DNA from: Thermococcus celericrescens
Lineage (GTDB): Archaea; Methanobacteriota_B; Thermococci; Thermococcales; Thermococcaceae
Direction of reading: 5' to 3'
DNA length: 44,793 bases
Assembly: GCF_001484195.1 (NCBI RefSeq)
Contig: NZ_LLYW01000007.1
Location: 1-44,793, forward strand
A program made the translations under genes and the position numbers. Within the stretch, counting starts at the first letter, position 1. The number at the start of each line of letters is the position of its first letter. Under the pieces are notes generated by a model that searched no databases, was not told where the DNA came from, and saw nothing but the letters and a program-made list of their open reading frames with translations. Shown here piece after piece: positions 1 to 44,793 of the stretch.

Positions 1-313
1 TATTCTCCCCTTGAATTGAATTTCGAGGCGTTTGAACTTTTCGAGGCCTTTGAGGATTAGTTTGTTTCCTTCAATTTTGTATTGGTCGTTTCTGAGGACT
101 ATTAAGCCTTCTCCCTTGATGTAGTTTGGTGGTTTGGGTTTGAGCCAGTTGGGGGGTTCTCCGTTCCGCGTGTTCCTTAAGAGTGAGAAGAAGCTTCTCC
201 AGCTTTCGGCGTTCTTCCTGCAGATTTGTTGAACTGTTGCCGAGCCTATTTCGGATTTGAATGTTTCTCTTGGGTTTTTGAGGGTTGAGTTTTACCGTTA
301 TTGACCGCTTCAT
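1..313 (-). pseudogene. tnpB: tnpB remnant (RNA-guided nuclease family), truncated and frameshifted
   Basis: The start reads MKRSITVKLNPQ, close to the start of the intact TnpB at 38979. A deletion and frame change follow at about 265-250, because the next homologous block (STVQQ, RKNAESWRSFF) is in another frame and lies about 45 residues too early. That second frame stays open to the window edge and covers the N-terminal domain block (PPNWLKPKPP, LRNDQYKIEGNKLILKGLE). The RuvC nuclease half lies beyond the edge. Because the N-terminal region is internally deleted, I regard it as inactive. Confidence 0.8.
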
Positions 314-428
314 TCTAAAGTATGGTAATGTTTTTTAGGCTTTAAAATAGTTTTGCTTTCCTGTTTAAAGGCTGTTGGGCGGTTTACTGCATCCCCACCC
401 TAAAGGACGAGGCCTTCAGAAGAAAAAA
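1..428 (-). mobile_element. Decayed IS1341/IS605-type element, left end to window edge
   Basis: This is a leftward element remnant cut by the window edge. Three parts match the intact element at 38.87-40.29 kb read in the other direction: the broken tnpB (1-313), the tnpB promoter region just upstream (a TTTTAAAGCCTAAAAA stretch around 326-345), and the imperfect left-end hairpin around 393-412 with the CCTTTAGGG core. The element appears to end next to GTTAC (minus strand, 429-433), comparable to GTTGAC in front of the intact copy. The boundary is inferred from the alignment of the two left ends. Confidence 0.7.
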
Positions 429-436
429 GTAACTCC

Positions 437-909
437 ATGAAATTCCCAAGAATCCTCGTTCCTCTTTTTGCTTTTGTGTGGGAATTAATACCTCTCTTTG
501 AAATTCATGTTAGGATACTATATTAAAGGCGGAATGGTTCATTTCGAGAACTGGACTGGCCCCGCCGGAGGTCCTACGCCTGTTGGTGGGCGTATTTCCC
601 TTCTCCAATTTTCATTGTTCTGGTTCTTCTTCCCGCGCTCGTGCTCCTAGCTTCGTATATTTTCCACAGGGATTTATCGGTTAGAAATTTTGGCATCTCC
701 ATGTTGTTTTCACTATTGGTTGCTACCATAGCACCAGTTTTCATACTTGACCTCTCCATCGATTTTATTCTCCTCATACTTGTGTCCTTGAGCGATGGAA
801 TCTTTCTCGGAAAGGACATGGGGGTAGGGCAATTCTTGCCTTTGAAGGATTTTTACTGGGGCTGGTGGTTATATGGGTAATATCTGCTCAATTCCACGGT
901 GCGTGCTAG
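437..909 (+). pseudogene. Decayed small membrane protein, paralogue of the gene at 1869
   Basis: An ATG at 437 opens MKFPRILVPLFAFVWELIPL, like the start of the protein at 1869. Homology then jumps frame at about 510-516 (YYIKGGMVHF), again by about 587 (WAYFPSPIFIVLVLLPALVL), and again near 820 (AILAFEGFLLGLVV), ending at a stop at 907-909. Three frame changes make a functional product unlikely. The intact paralogue has the matching blocks YYIKGGMIHL, LLPALVLLAL and LLAIEGFLPGFVV in one frame. The function of the family is unknown; the predicted product is a small multi-pass membrane protein. Confidence 0.7.
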
Positions 910-1227
910 AGATACCCAATGGGGTGAAGTCCATGAAAGCAGGTGATGTAAGATCGTTATCTGGCGTGGCTGTTTCATAGATGGTTAGAAGTGTGAAGTT
1001 TTGGTGTTTTTTGTCTTGCCGTAATTTTTAAATAGTTTTGAGGTGGATTTTGTTGTGATGGGCAGTCCTTGATATGTGGGGTTGTTAAGCCTGAATGGAG
1101 GCTGCTGAAAAGCCTGAAGATGTGGGGAGTTTCCGTTCCCCCCGAAAGCCAGCCTATGAAGAGGGGAGGCTGGAAGGTTAGTCGTAACGGGGTTTACAAA
1201 CTTTACGCAAGTTACGGCTAACCAGAA
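910..1227 (+). other. Intergenic stretch with possible remnant ORF of foreign origin
   Basis: No intact gene is visible here. An open stretch of about 58 codons (about 1046-1219) reads PEWRLLKSLKMWGVSVPPES, then MKRGGWKVSRNGVYKLYASYG and a TAA stop, with no good start codon. A TATA-like TTTTTAAATAG (about 1025-1035) and a GAGGTG lie ahead of it. The stretch separates two damaged copies of the membrane-protein family, so I suspect the 3' end of an insertion that destroyed the front of the next copy. I do not recognise the protein tail. Confidence 0.35.
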
Positions 1228-1341
1228 CGGGTAGTTGGGAAAGACAAGTGGGAAAAAGTGCTACTCAGTATTGCGGGCTTTCTACCAAGCCTTATAATAG
1301 GCATGATAATAGCGGCTGAACTCACAGCCGTATGGTGTTAA
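1228..1341 (+). pseudogene. 3' fragment of a third copy of the 1869-type membrane protein
   Basis: Only the last 37 or so codons survive. They read GKDKWEKVLLSIAGFLPSLI and end in AVWC and a stop, matching the tail of the intact gene at 1869 (GEGKGEKALLAIEGFLPG, ending AVSC). The front of this copy is missing and is replaced by the unrelated 910-1227 stretch. It sits directly ahead of the gene at 1360, just as the intact 1869 gene sits ahead of its 2353 partner. Hence a two-gene unit was duplicated. Confidence 0.65.
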
Positions 1342-1359
1342 TAGGTGGTGAGTGAACCC

Positions 1360-1831
1360 ATGAAGCTTCGCTCGCTCCTTTATCTTTTCCTTTTTCCAAC
1401 ATGGGAGGTCCTGCTCATGATTTTACTCCCTTCGGGATACTACGTCGGGGCTTCTTGCCTTCAGACTCATCCCTATCCAATCTGCGGCTTCCACTTTCGC
1501 CCATCAGCAACTTTCGTTCTCCTCGTGACGGCACCGTTTCTAATCTCAATTATCCTCGGCCTCTGGAAGAAATGGGACGAGCTCGTAGCATTTGGGATCC
1601 CTTCGCTTGCCGTTGTCTTGGTAACGCTTCTTCTCCTGTACCTCTTCGAAGAGTCATGGATTTCCTTTTTTCGTGCCTGTAATAGTCCCGGTGGTCCTGT
1701 ATAGCCTCCCATGTATAAGACTGGACAGCCCTATAAAAAGAGCGGAAAGGCTGGTATGGATAGCCACGTCACTCATAGTCTCGTTTATCCTCTGCATTAT
1801 GGTGTGGAATGGCATATCAATAATGGTATGA
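1360..1831 (+). pseudogene. Small membrane protein, paralogue of 2353 gene, single frameshift
   Basis: The start ATG at 1360 has a GGTGGTGA ribosome site 8 nt ahead. The first frame gives four hydrophobic segments and runs to a stop at 1704. The homologous C-terminal third (PVIVPVVLY, then KRAERLVWIATSLIVSFIL) continues in a different frame up to the TGA at 1829-1831. The switch falls at or near a run of six T at 1666-1671. Together the two frames cover the full length of the paralogue at 2353 (MRRVMPF...). This is either a recent inactivation, a base-calling error in the T run, or slippage. The function is unknown. Confidence 0.65.
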
Positions 1832-1868
1832 GGCAGAATATCTATCTCAATTTAGAAGGTGGCAAACC

Positions 1869-2336
1869 ATGAAAACCCGAAGAACTCTCTTCCATCTTTT
1901 TGTCCTTGCCTCATCAACGGCGTGGGAGCTTTTCCTCGCATACAACGCACCCCGGCTGGACGACTACTACATCAAAGGCGGAATGATTCATCTGAGCAGT
2001 GGAGTCATCAAATGCTGGGGGGAGTACTCACCATCATTAACTTTTGTCATTTTCGTTCTCCTCCCCGCTCTCGTCTTGCTCGCCCTGTCTCTCCTCTTCA
2101 AGAAAGCCACCCTAAAGAAATCGGGTCTCGCGATTGGAGTGCCCGTTCTGTTGGTGGTTCTCGTCTCCCTCATAAACCCCGATAGTTCTCTCTTGGCCCT
2201 GCCCGTCATCTCCGTCGGCGTTGGTGCTGTGCTCGGGGAAGGAAAAGGAGAGAAGGCGTTGCTCGCTATCGAGGGCTTTTTGCCGGGTTTTGTTGTGCTT
2301 ACGATAATACTCGGCGGGCTTGCGGTCAGTTGCTGA
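1869..2336 (+). CDS. Small multi-pass membrane protein, unknown function
   Basis: The product is 155 residues. The start ATG follows AAGGTGG. It has an N-terminal hydrophobic segment (about 7-25), a polar loop with YYIKGGMIHL and CWGEYSPS, then hydrophobic segments at about 58-76, 86-103, 105-120 and 131-152. It is the only intact member of the subfamily that also includes the damaged copies at 437 and 1228. It is followed 16 bp later by a member of the sister subfamily (2353), so the two are probably co-transcribed and may work as a pair. No known domain is recognised. A bacteriocin-immunity or transport role would be speculation. Confidence 0.75.
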   Translation: MKTRRTLFHLFVLASSTAWELFLAYNAPRLDDYYIKGGMIHLSSGVIKCWGEYSPSLTFVIFVLLPALVLLALSLLFKKATLKKSGLAIGVPVLLVVLVSLINPDSSLLALPVISVGVGAVLGEGKGEKALLAIEGFLPGFVVLTIILGGLAVSC

Positions 2337-2352
2337 TGGAAGGGGAAGCACC

Positions 2353-2805
2353 ATGAGACGAGTCATGCCATTCCTGCTCCCCATCGTCGAGTTCGCACTT
2401 GCCTTTGCCGTCCCGCGAGAGGACTACGTGAAGGCCCTCTGCTGGTCGAGAAGCCCTCCCGCCTGTTCCTTTGAGTTCTCTCCCTCCCCGGTCTTCTTCT
2501 TAGCCGTTGCGCTTCCCTTCGTCCTTCTCACGGTTCTCTCGCTCTGGAGAAACTGGAGGGAAACCGCCATTCTCTCGGGCTCCGCTGGAGTCGCCGTGCT
2601 AACCGGCACGGCGCTCTTGGCCGTCCACGAAGGAATCGCCCTGCCCACCGTTCTGCTCCTCATTCCCATCCTCCAGTGGGTTGGGGAGAGGGTTTTGAAA
2701 ATACAGGTGAGGAGAACGGATAAAGCCCTCTGGACAGTCTCGGCCGTTCTGAGCTTCCTTGCGGTCTGGATTGTGGTTCGCATGGGGCTCGCGGTTAGTG
2801 TGTGA
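2353..2805 (+). CDS. Small multi-pass membrane protein, unknown function (partner of 1869 gene)
   Basis: The product is 150 residues starting at ATG 2353, preceded by GGAAGGGGA; an upstream in-frame start at 2320 would overlap the previous gene and has no better ribosome site. There are hydrophobic segments near residues 5-18, 43-63, 70-92, 94-114 and 126-148. Between the first two lies a polar loop with two cysteines (LCWSRSPPACSFEFSPSP), and the paralogue at 1360 has cysteines at comparable places (ASCLQTHPYPICGF). The paired cysteines in both paralogues suggest an extracytoplasmic disulfide. Function unknown. Confidence 0.75.
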   Translation: MRRVMPFLLPIVEFALAFAVPREDYVKALCWSRSPPACSFEFSPSPVFFLAVALPFVLLTVLSLWRNWRETAILSGSAGVAVLTGTALLAVHEGIALPTVLLLIPILQWVGERVLKIQVRRTDKALWTVSAVLSFLAVWIVVRMGLAVSV

Positions 2806-2823
2806 GAAAAAAGAGGTGGGGGC

Positions 2824-3729
2824 TCACTCCTCCCCAAAAATCCTCTCGACGAACCACTTCTCGTCGAAGGGCTTGAGGTCGTCGTAGCCCTGGCCGACGC
2901 CGACGAAGAGTATCGGCGCGCCGATGGCGTGGCTTATGCTCAGCGCCGCACCGCCGCGGGCGTCGGCGTCCAGCTTGGTGAGAATTACTCCGTCGATCTT
3001 CACCGCCTCGTTGAACTGCTTCGCCTGCTCGACGACGGAGTTGCCGGCGAGGCTGTCGCCGACGAATATCACCAGGTCGGGCTTGGTTACGCGCGCTATC
3101 TTCTTCATCTCGTCCATGAGGTTTCTGTTCAGCTCGTTTCTGCCTGCTGTGTCTATAAGGACGACGTCCAGCCCCCTCGCCTTTGCGTGCTGGATCGCGT
3201 CGTAGGCGACGGCAGCAGGGTCGGCACCGTAGGAGTGCTTGATGACCTTAACCCCGACGCGCTTTGCGTGCTCCTCGACCTGCTCTATCGCCCCTGCACG
3301 GAAGGTGTCGCTGGCAGCTATGACAACGCTTAAACCGTTCTTCTTGAGCCAGTGGGCGAGCTTGGCTATGGTCGTTGTCTTCCCGGAGCCGTTGAAGCCC
3401 ACGAAGGCTATGACGAAGGGCTTCTCCTCCTTAGACTTTATCAGCTCAAGAAGGTCTATCTTCTTCTCCGGTGTCAGGACCTCAAGAACGGCCTCACGAA
3501 CGGCCTCTTCAACCAGTGCCTTCTTGTTCGTACCTATCTTGACCTTCTGGCCGACGAGCTTCTCCTTTATCCTCTCCTTGAGCTCCTCGACGGTTTCAAG
3601 TGCCACGTCCGCCTCAAGGAGCTCTATTTCCAGGTCCCAGAGCGCATTTTCCACGTCCTTCTCGCTTATTTCAGTTTGGGCAACCCTCTCCACAAATGAG
3701 CCTAATTTCTCCTTGAGCCTTCCCAGCAT
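2824..3729 (-). CDS. ftsY: Signal recognition particle receptor FtsY
   Basis: This is the SRP receptor GTPase that docks ribosome-SRP complexes at the membrane for co-translational insertion. The product is 301 residues. It has an N-terminal helical domain (1-95), then the NG GTPase domain with G1 [10 protein letters not shown], the G2/insertion region [12 protein letters not shown]3 DTAGR, G4 [10 protein letters not shown], and the C-terminal [13 protein letters not shown] motif diagnostic of FtsY. I chose ATG 3729 because GGTGGT sits 5 nt ahead; an upstream in-frame start at 3753 would place that ribosome site inside the gene. A C/D sRNA with its own TATA box lies upstream on the same strand and may share the transcript. 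Confidence 0.95.
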
Positions 3730-3780
3730 CTTTACCACCTGATGAGCGAGCAACTTAAGCCTATATAATTATTATGAAGT

Positions 3781-3838
3781 GCCCTCGGCGATAGCTGGTG
3801 TCATCACACCTCAGACCCGAAGCCACTCGTCATCGGGC
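3781..3838 (-). ncRNA. C/D box guide sRNA (2'-O-methylation), two 23S rRNA guides
   Basis: On the minus strand a GCCC/GGGC terminal stem encloses, in order, a C box (GATGA), a 15-nt guide, a D' box (CTGA), a 3-nt spacer, a C' box (GTGATGA), a 12-nt guide and a D-like box (CCGA). This is the compact order of archaeal C/D sRNAs. The plus strand shows what the guides pair with: GACCCGAAGCC and CGATAGCTGGT. From memory of 23S rRNA domain II, these resemble the GACCCGAAACCCGG and GATAGCTGGT segments (E. coli numbering about 670 and 810). The D box is CCGA rather than CUGA, which is the weakest point. Confidence 0.7.
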
Positions 3839-3857
3839 GGGAGTGTCTCCTCCCCGG

Positions 3858-3869
3858 GGTTTATAAACC
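3858..3869 (-). promoter_or_regulatory. TATA box for the C/D sRNA
   Basis: The palindrome GGTTTATAAACC is centred about 26 nt upstream of the predicted 5' end of the sRNA (3838) on the minus strand, the standard archaeal TATA distance. No other gene start lies at that distance. Read-through could feed ftsY. Confidence 0.6.
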
Positions 3870-3881
3870 GTACGTGCCCGT

Positions 3882-4337
3882 TCAGTACCTCCTGACGTAG
3901 GTTTTGCTCTCGACTATTCGCCCGTCCTCCAGACGCATCACATCGACCCTTTCGAACCCGACGGTTTCCCTCTTGTATGCGATTAGATAGTCAATGAAGT
4001 CCTTGATTCTGTAGCGCGTTATCGAATCCTTCACGTACTTATGTTCGTACAGCAGAATGAGCTTGTCCCTGTGCTCTCCCAGCCACTTCTGGAGCCTTTC
4101 CCTCTCAGCCTTCGAGCGCGAGAGGGGGTTGATTATCAGGTACACATCGAAGTCGTCACTCTCAAACGGTGGGCCGATGTAGACGTCACCGTTCACCTGG
4201 AATGGAATGTATTCAGCAAGCACGCGCCTGCCATCCTTGCTCCAGGCATTGATGTATATTTTCGCAAGCCTCTTCCCGTCTCCAGTTATTAAAATGGCTC
4301 CCGAGTTCAGTTCGGCTATTTTCTTCAGCATGGTCAT
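3882..4337 (-). CDS. Uncharacterised protein, 151 residues
   Basis: I do not recognise this family. The product is a soluble, charged protein without a signal peptide or membrane segment. It starts MTMLKKIAELNSGAILITGD and is rich in beta-type hydrophobic alternation in its middle (YIGPPFESDDFDVYLIINPL). There are no cysteines and no obvious catalytic motif. A GTG at 4340, ATG 4337 and ATG 4331 are all possible starts; none has a strong ribosome site. The gene is divergent from the nucleoside importer at 4455 and its 3' end faces the ftsY sRNA promoter. Confidence 0.65.
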   Translation of the reverse strand: MTMLKKIAELNSGAILITGDGKRLAKIYINAWSKDGRRVLAEYIPFQVNGDVYIGPPFESDDFDVYLIINPLSRSKAERERLQKWLGEHRDKLILLYEHKYVKDSITRYRIKDFIDYLIAYKRETVGFERVDVMRLEDGRIVESKTYVRRY

Positions 4338-4396
4338 CACAAAAAACTTTTACTCTGAGGTTAAAATTCTTTCTCAAATTTTCGGCTTCCTGGGGA

Positions 4397-4411
4397 CCAT
4401 AAAGTATATAT
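4397..4411 (+). promoter_or_regulatory. Promoter of the nucleoside importer operon
   Basis: AAAGTATATATTG is a good archaeal TATA box. The predicted transcript start is near 4431, leaving a leader of roughly 24 nt that contains GGGGTG ahead of ATG 4455. Confidence 0.6.
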
Positions 4412-4454
4412 TGCGCTTTACGGGTATACCTTTGAAAACTCGCGGGGTGTTAGC

Positions 4455-5741
4455 ATGAAGAAGCTGTTTAGCTTGTTTTTAATTGGCATCTTGGCTCTCG
4501 GTGTAGTGGCCAGCGGCTGCATAAGCGGCGGGGAAGAAAAAACCGGAATAAACATCCTCTACACGTACACCGGTTCATTCGGAGACCCTGCTAAGGGGAA
4601 GCAGGCGGCGCAGGCCCAGCTCCAGCAGGGCGCCTGGGTCATCTACCAGGTCGCTGGCGGTACCGGTCTCGGTGTCTTCGAGGCCGTCGGTGACTACCTG
4701 GAGGCCAACGACAAGAAGATGGGTCCTCCGTTCGCGCTAGGTGTTGACTCTGCCCAGGACTGGATTAAGCCGGGCGTTATAATAGCGAGCATGATGAAGC
4801 GTGTTGACGTTGGTGTTTACAACGCCGTCAAGCAGGCCGAGGAGAACCAGTTCAGGGGTGGTGTCGTCGAGCTCGGCCTCAAGGAGGGCGGTGTTAAGCT
4901 CTCAACGATAGAAGACGTCAAGGCCATGTTTGACTCCCTCCCGGCCGACGTCAAGGAGAAGAAGCTCCAGGACCTCGGCTTCGAGAGCGAGGACGAGCTC
5001 ATACAGTTCCTTGAGCAGACCAGAAATCAGGTTCCAGACTGGATCTGGGGGGCCGTTGACGACCTCCAGAACCAGATAGTCAACGGACAGATAATCGTTC
5101 CGAAGGCCACCTCCAAGGACCAGATTGAGCTCCTCAGGAAGGCCGACGACTGGAAGGCCATGGAGGAATACGCCAAGAACTGGAGTGCGAGCGAACCCAA
5201 GCCCGAAACTTACTTCAACGAGAGCCTCAACAGCAGACAGAATACGAAAAAGATAGCCATCGTCTACGACGTCGGCGGCAGGGGTGACCTCAGCTTCAAC
5301 GACATGGCCTACATGGGTGCCGAGAGGGCCGCCAAGGAGTTTGGCCTTGACCTCATCGAGCTCCAGAGCAACAGCGAGAACGACTACCTGCCGAACCTCA
5401 GGAGCCTCGCCAAGACCGGTGAGTACGACATCATAATCGCGGTTGGATTCATGATGACCAACGCGGTTAAGCAGGTCGCCCAGGAGTATCCGGACCAGAG
5501 GTTCGTCATCATAGACGGTTACGACCCAGAGATGCCCCACAACGTCCAGATGGTTCTCTTCAAGGAAAACGAGGGTTCAACCCTTGCGGGTGCCCTCGCG
5601 GCGCTGATAGCTCTCAACGACAACAAGGACACCATCGGTATCGTCCTCGGTATGGAGATTCCGGTTCTCTACAAGTTCGAGGGCGGCTACCGCTTCGGCG
5701 CCTACTGGGCCCTTGACTACTACGAGAACAACAAGCAGTGA
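4455..5741 (+). CDS. BMP/PnrA-family nucleoside-binding lipoprotein with swapped lobe order
   Basis: This is the substrate-capture lipoprotein of an ABC importer (PF02608, Med/PnrA/TmpC family; purine nucleosides in characterised members). It has a signal peptide with a lipobox-like VASGC and lipidated Cys22. In the usual family order the D-x-GG-x-x-D-x-SFN lobe comes first and the YTGSFxDPAKGK / VAGGTGxGVFEA lobe second, ending in a GxIxVP stretch. Here the second lobe is first (YTGSFGDPAKGK about 38-49, VAGGTGLGVFEA, GLKEGGVKLS, NGQIIVP about 210-216). A charged linker follows, then the first lobe (KKIAIVYDVGGRGDLSFND from about 265), and the protein ends at DYYENNKQ. Both junctions are in frame. 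All other importer parts follow downstream. Confidence 0.85.
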   Translation: MKKLFSLFLIGILALGVVASGCISGGEEKTGINILYTYTGSFGDPAKGKQAAQAQLQQGAWVIYQVAGGTGLGVFEAVGDYLEANDKKMGPPFALGVDSAQDWIKPGVIIASMMKRVDVGVYNAVKQAEENQFRGGVVELGLKEGGVKLSTIEDVKAMFDSLPADVKEKKLQDLGFESEDELIQFLEQTRNQVPDWIWGAVDDLQNQIVNGQIIVPKATSKDQIELLRKADDWKAMEEYAKNWSASEPKPETYFNESLNSRQNTKKIAIVYDVGGRGDLSFNDMAYMGAERAAKEFGLDLIELQSNSENDYLPNLRSLAKTGEYDIIIAVGFMMTNAVKQVAQEYPDQRFVIIDGYDPEMPHNVQMVLFKENEGSTLAGALAALIALNDNKDTIGIVLGMEIPVLYKFEGGYRFGAYWALDYYENNKQ

Positions 5742-5770
5742 TTCTTCTCCCCTCTTTTTGTTTCCCTTTT
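5742..5770 (+). terminator. Pyrimidine-rich terminator-like stretch between binding protein and ATPase genes
   Basis: The 42-bp gap starts with T/C-rich tracts (TTCTTCTCCCC, TTTTTG, TTTCCCTTTT), which resembles archaeal U-tract termination. Partial termination here would give more binding protein than transporter, a common arrangement. There is no hairpin. Confidence 0.4.
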
Positions 5771-5783
5771 GGAGGTGATAGGG

Positions 5784-7307
5784 ATGGAAGAGAAAACTCC
5801 AGTGCTTGAGATGCGGGACATCGTCAAGGTTTACCCCGACGGGACGAGGGCCCTCAAGGGGGTTACCCTCAAGGTTTACGAAGGCGAAATCCTCGGCCTC
5901 CTCGGCGAGAACGGTGCCGGAAAGACCACACTCATGAAGGTTCTCTTCGGAATGCTTAAGCCGACCAGGGGAAAAATCTTCCTCCGCGGAAAGGAGGTCC
6001 GCTTCAAAAGCCCAGAGGATGCCATAGCGAACGGAATAGGCATGGTCCACCAGCACTTTACCCTCGTTGAGGTCTTCAACGCTCTCGAGAACATAATCCT
6101 GGGAATGGAAGGTCACGGGCTATTCTCAAAGATAGACGTTGAGAACGCCAGAAAAGGGCTTCGGAAGCTCATGGACGAGCTGAACTTTCAGGTTCCGCTC
6201 GATGTGCCGGTTGAGAACCTCCCGGTTGGAGTTCAGCAGAGGATTGAAATCCTCAAGATGCTCTACCGCAACGTTGACGTACTCATCCTTGACGAGCCCA
6301 CAGCGGTTCTCACCCCGATTGAGGTCAAGGAGCTCTTCACGGTTCTCAGAAAGCTCAAGGAGCAGGGGAAGACGATAATCTTCATCAGCCACAAGCTCAA
6401 CGAGGTCATGGAGATAACAGACAGGGTGACGGTCATAAGGAAGGGAGAGGTCGTTGGAACGGTTAAGACGAGCGAGGCAACGCCACAGCTTCTTGCGAGG
6501 ATGATGGTCGGAAGGGATGTTGTTCTGAGGATTGAGAAACCTCCCAAGGAGCCCGGCGAGGTTATCTTCCGCGTTGAGAACCTGTGGGTGAAAGGCGACA
6601 GGGGTGAGGACGCGGTTAGGGGGCTCACCTTTGAGGTTCGCGCTGGAGAGATATTCGGAATAGCCGGTGTCGAGGGCAACGGTCAGAGCGAGCTCATCGA
6701 AGCCATAACCGGGCTTAGGAAGGTGGAGAAGGGTACGGTTTACCTCAAAGGCATTGATATAACGGGCAAGAAGCCGAGGGAGCTCTACGACATGGGAGTG
6801 GCGCATATTCCAGAGGACAGAACGCACATGGGACTGATCCTTGATATGAGCGTGATGGAAAACTCCATACTGGGGATGCACTGGAGAAAGGAGTTCTCCA
6901 GGGGAGTCCTCCTCGACTGGGACAAAGTTGAAGAGCACGCGGAGAGGCTCATCAAGGAGTTCGAGGTCAGCGCGCCGGGAACGAGGGCCCCGGTGAAGAG
7001 CCTGAGCGGAGGAAACCAGCAGAAGCTCATAGCGGCGAGGGAGGTCAGCAAGAGGCCGGATTTCATCATAGCGGCACAGCCGACGAGGGGTGTTGATGTT
7101 GCATCGACGGAGTACATCAGGAACTACCTCGTGAGGCTCAGGAACGAGGGCAAGGCCGTTCTGCTCGTCTCGGCTGACCTCGACGAGGTTCTGCAGCTCA
7201 GCGACAGGATGGCGATAATGTACGAGGGCCAGTTCATGGGGATAGTCAAGCCGGACGAGGTAACCGAGGAGCAGATCGGACTCATGATGGGAGGTGTTAA
7301 GGCATGA
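5784..7307 (+). CDS. Nucleoside ABC transporter ATP-binding protein (two NBDs)
   Basis: The product is 507 residues. The start ATG 5784 follows GGAGGTGAT at the right distance; an in-frame TTG at 5769 lies upstream of that site. The N-terminal NBD has Walker A GENGAGKTT, the LPVGVQQRIEI signature and Walker B LILDEPTAVLT. The C-terminal NBD has a degenerate Walker A (GVEGNGQSE, no Lys), signature LSGGNQQK, and AAQPTRGVDV in place of a Walker B. The asymmetry of one good and one degenerate site is normal for sugar and nucleoside importers of the RbsA/NupA type. The stop overlaps the permease start by 4 bp. Confidence 0.93.
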   Translation: MEEKTPVLEMRDIVKVYPDGTRALKGVTLKVYEGEILGLLGENGAGKTTLMKVLFGMLKPTRGKIFLRGKEVRFKSPEDAIANGIGMVHQHFTLVEVFNALENIILGMEGHGLFSKIDVENARKGLRKLMDELNFQVPLDVPVENLPVGVQQRIEILKMLYRNVDVLILDEPTAVLTPIEVKELFTVLRKLKEQGKTIIFISHKLNEVMEITDRVTVIRKGEVVGTVKTSEATPQLLARMMVGRDVVLRIEKPPKEPGEVIFRVENLWVKGDRGEDAVRGLTFEVRAGEIFGIAGVEGNGQSELIEAITGLRKVEKGTVYLKGIDITGKKPRELYDMGVAHIPEDRTHMGLILDMSVMENSILGMHWRKEFSRGVLLDWDKVEEHAERLIKEFEVSAPGTRAPVKSLSGGNQQKLIAAREVSKRPDFIIAAQPTRGVDVASTEYIRNYLVRLRNEGKAVLLVSADLDEVLQLSDRMAIMYEGQFMGIVKPDEVTEEQIGLMMGGVKA

Positions 7308-8350
7308 GCCTCCAGGGTGATCTTAGGGGTTACGTCAAGCCCATTGCCGAGAGCGTGCTCGCGATACTTATAGGCGCGTTCATAGGTGCACTCGTGCTGT
7401 GGTTCAGCGGCTACAGCCCAACCTCGGCCTATTACTGGCTGATAATGGGTTCCCTCGGTTCGACCGATGGGATAGCCGAAACCCTCAGCAAGTCCGCCCC
7501 GCTGATACTGACCGCCCTCACCTTCGCCATCGGGGCAAGAACGGGCTTATTCAACATCGGTGCCGAGGGAACGGTTTACTTCGGTGCGATAGCGGCTATA
7601 ATAGTCACCCAGTACCTCCAGAACCCTATAGCGGGCCTCCTCGCGGGACTGCTCATTGGAGCCCTGTGGGCCTTCCCGGCGGCCGTTCTCAAGGTCTACC
7701 GGGGAGTGCACGAGGTCATCTCGACCATCATGTTCAACTGGATTGCCTTCTTCCTAGTGAGCTGGCTCGCCGTGAGCGTCTACTACAACCCCAAGGACCC
7801 CAACAGCACACTTTCAATTCCACCGGGCGCGAGGCTTCCCCTCCTCGTAAAGAGCACGAGCCTTTCATGGGCCTTTATCATAGCAATCCTCTCCGCTGTG
7901 GTCATCTTCATCGTCATGTGGCACACCAAACTTGGATACGAGCTCAGAACCAGCGGTCAGAACCCGAGGGCGGCGGAATACGGCGGAATCAACCCCAAAC
8001 GCTCGGCGATATGGTCCTTCGTCATAGGCGGAATGACGGCCGGACTGGCCGGGGCCGGAATAGTCATGGGGACACCGCCGAGCTACGCGATAACCCAGGG
8101 ACTGGCCAACGTCTACGGCTACGGTTTCGACGGAATAGGCGTCTCCCTCGTCGGCAGGAACCACCCGCTCGGCATAATCTTCGCGGGAATACTCTTCGGC
8201 GCGCTGAGTGCAGGGGCAACCGCGATGCAACAGTTCGCGGGCGTTCCCCTTGAGATGGTCAAGGTCATCGAGGGAATCATCATCATAGCCGTCGCCGTGC
8301 CCGGCCTGCTGGACATATTCTCAAAGCTCCTCAGGAGGGGTGAGGCATGA
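7304..8350 (+). CDS. Nucleoside ABC transporter permease 1
   Basis: The product is 348 residues and is a BPD_transp_2-type inner-membrane permease, the larger of the two in BMP-type importers. Hydrophobic segments cover most of the length, with conserved family motifs TGLFNIGAEGTVYFGA and GVHEVISTIMFNWIAFFL near the first half and GLAGAGIVMG in the second. It starts with ATG overlapping the ATPase stop (ATGA) and overlaps the next permease in the same way, so the three are translationally coupled. The substrate is inferred to be purine nucleosides from family membership only. Confidence 0.92.
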   Translation: MSLQGDLRGYVKPIAESVLAILIGAFIGALVLWFSGYSPTSAYYWLIMGSLGSTDGIAETLSKSAPLILTALTFAIGARTGLFNIGAEGTVYFGAIAAIIVTQYLQNPIAGLLAGLLIGALWAFPAAVLKVYRGVHEVISTIMFNWIAFFLVSWLAVSVYYNPKDPNSTLSIPPGARLPLLVKSTSLSWAFIIAILSAVVIFIVMWHTKLGYELRTSGQNPRAAEYGGINPKRSAIWSFVIGGMTAGLAGAGIVMGTPPSYAITQGLANVYGYGFDGIGVSLVGRNHPLGIIFAGILFGALSAGATAMQQFAGVPLEMVKVIEGIIIIAVAVPGLLDIFSKLLRRGEA

Positions 8351-9258
8351 ACGAGACGATGGTGATCAGCCTGCTCCTCGGCTCGCTGGCGGCGATGGTT
8401 CCAATAGCCCTCACGAGCATCGGTGCGGTGATAAGCGAAAGGGCAGGAGTGGTTAACATCGGCTACGAGGGAATCCTGATGTTCTCGGCGTTCTTCGGGG
8501 CAATCTTCGCGGAGATGGCAGGCAACGGATGGGTTGGACTGCTTGGCGGGGCCTTCGTCGGCCTGCTCTTCGGCGCCCTTCACGGCGTCCTGACGGTATA
8601 CCTCAAGGGCGACCATGTCATTCCTGGTATAGGCCTCAACCTCCTCGGTCTTGGTGCCGTTGCCTTCGGAATAAGGGCCTACTGGGGAACCGCCGGCCAG
8701 CACCAGGTTCCAAGCAACGCCCAGATTAGTCCGCTGTGGATGGACGCCTTTGGAAACTCGCTCAGCCCCATGGTGCCGATAACGATAGCGATAGCCATCA
8801 TAGCCTGGTGGGTGCTCTTCAAGACGCCCTTCGGACTGAGGATAAGGGCTGTCGGTGAGAACCCAGAGGCGGCAGACGCGCTCGGAATAAACGTTGAGCT
8901 CTACCGCTTCACGGCTGTACTGATAGCGAGCGCTTTGGCGGGCGTTGCAGGGGCATACCTGAGCGTTGACTGGCTTGGAACGGTGACCAAGACGATTGCC
9001 GCGGGAAGGGGTTTCATAGCCCTCGCCAACATGGTCTTCAGCGGCTGGAACCCGGTTGTGGCACTTGGAGGAGCGTTCCTCTTCGGGTTCTTCGACAACT
9101 TCGCCATCTACATCCAGAACAACCCGTGGCTGGCTGGAACTATACCCTGGCAGTTCATAGCGACCCTTCCGTACGTCGTGACCCTGATAGTGGTCGCGGG
9201 CATCATCGGCAAGGCAAGGCCGCCGAAGTGGGACGGAAGGCCATACAAGAGGGAGTGA
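8347..9258 (+). CDS. Nucleoside ABC transporter permease 2
   Basis: The product is 303 residues, the smaller partner permease. The family motifs ERAGVVNIGYEGILMFSAFFG near the N-terminus and GLRIRAVGENPEAADALGIN in a cytoplasmic loop are typical of the YufQ/NupC-type subunit. It forms a heterodimer with the preceding permease in the membrane; the ATPase binds the cytoplasmic loops. The ATGA overlap with the upstream gene places it last in the operon, and a T-rich stretch follows. Confidence 0.92.
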   Translation: MNETMVISLLLGSLAAMVPIALTSIGAVISERAGVVNIGYEGILMFSAFFGAIFAEMAGNGWVGLLGGAFVGLLFGALHGVLTVYLKGDHVIPGIGLNLLGLGAVAFGIRAYWGTAGQHQVPSNAQISPLWMDAFGNSLSPMVPITIAIAIIAWWVLFKTPFGLRIRAVGENPEAADALGINVELYRFTAVLIASALAGVAGAYLSVDWLGTVTKTIAAGRGFIALANMVFSGWNPVVALGGAFLFGFFDNFAIYIQNNPWLAGTIPWQFIATLPYVVTLIVVAGIIGKARPPKWDGRPYKRE

Positions 9259-9284
9259 CTCATTTTTTTCTCTGCTTTTTATTT
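9259..9284 (+). terminator. T-rich terminator after the importer operon
   Basis: CATTTTTTTCTCTGCTTTTT follows the stop of the second permease at once, a typical archaeal oligo-T terminator. The opposing gene at 9332 ends 50 bp further on. Confidence 0.5.
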
Positions 9285-9331
9285 GCCTCCACGATGGCAA
9301 AATACGGCCACAATGGGGAAAAGAAGGGCGA

Positions 9332-10324
9332 TCATTTCTTGAGTATGACCCCCAGGGCGACGCCAAGGACGATGCCGACGACCAGGGAGAGCGCCACGTA
9401 CCTTTCCACGTCGTCCCTCTGGACCGGCAGGATTTCTCCCGGCCTGCCGCCGAGGGCCTTAACCACCGCCGCGCTGTTCTCAATTAGAACCTCCGTGTAG
9501 GGCCTGTCGCTCCAGAAGACCGTTATCTCGGCGAAGGGCTTTCCGCTCTTGGCGGCGAGCTCCTTCGCCGCGTCCTTCATCTGGTCGGGGCTGTCGAGGG
9601 CGTAGACGATGATGTCTGCTTTCCTCGCTGTTGGAACCAGGTCGTCCACCCCGATTGCGGGCACTTCCTCCTCGGGCTTTATCGACGCTACCGCCTTTAT
9701 CCCGAGCCACTCAATCGCGTACTGGTCTGAGGGCATCTGAATTACAGCGGTGTGATTCTTGCCCGCGAGGGCTTGGTATGCTTCGACAATGGCATTTACC
9801 CTTTCTTCAAAGCTCCTGTATTCTGACTCATAGACGTCTGAGTGTACCGGATCAACGCTTTCAAGAGCCTTTTCCGTCGCCTTAGCCACGGCCAGCGCGT
9901 TGGTGGGATCGAGCCATATCCCGTGGGGGTTGTCCTTATCGTTGTACCAGTGTTCGGGGAGATAGCGGAAGCCCTCGCGCTTGTAGTCATCGAGGAAAAG
10001 CGCCTCCCCAGTTATTGTTCCCTCCTCCTTCAGCTCGGCTATCTTCTTCTCCACGGGCAGGTGGCCGCCGGTGGTTACTATCACGTCGGCTTTCCTCAGG
10101 AGTTCGATCTGGCTCGCGGTCAGCTGGTACTCGTGGGGATCCGCGCCGGGGGGAATTATGTAAACCACATCCACGGAGTCCCCGAAGGCGTCCTGAACTA
10201 TTGAGGCAATCGGGGCTATGCTGGTAACTATGAGGGGTTTTCCTGACGAGGCTCCGGCGAAGGGGATGAGCCCGGCCGCCGCGGTTAGTAAGATGAGTGT
10301 GATAATCAATCCTCTCGCCCTCAT
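9332..10324 (-). CDS. ZnuA-type metal-binding protein, membrane-anchored, no transporter partner
   Basis: The product is 330 residues with an N-terminal signal peptide (about 1-25) and a cluster A-I metal-binding fold. Candidate metal ligands sit in DPHEYQLT, TTGGHLPVE and NPHGIWLDPTNAL, the positions that carry the three His of Zn/Mn binding proteins. The C-terminus is a membrane helix (SLVVGIVLGVALGVIL) ending in KK, so it is anchored at its tail rather than by a lipobox. No ABC permease or ATPase for metals is adjacent, which is unusual. The metal cannot be deduced from sequence. Confidence 0.85.
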   Translation of the reverse strand: MRARGLIITLILLTAAAGLIPFAGASSGKPLIVTSIAPIASIVQDAFGDSVDVVYIIPPGADPHEYQLTASQIELLRKADVIVTTGGHLPVEKKIAELKEEGTITGEALFLDDYKREGFRYLPEHWYNDKDNPHGIWLDPTNALAVAKATEKALESVDPVHSDVYESEYRSFEERVNAIVEAYQALAGKNHTAVIQMPSDQYAIEWLGIKAVASIKPEEEVPAIGVDDLVPTARKADIIVYALDSPDQMKDAAKELAAKSGKPFAEITVFWSDRPYTEVLIENSAAVVKALGGRPGEILPVQRDDVERYVALSLVVGIVLGVALGVILKK

Positions 10325-10354
10325 TTTCGGTCACCCGAATTCCCTATCTTCCGG

Positions 10355-10390
10355 TTGGGCTTTAAAAGCTGTCGGAAGCTTTAAATATCC
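10355..10390. promoter_or_regulatory. Divergent promoters for the 9332 and 10418 genes
   Basis: GCTTTTAAAGCC (minus strand, about 10360-10371) serves the leftward metal-binding protein. GCTTTAAATATCC (plus strand, about 10378-10390) serves the rightward gene. Both lie at plausible distances from the start codons. Confidence 0.5.
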
Positions 10391-10417
10391 TCCGCCGAAA
10401 TACCACCGGGTGTCGTG

Positions 10418-12214
10418 ATGAAGCGACTGTGGGCTTTAATAATCCTCACGCTCTTCATCGGAGCGGCCGCGCCGCAGGTGACTGGCTACAATGTGACCGA
10501 ACGGGTGGGCGTCGAGATAAGCCCCAACTCGGAGCTGCTGAGCGTGGTCTACTACCTCGCCTTTGGCCGGAGCGATCCCTTCGTCATAAACCGCGACGGC
10601 TACCTCGATGAAGTTGATTCGTACTTCGCCTCTTACAGGAACCACCGCGCGGTTCAGATGCTGCGGGAGCACCTTGAAAACACCTCTTCCATCTCGGAGA
10701 GGGACCTTAGGCTGTACTACACCGAATACTACCTCCTTCTCTGCACGGAACCGCCTGAGCTCCAGCCCTGGGGAAACATCGGCGACCCCTGGACACTCGA
10801 CTTCATCGAGGCTTTGAGAGACTTCGCCAGGGAGAGCGACTTCATGACCTTTTACAGAACCCACCAGGATTACTACTGGGAGGACCTCGGGATATACGAG
10901 AACGCCCTCTCGCTTCTCCCGATGGATGAATTCATGGGCCGCTACACCGACGTTTCCAACGTTCGCTTCGAGTTCCTGCACCCGTTCCTGGTGGCAATAC
11001 ACGGCCACAGCTTCAACCCAGTCAGGGACGGCGTCCAGATATACGGGGCCGGGGGAATGGTGCCGCTCGTGAGGCGCGACCCCCAGAGGACGGCCTGGAG
11101 CTACAAGACGGCGAGGGACACGATGTTCGGCCTGCCCCTTAACATGGACTACGTGAACAACACGGGCCTCGACGAGCTTATCTACCTGGGCTTCGTCTAC
11201 CACGAGCTTGGCCACGACATTACCCTGCCCGGCCTCTACGCCAACTACGGCGACGCCTACGCGCTGGCCTACCTGGAGGAGGCCATAGAGGGGGACATGC
11301 CCTACCTCGCGCGCTACGACATTCACTTCTGGGACAGGACGGGCATGATATACGAGGGCTTCGCCGACGGCTGGCTGGACTTCGCGCTCTCCAACGTGGA
11401 CCCCGACTACGCGGCTCTGGCGGTGTGGCTCCAGAGGGCCTGGGGCGAGTTCTGGATAGACGAGGTGCTCCAGCTCTACGGCAAGTACGCGGCAATGAGC
11501 GTCCAGAACTCCGTTCCCCTTGACGACTACGTGGACGAGATGCTCGTGGATCTGAGAACCCTGATTCCCCCTGAGAATGCCGGGAAGCTCTACAGCGAGC
11601 GCGTCCCGGTGACCCCGCTGAGGGCCTTCGACAGGGGTGCGGTGGAAGGTAGGGTGGTGGTAGTTTACGGAACCCAGAACCCCGACCCCTCGGGGGTCGA
11701 GAGGGACAGGGAGACGGCCGAGGCCATAGCAGAGAACCTCAGGGTCTTTTACTCCCAGTGGGACGGGACGGTGGAGGTTTCGGTCAAGGCGGACGTGAAC
11801 GTCACCGACGAGGACATGGGATTGAACCTGGTGCTGGTCGGAGGGCCTTACTCAAACTCGCTCGTCGATGAGCTGGACGAGGGCTTTCCGCTTCGCTTTG
11901 TGCCCGTGGGAGACGACCACTGGGTTCTCGAGAGGAACCCCGACTGGGAGGTCTACTCCTACGTTCTAACCAGTAATGAGGAAGACCCCGTTATCACGGG
12001 AGAACTCGGCAACATCACGGGAACCGCCGTGATAATGGCCGTGAGGAACCCTTACAACCAGGGAAACTACATCGTCTGGGTGGCTGGGGAGAACAGGAAC
12101 CTGACGGCCCTCTTCCAGAACCCGACGTACTACCTCAGCAGCTACGAAATATGGAGTGAAAAGGGAATAGAAATGGGGTTCTACGTTCAGCCTGAGGCTT
12201 CAGGAACCTCGTGA
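10418..12214 (+). CDS. Secreted DUF4932-like protein with zinc-protease HExxH motif
   Basis: The product is 598 residues. ATG 10418 is preferred over the GTG just before it; GGGTG lies about 7 nt upstream. A signal peptide covers about residues 1-23. The middle of the protein carries YHELGHDI, giving H262-E263-x-x-H266, a gluzincin-type zinc site. A DAYALAYLEEAIE segment and YEGFADGW further on supply candidate third-ligand glutamates. The last 200 residues form a separate beta-rich domain (VVVYGTQNPDP, LNLVLVGGP, GTAVIMAVRNPY). The fold matches my recollection of DUF4932. Proteolysis is inferred from the motif only. It overlaps the convergent 12187 gene by 28 bp. Confidence 0.75.
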   Translation: MKRLWALIILTLFIGAAAPQVTGYNVTERVGVEISPNSELLSVVYYLAFGRSDPFVINRDGYLDEVDSYFASYRNHRAVQMLREHLENTSSISERDLRLYYTEYYLLLCTEPPELQPWGNIGDPWTLDFIEALRDFARESDFMTFYRTHQDYYWEDLGIYENALSLLPMDEFMGRYTDVSNVRFEFLHPFLVAIHGHSFNPVRDGVQIYGAGGMVPLVRRDPQRTAWSYKTARDTMFGLPLNMDYVNNTGLDELIYLGFVYHELGHDITLPGLYANYGDAYALAYLEEAIEGDMPYLARYDIHFWDRTGMIYEGFADGWLDFALSNVDPDYAALAVWLQRAWGEFWIDEVLQLYGKYAAMSVQNSVPLDDYVDEMLVDLRTLIPPENAGKLYSERVPVTPLRAFDRGAVEGRVVVVYGTQNPDPSGVERDRETAEAIAENLRVFYSQWDGTVEVSVKADVNVTDEDMGLNLVLVGGPYSNSLVDELDEGFPLRFVPVGDDHWVLERNPDWEVYSYVLTSNEEDPVITGELGNITGTAVIMAVRNPYNQGNYIVWVAGENRNLTALFQNPTYYLSSYEIWSEKGIEMGFYVQPEASGTS

Positions 12215-12507
12215 TTCTCTCCCTTCTTCCCGTTTCCGTTGCTCCTGATGTGGGGCTTTCCGATAGCTATTGTGAAGCCCTTGAAGCTGTCGTCCTTCCT
12301 GTTGAACTCTATCGCCAGCGGAAGACCGTTGTCCTCGTTGAAGACGATCCTCACGATGCGGGCGCGGGAGTGGTCGTTGAGGTAGTCCTCTTTGAGACCG
12401 TCGTAGTTCTCGAGCACCTCGTCTATGCTCTCGCTGTGCATTTCATAGATTTCCCTGGCGTAAACGCTGTGGTTCCTGATTTCCTGAACCTTCTTTTCCC
12501 GGTCCAA
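12187..12507 (-). CDS. Uncharacterised small acidic/charged protein, 106 residues
   Basis: I do not recognise this protein. The N-terminal half is helical and charged (MDREKKVQEIRNHSVYAREI), the second half beta-like (RIVRIVFNEDNGLPLAIEF), and the tail is low-complexity and hydrophilic. It lies 12 bp downstream of the phosphoribosyltransferase gene on the same strand, so it is probably in that operon. Its 3' end overlaps the convergent 10418 gene by 28 bp. Confidence 0.6.
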   Translation of the reverse strand: MDREKKVQEIRNHSVYAREIYEMHSESIDEVLENYDGLKEDYLNDHSRARIVRIVFNEDNGLPLAIEFNRKDDSFKGFTIAIGKPHIRSNGNGKKGENHEVPEASG

Positions 12508-12519
12508 TCTATCACACCC

Positions 12520-13167
12520 TCAGGCTTTGCGCCAGGCTCCCTCGCGGAACTTAAAAACTTTCCTGCGCTCCGCCATTCTGAGGGCTTCCTCAAGCTTGCC
12601 CTTCGGGACTTCCATCCCGTGGAGCTCCTTGAACAGGTCGATGATTTCATCGGTGGTTAAGGCTTCCTTCTCCTCAAGGAGGTTGCCAACGAGGTTAATC
12701 ATGTCCTCAACGAAGTTCCACGGGAAGACTATCCACGCCCAATCGATCTCCTCGCCGTAGTAGTCAGGCTTGAAGCGCGAACCCCTGATGGTGAGGAGCG
12801 TGGCGACCCTTATCTCGGCCGGCCCCTTGCCCTCGATGTAGTTCTTGGCGAGCGTCAGGCTCTCACCCGTGTCGCTGATGTCGTCGACGATGAGAACCTT
12901 CTTGCCGCTCAGGTCGTAGCTGGTGCCGTACTTGAGCTTGGCCTTGCCGTCGGGGGTTGCGGTAACGCCCCAGTGTTCGACCTTAAGGCTGACGAGGTCT
13001 TTGACGCCGAGGTAGTCGCAGTAGAGCCTCGCTGCAACCCAGCCTCCTCTGGCGAGTCCGACTATAACATCCGGTCTCCATCCGTCCTCCAGAATCTTCC
13101 AGGCACCTTCCTTTGCCCACCTTTCTATGTCGTCCCAAGAAGCGAGATAAGCCGGAAACTTCTTCAT
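12520..13167 (-). CDS. Purine phosphoribosyltransferase with C-terminal helical domain
   Basis: The product is 215 residues. The PRPP-binding loop is VLIVDDISDTGESLTL at about 95-110, in a type I PRTase fold with the flexible hood region VGLARGGWVAARL early on. It most likely transfers phosphoribose to guanine, xanthine or hypoxanthine for salvage, matching the nucleoside importer nearby; the exact base is not decidable here. About 55 C-terminal residues (LTTDEIIDLFKELHG onward) add a small helical, winged-helix-like domain not found in minimal PRTases. A TATA box (CTTAAATAC, minus strand, about 13200-13209) and a leader precede ATG 13167. Confidence 0.85.
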   Translation of the reverse strand: MKKFPAYLASWDDIERWAKEGAWKILEDGWRPDVIVGLARGGWVAARLYCDYLGVKDLVSLKVEHWGVTATPDGKAKLKYGTSYDLSGKKVLIVDDISDTGESLTLAKNYIEGKGPAEIRVATLLTIRGSRFKPDYYGEEIDWAWIVFPWNFVEDMINLVGNLLEEKEALTTDEIIDLFKELHGMEVPKGKLEEALRMAERRKVFKFREGAWRKA

Positions 13168-13255
13168 TGGATTTCCCTTAATTGAGCGGAGGGAAGGGTG
13201 TATTTAAGTGTTTTGCTCTGGGGCCTTGATTGAAAGATGACAAAAATGTGGGAAA

Positions 13256-14686
13256 TTAGACTTTAACCCTCTTCCAAACCGTTCCCTGCGGGGTGTCCTC
13301 GAGCTGAATGCCCATCTCCCTGAGCTCTGCCCTTATTCTGTCGGCCAAAGCAAAGTTGCGCTCCTTCCTGAGCTGGGCGCGGACGTCAATGAGGAGCTGG
13401 ATAAGGGCCTCCTCCTCGCCCGCCCTCTGCTGCCTGAAGTAGTCCTCGAAGATGCCGAAGACCTCGCTTACAATCCTGAAGAACTCCAGCGCCTTGCGGA
13501 GGATGCTCTCCTTCGGCTTTTCAACCTTCGTTAGATACCTGTTGACCGCGTTGCTCGCCTCGAACACCGCCTTTAAAGCTTCGGCAGTGTTGAAGTCGTC
13601 GTCCATGGCGCTGTAGAACTTCTCCCTCGCGTTTCTTATCGCCTCGTAGGCCTCGAACTCTTCCTGGCCCCACTTGAATGCTATATCGGCCCGCTCCATG
13701 GCCACGCGGATGTTCTCGAGGGTGTTGTAGAGCCTCTCAAGGTTGTTCTTGGCGTGCTCCATGCCCTCCTCAGTGTAGTCGAGCGGTGAGCGGTAGTGCC
13801 TCTGGAGGATGAAGAGCCTTATAACCTCTGGGTCGTAGCGCTCCAGCATTTCTCTGATAGTCACGAAGTTGCCGAGGCTCTTGCTCATCTTCTCCCCGTT
13901 CACCATCAGGAAGCCGGTGTGGAGCCAATACTTGACCCACTCGTGCCCTGTGCAGGCTTCGGTCTGGGCTATCTCGTTCTCGTGGTGCGGGAAGATTAGA
14001 TCGTTGCCGCCGCCGTGGATGTCAAAGCTCTCGCCGAGGTACTTGGTGCTCATCGTGGAGCACTCGATATGCCAGCCCGGCCTTCCCTCCCCCCAGGGGC
14101 TTTCCCATTTGGGCTCTCCGGGCTTCGCCTTCTTCCAGAGGGCGAAGTCCTCGGGATTCTTCTTGCCCTCGCCGGGCTCGACGCGTGCTCCCTTCCTGAG
14201 CTCCTCGAGCTTTATCCCGCTCAGCTTTCCGTAGTCCTTAAACCTCTGAACCTCAAAGTACACGCCGTCGCTTCCCTCGTAGGCGTAGCCCTTCTCCTGG
14301 AGCTTCCTCACGAACTCTATAATGTCGTCCATGTGCTCTGTGACGCGCGGATAGACGTCGGCGGGCTTGACCTTCAGGGCCTTCATGTCCTCAAGGAAGA
14401 GGCGGAGGAACCTCTCGGCAAGCTCCCTCGGATCCTCGCCGGTTTCATTCGCCCTGCGGATGATTTTATCGTCGATGTCGGTGAAGTTCATAACCATGAG
14501 AACGCTGTAGCCGCGGTGCTCAAGGTATCTCCGGATAACGTCGAAGGCCACGTAGGTTCTGGCGTGGCCGAGGTGAGTGTAATCGTAAACCGTTGGCCCA
14601 CAGACGTACATCCTGACCTCCCCGTCTCTCAAAGGCCTGAACTCCTCCTTCTGCTTTGTCAGGGTGTTGTACACTCTTATGGCCAT
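13256..14686 (-). CDS. cysS: Cysteinyl-tRNA synthetase
   Basis: The product is 476 residues, normal for class I CysRS. The N-terminal part has YVCGPTVYDYTHLGHART, containing the zinc Cys and the HIGH-type motif. Zinc-site Cys/His lie in HIECS and HGGGNDLIFPHHENEIAQ. EKMSKSLGNF is the KMSKS loop, followed by the helical anticodon-binding DALR region. The start ATG follows GGTGGTGAG. CCTAATAAAAGG (minus strand, 14721-14732) is its TATA box. Confidence 0.97.
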   Translation of the reverse strand: MAIRVYNTLTKQKEEFRPLRDGEVRMYVCGPTVYDYTHLGHARTYVAFDVIRRYLEHRGYSVLMVMNFTDIDDKIIRRANETGEDPRELAERFLRLFLEDMKALKVKPADVYPRVTEHMDDIIEFVRKLQEKGYAYEGSDGVYFEVQRFKDYGKLSGIKLEELRKGARVEPGEGKKNPEDFALWKKAKPGEPKWESPWGEGRPGWHIECSTMSTKYLGESFDIHGGGNDLIFPHHENEIAQTEACTGHEWVKYWLHTGFLMVNGEKMSKSLGNFVTIREMLERYDPEVIRLFILQRHYRSPLDYTEEGMEHAKNNLERLYNTLENIRVAMERADIAFKWGQEEFEAYEAIRNAREKFYSAMDDDFNTAEALKAVFEASNAVNRYLTKVEKPKESILRKALEFFRIVSEVFGIFEDYFRQQRAGEEEALIQLLIDVRAQLRKERNFALADRIRAELREMGIQLEDTPQGTVWKRVKV

Positions 14687-14811
14687 CTTCTCACCACCGG
14701 GGGAACTTCGCGAAGCCCTTTTATTAGGTTATCGCCTTCATTATGGCCAGATTTGTGTACGCGGCCCGCTCTTTTTTGGAAGTCGGGAGGTGTGTGTGCA
14801 CAGCCACCGGC

Positions 14812-14826
14812 AAAAGCTTAAAAAGT
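14812..14826 (+). promoter_or_regulatory. TATA box for the FKBP gene
   Basis: AAAAGCTTAAAAAGT lies about 50 nt ahead of the start. The leader contains a strong GGAGGTTA ribosome site at 14860-14866. Confidence 0.55.
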
Positions 14827-14868
14827 AACCCTTTCAATCCGGGGTAGAGCAGGAAAAAGGAGGTTACG

Positions 14869-15909
14869 ATGATGAAGGTTCAGAAGGGAGACGTCATAAG
14901 GCTTCACTACACCGGAAAGGTCAAGGAGACCGGCGAGGTCTTTGACACCACCTACGAGGAGGTTGCCAAGGAAGCCGGAATCTACAACGAGAACGGTATT
15001 TACGGCCCGGTTCCGATAGCCGTCGGCGCCGGTCACGTTCTCAGCGGCCTCGACGAGCAGCTTGAGGGCCTCGAGGTCGGAAAGAAGTATGAGATAATAG
15101 TTCCGCCCGAGAAGGGCTTTGGAAAGCGCGACCCCAAGCTCATCAAGACCTTCACCCTCGGCCAGTTCAGGAGGCAGGGCATCTACCCGTTCCCGGGAAT
15201 GCCCATTGAGATCGAGACCGAGGGCGGCAGGAAGCTCAAGGGCCGCGTCCTCACCGTCAGCGGTGGCCGCGTGAGGGTTGATTTCAACCACCCCTACGCC
15301 GGCAAGCACCTCATCTACGAGGCAGAGGTTGTTGAGAAGATTGAGGATCCGATAGAGAAGGTCAAGGCCCTGATAGAGCTCCGCATGCCCCGGGTGGACA
15401 CCGGAAAGGTCATCATCGAGGTTGGCGAGAAGGACGTTACCGTGGACTTCAGCAACGCTGGGCTTGACAGGAACACCCTTGTCCTCGGAGAGATACTCCT
15501 TGAGAGCGACCTCAAGTTCATCGGCTACGAGGAGGTCAACTTCAAGCCGGGCGTTGACGAGCTCCTCAAGCCGCCCGAGGAGAAGAGCGAGGAAGTTGTG
15601 GAGCTCGAGGAAGAGGTCAGCGAGCCCCTCGTTGAGAAGACCGAGGAGGGCGAGACCAAGGTCGAGGAAAAGGAGGTAGCGGAGGCCGAGGAACCCTCCA
15701 GTGAAAAGGCCGAGGAGACCGAGGCGGCCGAGAAGAAGGAAGAGACCGAGAAGAAGACCAAAAAGAAGACCACCCGGAAGAGCACCTCCAGAAAGAGCAC
15801 CAAGGGCAGGAAGACCAGGAGAACGACGACCAAGAAGACCACCAGCAAGAAGAAGACCAAGGCGGCCGAGGAGAAGAAGGGCGAGTCCACGGCCGAGGAC
15901 TCGGAGTGA
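14869..15909 (+). CDS. FKBP-type peptidyl-prolyl isomerase with long Glu/Lys tail
   Basis: The product is 346 residues and is a cytoplasmic prolyl isomerase and chaperone. Residues 1-155 form the FKBP domain with a SlyD-type insert (KGDVIRLHYTGKVKETGEVF, GAGHVLSGLDEQLEGL, GKHLIYEAEVVEKIEDP). Residues about 156-235 are an extra archaeal domain of the long FKBP class. Residues about 236-346 are low-complexity: first Glu-rich, then a Lys/Thr/Ser/Arg stretch (KKTTRKSTSRKSTKGRKTRR) resembling eukaryotic histone H1 tails, and an acidic end. The tail is unusual and suggests nucleic-acid or ribosome contact. ATG 14869 or 14872 may be the start. Confidence 0.92.
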   Translation: MMKVQKGDVIRLHYTGKVKETGEVFDTTYEEVAKEAGIYNENGIYGPVPIAVGAGHVLSGLDEQLEGLEVGKKYEIIVPPEKGFGKRDPKLIKTFTLGQFRRQGIYPFPGMPIEIETEGGRKLKGRVLTVSGGRVRVDFNHPYAGKHLIYEAEVVEKIEDPIEKVKALIELRMPRVDTGKVIIEVGEKDVTVDFSNAGLDRNTLVLGEILLESDLKFIGYEEVNFKPGVDELLKPPEEKSEEVVELEEEVSEPLVEKTEEGETKVEEKEVAEAEEPSSEKAEETEAAEKKEETEKKTKKKTTRKSTSRKSTKGRKTRRTTTKKTTSKKKTKAAEEKKGESTAEDSE

Positions 15910-15951
15910 GGTTTTTAATCCCTTCTTTTTATATCTATTCTGGTGTGGTGC

Positions 15952-16860
15952 ATGGTCAGCGAGGAGAGGCTTAGGATACTGCTGGAAGACCTCGGCTCAA
16001 AATTCGTTAAAGATGACGTTCCAAAGATTCGGAGTGCGTTGCTGGCCCTTCGTAAGGTGAGTGAAATCCCGGTCTCCCGTCTCAACCCTTCGACGGGGTA
16101 TCATCCGGTGGTGATTTTCAAGAGGAGATTCGGAAGGATTCAAAAGGAGGTTCCCGTCTCCATCGTGGACCTGAAGGTTCTCAACAGATACAACATGCCC
16201 GGATGGCGGAGGGAGATTGAATTTTGGCTTGATAATGATGTGGCCCTTCAGGACAGCATCATGGGAATAGAGGCCCTCATGATAGGCGACCCCAGACAGC
16301 TGAACAGGCTGGGCGATGTCCTTCGTCGGATTCTTCAGCAGATGAACTACCGTCCGCGGAGGCTGATTCTCTTCTACAGCACAATCTACATGGACTTTGG
16401 AGCGGACAGGTACATTCAGATGGGCCTCCGCGGGGGAGACATGGAGCTGACGCTGATAAATATGAAATTAAGCGAGGCATCCAGCTACCTCGGAAGGGCC
16501 ATAACAGGTATAGACTCCTCGTTCGGCAACAAGAACATGGAGTTCTATAAGCTGCTTTTTGCATACGCGACTGAAACACGGAGCTCTTTTGACTGGTTTT
16601 TCCACAGATACATATACCCCCGGCTAAATCCGGAGCAGAAGGAGTTCTTTGAGGAGATGCAGGACTACAGGAACTTCCTCACCCTCCTCTACTCCTACAT
16701 GAACCGTCTCAACAAGGACCGGATTGGAACGGAGGTTGGCATAAGGGTCATCAGAAGGGCCAATCCAAAGAGACCGCTTGAAATAGGCATAGTGTTCACG
16801 AACCGGGGCATAGAGATAAGGAGGTACGCAAACAACGTCCAGATAAGCTTCATGGTGTGA
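15952..16860 (+). CDS. Uncharacterised soluble protein, 302 residues
   Basis: I do not recognise this family. ATG 15952 follows GGTGTGGTG. No signal peptide or membrane helix is seen. The middle is rich in Arg and aromatic residues (ILQQMNYRPRRLILFYSTIY). There is one conserved-looking segment, GADRYIQMGLRGGDMELTLIN, with no known catalytic motif. The stop overlaps a GTG ahead of the CPBP-type gene, so the two are co-transcribed. Confidence 0.65.
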   Translation: MVSEERLRILLEDLGSKFVKDDVPKIRSALLALRKVSEIPVSRLNPSTGYHPVVIFKRRFGRIQKEVPVSIVDLKVLNRYNMPGWRREIEFWLDNDVALQDSIMGIEALMIGDPRQLNRLGDVLRRILQQMNYRPRRLILFYSTIYMDFGADRYIQMGLRGGDMELTLINMKLSEASSYLGRAITGIDSSFGNKNMEFYKLLFAYATETRSSFDWFFHRYIYPRLNPEQKEFFEEMQDYRNFLTLLYSYMNRLNKDRIGTEVGIRVIRRANPKRPLEIGIVFTNRGIEIRRYANNVQISFMV

Positions 16861-16868
16861 GTGTCACT

Positions 16869-17471
16869 ATGAAACTCAGACGCAACCCGTACGTTCTCTA
16901 TGCACTCTCAATACCATTTATCCTCGCAGTCCGCTACAGCGGCGGCGGGCTCTTCCTCTGGGCGGGCTACAACCTCCTGTTCTACTTTGCCCTCCCCCTA
17001 GTCTTGGCGTATGCCCTAGGCTTCGAACGGGGGGAGCTGGGGGTTCAGGCGGGCAGGCTTTCTGAGTATCGGTGGGCCCTTTTCCTTTTCATTGCCACCA
17101 TCCCGCTGAGCCTCTACGGCACGACAATCCCGTCGATGAAGGAGTACTATCCAATATTTGAATACTCGGGACCGCTTGATTTCATCGTCAAGGAGCTGGC
17201 CGTTGGGGTCATAATGTTCGCCCACGAGGCGTTTTACAGGGGAATACTACTCTTTCCCCTTGCGAAGAGGAACGAGTGGCTCGGGATTCTGGCGCAGGAT
17301 GTTCCCTACGCCCTCGTCCACGTTGGAAAGCCAGGCATAGAGGTTCCCTATTCGTTCGTGGCGGGAATAGTCTTCGCCAAGCTCGACCTTCGGGCCGAGA
17401 GCTTTCTCCCCAGCTTTCTCCTTCACTGGCTCGGCTCGGTGCTCTTCGACGTCCTATGTGTCCTCCTATAG
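16869..17471 (+). CDS. CPBP-family intramembrane protease-like protein
   Basis: The product is 200 residues from ATG 16869, which has GGTGTGA at good spacing; a GTG at 16857 would add four residues. It has about six hydrophobic segments. The family motif EExxxRG appears as HEAFYRG in FAHEAFYRGILLFPL: the first Glu is His and the second Glu is kept. The later His-bearing helices DVPYALVHVGKPG and LLHWLGSVLFDV fit the CPBP (type II CAAX prenyl endopeptidase-like) fold. Since one acidic residue is replaced, activity is uncertain. Confidence 0.75.
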   Translation: MKLRRNPYVLYALSIPFILAVRYSGGGLFLWAGYNLLFYFALPLVLAYALGFERGELGVQAGRLSEYRWALFLFIATIPLSLYGTTIPSMKEYYPIFEYSGPLDFIVKELAVGVIMFAHEAFYRGILLFPLAKRNEWLGILAQDVPYALVHVGKPGIEVPYSFVAGIVFAKLDLRAESFLPSFLLHWLGSVLFDVLCVLL

Positions 17472-17508
17472 GCGAAATGGATATTAGGGATCAGTCCCAA
17501 GAGACCTT

Positions 17509-18261
17509 ATGCTCGGCGCCGAAGTGTACCTGAAGGGCCGGTACTGGGAGGTTGATCTCCTGCGCGGTATCGGAATAACGATGATGGTGGTCTCAAACTT
17601 TGTCACAGACCTCTGGCTCTTCCTCAACTACTCCGGGCACCGTACGTTCTGGTTTTCCTTCGCGGTTGCCACCGCCTCGATATTCGTCTTCACATCGGGT
17701 CTCTCATTCTGGATAAGCTATTCCCGAACGGTAAAGAGAAACCCCCAACCATACAGGAAGTATTTCCGACGCTTTCTCAAGCTCTTCGGCCTTGGTATGC
17801 TCATAACCCTCGTCACCTCCCTTCTCCCGGGCGAAATGACGATTCATTTTGGAATCCTCCACTTCCTCGGCGTGGCTACCCTGCTGGCGGTTCCTTTCTA
17901 TCGCTTTAGCAGGAAGAACGTCTTTTGGGCCTTCTTTTTCCTCTTCGGCCACCTCCTGGTAAGCAACCTCCACGACGGCCTCTGGCTCCTCCCCCTGGGC
18001 ATTACGCCCGAGAACTACTTCGCCCCCGATTATTTCCCGATTTTTCCCTGGTTCGGGGTGTACCTCCTGGGAATGACCGCTGGGAGCGTTTTCTACCCCG
18101 GAGGAACAAGAAAAATGCATCTTTCCCTGCCGCAGAGTCCCGCGATCCACTTCATAACCTTCGCGGGCAGGCACACGCTGGTTATTTACCTCCTCCACCA
18201 GCCGGTTCTCGTGGGCCTGCTTAGACTTATCCACGGTCCGATTCCGGGGCTTCCAATATAA
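17509..18261 (+). CDS. DUF1624/HGSNAT-like membrane acyltransferase
   Basis: The product is 250 residues. It has an N-terminal YWEVDLLRGIGITMMVVSNF segment with the RG/D pattern of the heparan-alpha-glucosaminide N-acetyltransferase catalytic family (DUF1624), an FTSGLSFWISYSRTVKR loop, then FGILHFLGVATLL and about six more membrane helices, ending in GRHTLVIYLLHQPVL. It would transfer acyl groups across the membrane to a sugar or lipid acceptor, which is unknown. ATG 17509 has no strong ribosome site; a GTG at 17524 is an alternative. It follows the CPBP gene by 37 bp. Confidence 0.8.
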   Translation: MLGAEVYLKGRYWEVDLLRGIGITMMVVSNFVTDLWLFLNYSGHRTFWFSFAVATASIFVFTSGLSFWISYSRTVKRNPQPYRKYFRRFLKLFGLGMLITLVTSLLPGEMTIHFGILHFLGVATLLAVPFYRFSRKNVFWAFFFLFGHLLVSNLHDGLWLLPLGITPENYFAPDYFPIFPWFGVYLLGMTAGSVFYPGGTRKMHLSLPQSPAIHFITFAGRHTLVIYLLHQPVLVGLLRLIHGPIPGLPI

Positions 18262-18265
18262 CCGG

Positions 18266-18278
18266 AAAATTTAAAAGG
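18266..18278 (+). promoter_or_regulatory. TATA box for leaderless transcript of the 18300 gene
   Basis: AAATTTAAAAGG is centred about 27 nt ahead of ATG 18300, and no ribosome site precedes that ATG, so the mRNA is probably leaderless. Confidence 0.5.
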
Positions 18279-18299
18279 TCAGTTCCAACTTTAAATCGT

Positions 18300-18926
18300 A
18301 TGAGAGTGGAAATCAGAGCCGTGCTAGATGATGACAACCCACAAGAGTGTATAAAGAAGGCCGCACTGGAGGCCATCGTGGACGAGGCGACGAGGGACGA
18401 GAACGATTTCGTGGGAAAGCTCTTCTCACCGGGCCTAGGCTACCGGCTTAGGGAATGTGCCAAGCCTAAGGCGGAGGTCGAGTTCTCCCTCGGTAGGTGG
18501 GTCGTGGTGAAGGGCCGGGCCGATTACCTCGGCTTCGTTGAGGGCCTGCTCTGCCTCCTCGCGTGGATTGACGGAAGGTTCAGAGACGCGCAGGAGATAG
18601 CCAACATCACAGGTGTAAAGCTCTCTGGCAGAGTCAGAGGAGGAAGGCTCGTTCACGAGTTCGGTACTGGAGATAGGACGGCCTTTGAGGTCAAGGATGG
18701 CGTTCTCGTTGCGGTTGGAGACGGTGATAGAAGAGAAATCCCAGTCAGCGGGGTGCAGAAGGAGATAATGGACTTTCTCCTCGGGCCGTTTCCGTGGGAT
18801 ATGGAAGAGCTGTGGGAAAGGTACTCTCCACTGGGACTGGAGCGGGAGTTCCTGCGCAATACAGCCCCGGTCAGGCTTCTCCTCAAGGTGGTCGGCTATG
18901 AAAGTAAACTGGAAGTTTGGGATTGA
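18300..18926 (+). CDS. Uncharacterised soluble protein, 208 residues
   Basis: I do not recognise this protein. It is acidic and has no signal peptide or membrane helix. It starts MRVEIRAVLDDDNPQECIKK and has an internal Gly/Arg segment (GVKLSGRVRGGRLVHEFGTG). The predicted promoter lies so close that translation probably starts on a leaderless message. It overlaps the next gene by 29 bp in another frame, so the two form a unit. Confidence 0.6.
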   Translation: MRVEIRAVLDDDNPQECIKKAALEAIVDEATRDENDFVGKLFSPGLGYRLRECAKPKAEVEFSLGRWVVVKGRADYLGFVEGLLCLLAWIDGRFRDAQEIANITGVKLSGRVRGGRLVHEFGTGDRTAFEVKDGVLVAVGDGDRREIPVSGVQKEIMDFLLGPFPWDMEELWERYSPLGLEREFLRNTAPVRLLLKVVGYESKLEVWD

Positions 18927-20034
18927 CAGGGGGACACTCCTTTATAATCTTAAGGGACTCCTGGAGAGTGGGGACATTGAATATTACCGCTCATCGATTT
19001 TGCAGGATAGGGATTACATTCTGATCGGCAGAGAAGTGCCCCTCTTCTCGGCAGACTGCGGCATTCTGAGAGCCACTGAGGAGATGGCGGCCTTCAATTT
19101 CTCCCTCCTTGGAATTAGTGGCTCCGCCGAACCAATCGAACTCCGGACGGGGCGCGTTGATGATTCACCCTACCTCCGCGCCCTCACAGGGGGAAACCTA
19201 GAGCCGTTCTTCGACGAGCATTCGGTACTTGACCTCGGCTCCTACGATCCCTTCATAGGCCTCCATCTTGTTCCGGACGGTGAGAGAATCCACGTCCTCT
19301 CGCTGGAATGGTACGGCCCGCACCAGTGGGTGTACGATGAAGTTCCGGTCGATGAGTGGCTCGACAGCACGGTTAGATTCATCGCAATGGCAGTTAGAGA
19401 TATGGAGGCAATGAGGGAAACCCTCCTCCGTTTCGGCTACTCAAACTACCCCCGGATTCTCGGCCGGGCCAAAGCTTTACTGCGCCTCCTGCTTGACGCT
19501 CACCCGGTCGACATCGATGCCTTACCCCCTGCCTACGCCCCCTGGGAGGTGGAGGAGATTTCTCGGCTGACTTCAATGCTCCTTGCCAGGGACAGCGTTG
19601 ATGGTGCGCTGGAGGTGATATCAACTCTCAGGAATCCAAACCATTTCCTCACGGCGGTCTTTGAGATAGGCTCCGAAGTGCCATTCAGTGTGGTGGAGGA
19701 GTTCTACCGCAGTTTGCCCATGGAATACAGGGGGAAAGCTATGGCACATCTGGTTTACAGGATTACCTGGGGAGGACTCTACGACGAGGGGCTGAAACTG
19801 GCGGAGGAAATCGGAAGCGATGAGGCGTACCATTCCGCCGCCATAGCGCTTATTAACTCCGGACTTCACGAGGCCGCTCTGAGAACGGCGGAAAGAATCG
19901 AAAACCGGTGGCGCAGGGGAAAGGTTCTCCTCAAAATTTATTTCGAGCGGCCGGAGCTGGCTGAGGAGATAAAGGAGAGAGCGCCGGAGCACGTGAGGGT
20001 CTTCATCGAGGAGAGGGAGAAAGTAGAACCTTGA
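18898..20034 (+). CDS. Uncharacterised protein with helical-repeat C-terminal half, 378 residues
   Basis: ATG 18898 is preceded by AGGTGGT inside the end of the upstream gene. The first 180 residues look globular. From about 190 on, the protein is built of helical pairs with repeating Ala/Leu/Glu patterns (SMLLARDSVDGALEVISTL, AHLVYRITWGGLYDEGLKLA, AIALINSGLHEAALRTAERI), resembling TPR-like repeats. This would suit a scaffold. It overlaps the convergent thiD gene by 32 bp at the 3' end. Confidence 0.65.
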   Translation: MKVNWKFGIDRGTLLYNLKGLLESGDIEYYRSSILQDRDYILIGREVPLFSADCGILRATEEMAAFNFSLLGISGSAEPIELRTGRVDDSPYLRALTGGNLEPFFDEHSVLDLGSYDPFIGLHLVPDGERIHVLSLEWYGPHQWVYDEVPVDEWLDSTVRFIAMAVRDMEAMRETLLRFGYSNYPRILGRAKALLRLLLDAHPVDIDALPPAYAPWEVEEISRLTSMLLARDSVDGALEVISTLRNPNHFLTAVFEIGSEVPFSVVEEFYRSLPMEYRGKAMAHLVYRITWGGLYDEGLKLAEEIGSDEAYHSAAIALINSGLHEAALRTAERIENRWRRGKVLLKIYFERPELAEEIKERAPEHVRVFIEEREKVEP

Positions 20035-21298
20035 CCCTCTCCACCACCTCCTGCGCGTCCCTTCCAAAGATTAGGGCCATTGGCTCCTTGCCCCAGTCCC
20101 CGAGGTGGTATATTACGTCGGGCCTTTTTTCTGCCCTTCTTACGGCAGTTTCTATGCCCCATTCCATCGTTCCTCTCTTGGCCCTCTTTACCTCCTCAGG
20201 CTCCTCCCGCCTGTCGTAGAAGGAAACCGCTAGGCCGAGCTTTTTAGCCCGCGCTATCAGCCCTTCCGAATAGCGCAGGTTCAGGACGGCCCGGACTTCT
20301 GGGTAGAACTCGCGCATCTTAAGCAAAGCCCTCTTCAAGTGGTCGCTGGCGTTAAGTTCCACCGGGCCAACGGGCTTAACCGTTTTCCCGTAGCGGACGA
20401 TTCTGCCCTTGACGGCGAAGACCTCGCCGAGGGGGGTTGCCAAGGCGAAGTTCGTCCCGACTTCTGGAACGTGAGGGTTGAGCCTCTCACCGAGCTTCAC
20501 CAGCTCTTCAATGGCCTTCTCAAGCTCTTCCCTCGCCCTCCAGCGGTAAGTGTCCCTCTGGAGCTTCCAGAGTGGATTGACTGCCTTTGCTTCGGCCTTT
20601 GAGAACCCTATGGCGCCTTCGACGAAGCTCTTAGCATTTTTCACTGCCTCTGGAAGCTCAAACTCCTTCGCCAGAAAAGCGGCCAAGGCCGAGGAGAATG
20701 CACAGCCCGTCCCATGGGTGAAGCCCCCAACCCTTTCCCCGGGAAACTTGAAGAACTCTCCCCGCCAGTAGAGGAGATCGGTTAGGTTCAGGTGGCCGCC
20801 TTTGACGATTACCGCCTCAGCTTTCAGAGTTTGGGCGATGAACCTGGCGGATTCCTTCATATCCTCGAGGGAGTGGATTTTAAGACCGCTTAGAGCTTCG
20901 GCCTCCGGGACGTTTGGGGTAACTATTGAGCCCTCCACGAGGACCTTGAGCGACTCAATGTCGTCAATGAGTCTCTCACCGGTGCTCGAAGCCATCACTG
21001 GGTCGAAGACCCTTGTTAAGCCCTCCGTCTCCTTGGCGACGACCTTGGCTATCTCCCCGCTCCCAAGCATGCCCACTTTGACTGCCTTGATATCGAAATG
21101 CCCCCTAACGGCCCGTATCTGCTCCCGTACTACCTCAGGGGGGAGGGGGTGATAGTCCTTCACTTCCCCCGGGTTCTGGTAGGTAACCGAAGTGAGAACC
21201 GGGAGCGGGTGCTCCTCTAAAGCCGAGACCGTCTCGATGTCCGCTTTTAGACCCGCTCCACCGCCGGTGTCGAGGCCCGCTATTATCAAGACGGCCAT
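20003..21298 (-). CDS. thiD: Bifunctional HMP(-P) kinase ThiD fused to thiamine-phosphate synthase ThiN
   Basis: The product is 431 residues from ATG 21298, chosen because GGGGGTG lies 6 nt ahead. Residues 1-250 are ThiD (PfkB-like): GLDTGGGAGLKADIETV, VTPNVPEAEALSG, and anion hole GTGCAFSSALA. It phosphorylates hydroxymethylpyrimidine twice to HMP-PP. Residues about 260-431 are ThiN (VGTNFALATPLGEV, AVLNLRYSEGL, YHLGDWGKEPM), which joins HMP-PP to thiazole phosphate in organisms lacking ThiE. Here a ThiE gene lies directly upstream, so the last step appears duplicated. It is the last gene of the thi4-thiM-thiE-thiDN operon. Confidence 0.95.
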   Translation of the reverse strand: MAVLIIAGLDTGGGAGLKADIETVSALEEHPLPVLTSVTYQNPGEVKDYHPLPPEVVREQIRAVRGHFDIKAVKVGMLGSGEIAKVVAKETEGLTRVFDPVMASSTGERLIDDIESLKVLVEGSIVTPNVPEAEALSGLKIHSLEDMKESARFIAQTLKAEAVIVKGGHLNLTDLLYWRGEFFKFPGERVGGFTHGTGCAFSSALAAFLAKEFELPEAVKNAKSFVEGAIGFSKAEAKAVNPLWKLQRDTYRWRAREELEKAIEELVKLGERLNPHVPEVGTNFALATPLGEVFAVKGRIVRYGKTVKPVGPVELNASDHLKRALLKMREFYPEVRAVLNLRYSEGLIARAKKLGLAVSFYDRREEPEEVKRAKRGTMEWGIETAVRRAEKRPDVIYHLGDWGKEPMALIFGRDAQEVVERVKVLLSPSPR

Positions 21299-21299
21299 G

Positions 21300-21917
21300 T
21301 CAAACACCCCCAACAACGTTTTTCAGTTCTTGAGTGGCTTTTTTGACGTCGGGGCCACACATAACGGTGGAGATGACCGCCACGCCGTCCACACCCGTCT
21401 TCATGACCTCCCCCGCGTTCTCCTGGGTTATTCCCCCTATGGCAACCACAGGAATGCTGACCCTTTTGACTATCTCCCTGAGGCCCCCAAGCCCCAATAC
21501 CCGGGCTTTCGGCTTTGTGGGGGTTGAAAAAACCGCCCCCGCTCCCAGATAATCGGCCCCAAGCTCTTCCGCCTTCAGGGCCTCATCCACACTGTAAACG
21601 GAGGCACCCACTATGAGGTTGGGCGCAACATTCTTTGCCACCTCTATTGGTATGTCTCCAGGCCCCAGCTGAACACCGTCCGCATCGAGGGCAATGGCCA
21701 GGTCTATCCTGTCGTCAACGAAGAAGAGGGCCCCATATTCCCGGGTCAGCTTTCTTATCTCCCTTCCCGCGAGATAGGCTTCCCTTGCGGTAACACTTTT
21801 TGCTCTGAGCTGGATTGATGTGGCGCCTCCTTCAAGGGCCTCCCTGACGCGCCGAACCTCCTCCCTATCCCCGCGGGCTGTAATAACATAAAGGCGGAGG
21901 GCCTTGCGGAGCCCCAA
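21300..21917 (-). CDS. thiE: Thiamine-phosphate synthase ThiE
   Basis: The product is 205 residues, a TIM barrel that couples HMP-PP and hydroxyethylthiazole phosphate. The motifs are SIQLRAKS, GVQLGPGDIP, DYLGAGAVFSTPTKP and IPVVAIGGI. The start is a TTG at 21917 with a strong GGGGGGT 6 nt ahead. It begins 2 bp after the thiM stop and ends just before thiD, so it is translationally coupled in the operon. Confidence 0.95.
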   Translation of the reverse strand: MGLRKALRLYVITARGDREEVRRVREALEGGATSIQLRAKSVTAREAYLAGREIRKLTREYGALFFVDDRIDLAIALDADGVQLGPGDIPIEVAKNVAPNLIVGASVYSVDEALKAEELGADYLGAGAVFSTPTKPKARVLGLGGLREIVKRVSIPVVAIGGITQENAGEVMKTGVDGVAVISTVMCGPDVKKATQELKNVVGGV

Positions 21918-21918
21918 C

Positions 21919-22710
21919 TCAAACCCCCCTTACCTTCGCCATCCTGACTACAGTCTCTGGGTCTATGGCGTAGAGGTAGTCGTAGAGCTTAACGTGGAAC
22001 GTGCCCGGGTACTTGGCCTCGCTCGCAAGCTCCGCCGCGACCTCAAAGGTCACGAGGGCCGAGACCGCCGCCTTCAGGGGCTCCTCTACCGCAAGGAATG
22101 CCCCGGTGATAGCGGTTGCCATACACCCCGTTCCGGTGACATTCCCAAGGAGCTCATGGCCGTTTTCCACGACATAGGTCCTTTTTCCGTCGCTTACAAA
22201 GTCCACCGGACCTGTCACCGCCACGACCGTTCCGAACTCCCCGGCGGCCCTCTCGGCGAGCTGGCTCGCAGACTCAAGGGAGTATTCGGCGGAATCAACG
22301 CCCCTCGTCTTCCCGTGCTCTCCGAGGAGGGCAGAAATCTCCCCAAAATTTCCCCTGATAACGGAGATATCGCCCATCTCAAGGAGCTTCATGGCGGTTG
22401 ATGTCCTCAGTTTCGTCGCCCCTGCTCCGACGGGGTCGAGCACAACGGGCTTTCCAAGCTCGGAAGCCGCTTTAACTGCTTTTTCCATCGAGGCTATCCA
22501 GGGGGGAGAGAGGGTGCCTATGTTTATCACAAGCGAATCCGCTATGGATACCATCTCCCCGACCTCTTCAAGGGCATGCGCCATAACCGGTGACGCCCCA
22601 AGGGCGAGGAGGGCGTTGGCGGTCTCGTTCATGACTACGTAGTTGGTGATGTTGTGGACGAGGGGCCTCTTCTCTCTCACTTTTCTGAGGGCGTCTCCAA
22701 CCCACTCCAT
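21919..22710 (-). CDS. thiM: Hydroxyethylthiazole kinase ThiM
   Basis: The product is 263 residues. It phosphorylates 4-methyl-5-hydroxyethylthiazole, a salvage step feeding ThiE/ThiN. The motifs are PLVHNITNYVVMNETANALL, GASPVMAHALEEV, VLDPVGAGATKLRT and the ATP/anion-hole segment VTGTGCMATAITGAF with its catalytic Cys. ATG follows GGGGAGGGGTTGAG. It begins 2 bp after the thi4 stop. Confidence 0.95.
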   Translation of the reverse strand: MEWVGDALRKVREKRPLVHNITNYVVMNETANALLALGASPVMAHALEEVGEMVSIADSLVINIGTLSPPWIASMEKAVKAASELGKPVVLDPVGAGATKLRTSTAMKLLEMGDISVIRGNFGEISALLGEHGKTRGVDSAEYSLESASQLAERAAGEFGTVVAVTGPVDFVSDGKRTYVVENGHELLGNVTGTGCMATAITGAFLAVEEPLKAAVSALVTFEVAAELASEAKYPGTFHVKLYDYLYAIDPETVVRMAKVRGV

Positions 22711-22711
22711 C

Positions 22712-23470
22712 TCAACCCCTCCCCAGCTTTTCGAGAATTTCGAAGGCCGCTTTCCTCCCGCTCAGGAACATGCCGCCGAATATCGGGCCCATTCTCGGGG
22801 CACCGCTTATTGCGTTTGCGGCCATTCCGGTGACGTAGAGGCCCGGGAAGATTTCCCGCGTGTGTTTAACGGTCAGCTCCTCCCCCTTCTCGGCCCACAT
22901 CGGCCCCTCGCCGGGAACCTCAATGAGGCCCCTCTTAACGAGGTGCTGACTTATCTGCGCCCCGTGGCCCGTCGAATCGATTACAAACTTCGCCTCGACG
23001 GTGAGCGGGTCCACGTGGAGGCCCGTCATGAGAATCGGCGTCCAGTTGATTACAACCCCGGCCACGCGGTCGTCCTTCAGGACCAAATCCTCAACCTCAA
23101 TCATGTTGAAGAAGCGCACGCCGGCTTTAACGGCCTGGCTCGCTATTGTGGTTGCGGTCTCTATCGCGTCTGCGACGTAGAGACCGTTTTTGAAGGGCTT
23201 GTACGTTATTCCAAACTCGTTGAGGATTTCTTTAGCTTCTTCCTGAACGACTATCCTGTTGAAGCCCATCGCACCGCCCCAAATTCCGCCGCCGATTGAG
23301 AGCTTCTTCTCGAATATCGCAACCTTTGCCCCGTTCTTGGCGAGGTAGTAGCCGGCGACCATTCCGGAGGGGCCCGCGCCGACTATCGCCACGTCAAGGC
23401 TCAAACTCTCAAGAAGCTCCTCCGTGTAGGCCTCTATTATCGCCCTGCTTATCTCCATCTCCCTCAGCAT
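22712..23470 (-). CDS. thi4: Thi4-type thiazole synthase, catalytic (His in place of Cys)
   Basis: The product is 252 residues and makes the adenylated thiazole moiety from NAD, glycine and sulfur. It has an N-terminal FAD/NAD-type dinucleotide fold (VAIVGAGPSGMVAGYYLA), EKKLSIGGGIWGG, and a C-terminal VTGMAANAISGAPRMGPIFG. Yeast Thi4 gives up the sulfur of a Cys in a GHDGPFGAFCAKR segment. Here the same place reads GHGAQISQHLVKR, so a His replaces it. This points to the archaeal type that uses free sulfide and turns over repeatedly. ATG 23470 has GGGTG 6 nt ahead; ATG 23476 has none in range. Confidence 0.95.
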   Translation of the reverse strand: MLREMEISRAIIEAYTEELLESLSLDVAIVGAGPSGMVAGYYLAKNGAKVAIFEKKLSIGGGIWGGAMGFNRIVVQEEAKEILNEFGITYKPFKNGLYVADAIETATTIASQAVKAGVRFFNMIEVEDLVLKDDRVAGVVINWTPILMTGLHVDPLTVEAKFVIDSTGHGAQISQHLVKRGLIEVPGEGPMWAEKGEELTVKHTREIFPGLYVTGMAANAISGAPRMGPIFGGMFLSGRKAAFEILEKLGRG

Positions 23471-23480
23471 CTCCATCACC

Positions 23481-23543
23481 CAAAACCTTTTAAGCCGCAC
23501 TCAAAACTAAGTTTTGAAATTTAAAAACTTTGTTATAAACGGG
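23481..23543. repeat. Left copy of the duplicated thi4/thiC control region
   Basis: From 23487 a 57-bp block matches 25273-25329 with five mismatches; the last half includes 28 identical bases. It contains a CCTTTTAAG TATA-like element, the perfect inverted repeat CAAAACT-A-AGTTTTG (23502-23516) and, on the minus strand, GTTTTTAAATTTC, the likely TATA box of thi4 (transcript start near 23496). Both copies have the same orientation. Confidence 0.85.
23502..23516. promoter_or_regulatory. Candidate thiamine-repressor operator at thi4
   Basis: CAAAACT-A-AGTTTTG is a perfect 7-bp inverted repeat sitting between the thi4 TATA box and its transcript start. The same repeat with one central change stands ahead of thiC. 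Thermococcales are thought to control thiamine genes with ThiR, so this is a candidate site; the assignment is inference. Confidence 0.5.
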
Positions 23544-23616
23544 TTTTAAAAATCAGCTTTAGGCCATAAACCTACAGAAGGAGCTAAGAGGATCATAAAA
23601 TCAAAAAGAGCGGAAA

Positions 23617-25206
23617 TCAATGATCTGTTGGGTTTTCAGGATTCTCTGTGGGACAGTACCTCTTGTGTGGATCACAGGGAGGATTGTATCCTGAACTCCC
23701 AGGTATGAAGATATCTCCGAACATTCCCGTGAGGGGATATTTCCTGCCCTTGTACTCAAGCCTAACCTTGCTGGAGTATATCGTCGCTTTCACCGGAGTG
23801 TTCACGTATTCGCTGTTATCTTTAATGGATATATCCACAGTAACCAGAGATAATCCCTCTGATTCCTTAGTTAGTCCGAGACCAATAGCAAGAGTTATTG
23901 GCGAAATTTCTGAGTCCCCAGCATTAATAACACCGAGAACCGGAGACGAAGCCGAGAATATAGGCAGAGTATCTAATTCCTTCCAAATGGAGAATGTTCT
24001 GAGGTTAAGATGACCATCATTTGATTCAGTAACGGCCTCTTTCCAGTACCTGTGTACGAACCACATAGTTCTGCTCATTGGCCCACCGCTATTTCTTGGC
24101 CATCCTGGTTCAACGAATTTCCTTAAACGCATGTCCTTTTCATCAGGTTTTCCAAGAACCACATAAGCGTAAGTGTCTAGGGGCTTCTTGTTCCAGACTT
24201 TCCCGTTGACATAGTCTACTCTGTAGAGCCTGTACTTAGAAAATACAGCACTTCCCCTAAGCCCCACACCGATAACAGAAGGCGATACAAGCTCGTGTCC
24301 CCAGATTGTAACTTCAGACTTTGGAATTCTGAGTGAGCTTCTATCTATTGTGTATGAATAACCAAGGATCTTTCCCTCCACTGAACCGCCGACACTGCCT
24401 CTCTCAATAGCCCCAACTGCAGAAAAAGCCAGCTCCGCATTTCTGGTAACGACCATGCTGTAATCCAAAGTTAGTGTAATGTCGTTTATTCTATCGATAT
24501 CGCCAGTCACTTGGAAAGCCGCCACTGGAATGATGCTGGCCCTTCCCAATGTCTTCTCGTGGAACCACTCAAAGCAGTACCATGTTCGATCACCACCCTC
24601 ATAGAACGGGGGTGAACATGAAGATTCTAGGAGAGATGATTCTCTTGAGGATGCCCCTGTAATCCCCCTCGGGGCCATTTTCCCGGGAGCACGGAGAATT
24701 TTCTCAACTTCTCTCCTGCTATAAAGCCTGCCCGATGCCGAATTATCGAGTTGGACTTTAACTCTCATTCCAGACACGATTCTACCAATGTTGAGAGGAA
24801 CAGTTTTCATGAAGTAGTTTAGATTGCCGTCTCTATCAACCGTAGTCCCCAGCAGAAGCAGTGAAGGTTTAACACTCTCAGGTTTGATGCCTTCTGCTCT
24901 CAGGTAACTGTTCCATTCGCGCATGGCGTAAAGTACCCTGTGGAAGTCTATTGAGATTTTGCCTTTGCCCGAATAAGTGCCCAGGTACTTTAACGAGCCA
25001 TTCGGCATTAGGGCTGAGACGGAGACCGATGCATAATCGTCCGTTGGGAGTTTGACCTCGAAAGAGGGCTCGAAGATAAAGCTCCTGTAGTAGTCAACCC
25101 TCACCCCGTAGTATTCGGTGGACTCCGCGGGAACCTGGGAGGCGGCAAAGACCGACGCTGACACCATGGCAAGTATCAGAAGAAGAACTACTGTAACTCT
25201 TTTCAT
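23617..25206 (-). CDS. Secreted protein of unknown function, inserted between thi4 and thiC
   Basis: The product is 529 residues with an N-terminal signal peptide (MKRVTVVLLLILAMVSASVFA). ATG 25206 follows GAGGTGA. The mature part is beta-rich with no membrane segment and no motif I know. Cysteines are clustered (SSCSPPFYEGGDRTWYCFEW near the middle, PPCDPHKRYCPTE at the end), suggesting disulfides outside the cell. Codon use looks more AT-rich than the flanking thi genes. The gene lies exactly between two copies of the thi control region. The right copy points a thi4-type promoter at it (predicted start near 25275), so it may be thiamine-responsive. Confidence 0.75.
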   Translation of the reverse strand: MKRVTVVLLLILAMVSASVFAASQVPAESTEYYGVRVDYYRSFIFEPSFEVKLPTDDYASVSVSALMPNGSLKYLGTYSGKGKISIDFHRVLYAMREWNSYLRAEGIKPESVKPSLLLLGTTVDRDGNLNYFMKTVPLNIGRIVSGMRVKVQLDNSASGRLYSRREVEKILRAPGKMAPRGITGASSRESSLLESSCSPPFYEGGDRTWYCFEWFHEKTLGRASIIPVAAFQVTGDIDRINDITLTLDYSMVVTRNAELAFSAVGAIERGSVGGSVEGKILGYSYTIDRSSLRIPKSEVTIWGHELVSPSVIGVGLRGSAVFSKYRLYRVDYVNGKVWNKKPLDTYAYVVLGKPDEKDMRLRKFVEPGWPRNSGGPMSRTMWFVHRYWKEAVTESNDGHLNLRTFSIWKELDTLPIFSASSPVLGVINAGDSEISPITLAIGLGLTKESEGLSLVTVDISIKDNSEYVNTPVKATIYSSKVRLEYKGRKYPLTGMFGDIFIPGSSGYNPPCDPHKRYCPTENPENPTDH

Positions 25207-25265
25207 AAAGTCACCTCAATAGTTGATACCATATACGACTTCAAAAAGTTTTCAGTTGAGCGCTC

Positions 25266-25329
25266 CAAAAACCTTTTAAGGCTCACTAAAAACTGAGTTT
25301 TGAAATTTAAAAACTTTGTTATACACGGT
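25266..25329. repeat. Right copy of the duplicated thi4/thiC control region
   Basis: This copy is the thiC promoter. CCTTTTAAGG (25272-25281) is the likely thiC TATA box with a start near 25302. The inverted repeat AAAACT-G-AGTTTT (25289-25301) lies between TATA and start. Read leftward, ATTTAAAAAC is a second TATA box facing the inserted gene. The two copies are about 1.8 kb apart in direct orientation. Confidence 0.85.
25289..25301. promoter_or_regulatory. Candidate thiamine-repressor operator at thiC
   Basis: AAAACT-G-AGTTTT is an inverted repeat matching the one at thi4. Its place just downstream of the TATA box would let a repressor block transcription start. Confidence 0.5.
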
Positions 25330-25336
25330 GGTGGCA

Positions 25337-26626
25337 ATGACCCAGCTGGAGGAAGCTAGGCGCGGGGTAATTACGGAGGAAATGAAGTTCATAGCGGAGC
25401 GCGAGGGTATAAGCCCTGAAAAGCTGAGGAGAAGCGTCGCCAAAGGCCACACCGTCATATTCCGCAACGTGAGGCACGACTGGGTTAAGCCCGTTGCGGT
25501 TGGTGAAGTCGTCCGCGTCAAGGTCAACGCCAACATAGGCACCTCGCGCGACATAGTAGACGTCGAGGCCGAGATAGAGAAGGCCAAGATCGCGGTCAAA
25601 TATGGCGCCGATACCATAATGGATCTCTCAACTGGCGGCGACCTCGATGAAATAAGAAAGCGCATAATGAAGGCTGTAGACGTTCCCATCGGCACCGTTC
25701 CCATCTACCAGGCCGCCGAGGAGATGCTGGCCAAAGGAAATGCCATCATCGAGATGACCGAGGACGACATGTGGAGGGCTGTGGAGAATCACTTCAGGGA
25801 CGGCGTTGACTACACGACGATACACGTTGGAGTTACGAAAGAGGTCGTCGAGAAGATGAAGAGAACCAAGAGGATTGTCGGCATGGTCTCCCGCGGCGGA
25901 ACTTTTCTCGCGGCGTGGATACTCCACTGGGGCGAGGAAAACCCCCTCTACAAGAACTACGACTACCTCCTTGAGCTCGCCAGGGAGTATGACGTCGTCC
26001 TAAGCCTTGGCGACGGGTTGAGGCCTGGCGGACTGCCCGATGCTGGCGACGAACTGCAGATAGCCGAGCTTTACACCCTCGGAAGGCTCGTTAGGAGAGC
26101 CAGAGAGGCAGAAGTTCAGACCATGGTTGAAGGACCCGGCCACGTTCCGATAGACCAGATAGCGGCGCAGGTGAAGCTGGCCAAGATCGCCACGGATAAC
26201 GCTCCTTTCTATGTGTTGGGTCCGATAGTTACCGACGTCTTCCCAGGCTACGACCACATCACGGCGGCCATAGGCGGAGCAATAGCCGCTTTAAACGGGG
26301 CTGACTTCCTCTGCTACGTCACCCCAGCGGAGCACCTCGGCCTCCCGACCCCCGAGCACGTGAGGGAGGGGGTTATAGCTGCCAGGATAGCCGCTCACGC
26401 AGTCAATCTAACGCGCTTCGAGGCCGATTTTAAGAAGGATTACCTCATGAGCCTTGCGAGGGGAAGGCTGAACTGGGCGAAGCAGTTCGAACTCAGCGAG
26501 GACAAGGAGATGTTCGTCGAGATAAGGAAGGAGAGACCGACAAAGACCGAGGCATGCTCCATGTGCGGCGATTTATGCGCGATAAAGCTCATCAACGACA
26601 TGCTGAGGAAGGGTGAGGCCGAGTGA
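25337..26626 (+). CDS. thiC: Phosphomethylpyrimidine synthase ThiC
   Basis: The product is 429 residues. This radical-SAM enzyme rearranges aminoimidazole ribotide into HMP phosphate. The C-terminal cluster motif is CSMCGDLC (CxxCxxxxC with a preceding Ala). Core motifs include ADTIMDLSTGGD, VPIGTVPIYQA, TIHVGVTKE, GDGLRPGGLPDAGDE and MVEGPGHVPIDQI. ATG 25337 has GGTGGTGG ahead. Its stop overlaps the purC start by 4 bp, so thiamine and purine genes are on one transcript. Confidence 0.97.
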   Translation: MTQLEEARRGVITEEMKFIAEREGISPEKLRRSVAKGHTVIFRNVRHDWVKPVAVGEVVRVKVNANIGTSRDIVDVEAEIEKAKIAVKYGADTIMDLSTGGDLDEIRKRIMKAVDVPIGTVPIYQAAEEMLAKGNAIIEMTEDDMWRAVENHFRDGVDYTTIHVGVTKEVVEKMKRTKRIVGMVSRGGTFLAAWILHWGEENPLYKNYDYLLELAREYDVVLSLGDGLRPGGLPDAGDELQIAELYTLGRLVRRAREAEVQTMVEGPGHVPIDQIAAQVKLAKIATDNAPFYVLGPIVTDVFPGYDHITAAIGGAIAALNGADFLCYVTPAEHLGLPTPEHVREGVIAARIAAHAVNLTRFEADFKKDYLMSLARGRLNWAKQFELSEDKEMFVEIRKERPTKTEACSMCGDLCAIKLINDMLRKGEAE

Positions 26627-27282
26627 GGCTCATCTACCGCGGTAAGACGAAGGACGTTTACGAGGATGGCCCGTATCTAGTCTTTTACTTCAAGGACTCC
26701 CTGCTGGGCGAAGACGGCAGAGAGGACACGGGTGGCAACGAGGTGATAGGCGAGAGGCCCGGCAAGGGGAGTGCGGTTCTCAGGCAGACGGAGTTCTTCT
26801 TCAGCCTGCTGGAAAGGAACGGGATAAGGACCCACTTCGTCGAGCGGATTGACGAGAGAAGGGCGCGCTTTCTGAAGGCAGAGAGGATTCCGCTGGAGAC
26901 TATATACCGCTTCAAGGCTTACGGAAGCTTTCTCAGGAGATACAACGGATGGGTGGAGTCCCTCCAAGAGCTGGGAATAGTCGAGTTCACCCTCAAGGAC
27001 GACTCGCTCGGCGACCCCCTCATAACCGAAGAAGCAATATTACGGCTCGGTATAGCGAGCGAAGGGGAGCTGGAGGAAATGAAGGAGGTAACGAAAAGGG
27101 TCGCCGAAATCCTGGCGGAGTTCTTCTCCGCAAAGGGGCTTGAGCTAATAGACTTCAAGCTGGAGTTCGGCAGGCTGAATGGAGAGCTTCTGGTGATAGA
27201 CGAGCTCAGCGGCGACACGATGCGCGTTATGAAGAGCGGAAGGCTTTTGAGCCAGGAAGAGCTCCTGGAGGTGGTAGAATGA
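26623..27282 (+). CDS. purC: SAICAR synthetase PurC
   Basis: The product is 219 residues starting at a GTG that overlaps the thiC stop. It joins CAIR and aspartate with ATP. The motifs are YRGKTKDVYE, RRYNGWVESL, LIDFKLEFGRLNGELLVIDE and LSGDTMRV. It follows ThiC, whose substrate AIR is the immediate precursor of CAIR, so the two enzymes draw on the same pool. The stop overlaps the purP start by 4 bp. Confidence 0.95.
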   Translation: MRLIYRGKTKDVYEDGPYLVFYFKDSLLGEDGREDTGGNEVIGERPGKGSAVLRQTEFFFSLLERNGIRTHFVERIDERRARFLKAERIPLETIYRFKAYGSFLRRYNGWVESLQELGIVEFTLKDDSLGDPLITEEAILRLGIASEGELEEMKEVTKRVAEILAEFFSAKGLELIDFKLEFGRLNGELLVIDELSGDTMRVMKSGRLLSQEELLEVVE

Positions 27283-28211
27283 TAATCTCCACCATAGCTT
27301 CCCACTCCTCCCTTCAGATACTCATGGGGGCAAAGAGAGAGGGCTTCAGAACGAGGCTCTACGTCAAACCGAATAGAAAGGCCTTCTACTCCTCCATCCC
27401 GCCCGTCGATGAAATCGTCGTAACGGAAAACATGAGGGAAGTACTCGGTGATGACGGCATCGTCGTACCCCACGGCTCTTTCGTGGCCTACCTTGGTATA
27501 GAGGCCATCGAGAAAGCAAATACTAAGTTCTTCGGCAACAAGCGTTTCCTCAAGTGGGAAACCAGCTTTGAACTCCAGGATAGGGTCCTTAAAAAGGCCG
27601 GCATTCCGACGGTTGAAGTCATCGAGCCCGAAGAGGCTAAGCCAGACGAGCTTTACTTTGTCCGCCTTGAGGGACCGAGGGGCGGAAGCGGACACTTCTT
27701 GGCTTACGGTTATGAACTGGAGGAGAAGATCAAAGGCCTGAGCGAACCCTACAGGATTGAACGCTTCACAGACGGCGTTTACCTCTACGTCCACTTCTTC
27801 TATTCGCCAATTTTAAACCGTTTGGAGCTCTTTGGCGTTGATGAGCGCCTGGTCATCGCGGACGCAAACAAGAGGCGGCCCTTCAGGACCCTCCCATACA
27901 CCATAGCGGGAAACAAGGCCGTAGCGCTGAGGGAGTCGCTCATTCCAGTGCTCTACGATTACGGATTGGCTTTCGTCAAGGCCATGGAGGAGCTTGAACC
28001 TCCCGGCATCATAGGTCCCTTCGCTCTCCACTTCGCCTACGATGGTGAATTTCGCTGCATAGGCTTCGCCTCGCGCATAGACGGCGGCAGCAATGCCAAA
28101 CACTGGTACTCGGCCCTCTACTGGGAGAGGCCGATGCTCATGGGCGAGAGGATAGCGCGCGAGATTAAGCTCGCCCTAGAGGAGGACAGGCTTGAGGAGG
28201 TGGTAACTTGA
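27279..28211 (+). CDS. purP: FAICAR synthetase PurP (formate-dependent)
   Basis: The product is 310 residues, an archaeal ATP-grasp enzyme that formylates AICAR with free formate in place of the folate-dependent PurH step. Markers are SHSSLQILMGAKREGFRTRL, HGSFVAYLGIEA, RLEGPRGGSGHFLAYG, ADANKRRPFRTLPYTIAGN and FASRIDGGSNAKHWYSALYW. Coupled by 4-bp overlaps to purC and purO. Confidence 0.95.
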   Translation: MIISTIASHSSLQILMGAKREGFRTRLYVKPNRKAFYSSIPPVDEIVVTENMREVLGDDGIVVPHGSFVAYLGIEAIEKANTKFFGNKRFLKWETSFELQDRVLKKAGIPTVEVIEPEEAKPDELYFVRLEGPRGGSGHFLAYGYELEEKIKGLSEPYRIERFTDGVYLYVHFFYSPILNRLELFGVDERLVIADANKRRPFRTLPYTIAGNKAVALRESLIPVLYDYGLAFVKAMEELEPPGIIGPFALHFAYDGEFRCIGFASRIDGGSNAKHWYSALYWERPMLMGERIAREIKLALEEDRLEEVVT

Positions 28212-28798
28212 GGTACGTCGGGAGAATGCTTGGAGTGGGCCTAACCAACGACAGGCCCTTCGCCTTCTACCGCCTGAACTCCCGCTCATTCCCTAACAGG
28301 AGGGCGGTTATTCGGGGAAACGAAATTTACATAGCCAACCAGACCGAGACTGACAACCCCTACGTGAGCTATCCCGTTGTGAAGCTGCTCGAAAACTATG
28401 CGGTCGTGAGCAACGGGCTGCAGACGGTCTTTATAGCCCAGGCTCTCGAAGAGGAAAGCCCGAGAAAAGCGTTGATCCATGTCCTCGACGCCTTCGACTA
28501 CGAGCGTGATGACTACAGCACACCGAGGATAGCTGCCATAGTGGAGTGCGGGAAAGCTAGGGGCTGGCTCGGCTTCGTTGGCAGAGAAGAGCTCTGGGTT
28601 AAAGCCATTAAGCTGGAAGAAGGGAAGGCCTTCTTTACCGCAACGTACAACGTTGATGGCATTGAAGAGCTGGAGCTGAGCTTTTCGAATGCCGAAGAAC
28701 TGGCTGAGAAAGTCTTAAGGCTGGAGTTCGCCCATCCGGTGCTGGCCATAGGGGTGGTGGAAAAAGAAAACGGTTGGGGGCTGGCCATCAGCCCTTGA
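28208..28798 (+). CDS. purO: Archaeal IMP cyclohydrolase PurO
   Basis: The product is 196 residues starting at TTG overlapping the purP stop. It closes FAICAR to IMP. The family start [22 protein letters not shown] and the segments [27 protein letters not shown] and [15 protein letters not shown] are recognisable. With PurC and PurP it forms the end of the IMP pathway; PurA at 36163 takes IMP to AMP. The 3' end overlaps the convergent ribH by 11 bp. Confidence 0.93.
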
Positions 28799-29252
28799 GC
28801 TTTTTCATCAGGTTGGCCATCTCAAGAGCTGCCATCGCGTACTCGAAGCCCTTGTTGCTCTTTATCCCCGCCCTGTTCAGGCCCTGAAGCTCATCTTCAA
28901 CTGTTATCACGCCAAAAATAACGGGGACGCCCGTCTGGAGCGAAGCGTTTGCAACCCCCTTGGCAACTTCGTTTGCAACGAGATCGAAGTGCTTGGTTTC
29001 TCCTCTAACCACCGCACCAAGGGCCAAAACAGCGTCGTACTTCCCGCTCTCGGCGAGCTTTTTGGCAGCGAGCGGTATTTCGAAGGAGCCCGGTACTTTA
29101 ACCACGTCAACCTTCTCAACGCCGTGCCTCTCGAAGCAGTCCAAAGCACCGCTCAGGAGCTCGTCCGTGAGGAGGTCGTTGAACCTCGCCACAACCACCC
29201 CTATCCTCAGGTTCTCACCCATGAATTCACCCTCAACGACGCAAACCTCCAT
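28788..29252 (-). CDS. ribH: Lumazine synthase RibH
   Basis: The product is 154 residues. It condenses dihydroxybutanone phosphate with the pyrimidine from the RibD step to give lumazine, usually as a 60-mer or pentamer. The motifs are [48 protein letters not shown] and [17 protein letters not shown] 29252 follows GGGGGTGAGGG. A 59-bp gap to ribBA contains a weak TATA-like TTATTTAATTC. Confidence 0.95.
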
Positions 29253-29311
29253 ACCCTCACCCCCGTAATACTGTTTTATCTAATTCGTGAATTAAATAAT
29301 CCGGTAATTGA

Positions 29312-30472
29312 TTAGATTTCGAAGGGAATCCTGTGGCCGAGCTTCTCGGCCTTCACCTTCAGATAAAGCCTGTTGTGCTCGGTAACTTCTCCCGGAGCCG
29401 GGACTATCCCAACGACCTCCATTCCAAGCTCCTCCAGAGCCTCCGCCTTCCGCGGGTTGTTGGTGATGAGCCTAATCCTTGAAACGCCAAGCGCGCGGAG
29501 CATCTGGAAGGCCGCCTCGTAGGTTCTCTCGTCCGCTCTATATCCCAGCACCTCGTTTGCCTCAACCGTATCTAATCCATCTTCCTGGAGCTCGTAGGCC
29601 TTTATCTTCTCCTTCAGCCCTATGCCTCGCCCCTCCTGGTCCATGTAGAGGAGTATTCCTCCCTCCTGCGCTATCATCCTGAGGGCGTTGGTCAGCTGGC
29701 TCCAGCAGTCGCACTTCAGCGAACCGAGTGTGTCCCCGGTGAGACACTTGGAGTGGATCCTGACGAGTGGAACCTCCCTGTATGGCTCCTTAACTATGGC
29801 AACATGCTCTTTAAAGTCCAGCTCGTTGTCGAAGCTCACTATCCTGAAGTCCCCGTAGCGCGTCGGCAGCCTTGCGTTGGCGTAGACCCTTATCAGCTGC
29901 TTCCTCCTCACGAACTCCTTCCAGACGTCGTCGATGTTAACGACCGGCAAATCATTCTCCTCGGCGAGCCTTAGGGTGTATTCTCTGTTATGGGAGTTTC
30001 CAGTTTCGTCGAGTATCTCGACTATGAGGGCGTACCTTTTAAAGCCGAGTATCTCCATCAGCTCAAGCGAGCCCTCGGTGTGGCCCCTCCGCCTGTTCAG
30101 GCCTATCCCGCCGAGGAGGTGCAAATGGCCTGGATATCTGAAGTGCTCTACCGATAGGGCCTCAGCGAGCTTTTTGGCGGTTAAAGCCCTCTCTTCTGCC
30201 GTTATGCCCGTGAAGTTCTCCATGTAGTCAACGGGAATTAAAAAGTTGGTCTCACCTTCCTTGCTCGGCAGGGGGAAGAAGCCCCTGCTTAGCGCGACCT
30301 CCATGTCCATAGTGAAGCAGAGGAGGCCCTTCATCGAGAGCATGAAGTTCACAACCTCAGGCGAGGCTATCTCGGCCGGGTAAACCAGATCAGCCTCGAA
30401 CTCCCTTCTGTCATCGATGAGAACGACGGGCTTTCCCTCGAGAACCTTCTCCCTAATTGAGTCCCAGTTCAT
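29312..30472 (-). CDS. ribBA: Bifunctional DHBP synthase / GTP cyclohydrolase II RibBA
   Basis: The product is 386 residues. The N-terminal half is DHBP synthase (DDRREFEADLVYPAE, NRRRGHTEGSLELM). The C-terminal half is GTP cyclohydrolase II with the zinc site CLTGDTLGSLKCDC, the catalytic MDQEGRGIGL loop and ITNNPRKAEAL. It supplies both branches of riboflavin synthesis. The start is ATG 30472 (GGGGG ahead); a longer frame from 30502 would run into the operator repeats. It has its own promoter/operator, unlike a simple downstream gene. Confidence 0.95.
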   Translation of the reverse strand: MNWDSIREKVLEGKPVVLIDDRREFEADLVYPAEIASPEVVNFMLSMKGLLCFTMDMEVALSRGFFPLPSKEGETNFLIPVDYMENFTGITAEERALTAKKLAEALSVEHFRYPGHLHLLGGIGLNRRRGHTEGSLELMEILGFKRYALIVEILDETGNSHNREYTLRLAEENDLPVVNIDDVWKEFVRRKQLIRVYANARLPTRYGDFRIVSFDNELDFKEHVAIVKEPYREVPLVRIHSKCLTGDTLGSLKCDCWSQLTNALRMIAQEGGILLYMDQEGRGIGLKEKIKAYELQEDGLDTVEANEVLGYRADERTYEAAFQMLRALGVSRIRLITNNPRKAEALEELGMEVVGIVPAPGEVTEHNRLYLKVKAEKLGHRIPFEI

Positions 30473-30486
30473 CTTTACCCCCGAGG

Positions 30487-30533
30487 CAAATTTGTTCCAC
30501 ATCTTTTAAAAATTTGTTCCAAAAAAGAGACAA
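30487..30533 (-). promoter_or_regulatory. ribBA promoter with paired direct-repeat operator (candidate RbkR site)
   Basis: Two GGAACAAAT repeats (minus strand; TTTGTTCC at 30491-30498 and 30513-30520 on plus) start 22 bp apart, two helical turns, and flank TTTTTAAAAG, the TATA box. The region matches the ribD promoter at 34 of 45 positions without gaps. RbkR is the known archaeal regulator of riboflavin genes; assignment to it is inference. Confidence 0.65.
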
Positions 30534-31652
30534 CTAGGGTTCAACGATGAAGTCAAGGACAACGTAGCCTAAGGAATCAACGAACAGCGGCCCATCACCA
30601 TTCCCGTTGTAGACGGAGAAGTTGCTGAAAACGCCGAAAATGGATTTCATATGTCCATTCGCCTTAACGGTTTCCCCCAATCCATCTAACGTCCCGACAA
30701 AGGTGAACCAGACCGCCGGCTTGCACCCAGAGGAAGTGAAACTGACTGATATGCTCTTCTCCCCCTTTCCCGAGTAGTCAAAGGAGTAGTAGTTCCCGTC
30801 GCTGTAGAGGCCGGTATTTCCAAGGACGCGGGTGGAAGATACCTCACTGCCGTTTGCCGCTAGCGTGGCACAGTACTCATCTGGAGGAATCGGCTCGACG
30901 GGCACTTTAAGATGGGCAAGCTCTTCTTCCGTTACCAGTTTCTTATCAACTAACTCAAAAAGGCCTTCAAGGTGGTCCCTGTAGGCCTTCTCAAATTCCT
31001 TGCTCCTGCCGAGCCTCTTTGGTATCATAACCGAGGTGTTCCAGCTCTCATACCCCTCCGGAACCTCCACAACGAAGAGCCAGTTGGAATGTTTGGTGAG
31101 TGAAGCTTTTGGGAGGGAAAGCCTCTTCCCGTCGCGCAGGTAGACAACATTGGGAGGTTCTTTAAAGACTCCCTTGAAGGAAAACACCGTGCATTGGCCT
31201 CCCCTGAGGTGGTCTGAGTAAGTGAACTTCCCCTTTGAGTAGGTGACTTTTCCGAGGTCAGGCTCCCTGAACTCGAAGCTCTCGATGTTCCACCCCTCGG
31301 AAGTCTCGTTTGCCAGTTCCTCCCGTATCGACTCCCATAGAAGCCCGAGGTAGTCCATTTTAGAGTAGTCGATGTAAAACGCGGTCTTTAAGTCAATCCA
31401 CCCCGGGATATCGGCCTCGACCTTTACGTCCTGGTCCTTCAGGGAGCACACGAGGACTTCGGTCGAATAGCCGGTGTCGTCGAGTCTCTCCACAGAACGC
31501 ACGTAGAGGTAGCCGTTGAACGTTGCAGAACGCGCATAGTTGGGAGGTGTTTCATGTATTCCCATAATGTAAAAAGCACCAAACATGATGGCTGTTCCCA
31601 GAACCAGAAATAAGAAGAGAGCGAGAAGGGACCTCCTAATGTTCTGTGGCAT
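30534..31652 (-). CDS. Membrane-anchored extracytoplasmic protein of unknown function
   Basis: The product is 372 residues from ATG 31652, chosen because GGAGG lies 8 nt ahead; this site overlaps the end of the upstream gene. One N-terminal membrane anchor (about 9-33, SLLALFLFLVLGTAIMFGAF) is followed by a beta-rich outer domain with few motifs. Four Cys are spread along it. Coupled with the 31654 gene: the upstream stop lies within this gene's ribosome site. The pair splits the riboflavin genes. No family recognised. Confidence 0.7.
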   Translation of the reverse strand: MPQNIRRSLLALFLFLVLGTAIMFGAFYIMGIHETPPNYARSATFNGYLYVRSVERLDDTGYSTEVLVCSLKDQDVKVEADIPGWIDLKTAFYIDYSKMDYLGLLWESIREELANETSEGWNIESFEFREPDLGKVTYSKGKFTYSDHLRGGQCTVFSFKGVFKEPPNVVYLRDGKRLSLPKASLTKHSNWLFVVEVPEGYESWNTSVMIPKRLGRSKEFEKAYRDHLEGLFELVDKKLVTEEELAHLKVPVEPIPPDEYCATLAANGSEVSSTRVLGNTGLYSDGNYYSFDYSGKGEKSISVSFTSSGCKPAVWFTFVGTLDGLGETVKANGHMKSIFGVFSNFSVYNGNGDGPLFVDSLGYVVLDFIVEP

Positions 31653-31653
31653 A

Positions 31654-32421
31654 CTATAGCCTCCAGTCTTTATCTCCGTCAATCTTGAACCTGGCCCAGT
31701 ATCTGTGGGTCAGTCTTTCCCAAAAGTTGGGCTGGATGCTCTCCATTGCCTGATATGCTGTTTTTCCCTCGTCGAGTTTTTTCCAGAAAGTTGTCCCCTT
31801 GCTCTTTATTAGCTCAACACCGATAGATCTGTCCGTTCCGATATAGGTTCTGTAAACTGCACCACTTTTGAGCTTAAATGAGTCACATCCGAGAACAAAT
31901 ATAAGTGCATTGTGGAACTCTGCCCTCTGGGTTATCCTGTCCCAGAAGACCCGGGCTGTGTCTCCATAGTTGGGATTCTGGAGTATTATGAAACCGTTCA
32001 CCTCAGTAGAGGGAGTGATTTTGGCAGTGTGGCCGTAGTAGTAAAAGATATTAACTGCTCTTCCATTGAACATATTGTAGTAATTCCATATGGAATCACC
32101 CCGTGAGCCATGGTAATAGGCGTCCCAGTGATACACAGAGTATCCGTGCCTGATTAGGATATCCCTTACGGTACTGGTGTGGTAGTAGTTCTCATCATCA
32201 TCCTTAACATAGTGTATCACTGCAACATCAGAACCACCGCCGTATCCAGGCCATACCGCCGCTGGCGTTACTACCCAGTCAAGATTCAAGACATTGTTGG
32301 GGGCCATCCACGAAGGCAGTGCAGTATCCACTGCTGGTTTTTCTGAAGCAGCTGCAGAGAGTTGGCCACCGAAAATTAAAAACACAAACAGGCCAAACAA
32401 TAGATATTTCACTCTCTTCAT
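31654..32421 (-). CDS. Secreted protein with caspase/gingipain-like His-Cys dyad
   Basis: The product is 255 residues from ATG 32421, with a signal peptide (about 1-26). Clan CD peptidases place a catalytic His after a beta strand in an HG/GH motif and a Cys after the next core strand. Here NIFYYYGHTAKI gives H131 and NALIFVLGCDSF gives C179, 48 residues apart, each after a hydrophobic strand. An earlier strand DVAVIHYVKDDDENYY fits the first strand of the fold. The peptidase role is inferred and needs structure comparison. A TATA-like GGTTTTATAC (minus strand) lies upstream. Confidence 0.7.
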   Translation of the reverse strand: MKRVKYLLFGLFVFLIFGGQLSAAASEKPAVDTALPSWMAPNNVLNLDWVVTPAAVWPGYGGGSDVAVIHYVKDDDENYYHTSTVRDILIRHGYSVYHWDAYYHGSRGDSIWNYYNMFNGRAVNIFYYYGHTAKITPSTEVNGFIILQNPNYGDTARVFWDRITQRAEFHNALIFVLGCDSFKLKSGAVYRTYIGTDRSIGVELIKSKGTTFWKKLDEGKTAYQAMESIQPNFWERLTHRYWARFKIDGDKDWRL

Positions 32422-32472
32422 GGTTGACACCATGAGACAATTTAGAAAAGTAGTATAAAACCTTTTCGGATA

Positions 32473-33036
32473 TTATATCCACTTACTATTTGTTATTATC
32501 TCTTTTATGTACCTCGCTATGATGTCAATCTCGTAGTTCACCCCCTCACCAGGCCTCAGGAGACTGAGGTTGGTGTTTTTGAGGGTGTACGGAATTACCT
32601 GAACCCAAAAGCGGTTGGCTTCTACCCTCGCAACGGTGAGGGAAACTCCGTTTAGGGCTATGGAGCCCTTCTCGGCAACGCCCCACCTCTCGGCCGGCAT
32701 CTCGAAAGCCATCCACGTCGTGTTCCCGCTCCTCCGCGAGGCTATAAAGCGAACCGTCCCGTCAACGTGGCCTGTGACTATGTGTCCGTCCATTCTATCG
32801 CCGAGCTTCAAGGCCCTCTCGAGGTTGACGACTCTCGCTTTCCTCAGGTTGGTTCTCCTCAGCGTCTCCTCGCCGACGTCAAAAACGGCAATCCCTTCGT
32901 CGAAGGAGACCACGGTTAAGCAGGCACCGTTTACCGCCACGCTGTCTCCGGGTCTGACCTTGAAAGGAACCTCAACGTACAGCCTTCCAGTGGAGTAGCG
33001 GGCCCTCCCAGTTCCCTCAACGATTCCACTGAACAT
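32473..33036 (-). CDS. ribE: Riboflavin synthase, bacterial/eukaryotic alpha type
   Basis: The product is 187 residues starting MFSGIVEGTG, the family hallmark. Two tandem lumazine-binding barrels are visible: VNGACLTVVSFDEG and HIVTGHVDGT in the first, LNGVSLTVARVEAN in the second. It dismutates two lumazines to riboflavin. Most archaea use an unrelated enzyme, so this type points to transfer from bacteria into Thermococcales. It starts inside the end of ribD (20-bp overlap). In the naming used here ribE is riboflavin synthase and ribH is lumazine synthase. Confidence 0.93.
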   Translation of the reverse strand: MFSGIVEGTGRARYSTGRLYVEVPFKVRPGDSVAVNGACLTVVSFDEGIAVFDVGEETLRRTNLRKARVVNLERALKLGDRMDGHIVTGHVDGTVRFIASRRSGNTTWMAFEMPAERWGVAEKGSIALNGVSLTVARVEANRFWVQVIPYTLKNTNLSLLRPGEGVNYEIDIIARYIKEIITNSKWI

Positions 33037-34099
33037 CTCTACCACCGGGGTAAGCTGTTACAAGAACGCTATCGCCGAGCATCTCAACCGAGTCAATTCT
33101 AAGAGGAAACGCCCGCTCTGCCGTCTCCACCTTGAGGCATTCGAAGGGATTTATCCCCCTCCCGAAGAGCTTTGGCCCGTAGAAGAGGTAAAACTTATCC
33201 GCTAGAGGCAGGAACCCACAGGCTGCTCTGCCGCCCTCTATCAGGACGCTGTCTATCCCGAGTTCGCCGAGCTTCTTCAGGATCTCCTCAGGTTCGGTTA
33301 TCGGATATGCCTCAGCTATTCCTTCGAACTTCTCAGGTTTTTCAGTGAAGAAGATGGCCCTCCCATCCTCGAATAGGTTGAACCTCCTTCCCCTCCGCAC
33401 TTCCTCCGCCACCCTGCCTGAGCGGTCGAGGACGACCTTAACCTTCTCGGGGCAGTTATCGAGCCGGCAATTGAGCCTTGGATTGTCCCTGAGAACGGTT
33501 CCAGAGCCAACCATAATCGCCATGTGCTTCTTTCTAAGCTCCTGAACCCTTGCCCTCGCCGCTTCGCCTGTTATCCACTGGGACGAAAAGCTCTCCGTTG
33601 CTATAAAACCGTCCAGCGTCAGAGCCAGCTTTATAGAGACGAAGGGAATTCTGGTAGTTATGTATTTAATGAAAACCTCGTTCAGCTTCCTTGCCTCCTC
33701 CCCAAGAAGACCGACTTCCACCTCGATTCCTGCCGCCCTAAGCTTCTTAATCCCCCTCCCTGAAACGAGGGGGTTCGGATCCTCCACGGCTATGACAACC
33801 CTCGAAATGCCCTCCTTGATGATCCTGTCCGCGCAGGGTGGCTGTTTGCCCCAGTGGGAGCAGGGCTCCAGCGTCACGTACATGGTCGCACCCTTAACGT
33901 CGTGTCCCTTTCTCTTGGCGTCCTCGATAGCGTTTACCTCCGCGTGCTTTCCCCCAAAGCGCTCGTGCCAGCCGGTGCCTATTATCCTGTCGTCCTTGAC
34001 TACAACCGCCCCGACCATCGGGTTGGGATTCACCAAACCCTCGCCGCGCCTCGCCAGCCCAAGGGCGATCCTCATAAAGCGTACATCTTCCTCCATCAT
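33017..34099 (-). CDS. ribD: Bifunctional deaminase/reductase RibD
   Basis: The product is 360 residues. Residues 1-145 are the deaminase with the zinc motif GGKHAEVNAIEDA and PCSHWGKQPPCADRII. The rest is the reductase (KLALTLDGFIATESFSSQWITG, MVGSGTVLRDNPRLNCR, LIEGGRAACGFL). It performs two successive steps from the GTP cyclohydrolase product. The start is ATG 34099 or the adjacent ATG 34096. It is first in its operon with ribE next. Confidence 0.94.
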   Translation of the reverse strand: MMEEDVRFMRIALGLARRGEGLVNPNPMVGAVVVKDDRIIGTGWHERFGGKHAEVNAIEDAKRKGHDVKGATMYVTLEPCSHWGKQPPCADRIIKEGISRVVIAVEDPNPLVSGRGIKKLRAAGIEVEVGLLGEEARKLNEVFIKYITTRIPFVSIKLALTLDGFIATESFSSQWITGEAARARVQELRKKHMAIMVGSGTVLRDNPRLNCRLDNCPEKVKVVLDRSGRVAEEVRRGRRFNLFEDGRAIFFTEKPEKFEGIAEAYPITEPEEILKKLGELGIDSVLIEGGRAACGFLPLADKFYLFYGPKLFGRGINPFECLKVETAERAFPLRIDSVEMLGDSVLVTAYPGGRDVQWNR

Positions 34100-34107
34100 G
34101 TCCGAAA

Positions 34108-34152
34108 TTTTGTTCTAATCTTTTTAAGATTTTGTTCCATAATTGAGACAGC
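34108..34152 (-). promoter_or_regulatory. ribD promoter with paired direct-repeat operator (candidate RbkR site)
   Basis: Two near-identical repeats (TTTGTTCT at 34109-34116 and TTTGTTCC at 34131-34138, plus strand) start 22 bp apart around CTTAAAAAG, exactly as in front of ribBA. The same spacing in two separate rib promoters supports an operator. Confidence 0.65.
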
Positions 34153-34198
34153 ACAACCTTTTTATCCTTTCAACCTCAACGTTTAGACGGTGGTCTTC

Positions 34199-36049
34199 AT
34201 GGATGACCCGTACATCTGGATGGAGAACCTGCAGGACGAGCGTGTTCTGGGACTAGTTGAAGAAGAAAACAAGCGCTTTAGGGAGCTCATCGGCGGACTC
34301 AGCGACGAGCTCTTCTCGGAGGTCTGGGAGTACTACTCGATGCCGACCCTCTACGGGGCGAAGCTAACCGAAAAAGGCATCATTGCGATGTTCAAGGAGA
34401 AAGACAGACAAGTTATCCGATGGCTGGATGGGAAGATTATCCTTGATTCTAAGGCCCTCGAAGAAGAACTCAGCGATGAGGTTCTTCTCCAGGGATTCAC
34501 AGCAGACAATGCCGGGAAGAGGCTCGCCTACAGTTTCTCCATCGGCGGCGCTGACGAAGGAATAACACGAATCATAGACCTTGAAACTGGAGAGCTCATC
34601 GACGAGATAAAGCCCTCGGTCTGGAACGTTACCTTCCTGGAAAACGGCTACTACTTCGGTAGGTTCTACCGCCACGACGAGACACCCGACGGTGTTAAAG
34701 CGCCCGCGGTGAGGCTTTTCTGGAAGGATGGGAGCGGAGAGAAGATGGTCTTCGGAAAGGGCCTCGGCTCCGGATACTTCGTCCGGCTGAGGAAAAGCAC
34801 CGACGGAAAGTGGGCGATGGTGACGGTGACATTTGGCTGGAACAAGGCGGATATCTACATCGGTCCCGTTGAAGAACCAAGAAAATGGCAGAAAGTCTAC
34901 TCTGCCGAAGTGCCTGCCGAGCCTATAGACGTCATCAACGGCAGGCTCTATGTTCTCACTAGGGAAGGAACTGGCCGTGGAAAGGTGGTCGCGGTAGAGG
35001 GCGAGAGCGTCACTGAAGTTATTCCAGAGGATGAGTTCCCCCTTGAATGGGCGATTGTCGTTGACGGCAAAATCCTCGCCGGCAGGCTCGTCCACGCGAG
35101 CCACAGGCTGGAGGTCTATTCTCTGGACGGTGAAAAGCTTGAGGAGATAGCCTTTGACCTCCTGGGAAGCGCCTACCCGATGGACACCGATGGAAAGAAA
35201 GCACTCATAAGGTATGAGAGCTTCACCGTTCCGTACAGGCTCTACGAGTTCGACGGTGGGCTTAGCCTCCTCGATGGAAAGGAAGTTGGGGGTGAGTTCA
35301 CCGTAAGTGAAGACTTCGCCACCTCAAATGATGGCACGAGGATACACTACTTCCTCGTGAAGGGCAAGGGGGACGAGAAGAAGGCTTGGGTCTTCGGCTA
35401 CGGCGGCTTCAACATTTCACTGACGCCCCACTTCTTCCCGCAGGCGATTCCGTTCATAAACCGCGGCGGAACCTTCGTGATGGCCAACCTCCGCGGCGGT
35501 TCCGAGTACGGCGAGGAGTGGCACAGGGCAGGAATGAGAGAAAACAAACAGAACGTCTTCGACGACTTCATAGCCGTTCTCGGTAAGCTCAAGGCCGAGG
35601 GCTACAAGGTCGCCGCCTGGGGCAGGAGCAACGGTGGACTTTTGGTTTCTGCCACACTCACCCAGCGGCCGGACGTCATGGACGCGGCGCTGATAGGCTA
35701 TCCTGTCATAGACATGATGCGCTTCCACAAGCTCTACATTGGCAGCGTGTGGGTTCCCGAGTACGGCAACCCCGACGACCCGAAGGACAGGGAGTTTCTG
35801 CTGAAGTACAGCCCTTACCACAACGTTGACCCTGAAAAGAGCTATCCTCCGACGCTCCTCTACACGGGGCTCCACGACGACCGCGTTCATCCCGCACACG
35901 CCCTCAAGTTCTTCATGAAGCTGAAGGAAATGGACGCGCCCGTTTACCTCCGCGTGGAGACCAAGAGCGGCCACATGGGTGCTTCACCCGAAACGAGGGC
36001 GAGGGAGCTGACGGATTTGCTCGCGTTCGTGGTGAAAACCCTTTCTTAA
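34199..36049 (+). CDS. Prolyl oligopeptidase (S9A)
   Basis: The product is 616 residues from ATG 34199, the size of characterised Pyrococcus enzymes and shorter than animal forms. Residues 1 to about 370 are a beta-propeller that filters substrates. The C-terminal alpha/beta-hydrolase domain has the Ser in AAWGRSNGGLL, the Asp in HDDRVHPAHAL and the His in SGHMGAS. The GGFNISLTPHFFP and NLRGGSEYGEEWH segments are S9A-typical. It cuts after Pro in short peptides in the cytoplasm. CCTTTTTATCC near 34155 is the probable TATA box, divergent from ribD. Confidence 0.95.
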   Translation: MDDPYIWMENLQDERVLGLVEEENKRFRELIGGLSDELFSEVWEYYSMPTLYGAKLTEKGIIAMFKEKDRQVIRWLDGKIILDSKALEEELSDEVLLQGFTADNAGKRLAYSFSIGGADEGITRIIDLETGELIDEIKPSVWNVTFLENGYYFGRFYRHDETPDGVKAPAVRLFWKDGSGEKMVFGKGLGSGYFVRLRKSTDGKWAMVTVTFGWNKADIYIGPVEEPRKWQKVYSAEVPAEPIDVINGRLYVLTREGTGRGKVVAVEGESVTEVIPEDEFPLEWAIVVDGKILAGRLVHASHRLEVYSLDGEKLEEIAFDLLGSAYPMDTDGKKALIRYESFTVPYRLYEFDGGLSLLDGKEVGGEFTVSEDFATSNDGTRIHYFLVKGKGDEKKAWVFGYGGFNISLTPHFFPQAIPFINRGGTFVMANLRGGSEYGEEWHRAGMRENKQNVFDDFIAVLGKLKAEGYKVAAWGRSNGGLLVSATLTQRPDVMDAALIGYPVIDMMRFHKLYIGSVWVPEYGNPDDPKDREFLLKYSPYHNVDPEKSYPPTLLYTGLHDDRVHPAHALKFFMKLKEMDAPVYLRVETKSGHMGASPETRARELTDLLAFVVKTLS

Positions 36050-36118
36050 CTTCTCCATTTTTCAGTTCAACGTTTTCAGGATGGCGATTATTTTTAGACA
36101 TTTTTTTGTTAAATCCGA

Positions 36119-36131
36119 AACCGTTATAAGC
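36119..36131 (+). promoter_or_regulatory. TATA box for purA
   Basis: CCGTTATAAGCCC lies about 38 nt ahead of ATG 36163. A GGTAAGGAG ribosome site is in the leader. Confidence 0.5.
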
Positions 36132-36162
36132 CCCCTATTGACTTAAACCTGGGTAAGGAGCC

Positions 36163-37182
36163 ATGCCGAGCTACATCGTTGTTGGCGGTCAATGGGGAGA
36201 CGAGGGCAAGGGCTCTGTTATAGCTTACCTTGCCCTAAATGACGAGCCTGAGGTCATAGCGCGCGGCGGCGTTGGGACGAACGCGGGCCACAGTGTTTTT
36301 ATCAACGGTAAGAAGTACGCGGTCAGGCAGCTTCCAACGGCGTTCATCCAGACGAAGGCCAGGCTTCTCGTGGGTGCGGGTGTTCTAGTTGATCCCGGGG
36401 TGTTCTTCCACGAGCTTGAGCACCTCAAGGACTTCAACGTTGCCGAGAGGGTTGGCATCGACTACCGCTGTTCCATAATCGAGGACGAGCACAAGAAGCT
36501 CGACAGGAGCAACAGCCACCTTCACGACACGATAGGAACCACCGGAAGCGGCTGCGGGCCGGCAAACGCCGACAGGGTCATGAGGCGGGCGAGGCTTGCA
36601 AAGGAAGTCTCAGAGCTTGAGCCATACCTGACGGATGTCGCCGCGGAAGTGAACGACGCCCTGGACGAAGGGAAGCTCGTACTCGTCGAGGGGACACAGG
36701 GCTTTGGGCTGAGCCTCTACTACGGAACCTACCCCTACGTGACCTCGAAGGACACGACCGCTTCGGCCATAGCGAGCGACGTGGGAATAGGCCCGACGAG
36801 GGTTGACGACGTCATAGTCGTCTTCAAGAGCTTCCCGACGAGGGTTGGGGAGGGGCCGTTCCCGACCGAGATGAGCCAGGAGGAGGCGGAGAAGCTGGGT
36901 CTCGTTGAGTACGGGACCGTCACAGGGAGGCGGAGGAGGGTCGGCTGGTTTGACTTCGAGTTCGCCCGCTACTCCGCGAAGCTCAACGGCGCGACGATGC
37001 TCGCCCTGACGATGCTGGACAAGTACGACAAGGATGCCTTCGGCGTCACAGACTACGACAAGCTTCCCAGGAGGGCCAGGGAGTTCGTTGAGGAAATCGA
37101 GGAGCGCGTCGGTGTTCCCGTTGGACTCATCAAGACGGGGCCTGAGCTGGAACACATAATAGACAGAAGGGAAAGCATCTAG
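36163..37182 (+). CDS. purA: Adenylosuccinate synthetase PurA, short archaeal form
   Basis: The product is 339 residues, about 90 shorter than bacterial PurA, as in other Thermococcales. It converts IMP, Asp and GTP to adenylosuccinate. The motifs are [20 protein letters not shown] (P-loop and catalytic Asp), [47 protein letters not shown] and [16 protein letters not shown]. It continues from PurO, encoded 7 kb upstream. The stop overlaps the convergent 37179 gene by 4 bp. Confidence 0.96.
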
Positions 37183-37979
37183 CCCTCGAGGAACTCTAGA
37201 ATCATGCCCCTGACTCTTTCTTTCTCCAGTTTTGCTATTTCTTCAAAGGAGAGCGTCTCTTCAAGCCACCTGATGAACCTGTAGCCGAGGTAGTAGCCAG
37301 TAAACTTCATTCCAAAGAGCTCGTACCACGAGCCAAAGAACGGGTTCAGCGGTTCGTTTTTCCGGACCCTCCTTGCGAACTCCTCCTTGAGGCACCGCTC
37401 GTTTCTCGCACACCATTCGAACCATCCATCATATTCGAGGTGCCATGGTCTCCCCGTTAGGATGTCCTCCACCCTCTGGGCGAATCCCTCCGTATACAGC
37501 CCCATAAGGGCCTCCTCTTCGAGCTTTTCCAGGTTCTCGTTCCTCATGAGCCAGTGCACAAGGTGTCCAAATTCATGCGCAATCAGTCCCCCGATTCCAT
37601 CGTACCATCCAAGCTCGGCTACGGCTTCCAGGCCGAAAAGAATTGAGGGCTTTCCTTTGAATTCCGTCACCCACCCGGCCCCGTTTTCAAGGCCGACGTA
37701 TATGACGATGTTGTAATCATTTTGGGTAATCCCGAACAGCCTCTCAACATCGGCGGCAATTTTTGGCAGTGTTCCCCTGAGGCGCTCATATGCTTTAGGG
37801 AACTCCTCGGGCTTCCTCTTGTCCAGCAGCCTCAGATAATCCCTCCAGCTTGCCCCGTATCTCGCATAGTCCTCCTTAATTTTTTCGAAGAGTTCCGGAT
37901 AGTTGCTGATGTATGCGATCCAACCCTCCGGGCTCCCGTCCCAGCGTTCCATAAAATCCTGGAAGGTGTCGAAGATCAT
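37179..37979 (-). CDS. Zinc metallopeptidase-like protein (DUF2268-like), 266 residues
   Basis: The start ATG 37979 follows GGTGAATT. The motif [15 protein letters not shown] gives H135-E136-x-x-H139; E166 in [11 protein letters not shown] is a likely third ligand, making this a gluzincin-type site. The lead-in segment [13 protein letters not shown] and [11 protein letters not shown] resembles DUF2268 predicted zinc proteases. No signal peptide is seen, so it is cytoplasmic. It lies 6 bp after the hydrolase gene on the same strand and is probably co-transcribed. Substrate unknown. Confidence 0.75.
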
Positions 37980-37985
37980 GAGAAT

Positions 37986-38762
37986 TCACCCTGTGTGCCT
38001 CACCATCCACTCAACCACCGTTCGGTGGAGTTCATCCGCCCATTCAGGGTCCTCAAATATCTCGTGGTAGGCCCCTTCGAACTCCTTAATTGCCTTGTCC
38101 TCAACTGTGAGCTCTTCCAGGAGCCTCCTTGACCCCTTGGGCGGTGTTATTACATCCCCGGTGCCGATGATTAGCAGCACGGGAACCTTTATCCTCCCTG
38201 CATCCCTGTGGGCCAGCTCCATGTTCTCGAAGATGCTCCTTCCGAGCTTTGCGGAAATCCTGTCGTGGATGAGTGGATCTTCGACGTAGCGCTTCACCAC
38301 CTCGGGGTTCCTGGAAAGCAGCTCCGGCTTCAGCCCGTTGGAAAGAACGATTCCTGGAGCGATTTTCCCGAGGAACTTCGCGAGGGCCACCATGAAATCT
38401 GGCGTTTCGGGGCTCTTGGCGAGTGCCGGTGAGGATGCCACCACGCCCCGTATCTTCTCAGGCCTCATCTCTGCGTAGCGGATTACTGCCAGTCCGCCGA
38501 GGCTGTGGCCGAAGAGGAATGGTTTTTCACCGATTTTATCTATAATGCCGTCGATTATCTCCATTGCTTCCTCAACGCTTGTATGTCCCCTCTTGCCGGG
38601 GCTCTTACCGTGGCCGGGCCAGTCGAAGGTGTAGACGGCAAAGCCGGCATCGTTGAGTTCCCCAATTAGTCTCCCATATCTCCCGCTGTGCTCACCCAGG
38701 CCGTGGACAAGAACGACCCATCCAAGTCTAGGTTCGCCGAAGCTGACTTTATAGACATCCAT
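37986..38762 (-). CDS. Alpha/beta hydrolase, monoacylglycerol lipase-like
   Basis: The product is 258 residues from ATG 38762, which has GGTGGGTG ahead. The motifs are VHGLGEHSGRYGRL (oxyanion loop), DWPGHGKSPGKRGH, nucleophile elbow LFGHSLGGLAVIRYA, the Asp in IIGTGDVITPP and the His in EGAYHEIFEDPE. These are the marks of the Hydrolase_4 (monoglyceride lipase / lysophospholipase) family. It probably cleaves short acylglycerols or related esters in the cytoplasm; archaeal membranes are ether lipids, so the natural substrate is unclear. Confidence 0.88.
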   Translation of the reverse strand: MDVYKVSFGEPRLGWVVLVHGLGEHSGRYGRLIGELNDAGFAVYTFDWPGHGKSPGKRGHTSVEEAMEIIDGIIDKIGEKPFLFGHSLGGLAVIRYAEMRPEKIRGVVASSPALAKSPETPDFMVALAKFLGKIAPGIVLSNGLKPELLSRNPEVVKRYVEDPLIHDRISAKLGRSIFENMELAHRDAGRIKVPVLLIIGTGDVITPPKGSRRLLEELTVEDKAIKEFEGAYHEIFEDPEWADELHRTVVEWMVRHTG

Positions 38763-38867
38763 AACACCCACCGCCCTAGAAAATGGGTGGTCGGAGGATT
38801 TAACGTTTTCCCCGGATGAAAGAAAGGTTCACGGGGAGAAGGGACTCTCCTTTAGCCTCTCGTTGAC

Positions 38868-40293
38868 TTTCTTTTCTTCAAGCCTCGCCCTTTAGGGCGG
38901 GGTATGGTGAGTGATAAATTAGCCTTAACGAGGAAAGCAATCTTTTTTAAAGCCTAAAAACCATGACCATATTTTGAAATGAAGCGTTCGGTGACAGTAA
39001 AACTCCAGCCAAGCAAAGAACAAGAGAAAATCCTCTTTGAGTTAGCTCACGCTTCAGCAATAATCTGGAACAAGCTCAATTATCAACGTTTGAAACAGTT
39101 CAGAGAATTCGGCAAAATAGACTTCTCAACAACCGAAAAGGAAGCTTACCACGAGTTCAAAGACTGGATTGGGGGCTCGACCGTTCAACAGTTAGCCAGA
39201 AAGAACGCCGAAAGTTGGCGGAGCTTTTTCACACTCAACAGAAAGAAAAAGAAGGGAGAACTGCCGGAATGGTTCAAGCCAAAACCACCAAAGTTTATCA
39301 GAGAGAAGAACGGCGGAAAACTCTTCATAATCCCACTCAGAAACGACCAACACAAAATCGAAGGGAATAAACTAATTCTTCGAAGACTCGGAAAATACGG
39401 GATGCTGGAAATTCAATTTAAAGGCAGAATTCACCTGAAGGGAAAACATGGACGTTTAGAAATAACTTACGACCCCGTGAAGCGGAAATGGTATGCTCAC
39501 GTCAGCATAAGCGTCGAGAAGAAACTTCAGGGTGGAGAATGGGTTGAAGTTCCAAGAACTCCAAAAGGAAGCCTGTCAGCAGGCATTGACTTGGGCGTGA
39601 ACAATTTAATGGCAGTTTACGTGGAGAACGGCCAAAGCTTCCTCGTGAATGGGAGACCGCTAAAAAGCATTGACTTCTACTGGCAGAAGAGAATAGCGGA
39701 ATACCAATCAAAACTCAATAAATCCGGAGCAAAGACAAGTAGGAAGCTCAAGAAAATGCACGAGAAGGCCAAACTTCAGGCGAAACACTACATTAACACT
39801 GCCGTGAGACAGACGGTTAGAAGGCTTTACGAGTTGGGATTTTCCAGAATCGTCGTCGGCTATCCAAAAGGAATAGCCAGAAACTCTGAGAAAGGCAGGA
39901 AACAGAATTTTATCCTCTCACATGTCTGGCGGTTTAATTACGTTATCAAACGCTTGACGGAAGTTGCGGAAGAGTATGGTATTCAAGTTAAGGTTGTTGA
40001 TGAAGCTTTCACTTCTCAAACCTGCCCCCTCTGTGGCCAATGCCATGCTAACGCTCGTTTTGTTCGGGGTTTATTCAAGTGCCACAGAGAGGGCGTTGTC
40101 ATGAATGCTGACCTTGTTGGAGCGTTTAATATCTTGAAGAAGGCGGTAAAAACCATAACCCCGAGCCTTCCAGCCTTGGCTGGAGGTAGGGGTAATTGGC
40201 CGAAGGCCCGGCCAGAGGGGTTCGAAGAACCCATTTTAACGGGTTCTCCCATGAGAACCCCTCAAACCTCCCCATCAATGGTGAGGGGTTAAC
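38868..40293 (+). mobile_element. IS1341/IS605-type element carrying tnpB only
   Basis: The left end has the hairpin CGCCC-TTTA-GGGCG (38886-38899), shared with the decayed copy at 393-412, and follows TTGAC (38863-38867), a plausible target/TAM motif. The tnpB promoter (TTTTTTAAAGCCTAAAAA) is also shared. The right end is the structured 3' end of tnpB. There is no tnpA transposase, so movement needs help in trans. A 7-bp repeat CTCGTTG occurs just outside both ends (38859-38865 and 40293-40299). Exact ends are inferred. Confidence 0.7.
38979..40292 (+). CDS. tnpB: TnpB, RNA-guided nuclease of an IS605-group element
   Basis: The product is 437 residues. Its N-terminal half resembles the remnant at the left edge. 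RuvC residues are visible: D204 in GIDLGVNNL, E342 in VVDEAFTSQ and D378 in MNADLVGAFNIL. The zinc finger has CPLCG as the first pair, but the second pair reads KCHREG where I would expect C-x-x-C, so the fourth Cys is Glu here. Catalytic residues are intact; the finger change may weaken it. The last 60 residues (PSLPALAGGRGNWPKARPEG onward) come from the DNA that also forms the putative guide RNA. Confidence 0.93.
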   Translation: MKRSVTVKLQPSKEQEKILFELAHASAIIWNKLNYQRLKQFREFGKIDFSTTEKEAYHEFKDWIGGSTVQQLARKNAESWRSFFTLNRKKKKGELPEWFKPKPPKFIREKNGGKLFIIPLRNDQHKIEGNKLILRRLGKYGMLEIQFKGRIHLKGKHGRLEITYDPVKRKWYAHVSISVEKKLQGGEWVEVPRTPKGSLSAGIDLGVNNLMAVYVENGQSFLVNGRPLKSIDFYWQKRIAEYQSKLNKSGAKTSRKLKKMHEKAKLQAKHYINTAVRQTVRRLYELGFSRIVVGYPKGIARNSEKGRKQNFILSHVWRFNYVIKRLTEVAEEYGIQVKVVDEAFTSQTCPLCGQCHANARFVRGLFKCHREGVVMNADLVGAFNILKKAVKTITPSLPALAGGRGNWPKARPEGFEEPILTGSPMRTPQTSPSMVRG

Positions 40294-40300
40294 TCGTTGG
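40160..40300 (+). ncRNA. Putative omega (TnpB guide) RNA scaffold at the element's right end
   Basis: In TnpB elements the guide scaffold is made from the 3' end of tnpB plus the right end. Here three tight hairpins follow one another: CCAGCC-TT-GGCTGG (about 40170-40183), GGGTTC-GAA-GAACCC (40218-40232) and GGGTTCTC-CCAT-GAGAACCC (40241-40260), then a longer CCCCTC/GAGGGG pairing to about 40288. Such dense pairing inside a coding region is hard to explain otherwise. The guide would be the host bases after about 40293. Confidence 0.5.
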
Positions 40301-40308
40301 AACCCGGC

Positions 40309-40944
40309 TTAAAGCGGGGAGGAGGTCAGGAAGCGCACTACCCTCTCGATGTCCGAACCGATGGTCTCGGGTTCGGGCTTCATCTGGATGTAGAACACGT
40401 TGGTCTTTGGCGTCAGGGAGACGTGCTTGACGTTGTGGGGGTTTGAGAAGCTCTCGATGAGTGCCTTCAGGTTTTCCACGTCCCGCTTCTTCTCGTACAG
40501 GGCCTCGTACTGCTTCCCGGCTATCTCAACGACCTCCTTTTTGAGCAGCTCCTCGTCATCTATGCTTGGCCTCATCCTGTAGTAGCCTTTCTGTATCAGG
40601 TGGGCCTCGCGCTTTATCTCCGAGAACGGCCGGACGACAACGTAGAGCTTGTCGTGTCTGCTTGTTATGAGTGCTATCGGAAAGTAAAGCAGGCTGTGCC
40701 TCGGGAGGAGTGTTAGGGTGTACTCAAACTTTCTGATGTTGCCCCTGTTGACCTTGTACTCGGCGCGAAAGCCGATGTAGCCGCCGAGCCAGGTGTAAAG
40801 CTCATCTTCCGGATTGATTACCTCTTTGACGGCCCGTATGTAGTGTTCCATCAGCATGAGGTTCAGCTTCCGCCCCCTGTAGAACTGAAGGGCGGAGATG
40901 CCCGCAATAAGGAATATCGCAGCAAACAGTACCTGATTGTCCAT
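40309..40944 (-). CDS. Uncharacterised protein with one N-terminal membrane helix, 211 residues
   Basis: ATG 40944 has GGAGGAGG ahead; a longer reading frame to 41016 would run across the upstream gene. One membrane helix (LFAAIFLIAGISALQFY) is followed by a charged soluble domain with beta segments (YTLTLLPRHSLLYFPIALI, KTNVFYIQMKPEPETIG). Family not recognised. It is the last gene of the ArsA/DUF59 operon. The tnpB element inserted only about 10 bp past its stop codon. Confidence 0.7.
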   Translation of the reverse strand: MDNQVLFAAIFLIAGISALQFYRGRKLNLMLMEHYIRAVKEVINPEDELYTWLGGYIGFRAEYKVNRGNIRKFEYTLTLLPRHSLLYFPIALITSRHDKLYVVVRPFSEIKREAHLIQKGYYRMRPSIDDEELLKKEVVEIAGKQYEALYEKKRDVENLKALIESFSNPHNVKHVSLTPKTNVFYIQMKPEPETIGSDIERVVRFLTSSPL

Positions 40945-40945
40945 C

Positions 40946-41233
40946 TCAATCCTCCTCCAGCGGATAGTATCTTTCGAGGGTTCGTGCATCGAGTACCTCA
41001 AGACCAGCGACATCATCGAGGGCAGCGGCGACGTCCCTCACGATCCGCCAGCGAACGGGCCAGCTGAGGGCGTTCTGAAACGGGTGCTCCACGCCCTCGG
41101 AGAGGCGAAGGTATACCCTGACGCCCTCCTCATCGGCGGTGACGGCCTCGACGAGCCCGAGGCTCACTATATCCACCTCGGTTATGGGTTCCTTCACCTT
41201 TTTAAGCCTCTCGTAGATTTCTTCACTCTCCAA
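40946..41233 (-). CDS. DUF59 / MIP18-family protein
   Basis: The product is 95 residues and starts at TTG 41233, overlapping the ATPase stop by 11 bp. EEIYERLKKVKEPITEVDIVSLGLVEAV is the typical DUF59 (PF01883) front: helix, then I-T-x-x-D-I-V-x-L-G. Members help assemble iron-sulfur clusters or work with P-loop ATPases. The usual reactive Cys is absent, and there is no Cys at all. Coupling to an ArsA-type ATPase suggests a joint function. Confidence 0.8.
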   Translation of the reverse strand: MESEEIYERLKKVKEPITEVDIVSLGLVEAVTADEEGVRVYLRLSEGVEHPFQNALSWPVRWRIVRDVAAALDDVAGLEVLDARTLERYYPLEED

Positions 41234-42215
41234 CTATCGTTCCCCCGAGGGTTCTGAGACGCTCCAGCCCGCGAGGCTCCTCTGCGAAGATTGGTATCTT
41301 CACCACCTCGATTCCCTTGAACTTCCTCCCCACCTCCCCGAGAACCCGCTCCTGGGCTTTTATCTTGGCCTTCAGCTCCGGAACCTCCGTCCTCAGCTCC
41401 AGAACCTTGTTCATGACGATCATGTTGAAGGGAACTTTGAACTTCTTCAGGCTTTTGTAGGCCCTCTCCGTCTCGTAGAGCGGGAGCATCTCAGGGTTCA
41501 TAACGGTCACAACGCTCGTTTTCTCGGGATCGGTTATAACTCCCTCAACGAAGGCCACCTCTTCGCGGTAGGACTTCAGCTCCTTCATCACGGCGTCGTC
41601 CTGCTCCCTCGTGGGCAGCTTTATCTTCTCGCCCTCAACGGTGAACTCCTGCTCCCCGTGGATGTTGGCTATTGCGGCGCGTCTGTCGAGGATGGCCTTT
41701 CTTATCTCGATGAGTTTGTCCGTCCAGATTAGGGAGATTTTGGGGAGCGCGAGAACGCGGAGGGTCAGCCCAGTTGGAGGGGTGTCGAAGATTATAACGT
41801 CCCAGTCGTCCCCGTTTGCGAGTATCTCCCTCACCGCCTCCAGCGTGGCGTACTCCTCGATTCCTGGGGAGTAGCTCAGAACCTCGAAGTACTTCTCCAG
41901 GTTTATGACCGTGAGATAGCGGTACGTGTGCTTCATGCTCTCCTCCAGGTGCTTGAGGTAGGTCTTTATCAGCTTCTCCATGTCAAGCTCCGCCGCGTAG
42001 AGGTTCTCGGCTATCTTCTTCGGTTTGTCCTTTAGCCCCACCATCAGCACGTCACCGAGGTTGTGTGCCGGGTCGAGCGACACTATCAGCGTCCGGTAGC
42101 CCCTCTCCGCGAGCGCCGCAGCGGCCGCCGCCGAACTGGTCGTTTTACCAACTCCCCCCTTACCTATGAAAAAGACGACGCGGTAGCCCTTTTTGGGCAG
42201 GAAGAACTCCCTCAT
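41223..42215 (-). CDS. ArsA/Get3-like P-loop ATPase without cysteines
   Basis: The product is 330 residues. It has the deviant Walker A FIGKGGVGKTTSSAAAA, switch I SLDPAHNLGDVL and switch II IIFDTPPTGLTLRVL. MNKVL is the base-recognition motif. The fold is that of the ArsA/Get3 group (SIMIBI). Arsenite pumps and Get3 both use Cys (CxxC zinc site in Get3); this protein contains no Cys, so neither arsenite binding nor a Get3-type zinc clasp applies. ATG 42215 follows GAGGTGGT. The real client is unknown; a membrane-protein targeting or cluster-transfer role is possible. Confidence 0.88.
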   Translation of the reverse strand: MREFFLPKKGYRVVFFIGKGGVGKTTSSAAAAAALAERGYRTLIVSLDPAHNLGDVLMVGLKDKPKKIAENLYAAELDMEKLIKTYLKHLEESMKHTYRYLTVINLEKYFEVLSYSPGIEEYATLEAVREILANGDDWDVIIFDTPPTGLTLRVLALPKISLIWTDKLIEIRKAILDRRAAIANIHGEQEFTVEGEKIKLPTREQDDAVMKELKSYREEVAFVEGVITDPEKTSVVTVMNPEMLPLYETERAYKSLKKFKVPFNMIVMNKVLELRTEVPELKAKIKAQERVLGEVGRKFKGIEVVKIPIFAEEPRGLERLRTLGGTIVGE

Positions 42216-42224
42216 AGGACCACC

Positions 42225-42515
42225 TCACGTGATTTCAAACATCCCCGCCAGCTCGCCGAGCACGTCGTCCATATCCACCACCCTGCGCTGCATTACGTAC
42301 AGCTCGCGCGTCATGTGTGGCAGTATCCTTATCACGAGCGTCGTCGGCGGGCTGGGGATTCCAACGAAAGCCCCCATGAGCGTGAGCGCGAAGACGTTCT
42401 CAAGCTCCCTCAGCTCGAATTCGAGGTACTCGGTTGAGTTCTGTTTGAATGCCCCGAAAAAACCCTTTAAGAAGGCCCTAACGTTCTCTAGCGGGTCTTT
42501 TTCTTTGTCCTTCAT
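42225..42515 (-). CDS. Small protein upstream of the ArsA-like ATPase, 96 residues
   Basis: ATG 42515 has GGGTGGTGA just ahead. A charged N-terminus (MKDKEKDPLENVRAFLKG) is followed by one hydrophobic helix (VFALTLMGAFVGIPSPPTTLVIRIL) and a polar tail. It could be a membrane-anchored partner of the ATPase, placed first in the four-gene operon. Family not recognised. Confidence 0.65.
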   Translation of the reverse strand: MKDKEKDPLENVRAFLKGFFGAFKQNSTEYLEFELRELENVFALTLMGAFVGIPSPPTTLVIRILPHMTRELYVMQRRVVDMDDVLGELAGMFEIT

Positions 42516-42551
42516 TTTCACCACCCGAGAATCGAAAAATAAGGAAAGACG

Positions 42552-44311
42552 TCAGGCCGCGCTCGCGGCGTACTCTTCCCTGGGCTTCTTCCAGGCTACC
42601 CAGAAGTCCCAGGCGAGGAGCAGGTTGAGGAGCAGGCTGACTACGAGCGCACCCTTGACGGCTATGAGGTACTGGCCGACCATCGGCACGTAGATGAGGT
42701 ACCAGATTATCGCCGCCGTCACTGTAATCCAGAGGAAGAGGGCAGGGATTAGAACCGCCCAGCTCCAGTTTCCAGCCCTCTGGACCTTTGCAACCCAGAG
42801 CGCAGCGGTCATCATGGCTATACTCGCGAGCATCTGGTTCATCGCACTGAACGCCGGCCAGATGACCTTGTAGCCGGCGCCCCATGCGAGGTACGTTCCA
42901 AGGCCGGCGATGATTATCGATGCGACCCACTTGTTGGTAACGAGCTTCATAGTACCCTTGCTGGTGTCGGAGATCATTCCAAAGAGCTCCTGCCAGGCGA
43001 AGCGGCCGAGCCTTGTGGCCGTGTCGAGCGAGGTGAGGGTGAAGGCGGAGACCCAGAGGGTCGCGAAGGTCTTTCCAAAGGTCTCGCTGACGCCGTAGAA
43101 CTCGCTGACTGCCTTGGCGTAGCTCCGAGGAAGGTGCCGAGACCGCCGACGTTGATGTAGTTGAGGCCCCACTCGGTGGGATCGCCGCTGAGGCCGGTGA
43201 GCTGGACTCCGTAGACGGCTATAGCGGTGATGACGATGGTGGAGAGGAATCCCTCGGTGAACATTCCACCATATCCCACCATCAGGCCGTGGATCTCATT
43301 GTCGAGCTGTTTCGACGTGGTTCCAGAACCCACGAGCGAGTGGAATCCGCTGAGAGAACCGCATGCTATGACGAGTGGTATCGTGGGCCAGAAGGGCGAT
43401 GCCACCGGGACAGAGCCGTCGGCGGTGATCCCCTTGATGACGTTGGCGCTCCACATGGTGTACGCGGGGGCAGCGAAGTCCTTGGCCAGGAATATGAGGG
43501 CTATGCCGCCGAAGAGCAGGCCGAACCACAGAATGTAGGCGTTGAGGTAGTCCCTGGGCTGGAGGAGTATCCACACTGGGAGCGAGGCCGCGATTATGAT
43601 GTAAACCATGAGGATTATGTTCCAGTAGTGGTAGGCGGTTGTGTAGGCGGCCGAGGTTGGGTCGGTCTGGCCGTCCACGAAGACCAGCGGGTACTTGAGA
43701 CCGACCCACACTGCTATGATGAGCAGGATGATGCCGATTATCGTTGCCATCTTGAACTCCATCTTGACCTTGTACATGAGGTATCCCAGTATCACTGCGA
43801 CGAGCAGGAAGAGGAGCGTCGCGGTTGCGGCCTGGGGCGTTACGGTGAGCAGCTTGGCGGTGACGGCAACGAAGGCCGCGACGACGAGCAGCAGGGCGAA
43901 CCAGATGTATACCTCGAAGGATATGCCTGTCTTCCTACTCATGAGCCTTCCGGCTATCCACTGGACGGACTTGCCATCGTAGCGAACCGATGACATCAGT
44001 GCCAGATAGTCGTGGACTGCACCGATGAAGACGTTTCCGAACCAGACCCATATGAGTCCCGGAAGCCATCCCCAGGCCATTGCCAGGGCGGGACCAACGA
44101 TCGGGCCCGCTCCCGCTATCGATGCAAAGTGGTGGCCGTATAGAACGAGCGGGTGCGCTGGAACGTAGTCAACTCCGTCGTAGAGCTTGTGGGCCGGAGT
44201 CGGCCTGTTGGGGTCGGCCTTGACGACCTTGCTCTGAAGGCTCTTGCCATAGCTGAAGTACATGGCCAGGTATATAACACCAGCCAGAAGAACTATTACA
44301 GCGGAGTTCAT
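42552..44311 (-). pseudogene. cstA: Carbon-starvation/peptide transporter CstA with a single frameshift
   Basis: ATG 44311 follows GGAGGTG. The first frame carries most of CstA (LYGHHFASIAGAGPIVGPALAMAWG, GSGTTSKQLDNE) with about ten membrane helices. At 43119-43130 the reading switches: GLGTFLGA is followed by junk in the first frame, while SYAKAVSEFYGVSETFGKTF and the rest run on in the other frame to the stop at 42552. One missing base would restore GLGTFLGSYAKAV. Only one lesion in 1.76 kb suggests a sequencing error or a very recent mutation. The product would import peptides or pyruvate. Confidence 0.85.
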
Positions 44312-44343
44312 GGTTGCACCTCCATGTATATTCTGCACTTCGA

Positions 44344-44358
44344 TGTACACTTTTTAAA
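44344..44358 (-). promoter_or_regulatory. cstA promoter
   Basis: On the minus strand ATTTATATTTAAAAAG is an excellent TATA box about 37 nt ahead of ATG 44311, leaving a short leader with GGAGGTG. Confidence 0.6.
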
Positions 44359-44363
44359 TATAA

Positions 44364-44471
44364 ATGCTTTTCGGCAAAAAACTGAAGATATTTCGTTTAT
44401 GGACTGGTGGATGGAAGCCGGCGCTCGGCCCGGACATCGGGGAGTTCATCTACCGGAGAACTGAAAAATAA
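44364..44471 (+). CDS. Possible small protein of 35 residues, divergent from cstA
   Basis: A short frame opens at ATG 44364 (MLFGKKLKIFRLW) and continues GGWKPALGPDIGEFIYRR to a TAA. The composition is protein-like and it sits in an otherwise empty 170-bp gap. There is no ribosome site, and the TATA box here lies immediately next to the ATG, so the case is weak. No family recognised. Confidence 0.3.
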   Translation: MLFGKKLKIFRLWTGGWKPALGPDIGEFIYRRTEK

Positions 44472-44483
44472 GTGGACAGCTCT

Positions 44484-44793
44484 TCATTCGAGTTCTATTA
44501 GTGCCTGTCCGGTGTCCACGGTGTCGCCTTCCTTGACGAGGATCTTCTTAACCACTCCATCCTTGGAGGCTGGAATCTCGTTCTCCATCTTCATTGCTTC
44601 CAGAACGACTAACCCCTGCCCGGTTTTGACCTCGTCTCCTTCCTTGACGAGGATTCTCAAAATCTTGCCCGGCATTGGAGCCGTTACGGCACCCTCACTG
44701 GCTAGTGCGGGCGTTGCTGCTGGAGCAACTGGAGCAGGAGCAGGGGCAGCAACGGGCGCAGGAGCAGGTGCTGTTTTCGGAGCGCTGGGTGGA
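44484..44793 (-). CDS. Biotin carboxyl carrier subunit of a biotin-dependent (de)carboxylase, partial
   Basis: At least 102 residues; the front is cut by the window edge. The C-terminal domain holds the biotin site EAMKMEN (biotin on the Lys) inside the paired-lobe biotinyl fold ([35 protein letters not shown]). A Pro/Ala linker ([20 protein letters not shown]) precedes it, acting as the swinging arm. Such subunits belong to methylmalonyl-CoA decarboxylase or acyl-CoA carboxylase complexes; the partner genes would be further right. Confidence 0.92.

Follow-up and report, generated by a model that had tools for sequence, protein, structure and literature searches.

NupD (TK0657) of Thermococcus kodakarensis is a putative nucleoside-binding protein, supported by genetic evidence. 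A report of October 2025 (PMC12628685) names it and presents an AlphaFold3 model in which, compared with PnrA, it has a 'flipped domain arrangement', the N- and C-terminal regions of NupD corresponding to the C- and N-terminal regions of PnrA. When the mutant nupD was deleted in an evolved T. kodakarensis strain, the same report found slower growth on adenosine or uridine and none on guanosine, inosine or cytidine. The glucose-binding TpMglB-2 (Tp0684) of Treponema pallidum, termed 'Type Ic', was likewise described as a type I binding lipoprotein with a natural circular permutation, in which the cut lies in the N-lobe, the order of the C-lobe is unaffected, both ends are in one lobe, and the chain crosses the hinge a fourth time (PMC4990184).

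We analyzed a stretch of 44,793 nucleotides from Thermococcus celericrescens, hereafter the window (assembly GCF_001484195.1, contig NZ_LLYW01000007.1). The open reading frame at 4455..5741 (+) encodes 428 amino acids from an ATG start in one open frame, and its product is a lipoprotein of the BMP/PnrA type (PF02608). The features of the locus were as follows.

3882..4340 (-), left flanking gene o3882; its DNA is 98% identical to that of normal-order G004 and lies outside the exchanged segment.
4455..4517 (+), signal peptide (residues 1-21); its DNA is 99% identical to the normal-order gene of G095.
4518..4547 (+), CISGGEEKTG, made up of the lipobox Cys22 and a short spacer; probable left crossover point of the exchanged cassette, from sister-species comparisons.
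4548..5189 (+), canonical second part of BMP/PnrA, here first (about residues 32-245), from Pfam and PDB matches.
5190..5246 (+), new linker S246-T264 from the canonical C-terminus to the canonical N-terminus; gap-free in 21 permuted sequences.
5247..5738 (+), canonical first part of BMP/PnrA, here last (residues 265-428), KKIAIVYDVGGRGDLSFND...WALDYYENNKQ, from Pfam and PDB matches.
5769..7307 (+), NupA-like ABC ATPase, a member of the permuted operon clade.
7304..8350 (+), NupB-like permease (BPD_transp_2), from Pfam and locus comparison.
8347..9258 (+), NupC-like permease (BPD_transp_2); putative right crossover just 3' of the gene (~9250).
9332..10324 (-), znuA-like metal-binding protein, right flanking gene, which follows normal-order relatives again.

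The Pfam Bmp profile matched the protein in two stretches, with a score of 172.9 bits against a cut-off of 24.1, and the best of these placed residues 268-416 on profile positions 4-149. A six-frame scan of the genome with the same profile placed nucleotides 4548-4958 on profile positions 156-284 (E 1e-17) and 5256-5702 on positions 4-149 (E 5e-32), values that exclude chance for either half. Both halves of the family were thus matched above the gathering score, and profile positions 156-284 preceded 4-149, the reverse of the normal N-to-C order. Residues 51-211 of PDB 4pev aligned with residues 263-418, and residues 218-395 of 4pev with residues 30-215; the aligned solved family members, such as 4pev, show the opposite order to this open reading frame. 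These matches confirmed the claim of an earlier sequence-only reading of this DNA that the two halves of a PF02608 protein are reversed here.

Further details of that reading also held. The canonical second part (YTYTGSFGDPAKGK...VAGGTG) starts right behind the lipobox, at about residue 32 after C22, and contains the motifs YTYTGSF, VAGGTG, GVDS, MMKRVD and GQIIVP, followed by the canonical C-terminal tail ...MEEYAKNW. GQIIVP, the canonical end motif, is found mid-protein at residues 211-216. The tail is retained in the permuted protein with the linker directly after it, and the end of a normal-order relative (...MEELAKEWESS at locus L038) marks how far the canonical tail reaches. The core of the linker was conserved in the alignment of permuted sequences. 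The canonical first part begins with KKIAIVYDVGGRGDLSFN at residue 265 and runs to the end of the protein, ...YYENNKQ. A genome search detected no second copy of the gene in the window's genome, and no additional half-matches, as from a residual second copy beside the gene, were present within the loci fetched. Judged from its sequence, the product is a permuted PF02608 derivative, homologous throughout, rather than a typical family member.

The window protein is an orthologue of NupD (TK0657), and the permutation as such is already known. Genome G011 appears to be T. kodakarensis KOD1, as SNP positions 559628 and 559861, given in PMC12628685, lie inside its permuted gene; G011 falls in the permuted clade, carries the gene in the same slot, and shares the permuted order and the operon with the window. 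Lys117, altered in the evolved T. kodakarensis strain according to that report, corresponds to K115 of the window protein (MMKRVD). Residues D272, D278, F281, N282, F42, D98 and K115 of the nucleoside pocket were invariant in the alignment of the permuted clade, these positions being mapped by motif (DxGG..D.SFN, the Phe of YTGSF, the Asp of GVD and the Lys of SxxK) to BmpA of PMC13325309. The protein therefore carries the pocket residues of PF02608, and its gene adjoins an ATPase and two BPD_transp_2 permeases, the genomic context of the family. By analogy with T. kodakarensis, the protein likely captures nucleosides for NupABC.

To describe the fold, AF2 models were compared. The permuted protein (window 4518-5738) gave a pLDDT of 88.3 and a pTM of 0.88, and a normal-order orthologue gave 87.8 and 0.85, respectively. 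Structure prediction had been proposed as a check in the sequence-only reading, and the models contained the same elements in rotated order; Foldseek aligned 2fqw with only half of the permuted model, at a TM of 0.45 over 154 columns, versus 0.82 (by target) for the normal-order model. Such a low match is expected for a permutation because Foldseek aligns in sequence order. In the normal-order model, the break falls after helix 175-199 and ahead of strand 206-211. In BmpA, the N-lobe comprises residues 8-115 and 243-269, and the C-lobe residues 116-242 and 270-322 (PMC13325309). With lobes assigned by motif mapping from BmpA rather than from atomic coordinates, the first helix and second strand of the C-lobe would flank the cut, placing it inside this lobe; this corrects the earlier equation of the two sequence halves with the two structural lobes. 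The chain would then pass through C-lobe, N-lobe, C-lobe, linker, N-lobe and C-lobe, with four crossings between lobes versus three in the normal form. Given the position of the break, linker S246-T264 would provide the fourth crossing. Both new ends would lie in the C-lobe, and the lipid anchor would shift from the N-lobe to the C-lobe.

The best fold match of the permuted model was PDB 5er3, a solute-binding protein of Rhodopirellula baltica (TM 0.62 by target length, 419 columns, 11% identity). It was the only top match with TM >0.5 spanning nearly the whole permuted model, and it was not among the top 50 fold matches of the normal-order model. These model comparisons suggest that 5er3 may represent a further natural permutation among type I binding proteins; an open-access search found no literature on it.

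The distribution of the two forms was surveyed in 94 Thermococcaceae genomes, comprising 61 of Thermococcus and 33 of five sister genera. The comparison of domain order with Thermococcus homologues, recommended in the sequence-only reading, revealed full-length permuted genes in 21 of the 61 Thermococcus genomes, the window's included, and a partial one in G103, where a contig end interrupts the gene; the remaining Thermococcus genomes had normal order only or no copy. The full-length homologues in the 20 other genomes, several of them closed, were collinear with the window protein, and searches of relatives gave identities of 79-96% for such homologues. The same order in these genomes supports a gene-level circular permutation, in frame and with the signal peptide kept at the new front. 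None of the 33 genomes of sister genera carried the permuted form, showing only normal order or no copy. A Pfam scan of 115 genomes of the phylum gave the same split. The permuted protein is kept in about a third of the sampled Thermococcus genomes. One 53%-complete bin, G006, had nup operons of both forms, each on its own contig (L049 and L087); this bin is probably a mixture of two species and was not used as a case of both operons in one genome.

Among bacteria, for which plasmids were sampled, a tblastn search was used to look for permuted BMP genes, and all three single-gene loci inspected (L177-L179) had normal order. A Paroceanicella profunda plasmid (L180:1-1665) carried two BMP genes in tandem, and the second half of one together with the first half of the next matched the permuted protein collinearly. 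A permutation could arise from genes arranged in this way. In the relative G040, on contig C1, L078:8340-11465 (+) encodes a protein of 1042 amino acids in which a BMP/PnrA domain of normal order is joined to DUF7662 and a Ser/Thr kinase domain. The joint is a Thr/Ser-rich stretch with an apparent membrane span, and the Pfam scores were 183.6 bits for Bmp and 161.7 bits for Pkinase. From its domains, the product is likely an archaeal nucleoside-sensing receptor kinase. The adjoining segments, L078:3294-7840 and 11548-12504 (+), contain a fusion of SBP_bac_5 and Pkinase (1268 aa), a PP2C phosphatase and a Band_7 protein, and by gene content the neighbourhood is possibly a signalling cluster.

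Permuted and normal genes were found to share one slot, FtsY< o3882< [bmp]> ATPase> permease> permease> znuA<. The sequence-only reading had counted normal order at this locus in related genomes against a permutation. Such relatives were indeed found (G004, G031, G013 and G034), but the permutation stands, because the permuted and the normal version represent alternative alleles at one locus. The ABC genes divided according to form, permuted or normal, whereas the flanking genes did not. Identity to the window's ATPase was 80-95% in permuted versus 75-82% in normal-order genomes of Thermococcus and the sister genera; the corresponding values were 71-93% versus 58-69% for the first permease and 83-97% versus 64-73% for the second. 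In G039 a contig end truncates the second permease, and values for G023 and the distant g20 genus were below these ranges. On the left, o3882 of the window was 93-99% identical in normal-order G001, G004, G013, G031 and G034, the closest genomes by EF-2. Three consecutive small hydrophobic open reading frames, at least two of them mutually similar, lie beside FtsY at 1345-2805 of the window, and their copy number and divergence vary in related genomes.

At the DNA level, the window was a mosaic of its relatives. Up to ~4345, within and around o3882, it was 94-98% identical to normal-order relatives, and between 4350 and 4541 its identity was 99-100% with G040, a permuted genome, and 94-99% with the normal-order G095. 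The segment from the mature protein on to ~9250 was 84-91% identical to permuted G040 versus 67-79% to normal-order relatives. On the 3' side of 9250, identity to normal-order G031 was ~90% for ~300 bp, and across the whole of znuA it was 84%. Signal-peptide DNA was 99, 96 and 90% identical within the sister pairs G040/G095, G005/G015 and G036/G003, respectively, and identity fell to 75-78% in the mature part. These profiles suggest that the left crossover in sister pairs is at the lipobox Cys codon, with the host retaining its own signal peptide, and that the exchanged unit would be the mature binding protein together with its transporter. Homologous recombination can enter at the signal peptide, beyond which the two forms are no longer collinear.

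Phylogenetic trees recovered the permuted BMP proteins (22 permuted rows) as a single clade, and likewise the NupABC genes of the permuted form (19 permuted rows), both with 100/100 support. The permuted form originated once. Mapping the form on a DNA tree of EF-2, a single marker that may itself recombine, required ~11 changes, at least eight of them forced by well-supported branches. The sister pairs G005/G015, G036/G003 and G093/G024 were opposite in form, and permuted G011 grouped with normal-order G021 and G042. One origin with ~11 changes indicates that the cassette was swapped between species. The mean pairwise dN/dS of the permuted genes was ~0.10, and the permuted protein is under purifying selection. 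In the NupABC tree, the permuted clade lay outside the normal-order operons of all genera except g20 (support 96/89), but an AU test did not reject its grouping with Thermococcus normal-order operons (p 0.06). The tree thus suggests, without reaching significance, that the permuted operon originated outside all operons of the Thermococcus type. The BMP protein tree gave no resolved sister of the permuted clade.

Taken together, it is highly probable that the gene encodes the nucleoside-binding lipoprotein of a NupDABC importer in a circularly permuted form, with a single origin and swapping between species at one locus. The permuted form would most likely have arisen once through tandem duplication, fusion and loss of the outer halves, although no duplication intermediate was found in the genomes surveyed. 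The permuted protein would still close on the nucleoside in the usual pocket and deliver it to its own NupBC permeases. DNA mosaics and trees suggest that the mature permuted gene and NupABC were exchanged for the normal-order version by homologous recombination, with crossovers that would fall 3' of the second permease and in the signal-peptide region, where collinear homology ends ahead of the break. We propose, tentatively and at less than even odds, a wider reading in which the permuted binding protein and its cognate importer form one allele that repeatedly replaces the normal-order allele through crossovers at the lipobox, with the re-anchoring at the C-lobe and the fourth strap under selection.

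A rival reading, in which the permutation is adaptive, with the C-lobe anchor and fourth crossing altering the open-closed balance or permease docking and selection driving replacement, is rather unlikely. The matching clades of the permuted protein and its permeases, the linker without gaps and the repeated spread on the EF-2 tree are consistent with it, but collinear flanking homology permits exchange without any advantage, the pocket residues are unchanged, and TpMglB-2, also permuted, shows no obvious benefit (PMC4990184). The mosaic might instead reflect two ancient paralogous operons in one ancestor, lost alternately without exchange between species, as the deep branching of the permuted operon and the missing sister of its clade could suggest. 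We regard this as improbable, since both forms occupy the same slot, two full nup operons occurred in no sampled genome except the probably mixed bin G006, and sharp mosaics, in which opposite forms carry signal peptides that are 96-99% identical, need recombination. Independent permutations in several Thermococcus lineages would account for the patchy distribution on the EF-2 tree, but are very improbable in view of the 100/100 clades of BMP and NupABC with the same junctions and linker length. An assembly artefact joining the halves of a normal gene wrongly, raised by the sequence-only reading and conceivable in a 73-contig draft, was ruled out in practice by the same full-length order in 20 other genomes, including the single-contig chromosomes of G005, G011, G033, G035 and G036, and by the independent description of a flipped TK0657 in PMC12628685.

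Natural circular permutations are rare. Because the two forms of a protein mostly occur in distant lineages, the functional cost or benefit of a permutation can seldom be tested. In Thermococcus, both forms occur at one locus with ~70-75% identity and were swapped repeatedly among close, partly culturable species, including T. kodakarensis with its genetics. Allele replacement could therefore be used to test directly the effects of fold topology, of the position of the lipid anchor and of the matching of binding protein and permease. As far as our open-access literature search extended, the shared locus with matching NupABC clades, the single origin with swapping, the lipobox crossover and the predicted cut inside the C-lobe, with its expected shift of the lipid anchor and fourth crossing, are new.

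Compared with known systems, NupD has the same permuted order and NupDABC operon as the window; PMC12628685, in its accessible part, treats one species and does not discuss normal-order relatives in the slot, exchange, the position of the break or a fourth crossing. PnrA, TmpC and BmpA (PF02608; PDB 2fqw, 6y9u, 7x0r and 4pev) are homologous to the window protein in both halves and share its pocket motifs and operon type, but differ in having normal order, three lobe crossings and an N-lobe anchor. TpMglB-2, like the window protein, is a permuted type I lipoprotein; its placement of both ends in one lobe and its fourth crossing are features predicted for the window protein. The N-lobe cut that characterizes Type Ic is absent from the window protein, whose cut appears to lie within C-lobe elements, the mirror of that in TpMglB-2. 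Because the cuts are mirrored and the families differ, the permutations of TpMglB-2 and of the Thermococcus protein would be independent events.

What the first reader, a model, noticed from the sequence alone, without database searches (positions are those of the whole stretch)
23481..25329. Cargo gene inserted between thi4 and thiC, flanked by a duplicated bidirectional thiamine promoter
About 57 bp holding two opposed TATA boxes and a palindrome is present on both sides of the 529-residue secreted-protein gene, in direct orientation, with five mismatches. The left copy serves thi4 and the right copy serves thiC. The likely ancestor was one shared divergent promoter. Duplication during insertion left both host operons with intact control and would also place the cargo under a thi4-type promoter. 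57 bp is far longer than an ordinary target duplication, so a different insertion route is implied.
Basis: partly seen in the sequence, partly recalled or inferred. Interest (0 to 1): 0.75.

Follow-up and report, generated by a model that had tools for sequence, protein, structure and literature searches.

The report
Gene cassette inside a duplicated promoter
Between two vitamin B1 genes of a Thermococcus archaeon sits an extra secreted-protein gene bracketed by two copies of the promoter those genes normally share, and comparison with relatives suggests that this gene is gained, lost and swapped between species as a block, with several exchange points falling in the promoter copies.

Summary
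A 64-73 bp block is repeated in direct orientation on both sides of a 529-residue secreted-protein gene between thi4 and thiC. In 94 Thermococcaceae genomes, 48 have thi4 and thiC side by side: 37 are empty with one copy, 10 carry this gene family between two copies, and one (G043) carries an unrelated 184-aa gene between two copies. There are no exceptions. The promoter is interdigitated: the thiC-ward TATA lies beside thi4 and the thi4-ward TATA beside thiC, so an insert spares both operons only if the whole promoter is doubled. The cargo is scattered over the trees and in some genome pairs is 8-14 points more alike than its flanking genes. The window's locus is a three-part mosaic: thi4 from its own clade, cargo like G069, thiC plus 3.5 kb like G038, the last starting inside the right promoter copy. 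How the first duplication arose is unresolved; integrase-free homologous recombination best explains later traffic. Cargo function and fold are unknown.

The parts
22712..23476 (-). thi4
   Evidence: Pfam Thi4 E=3.6e-80; start chosen at ATG 23474-23476
23479..23551 (.). Left promoter copy (thi4 side); 64 nt aligned to the right copy, 73 nt to G069's right copy
23486..23494 (+). thiC-ward TATA (CCTTTTAAG) of the left copy, now pointing into the cargo's 3' end
   Evidence: function inferred
23501..23517 (.). Palindrome TCAAAACTAAGTTTTGA, candidate operator (ThiR suggested)
   Evidence: sequence; operator role inferred
23533..23537 (-). thi4-ward TATA (TATAA on - strand) of the left copy
   Evidence: function inferred
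23617..25206 (-). Cargo gene, 529 aa secreted protein of unknown family
25241..25252 (-). Cargo's own BRE/TATA (AAAACTTTTTGA), -46 to -35 from its ATG
   Evidence: 21 of 21 family members
25265..25328 (.). Right promoter copy (thiC side)
25272..25280 (+). thiC-ward TATA of the right copy
   Evidence: offset from left copy; function inferred
25319..25323 (-). thi4-type TATA of the right copy, could read leftward into the cargo as a second promoter
   Evidence: function inferred
25337..26626 (+). thiC
   Evidence: Pfam ThiC_Rad_SAM E=7.6e-186
25289..28806 (.). Imported tract, 96.5-97% identical to G038, starting at the palindrome inside the right promoter copy; G000-G038 rpoB is only 86.3%

Best explanation
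In Thermococcus, thi4 and thiC are transcribed away from each other from one interdigitated promoter of about 55-80 bp: each gene's TATA lies next to the other gene's start, with a palindrome over the predicted start sites between them. The halves cannot be pulled apart, so a gene can sit between thi4 and thiC harmlessly only if the whole promoter is present on both sides. A secreted-protein gene with its own core promoter came to lie there, once in ancestry as judged by shared junctions, between two full copies. Since then gene plus copies behaves as a cassette: homologous recombination through the promoter copies or the flanking genes, probably after natural transformation, adds it, removes it cleanly to leave one copy, or swaps its content between species. 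Shown: two-copy/one-copy state in every genome examined, mosaic junctions in or next to the copies in the window's genome, own promoter sequence of the cargo, a different gene between two copies in G043. Inferred: which TATA serves which gene, the recombination route, transformation, and the direction of single gain or loss events. Not resolved: how the first duplication was made.
For: (1) 48 genomes with thi4 next to thiC: 37 empty with one copy (38 loci, gap 70-88 bp), 10 with the cargo and 1 with another gene, all 11 with two copies. (2) Geometry: both TATA-like elements present in 33 of 33 empty loci that the script could read (5 further loci missed its pattern; by eye they too hold AT-rich elements at both places); in 7 genomes where thi4 has no thiC within 3 kb the thi4-proximal TATA is missing in 7 of 7, while the distal TTATA stays (6 of 7 by pattern, the seventh reads GTTATAG). 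(3) Filled state is scattered: 9-10 changes on rpoB, thi4 and thiC trees, near the shuffled mean of about 10. (4) Cargo outruns its flanks (nt identity cargo / thi4 / thiC / rpoB): G070-G071 99.1/89.2/89.6/94.4; G022-G064 95.6/85.3/85.5/82.6; G000-G069 89.8/75.7/81.3/82.6. (5) Junctions: G000-G069 goes from 74.3% in thi4 to 95% in the left copy, 97% in the spacer and 99.6% in the cargo's last third; G000-G038 identity of 97% starts at 25289, inside the right copy, and runs to about 28806, though rpoB is 86.3% and thi4 75.4%. (6) G000's right copy is 98.3% identical over 59 nt to the LEFT copy of its near relative G022, as expected if copies recombine across positions. (7) Empty G021 carries the unusual left-copy variants of filled G064, joined to a normal thiC side. 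(8) One origin: all 11 right copies have AAAAA where most left copies and most empty sites have AAAA, and the 10 cargos share the same 5' leader. (9) Own promoter of the cargo, 21 of 21 against 5.5% of shuffles.
Against: Within-genome copies are only slightly more alike than random left-right pairs (87.1% against 85.2%; 196 of 10,000 permutations as high), so strong homogenisation between copies is not seen. Not every junction is at a copy: G000-G069 identity also drops inside the cargo (99.6, 93.2, 76.9% by thirds), G022-G064 switches at the spacer and leader edges of the cargo rather than in the copies, and in G070-G071 the raised identity begins in the thi4 5' end. Trees cannot tell gain from loss. 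G021/G064 can be read in either direction. G060 is a MAG with two strain-like versions on separate contigs. The single-origin argument for G043's insert rests on short similarity (about 13 bp of leader and a weak left spacer). No promoter was mapped.
Confidence: 0.72

Rival explanations
1. One reading: the duplication serves to put the cargo under thiamine control from the right copy's thi4-type promoter.
For: The right copy keeps a thi4-ward TATA-like element in all filled genomes, and no gene lies between it and the cargo. Read-through from about 100 nt upstream is possible.
Against: Cargo relatives at unrelated loci have the same BRE/TATA at -43 to -49 without any thi promoter. The thi4-ward TATA would be kept anyway if it overlaps what thiC needs. 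Two T5 runs lie between the right copy and the gene.
Confidence: 0.2
2. The promoter first duplicated in tandem by slippage or unequal crossover, and the gene later entered between the two copies.
For: Gives the same final layout and the shared junctions.
Against: No empty two-copy intermediate among 38 empty loci; it may be extinct.
Confidence: 0.25
3. A circular DNA carrying the cargo and a copy of the thi promoter integrated by a single (Campbell-type) crossover in the promoter.
For: Explains a full-promoter direct repeat in one step and the reverse excision to one copy (layout).
Against: No such circle or relative found in viral contigs, phage or plasmid records. The outer edges of the copies would have to coincide with the circle's homology.
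Confidence: 0.35
4. A transposon or integrase-borne element with an unusually long target-site duplication.
For: Direct repeats flank the insert, and the site holds two unrelated genes in different genomes.
Against: No recombinase gene in the insert, no inverted repeats at its ends, 18 cargo relatives elsewhere have no comparable flanking repeats, and the repeat is the host promoter.
Confidence: 0.04
5. Vertical inheritance from a filled ancestor with many losses only, no transfer.
For: Shared junctions and one cargo clade; losses by repeat recombination are easy.
Against: Cargo is far more alike than flanks and rpoB between G000 and G069, G022 and G064.
Confidence: 0.05

Closest known systems
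VARTIG modules of Thermococcales (Makarova et al. 2021, PMC8416519; abstract, sections 10-11 and passages read)
   Same: Hypervariable secreted/surface proteins, patchy in Thermococcales, diversified in place by recombination between species; mechanism of exchange said to be unclear there.
   Different: VARTIG are islands of 1-25 genes led by large Ig proteins with a C-terminal D[ND]NxxxG[GD] motif; here a single gene without that motif (0 of 24 family members, some truncated), inside a duplicated metabolic promoter.
Campbell-type single-crossover integration (general knowledge)
   Same: Insert flanked by direct repeats of the homologous target; reversal restores one copy.
   Different: No circular donor seen; the repeat here is a promoter whose duplication is needed for host function.
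Homologous replacement of variable loci between conserved flanks, as in surface-antigen loci of bacteria (general knowledge)
   Same: Different cargo between conserved flanking genes, exchanged by homologous recombination.
   Different: Homology includes a short promoter duplicated on both sides, so presence/absence can toggle cleanly.
ThiR thiamine regulon of archaea (cited in PMC10746257, passages read; original paper PMC5287396 not held)
   Same: G000 encodes an HTH-ThiN protein, and the palindrome is a plausible operator.
   Different: Operator identity not tested here; the published motif was not seen by me.

Membership tests
VARTIG (arCOG07710 group) | C-terminal D[ND]NxxxG[GD] motif | tested here: not met
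   0 of 24 cargo-family members in their last 60 residues, some rows truncated at the end
VARTIG (arCOG07710 group) | Several Ig-like domains in the C-terminal half | tested here: inconclusive
   Model pLDDT 77.6; only residues 34-141 give weak matches to MG/Ig-like domains, Z at most 4.7
VARTIG (arCOG07710 group) | First gene of a variable island with further variable genes | tested here: not met
   Single gene between thi4 and thiC in all 10 genomes; the paper allows islands of one gene, so this alone is weak
Transposon or integrated element | Own transposase or integrase within the insert | tested here: not met
   The insert holds one gene without any family match
Campbell-type integration | Direct repeats of the target at both ends and one copy at empty sites | tested here: met
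   11 of 11 filled genomes with two copies, 37 of 37 empty genomes with one
Campbell-type integration | Circular donor carrying insert and one repeat copy | tested here: inconclusive
   No relative in viral contigs, phages or plasmids; chromosomal paralogs carry no thi promoter
ThiR regulon | Regulator gene present | tested here: met
   HTH-ThiN ORF at L090 1495-2220(-), disrupted near its C-terminus in this draft
ThiR regulon | ThiR binds the palindrome | not testable with these tools
   Needs a DNA-binding assay

The most novel reading that the evidence does not exclude
An interdigitated divergent promoter acts as an integrase-free docking site: because its two halves cannot be separated, any gene that enters and survives is bracketed by two full copies, and these copies then serve as homology arms through which Thermococcus species swap unrelated secreted-protein genes (the 529-aa family in ten genomes, an orphan 184-aa gene in G043) at one locus. 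This would be a testable route for gene turnover in naturally competent archaea, with the cargo a diversifying surface or secreted factor of microbial conflict.
Probability: 0.4. Interest if true: 0.75.

Novelty: new variant of a known kind. Interest (0 to 1): 0.56.

Why it matters
It gives a clean natural case in which promoter geometry decides how a gene can be inserted, and in which empty, filled and differently filled alleles exist side by side in one genus that can be transformed in the laboratory. It also offers a concrete exchange mechanism for patchy, fast-changing secreted proteins of Thermococcales, a point that earlier work on VARTIG left open.

Tried and rejected
Looked for other copies of the block in G000 (none real) and for the composite motif in 94 genomes (56 genomes; 55 are the genomes with a close thi4, and the exception, G073, was not examined). 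Looked for flanking repeats around 18 cargo relatives at other loci (no repeat like this one; short or partial repeats at three of them, L063, L057, L061), so the family does not duplicate its target elsewhere. Suspected tandem cassettes in G060: contig C71 begins with a left-type copy and C65's partial cargo is 98.2% identical to C71's, so I read it as strain mixture in a MAG. Family searches of the cargo in Pfam, NCBIfam, PHROGs and PADLOC: nothing; for G043's gene only E 0.03-0.05 hits, discarded. Solved structures by sequence: none. Foldseek PDB and viral: no row with probability above 0.25 in the lists seen. VIA: Z at most 4.7, which the tool itself calls common; complement/MG, transglutaminase and parasporin rows are not taken as kinship. 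G043's protein found in no other genome of 94 and not matched by the cargo profile (0.3 bits). The genome-contig scan with Thi4 returned 80 loci, of which only the first ten are Thermococcales; it served to show that the genus is Thermococcus (L153 matches G064's contig in length and coordinates). Literature: searches listed no description of this insertion; that is a statement about these searches in one open-access library only. Transcript-start papers PMC4247193 and PMC5316973 were searched for passages; neither text mentions thiamine; PMC5316973 gave the TATA spacing that I used.

Rows dropped before counts: G051's second locus is counted as a locus, not a genome; G043 is counted apart from the cargo family; G056 is left out of the rpoB tree (split gene); the thi4 tree has 44 rows and the thiC tree 48 because some loci were cut short; G070's cargo, with an in-frame stop, is left out of alignment A1; one search read 33 of 38 empty loci; one search used 21 family members of the 29 genomes with a match, leaving out the more distant or truncated ones.

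Full report
What is there. The window carries thi4 (22712-23476, minus strand), a 529-aa ORF (23617-25206, minus) and thiC (25337-26626, plus). A 64-nt block at 23479-23542 recurs at 25265-25328 with 6 mismatches, in direct orientation, and these are its only good matches in the genome.

Empty and filled sites. Of 94 Thermococcaceae genomes, 55 carry a close thi4 (76% or more; 56 loci). In 48 of these thiC starts next to it: 37 genomes (38 loci) have a gap of 70-88 bp with a single copy, 10 genomes hold the 529-aa gene or a relative of it (66-88% identical) between two copies, and G043 holds an unrelated 184-aa ORF between two copies. In 7 genomes thi4 stands without thiC within the 3 kb read.

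Why the whole promoter is doubled. In the empty sites a TATA-like CTTTTAAG or CTTATAAG lies beside thi4 pointing to thiC, and a TATA-like element lies beside thiC pointing to thi4, with the palindrome AAAACTNAGTTTT between them. Both are present in all 33 loci that the script could read. Where thi4 has no thiC neighbour, the thi4-proximal element is missing in 7 of 7 while the distal TTATA stays. With TATA centred about 27 nt before the start (PMC5316973, passages), both starts fall on or beside the palindrome. I infer that the two promoters interlock, so a gene placed between thi4 and thiC must be bracketed by two whole copies or it would cost the host one operon. That selection filter explains the length of the repeat without needing a recombinase with a long footprint.

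The cargo has its own promoter. Upstream of the start codon in 21 of 21 family members examined, 10 at the thi locus and 11 elsewhere, an A-rich BRE and a TATA-like stretch sit at -43 to -49 (in two members an additional match lies further upstream), against 5.5% in shuffles. The implied start lies about 12 nt before the ATG, just ahead of a GAGGTGA ribosome site. The right copy could still add transcripts from about 100 nt upstream; nothing here shows that it does.

A cassette that travels. The filled state is scattered over rpoB, thi4 and thiC trees, needing 9-10 changes, close to what shuffled labels give. Cargo identity exceeds that of the flanks and of rpoB in several pairs, clearest for G070-G071, G022-G064 and G000-G069. 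In the window's own genome three histories meet: rpoB and thi4 belong with G022 and its relatives, the cargo's last third is 99.6% identical to G069, and from 25289, at the start of the palindrome in the right copy, to about 28806 the sequence is 96.5-97% identical to G038, whose rpoB is only 86.3% identical. The right copy of G000 is also 98.3% identical over 59 nt to the left copy of G022. Empty G021 bears left-copy variants of filled G064 joined to a normal thiC side, which fits loss by recombination between copies but can be read the other way. Results that fit less well: identity also breaks inside the cargo, the G022-G064 junctions lie at spacer and leader, and copies within a genome are only marginally more alike than between genomes.

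One origin, changing content. All 11 right copies share AAAAA at their outer edge where most left copies and most single copies have AAAA, and the ten cargos share one leader. I therefore favour one founding insertion followed by transfer, loss and replacement; G043 would be a replacement of content, with weaker evidence. Natural competence of T. kodakarensis is stated in the abstracts of PMC5988781 and PMC7137780 (seen in the listing), and makes homologous recombination after DNA uptake the simplest route. How the founding duplication formed is open: single-crossover integration of a circle, or tandem duplication followed by insertion.

The cargo protein. It has no match in Pfam, NCBIfam, PHROGs, PADLOC or, by sequence, the PDB, none in viral, phage or plasmid collections, and its model (pLDDT 77.6, pTM 0.81) has no significant fold match. 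Relatives occur in 29 of 94 genomes of the family, with paralogs at other loci. Blocks of 53-56% next to 96% identity between alleles suggest a diversifying exposed protein. The nearest published parallel that I found is VARTIG (PMC8416519), whose C-terminal motif is absent here.

Verdict. Observation confirmed; interpretation partly supported. The insertion with a duplicated shared promoter is real and well supported. Thiamine control of the cargo is not established and is made less necessary by the cargo's own promoter. In the 400 kb of G070 sampled no second such bracketed gene was seen, so generality beyond this locus is untested rather than shown.

Noticed in passing
25289-28806: thiC, the SAICAR-synthetase-like gene and the next two genes are 96.5-97% identical to G038, a genome with rpoB only 86.3% identical: a 3.5-kb imported tract.
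   Followed up: partly
L090 1495-2220 (G000 contig C20): An HTH-ThiN (ThiR-like) gene appears interrupted near its C-terminus: the ThiN match is split between two frames. Could be a draft error.
   Followed up: no
L036 (G070), cargo: The cargo gene of G070 has an in-frame TAG and is 99.1% identical to the intact gene of G071, suggesting recent decay or a sequencing error.
   Followed up: no
L015 763-1317 (G043): 184-aa ORF with a hydrophobic N-terminus, found in no other of 94 genomes, sitting between two promoter copies like the main cargo.
   Followed up: yes
G000 C4:78720-79457: A thi4-like stretch at 33% identity with seven stops in frame: possibly a decayed second thi4-type gene or a chance overlap of domains.
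   Followed up: no
38979-40292: ORF of 437 aa that looks by eye like a TnpB/OrfB-type protein of IS605-like elements; recalled, not searched.
   Followed up: no
Cargo family C-termini (alignment A1): A CDPxTGxCP-like motif near the C-terminus in 19 of 24 family members, with some rows truncated.
   Followed up: no
G051 contigs C83 and C109: Two thi4-thiC loci in one MAG, each empty with one copy; probably strain mixture.
   Followed up: no
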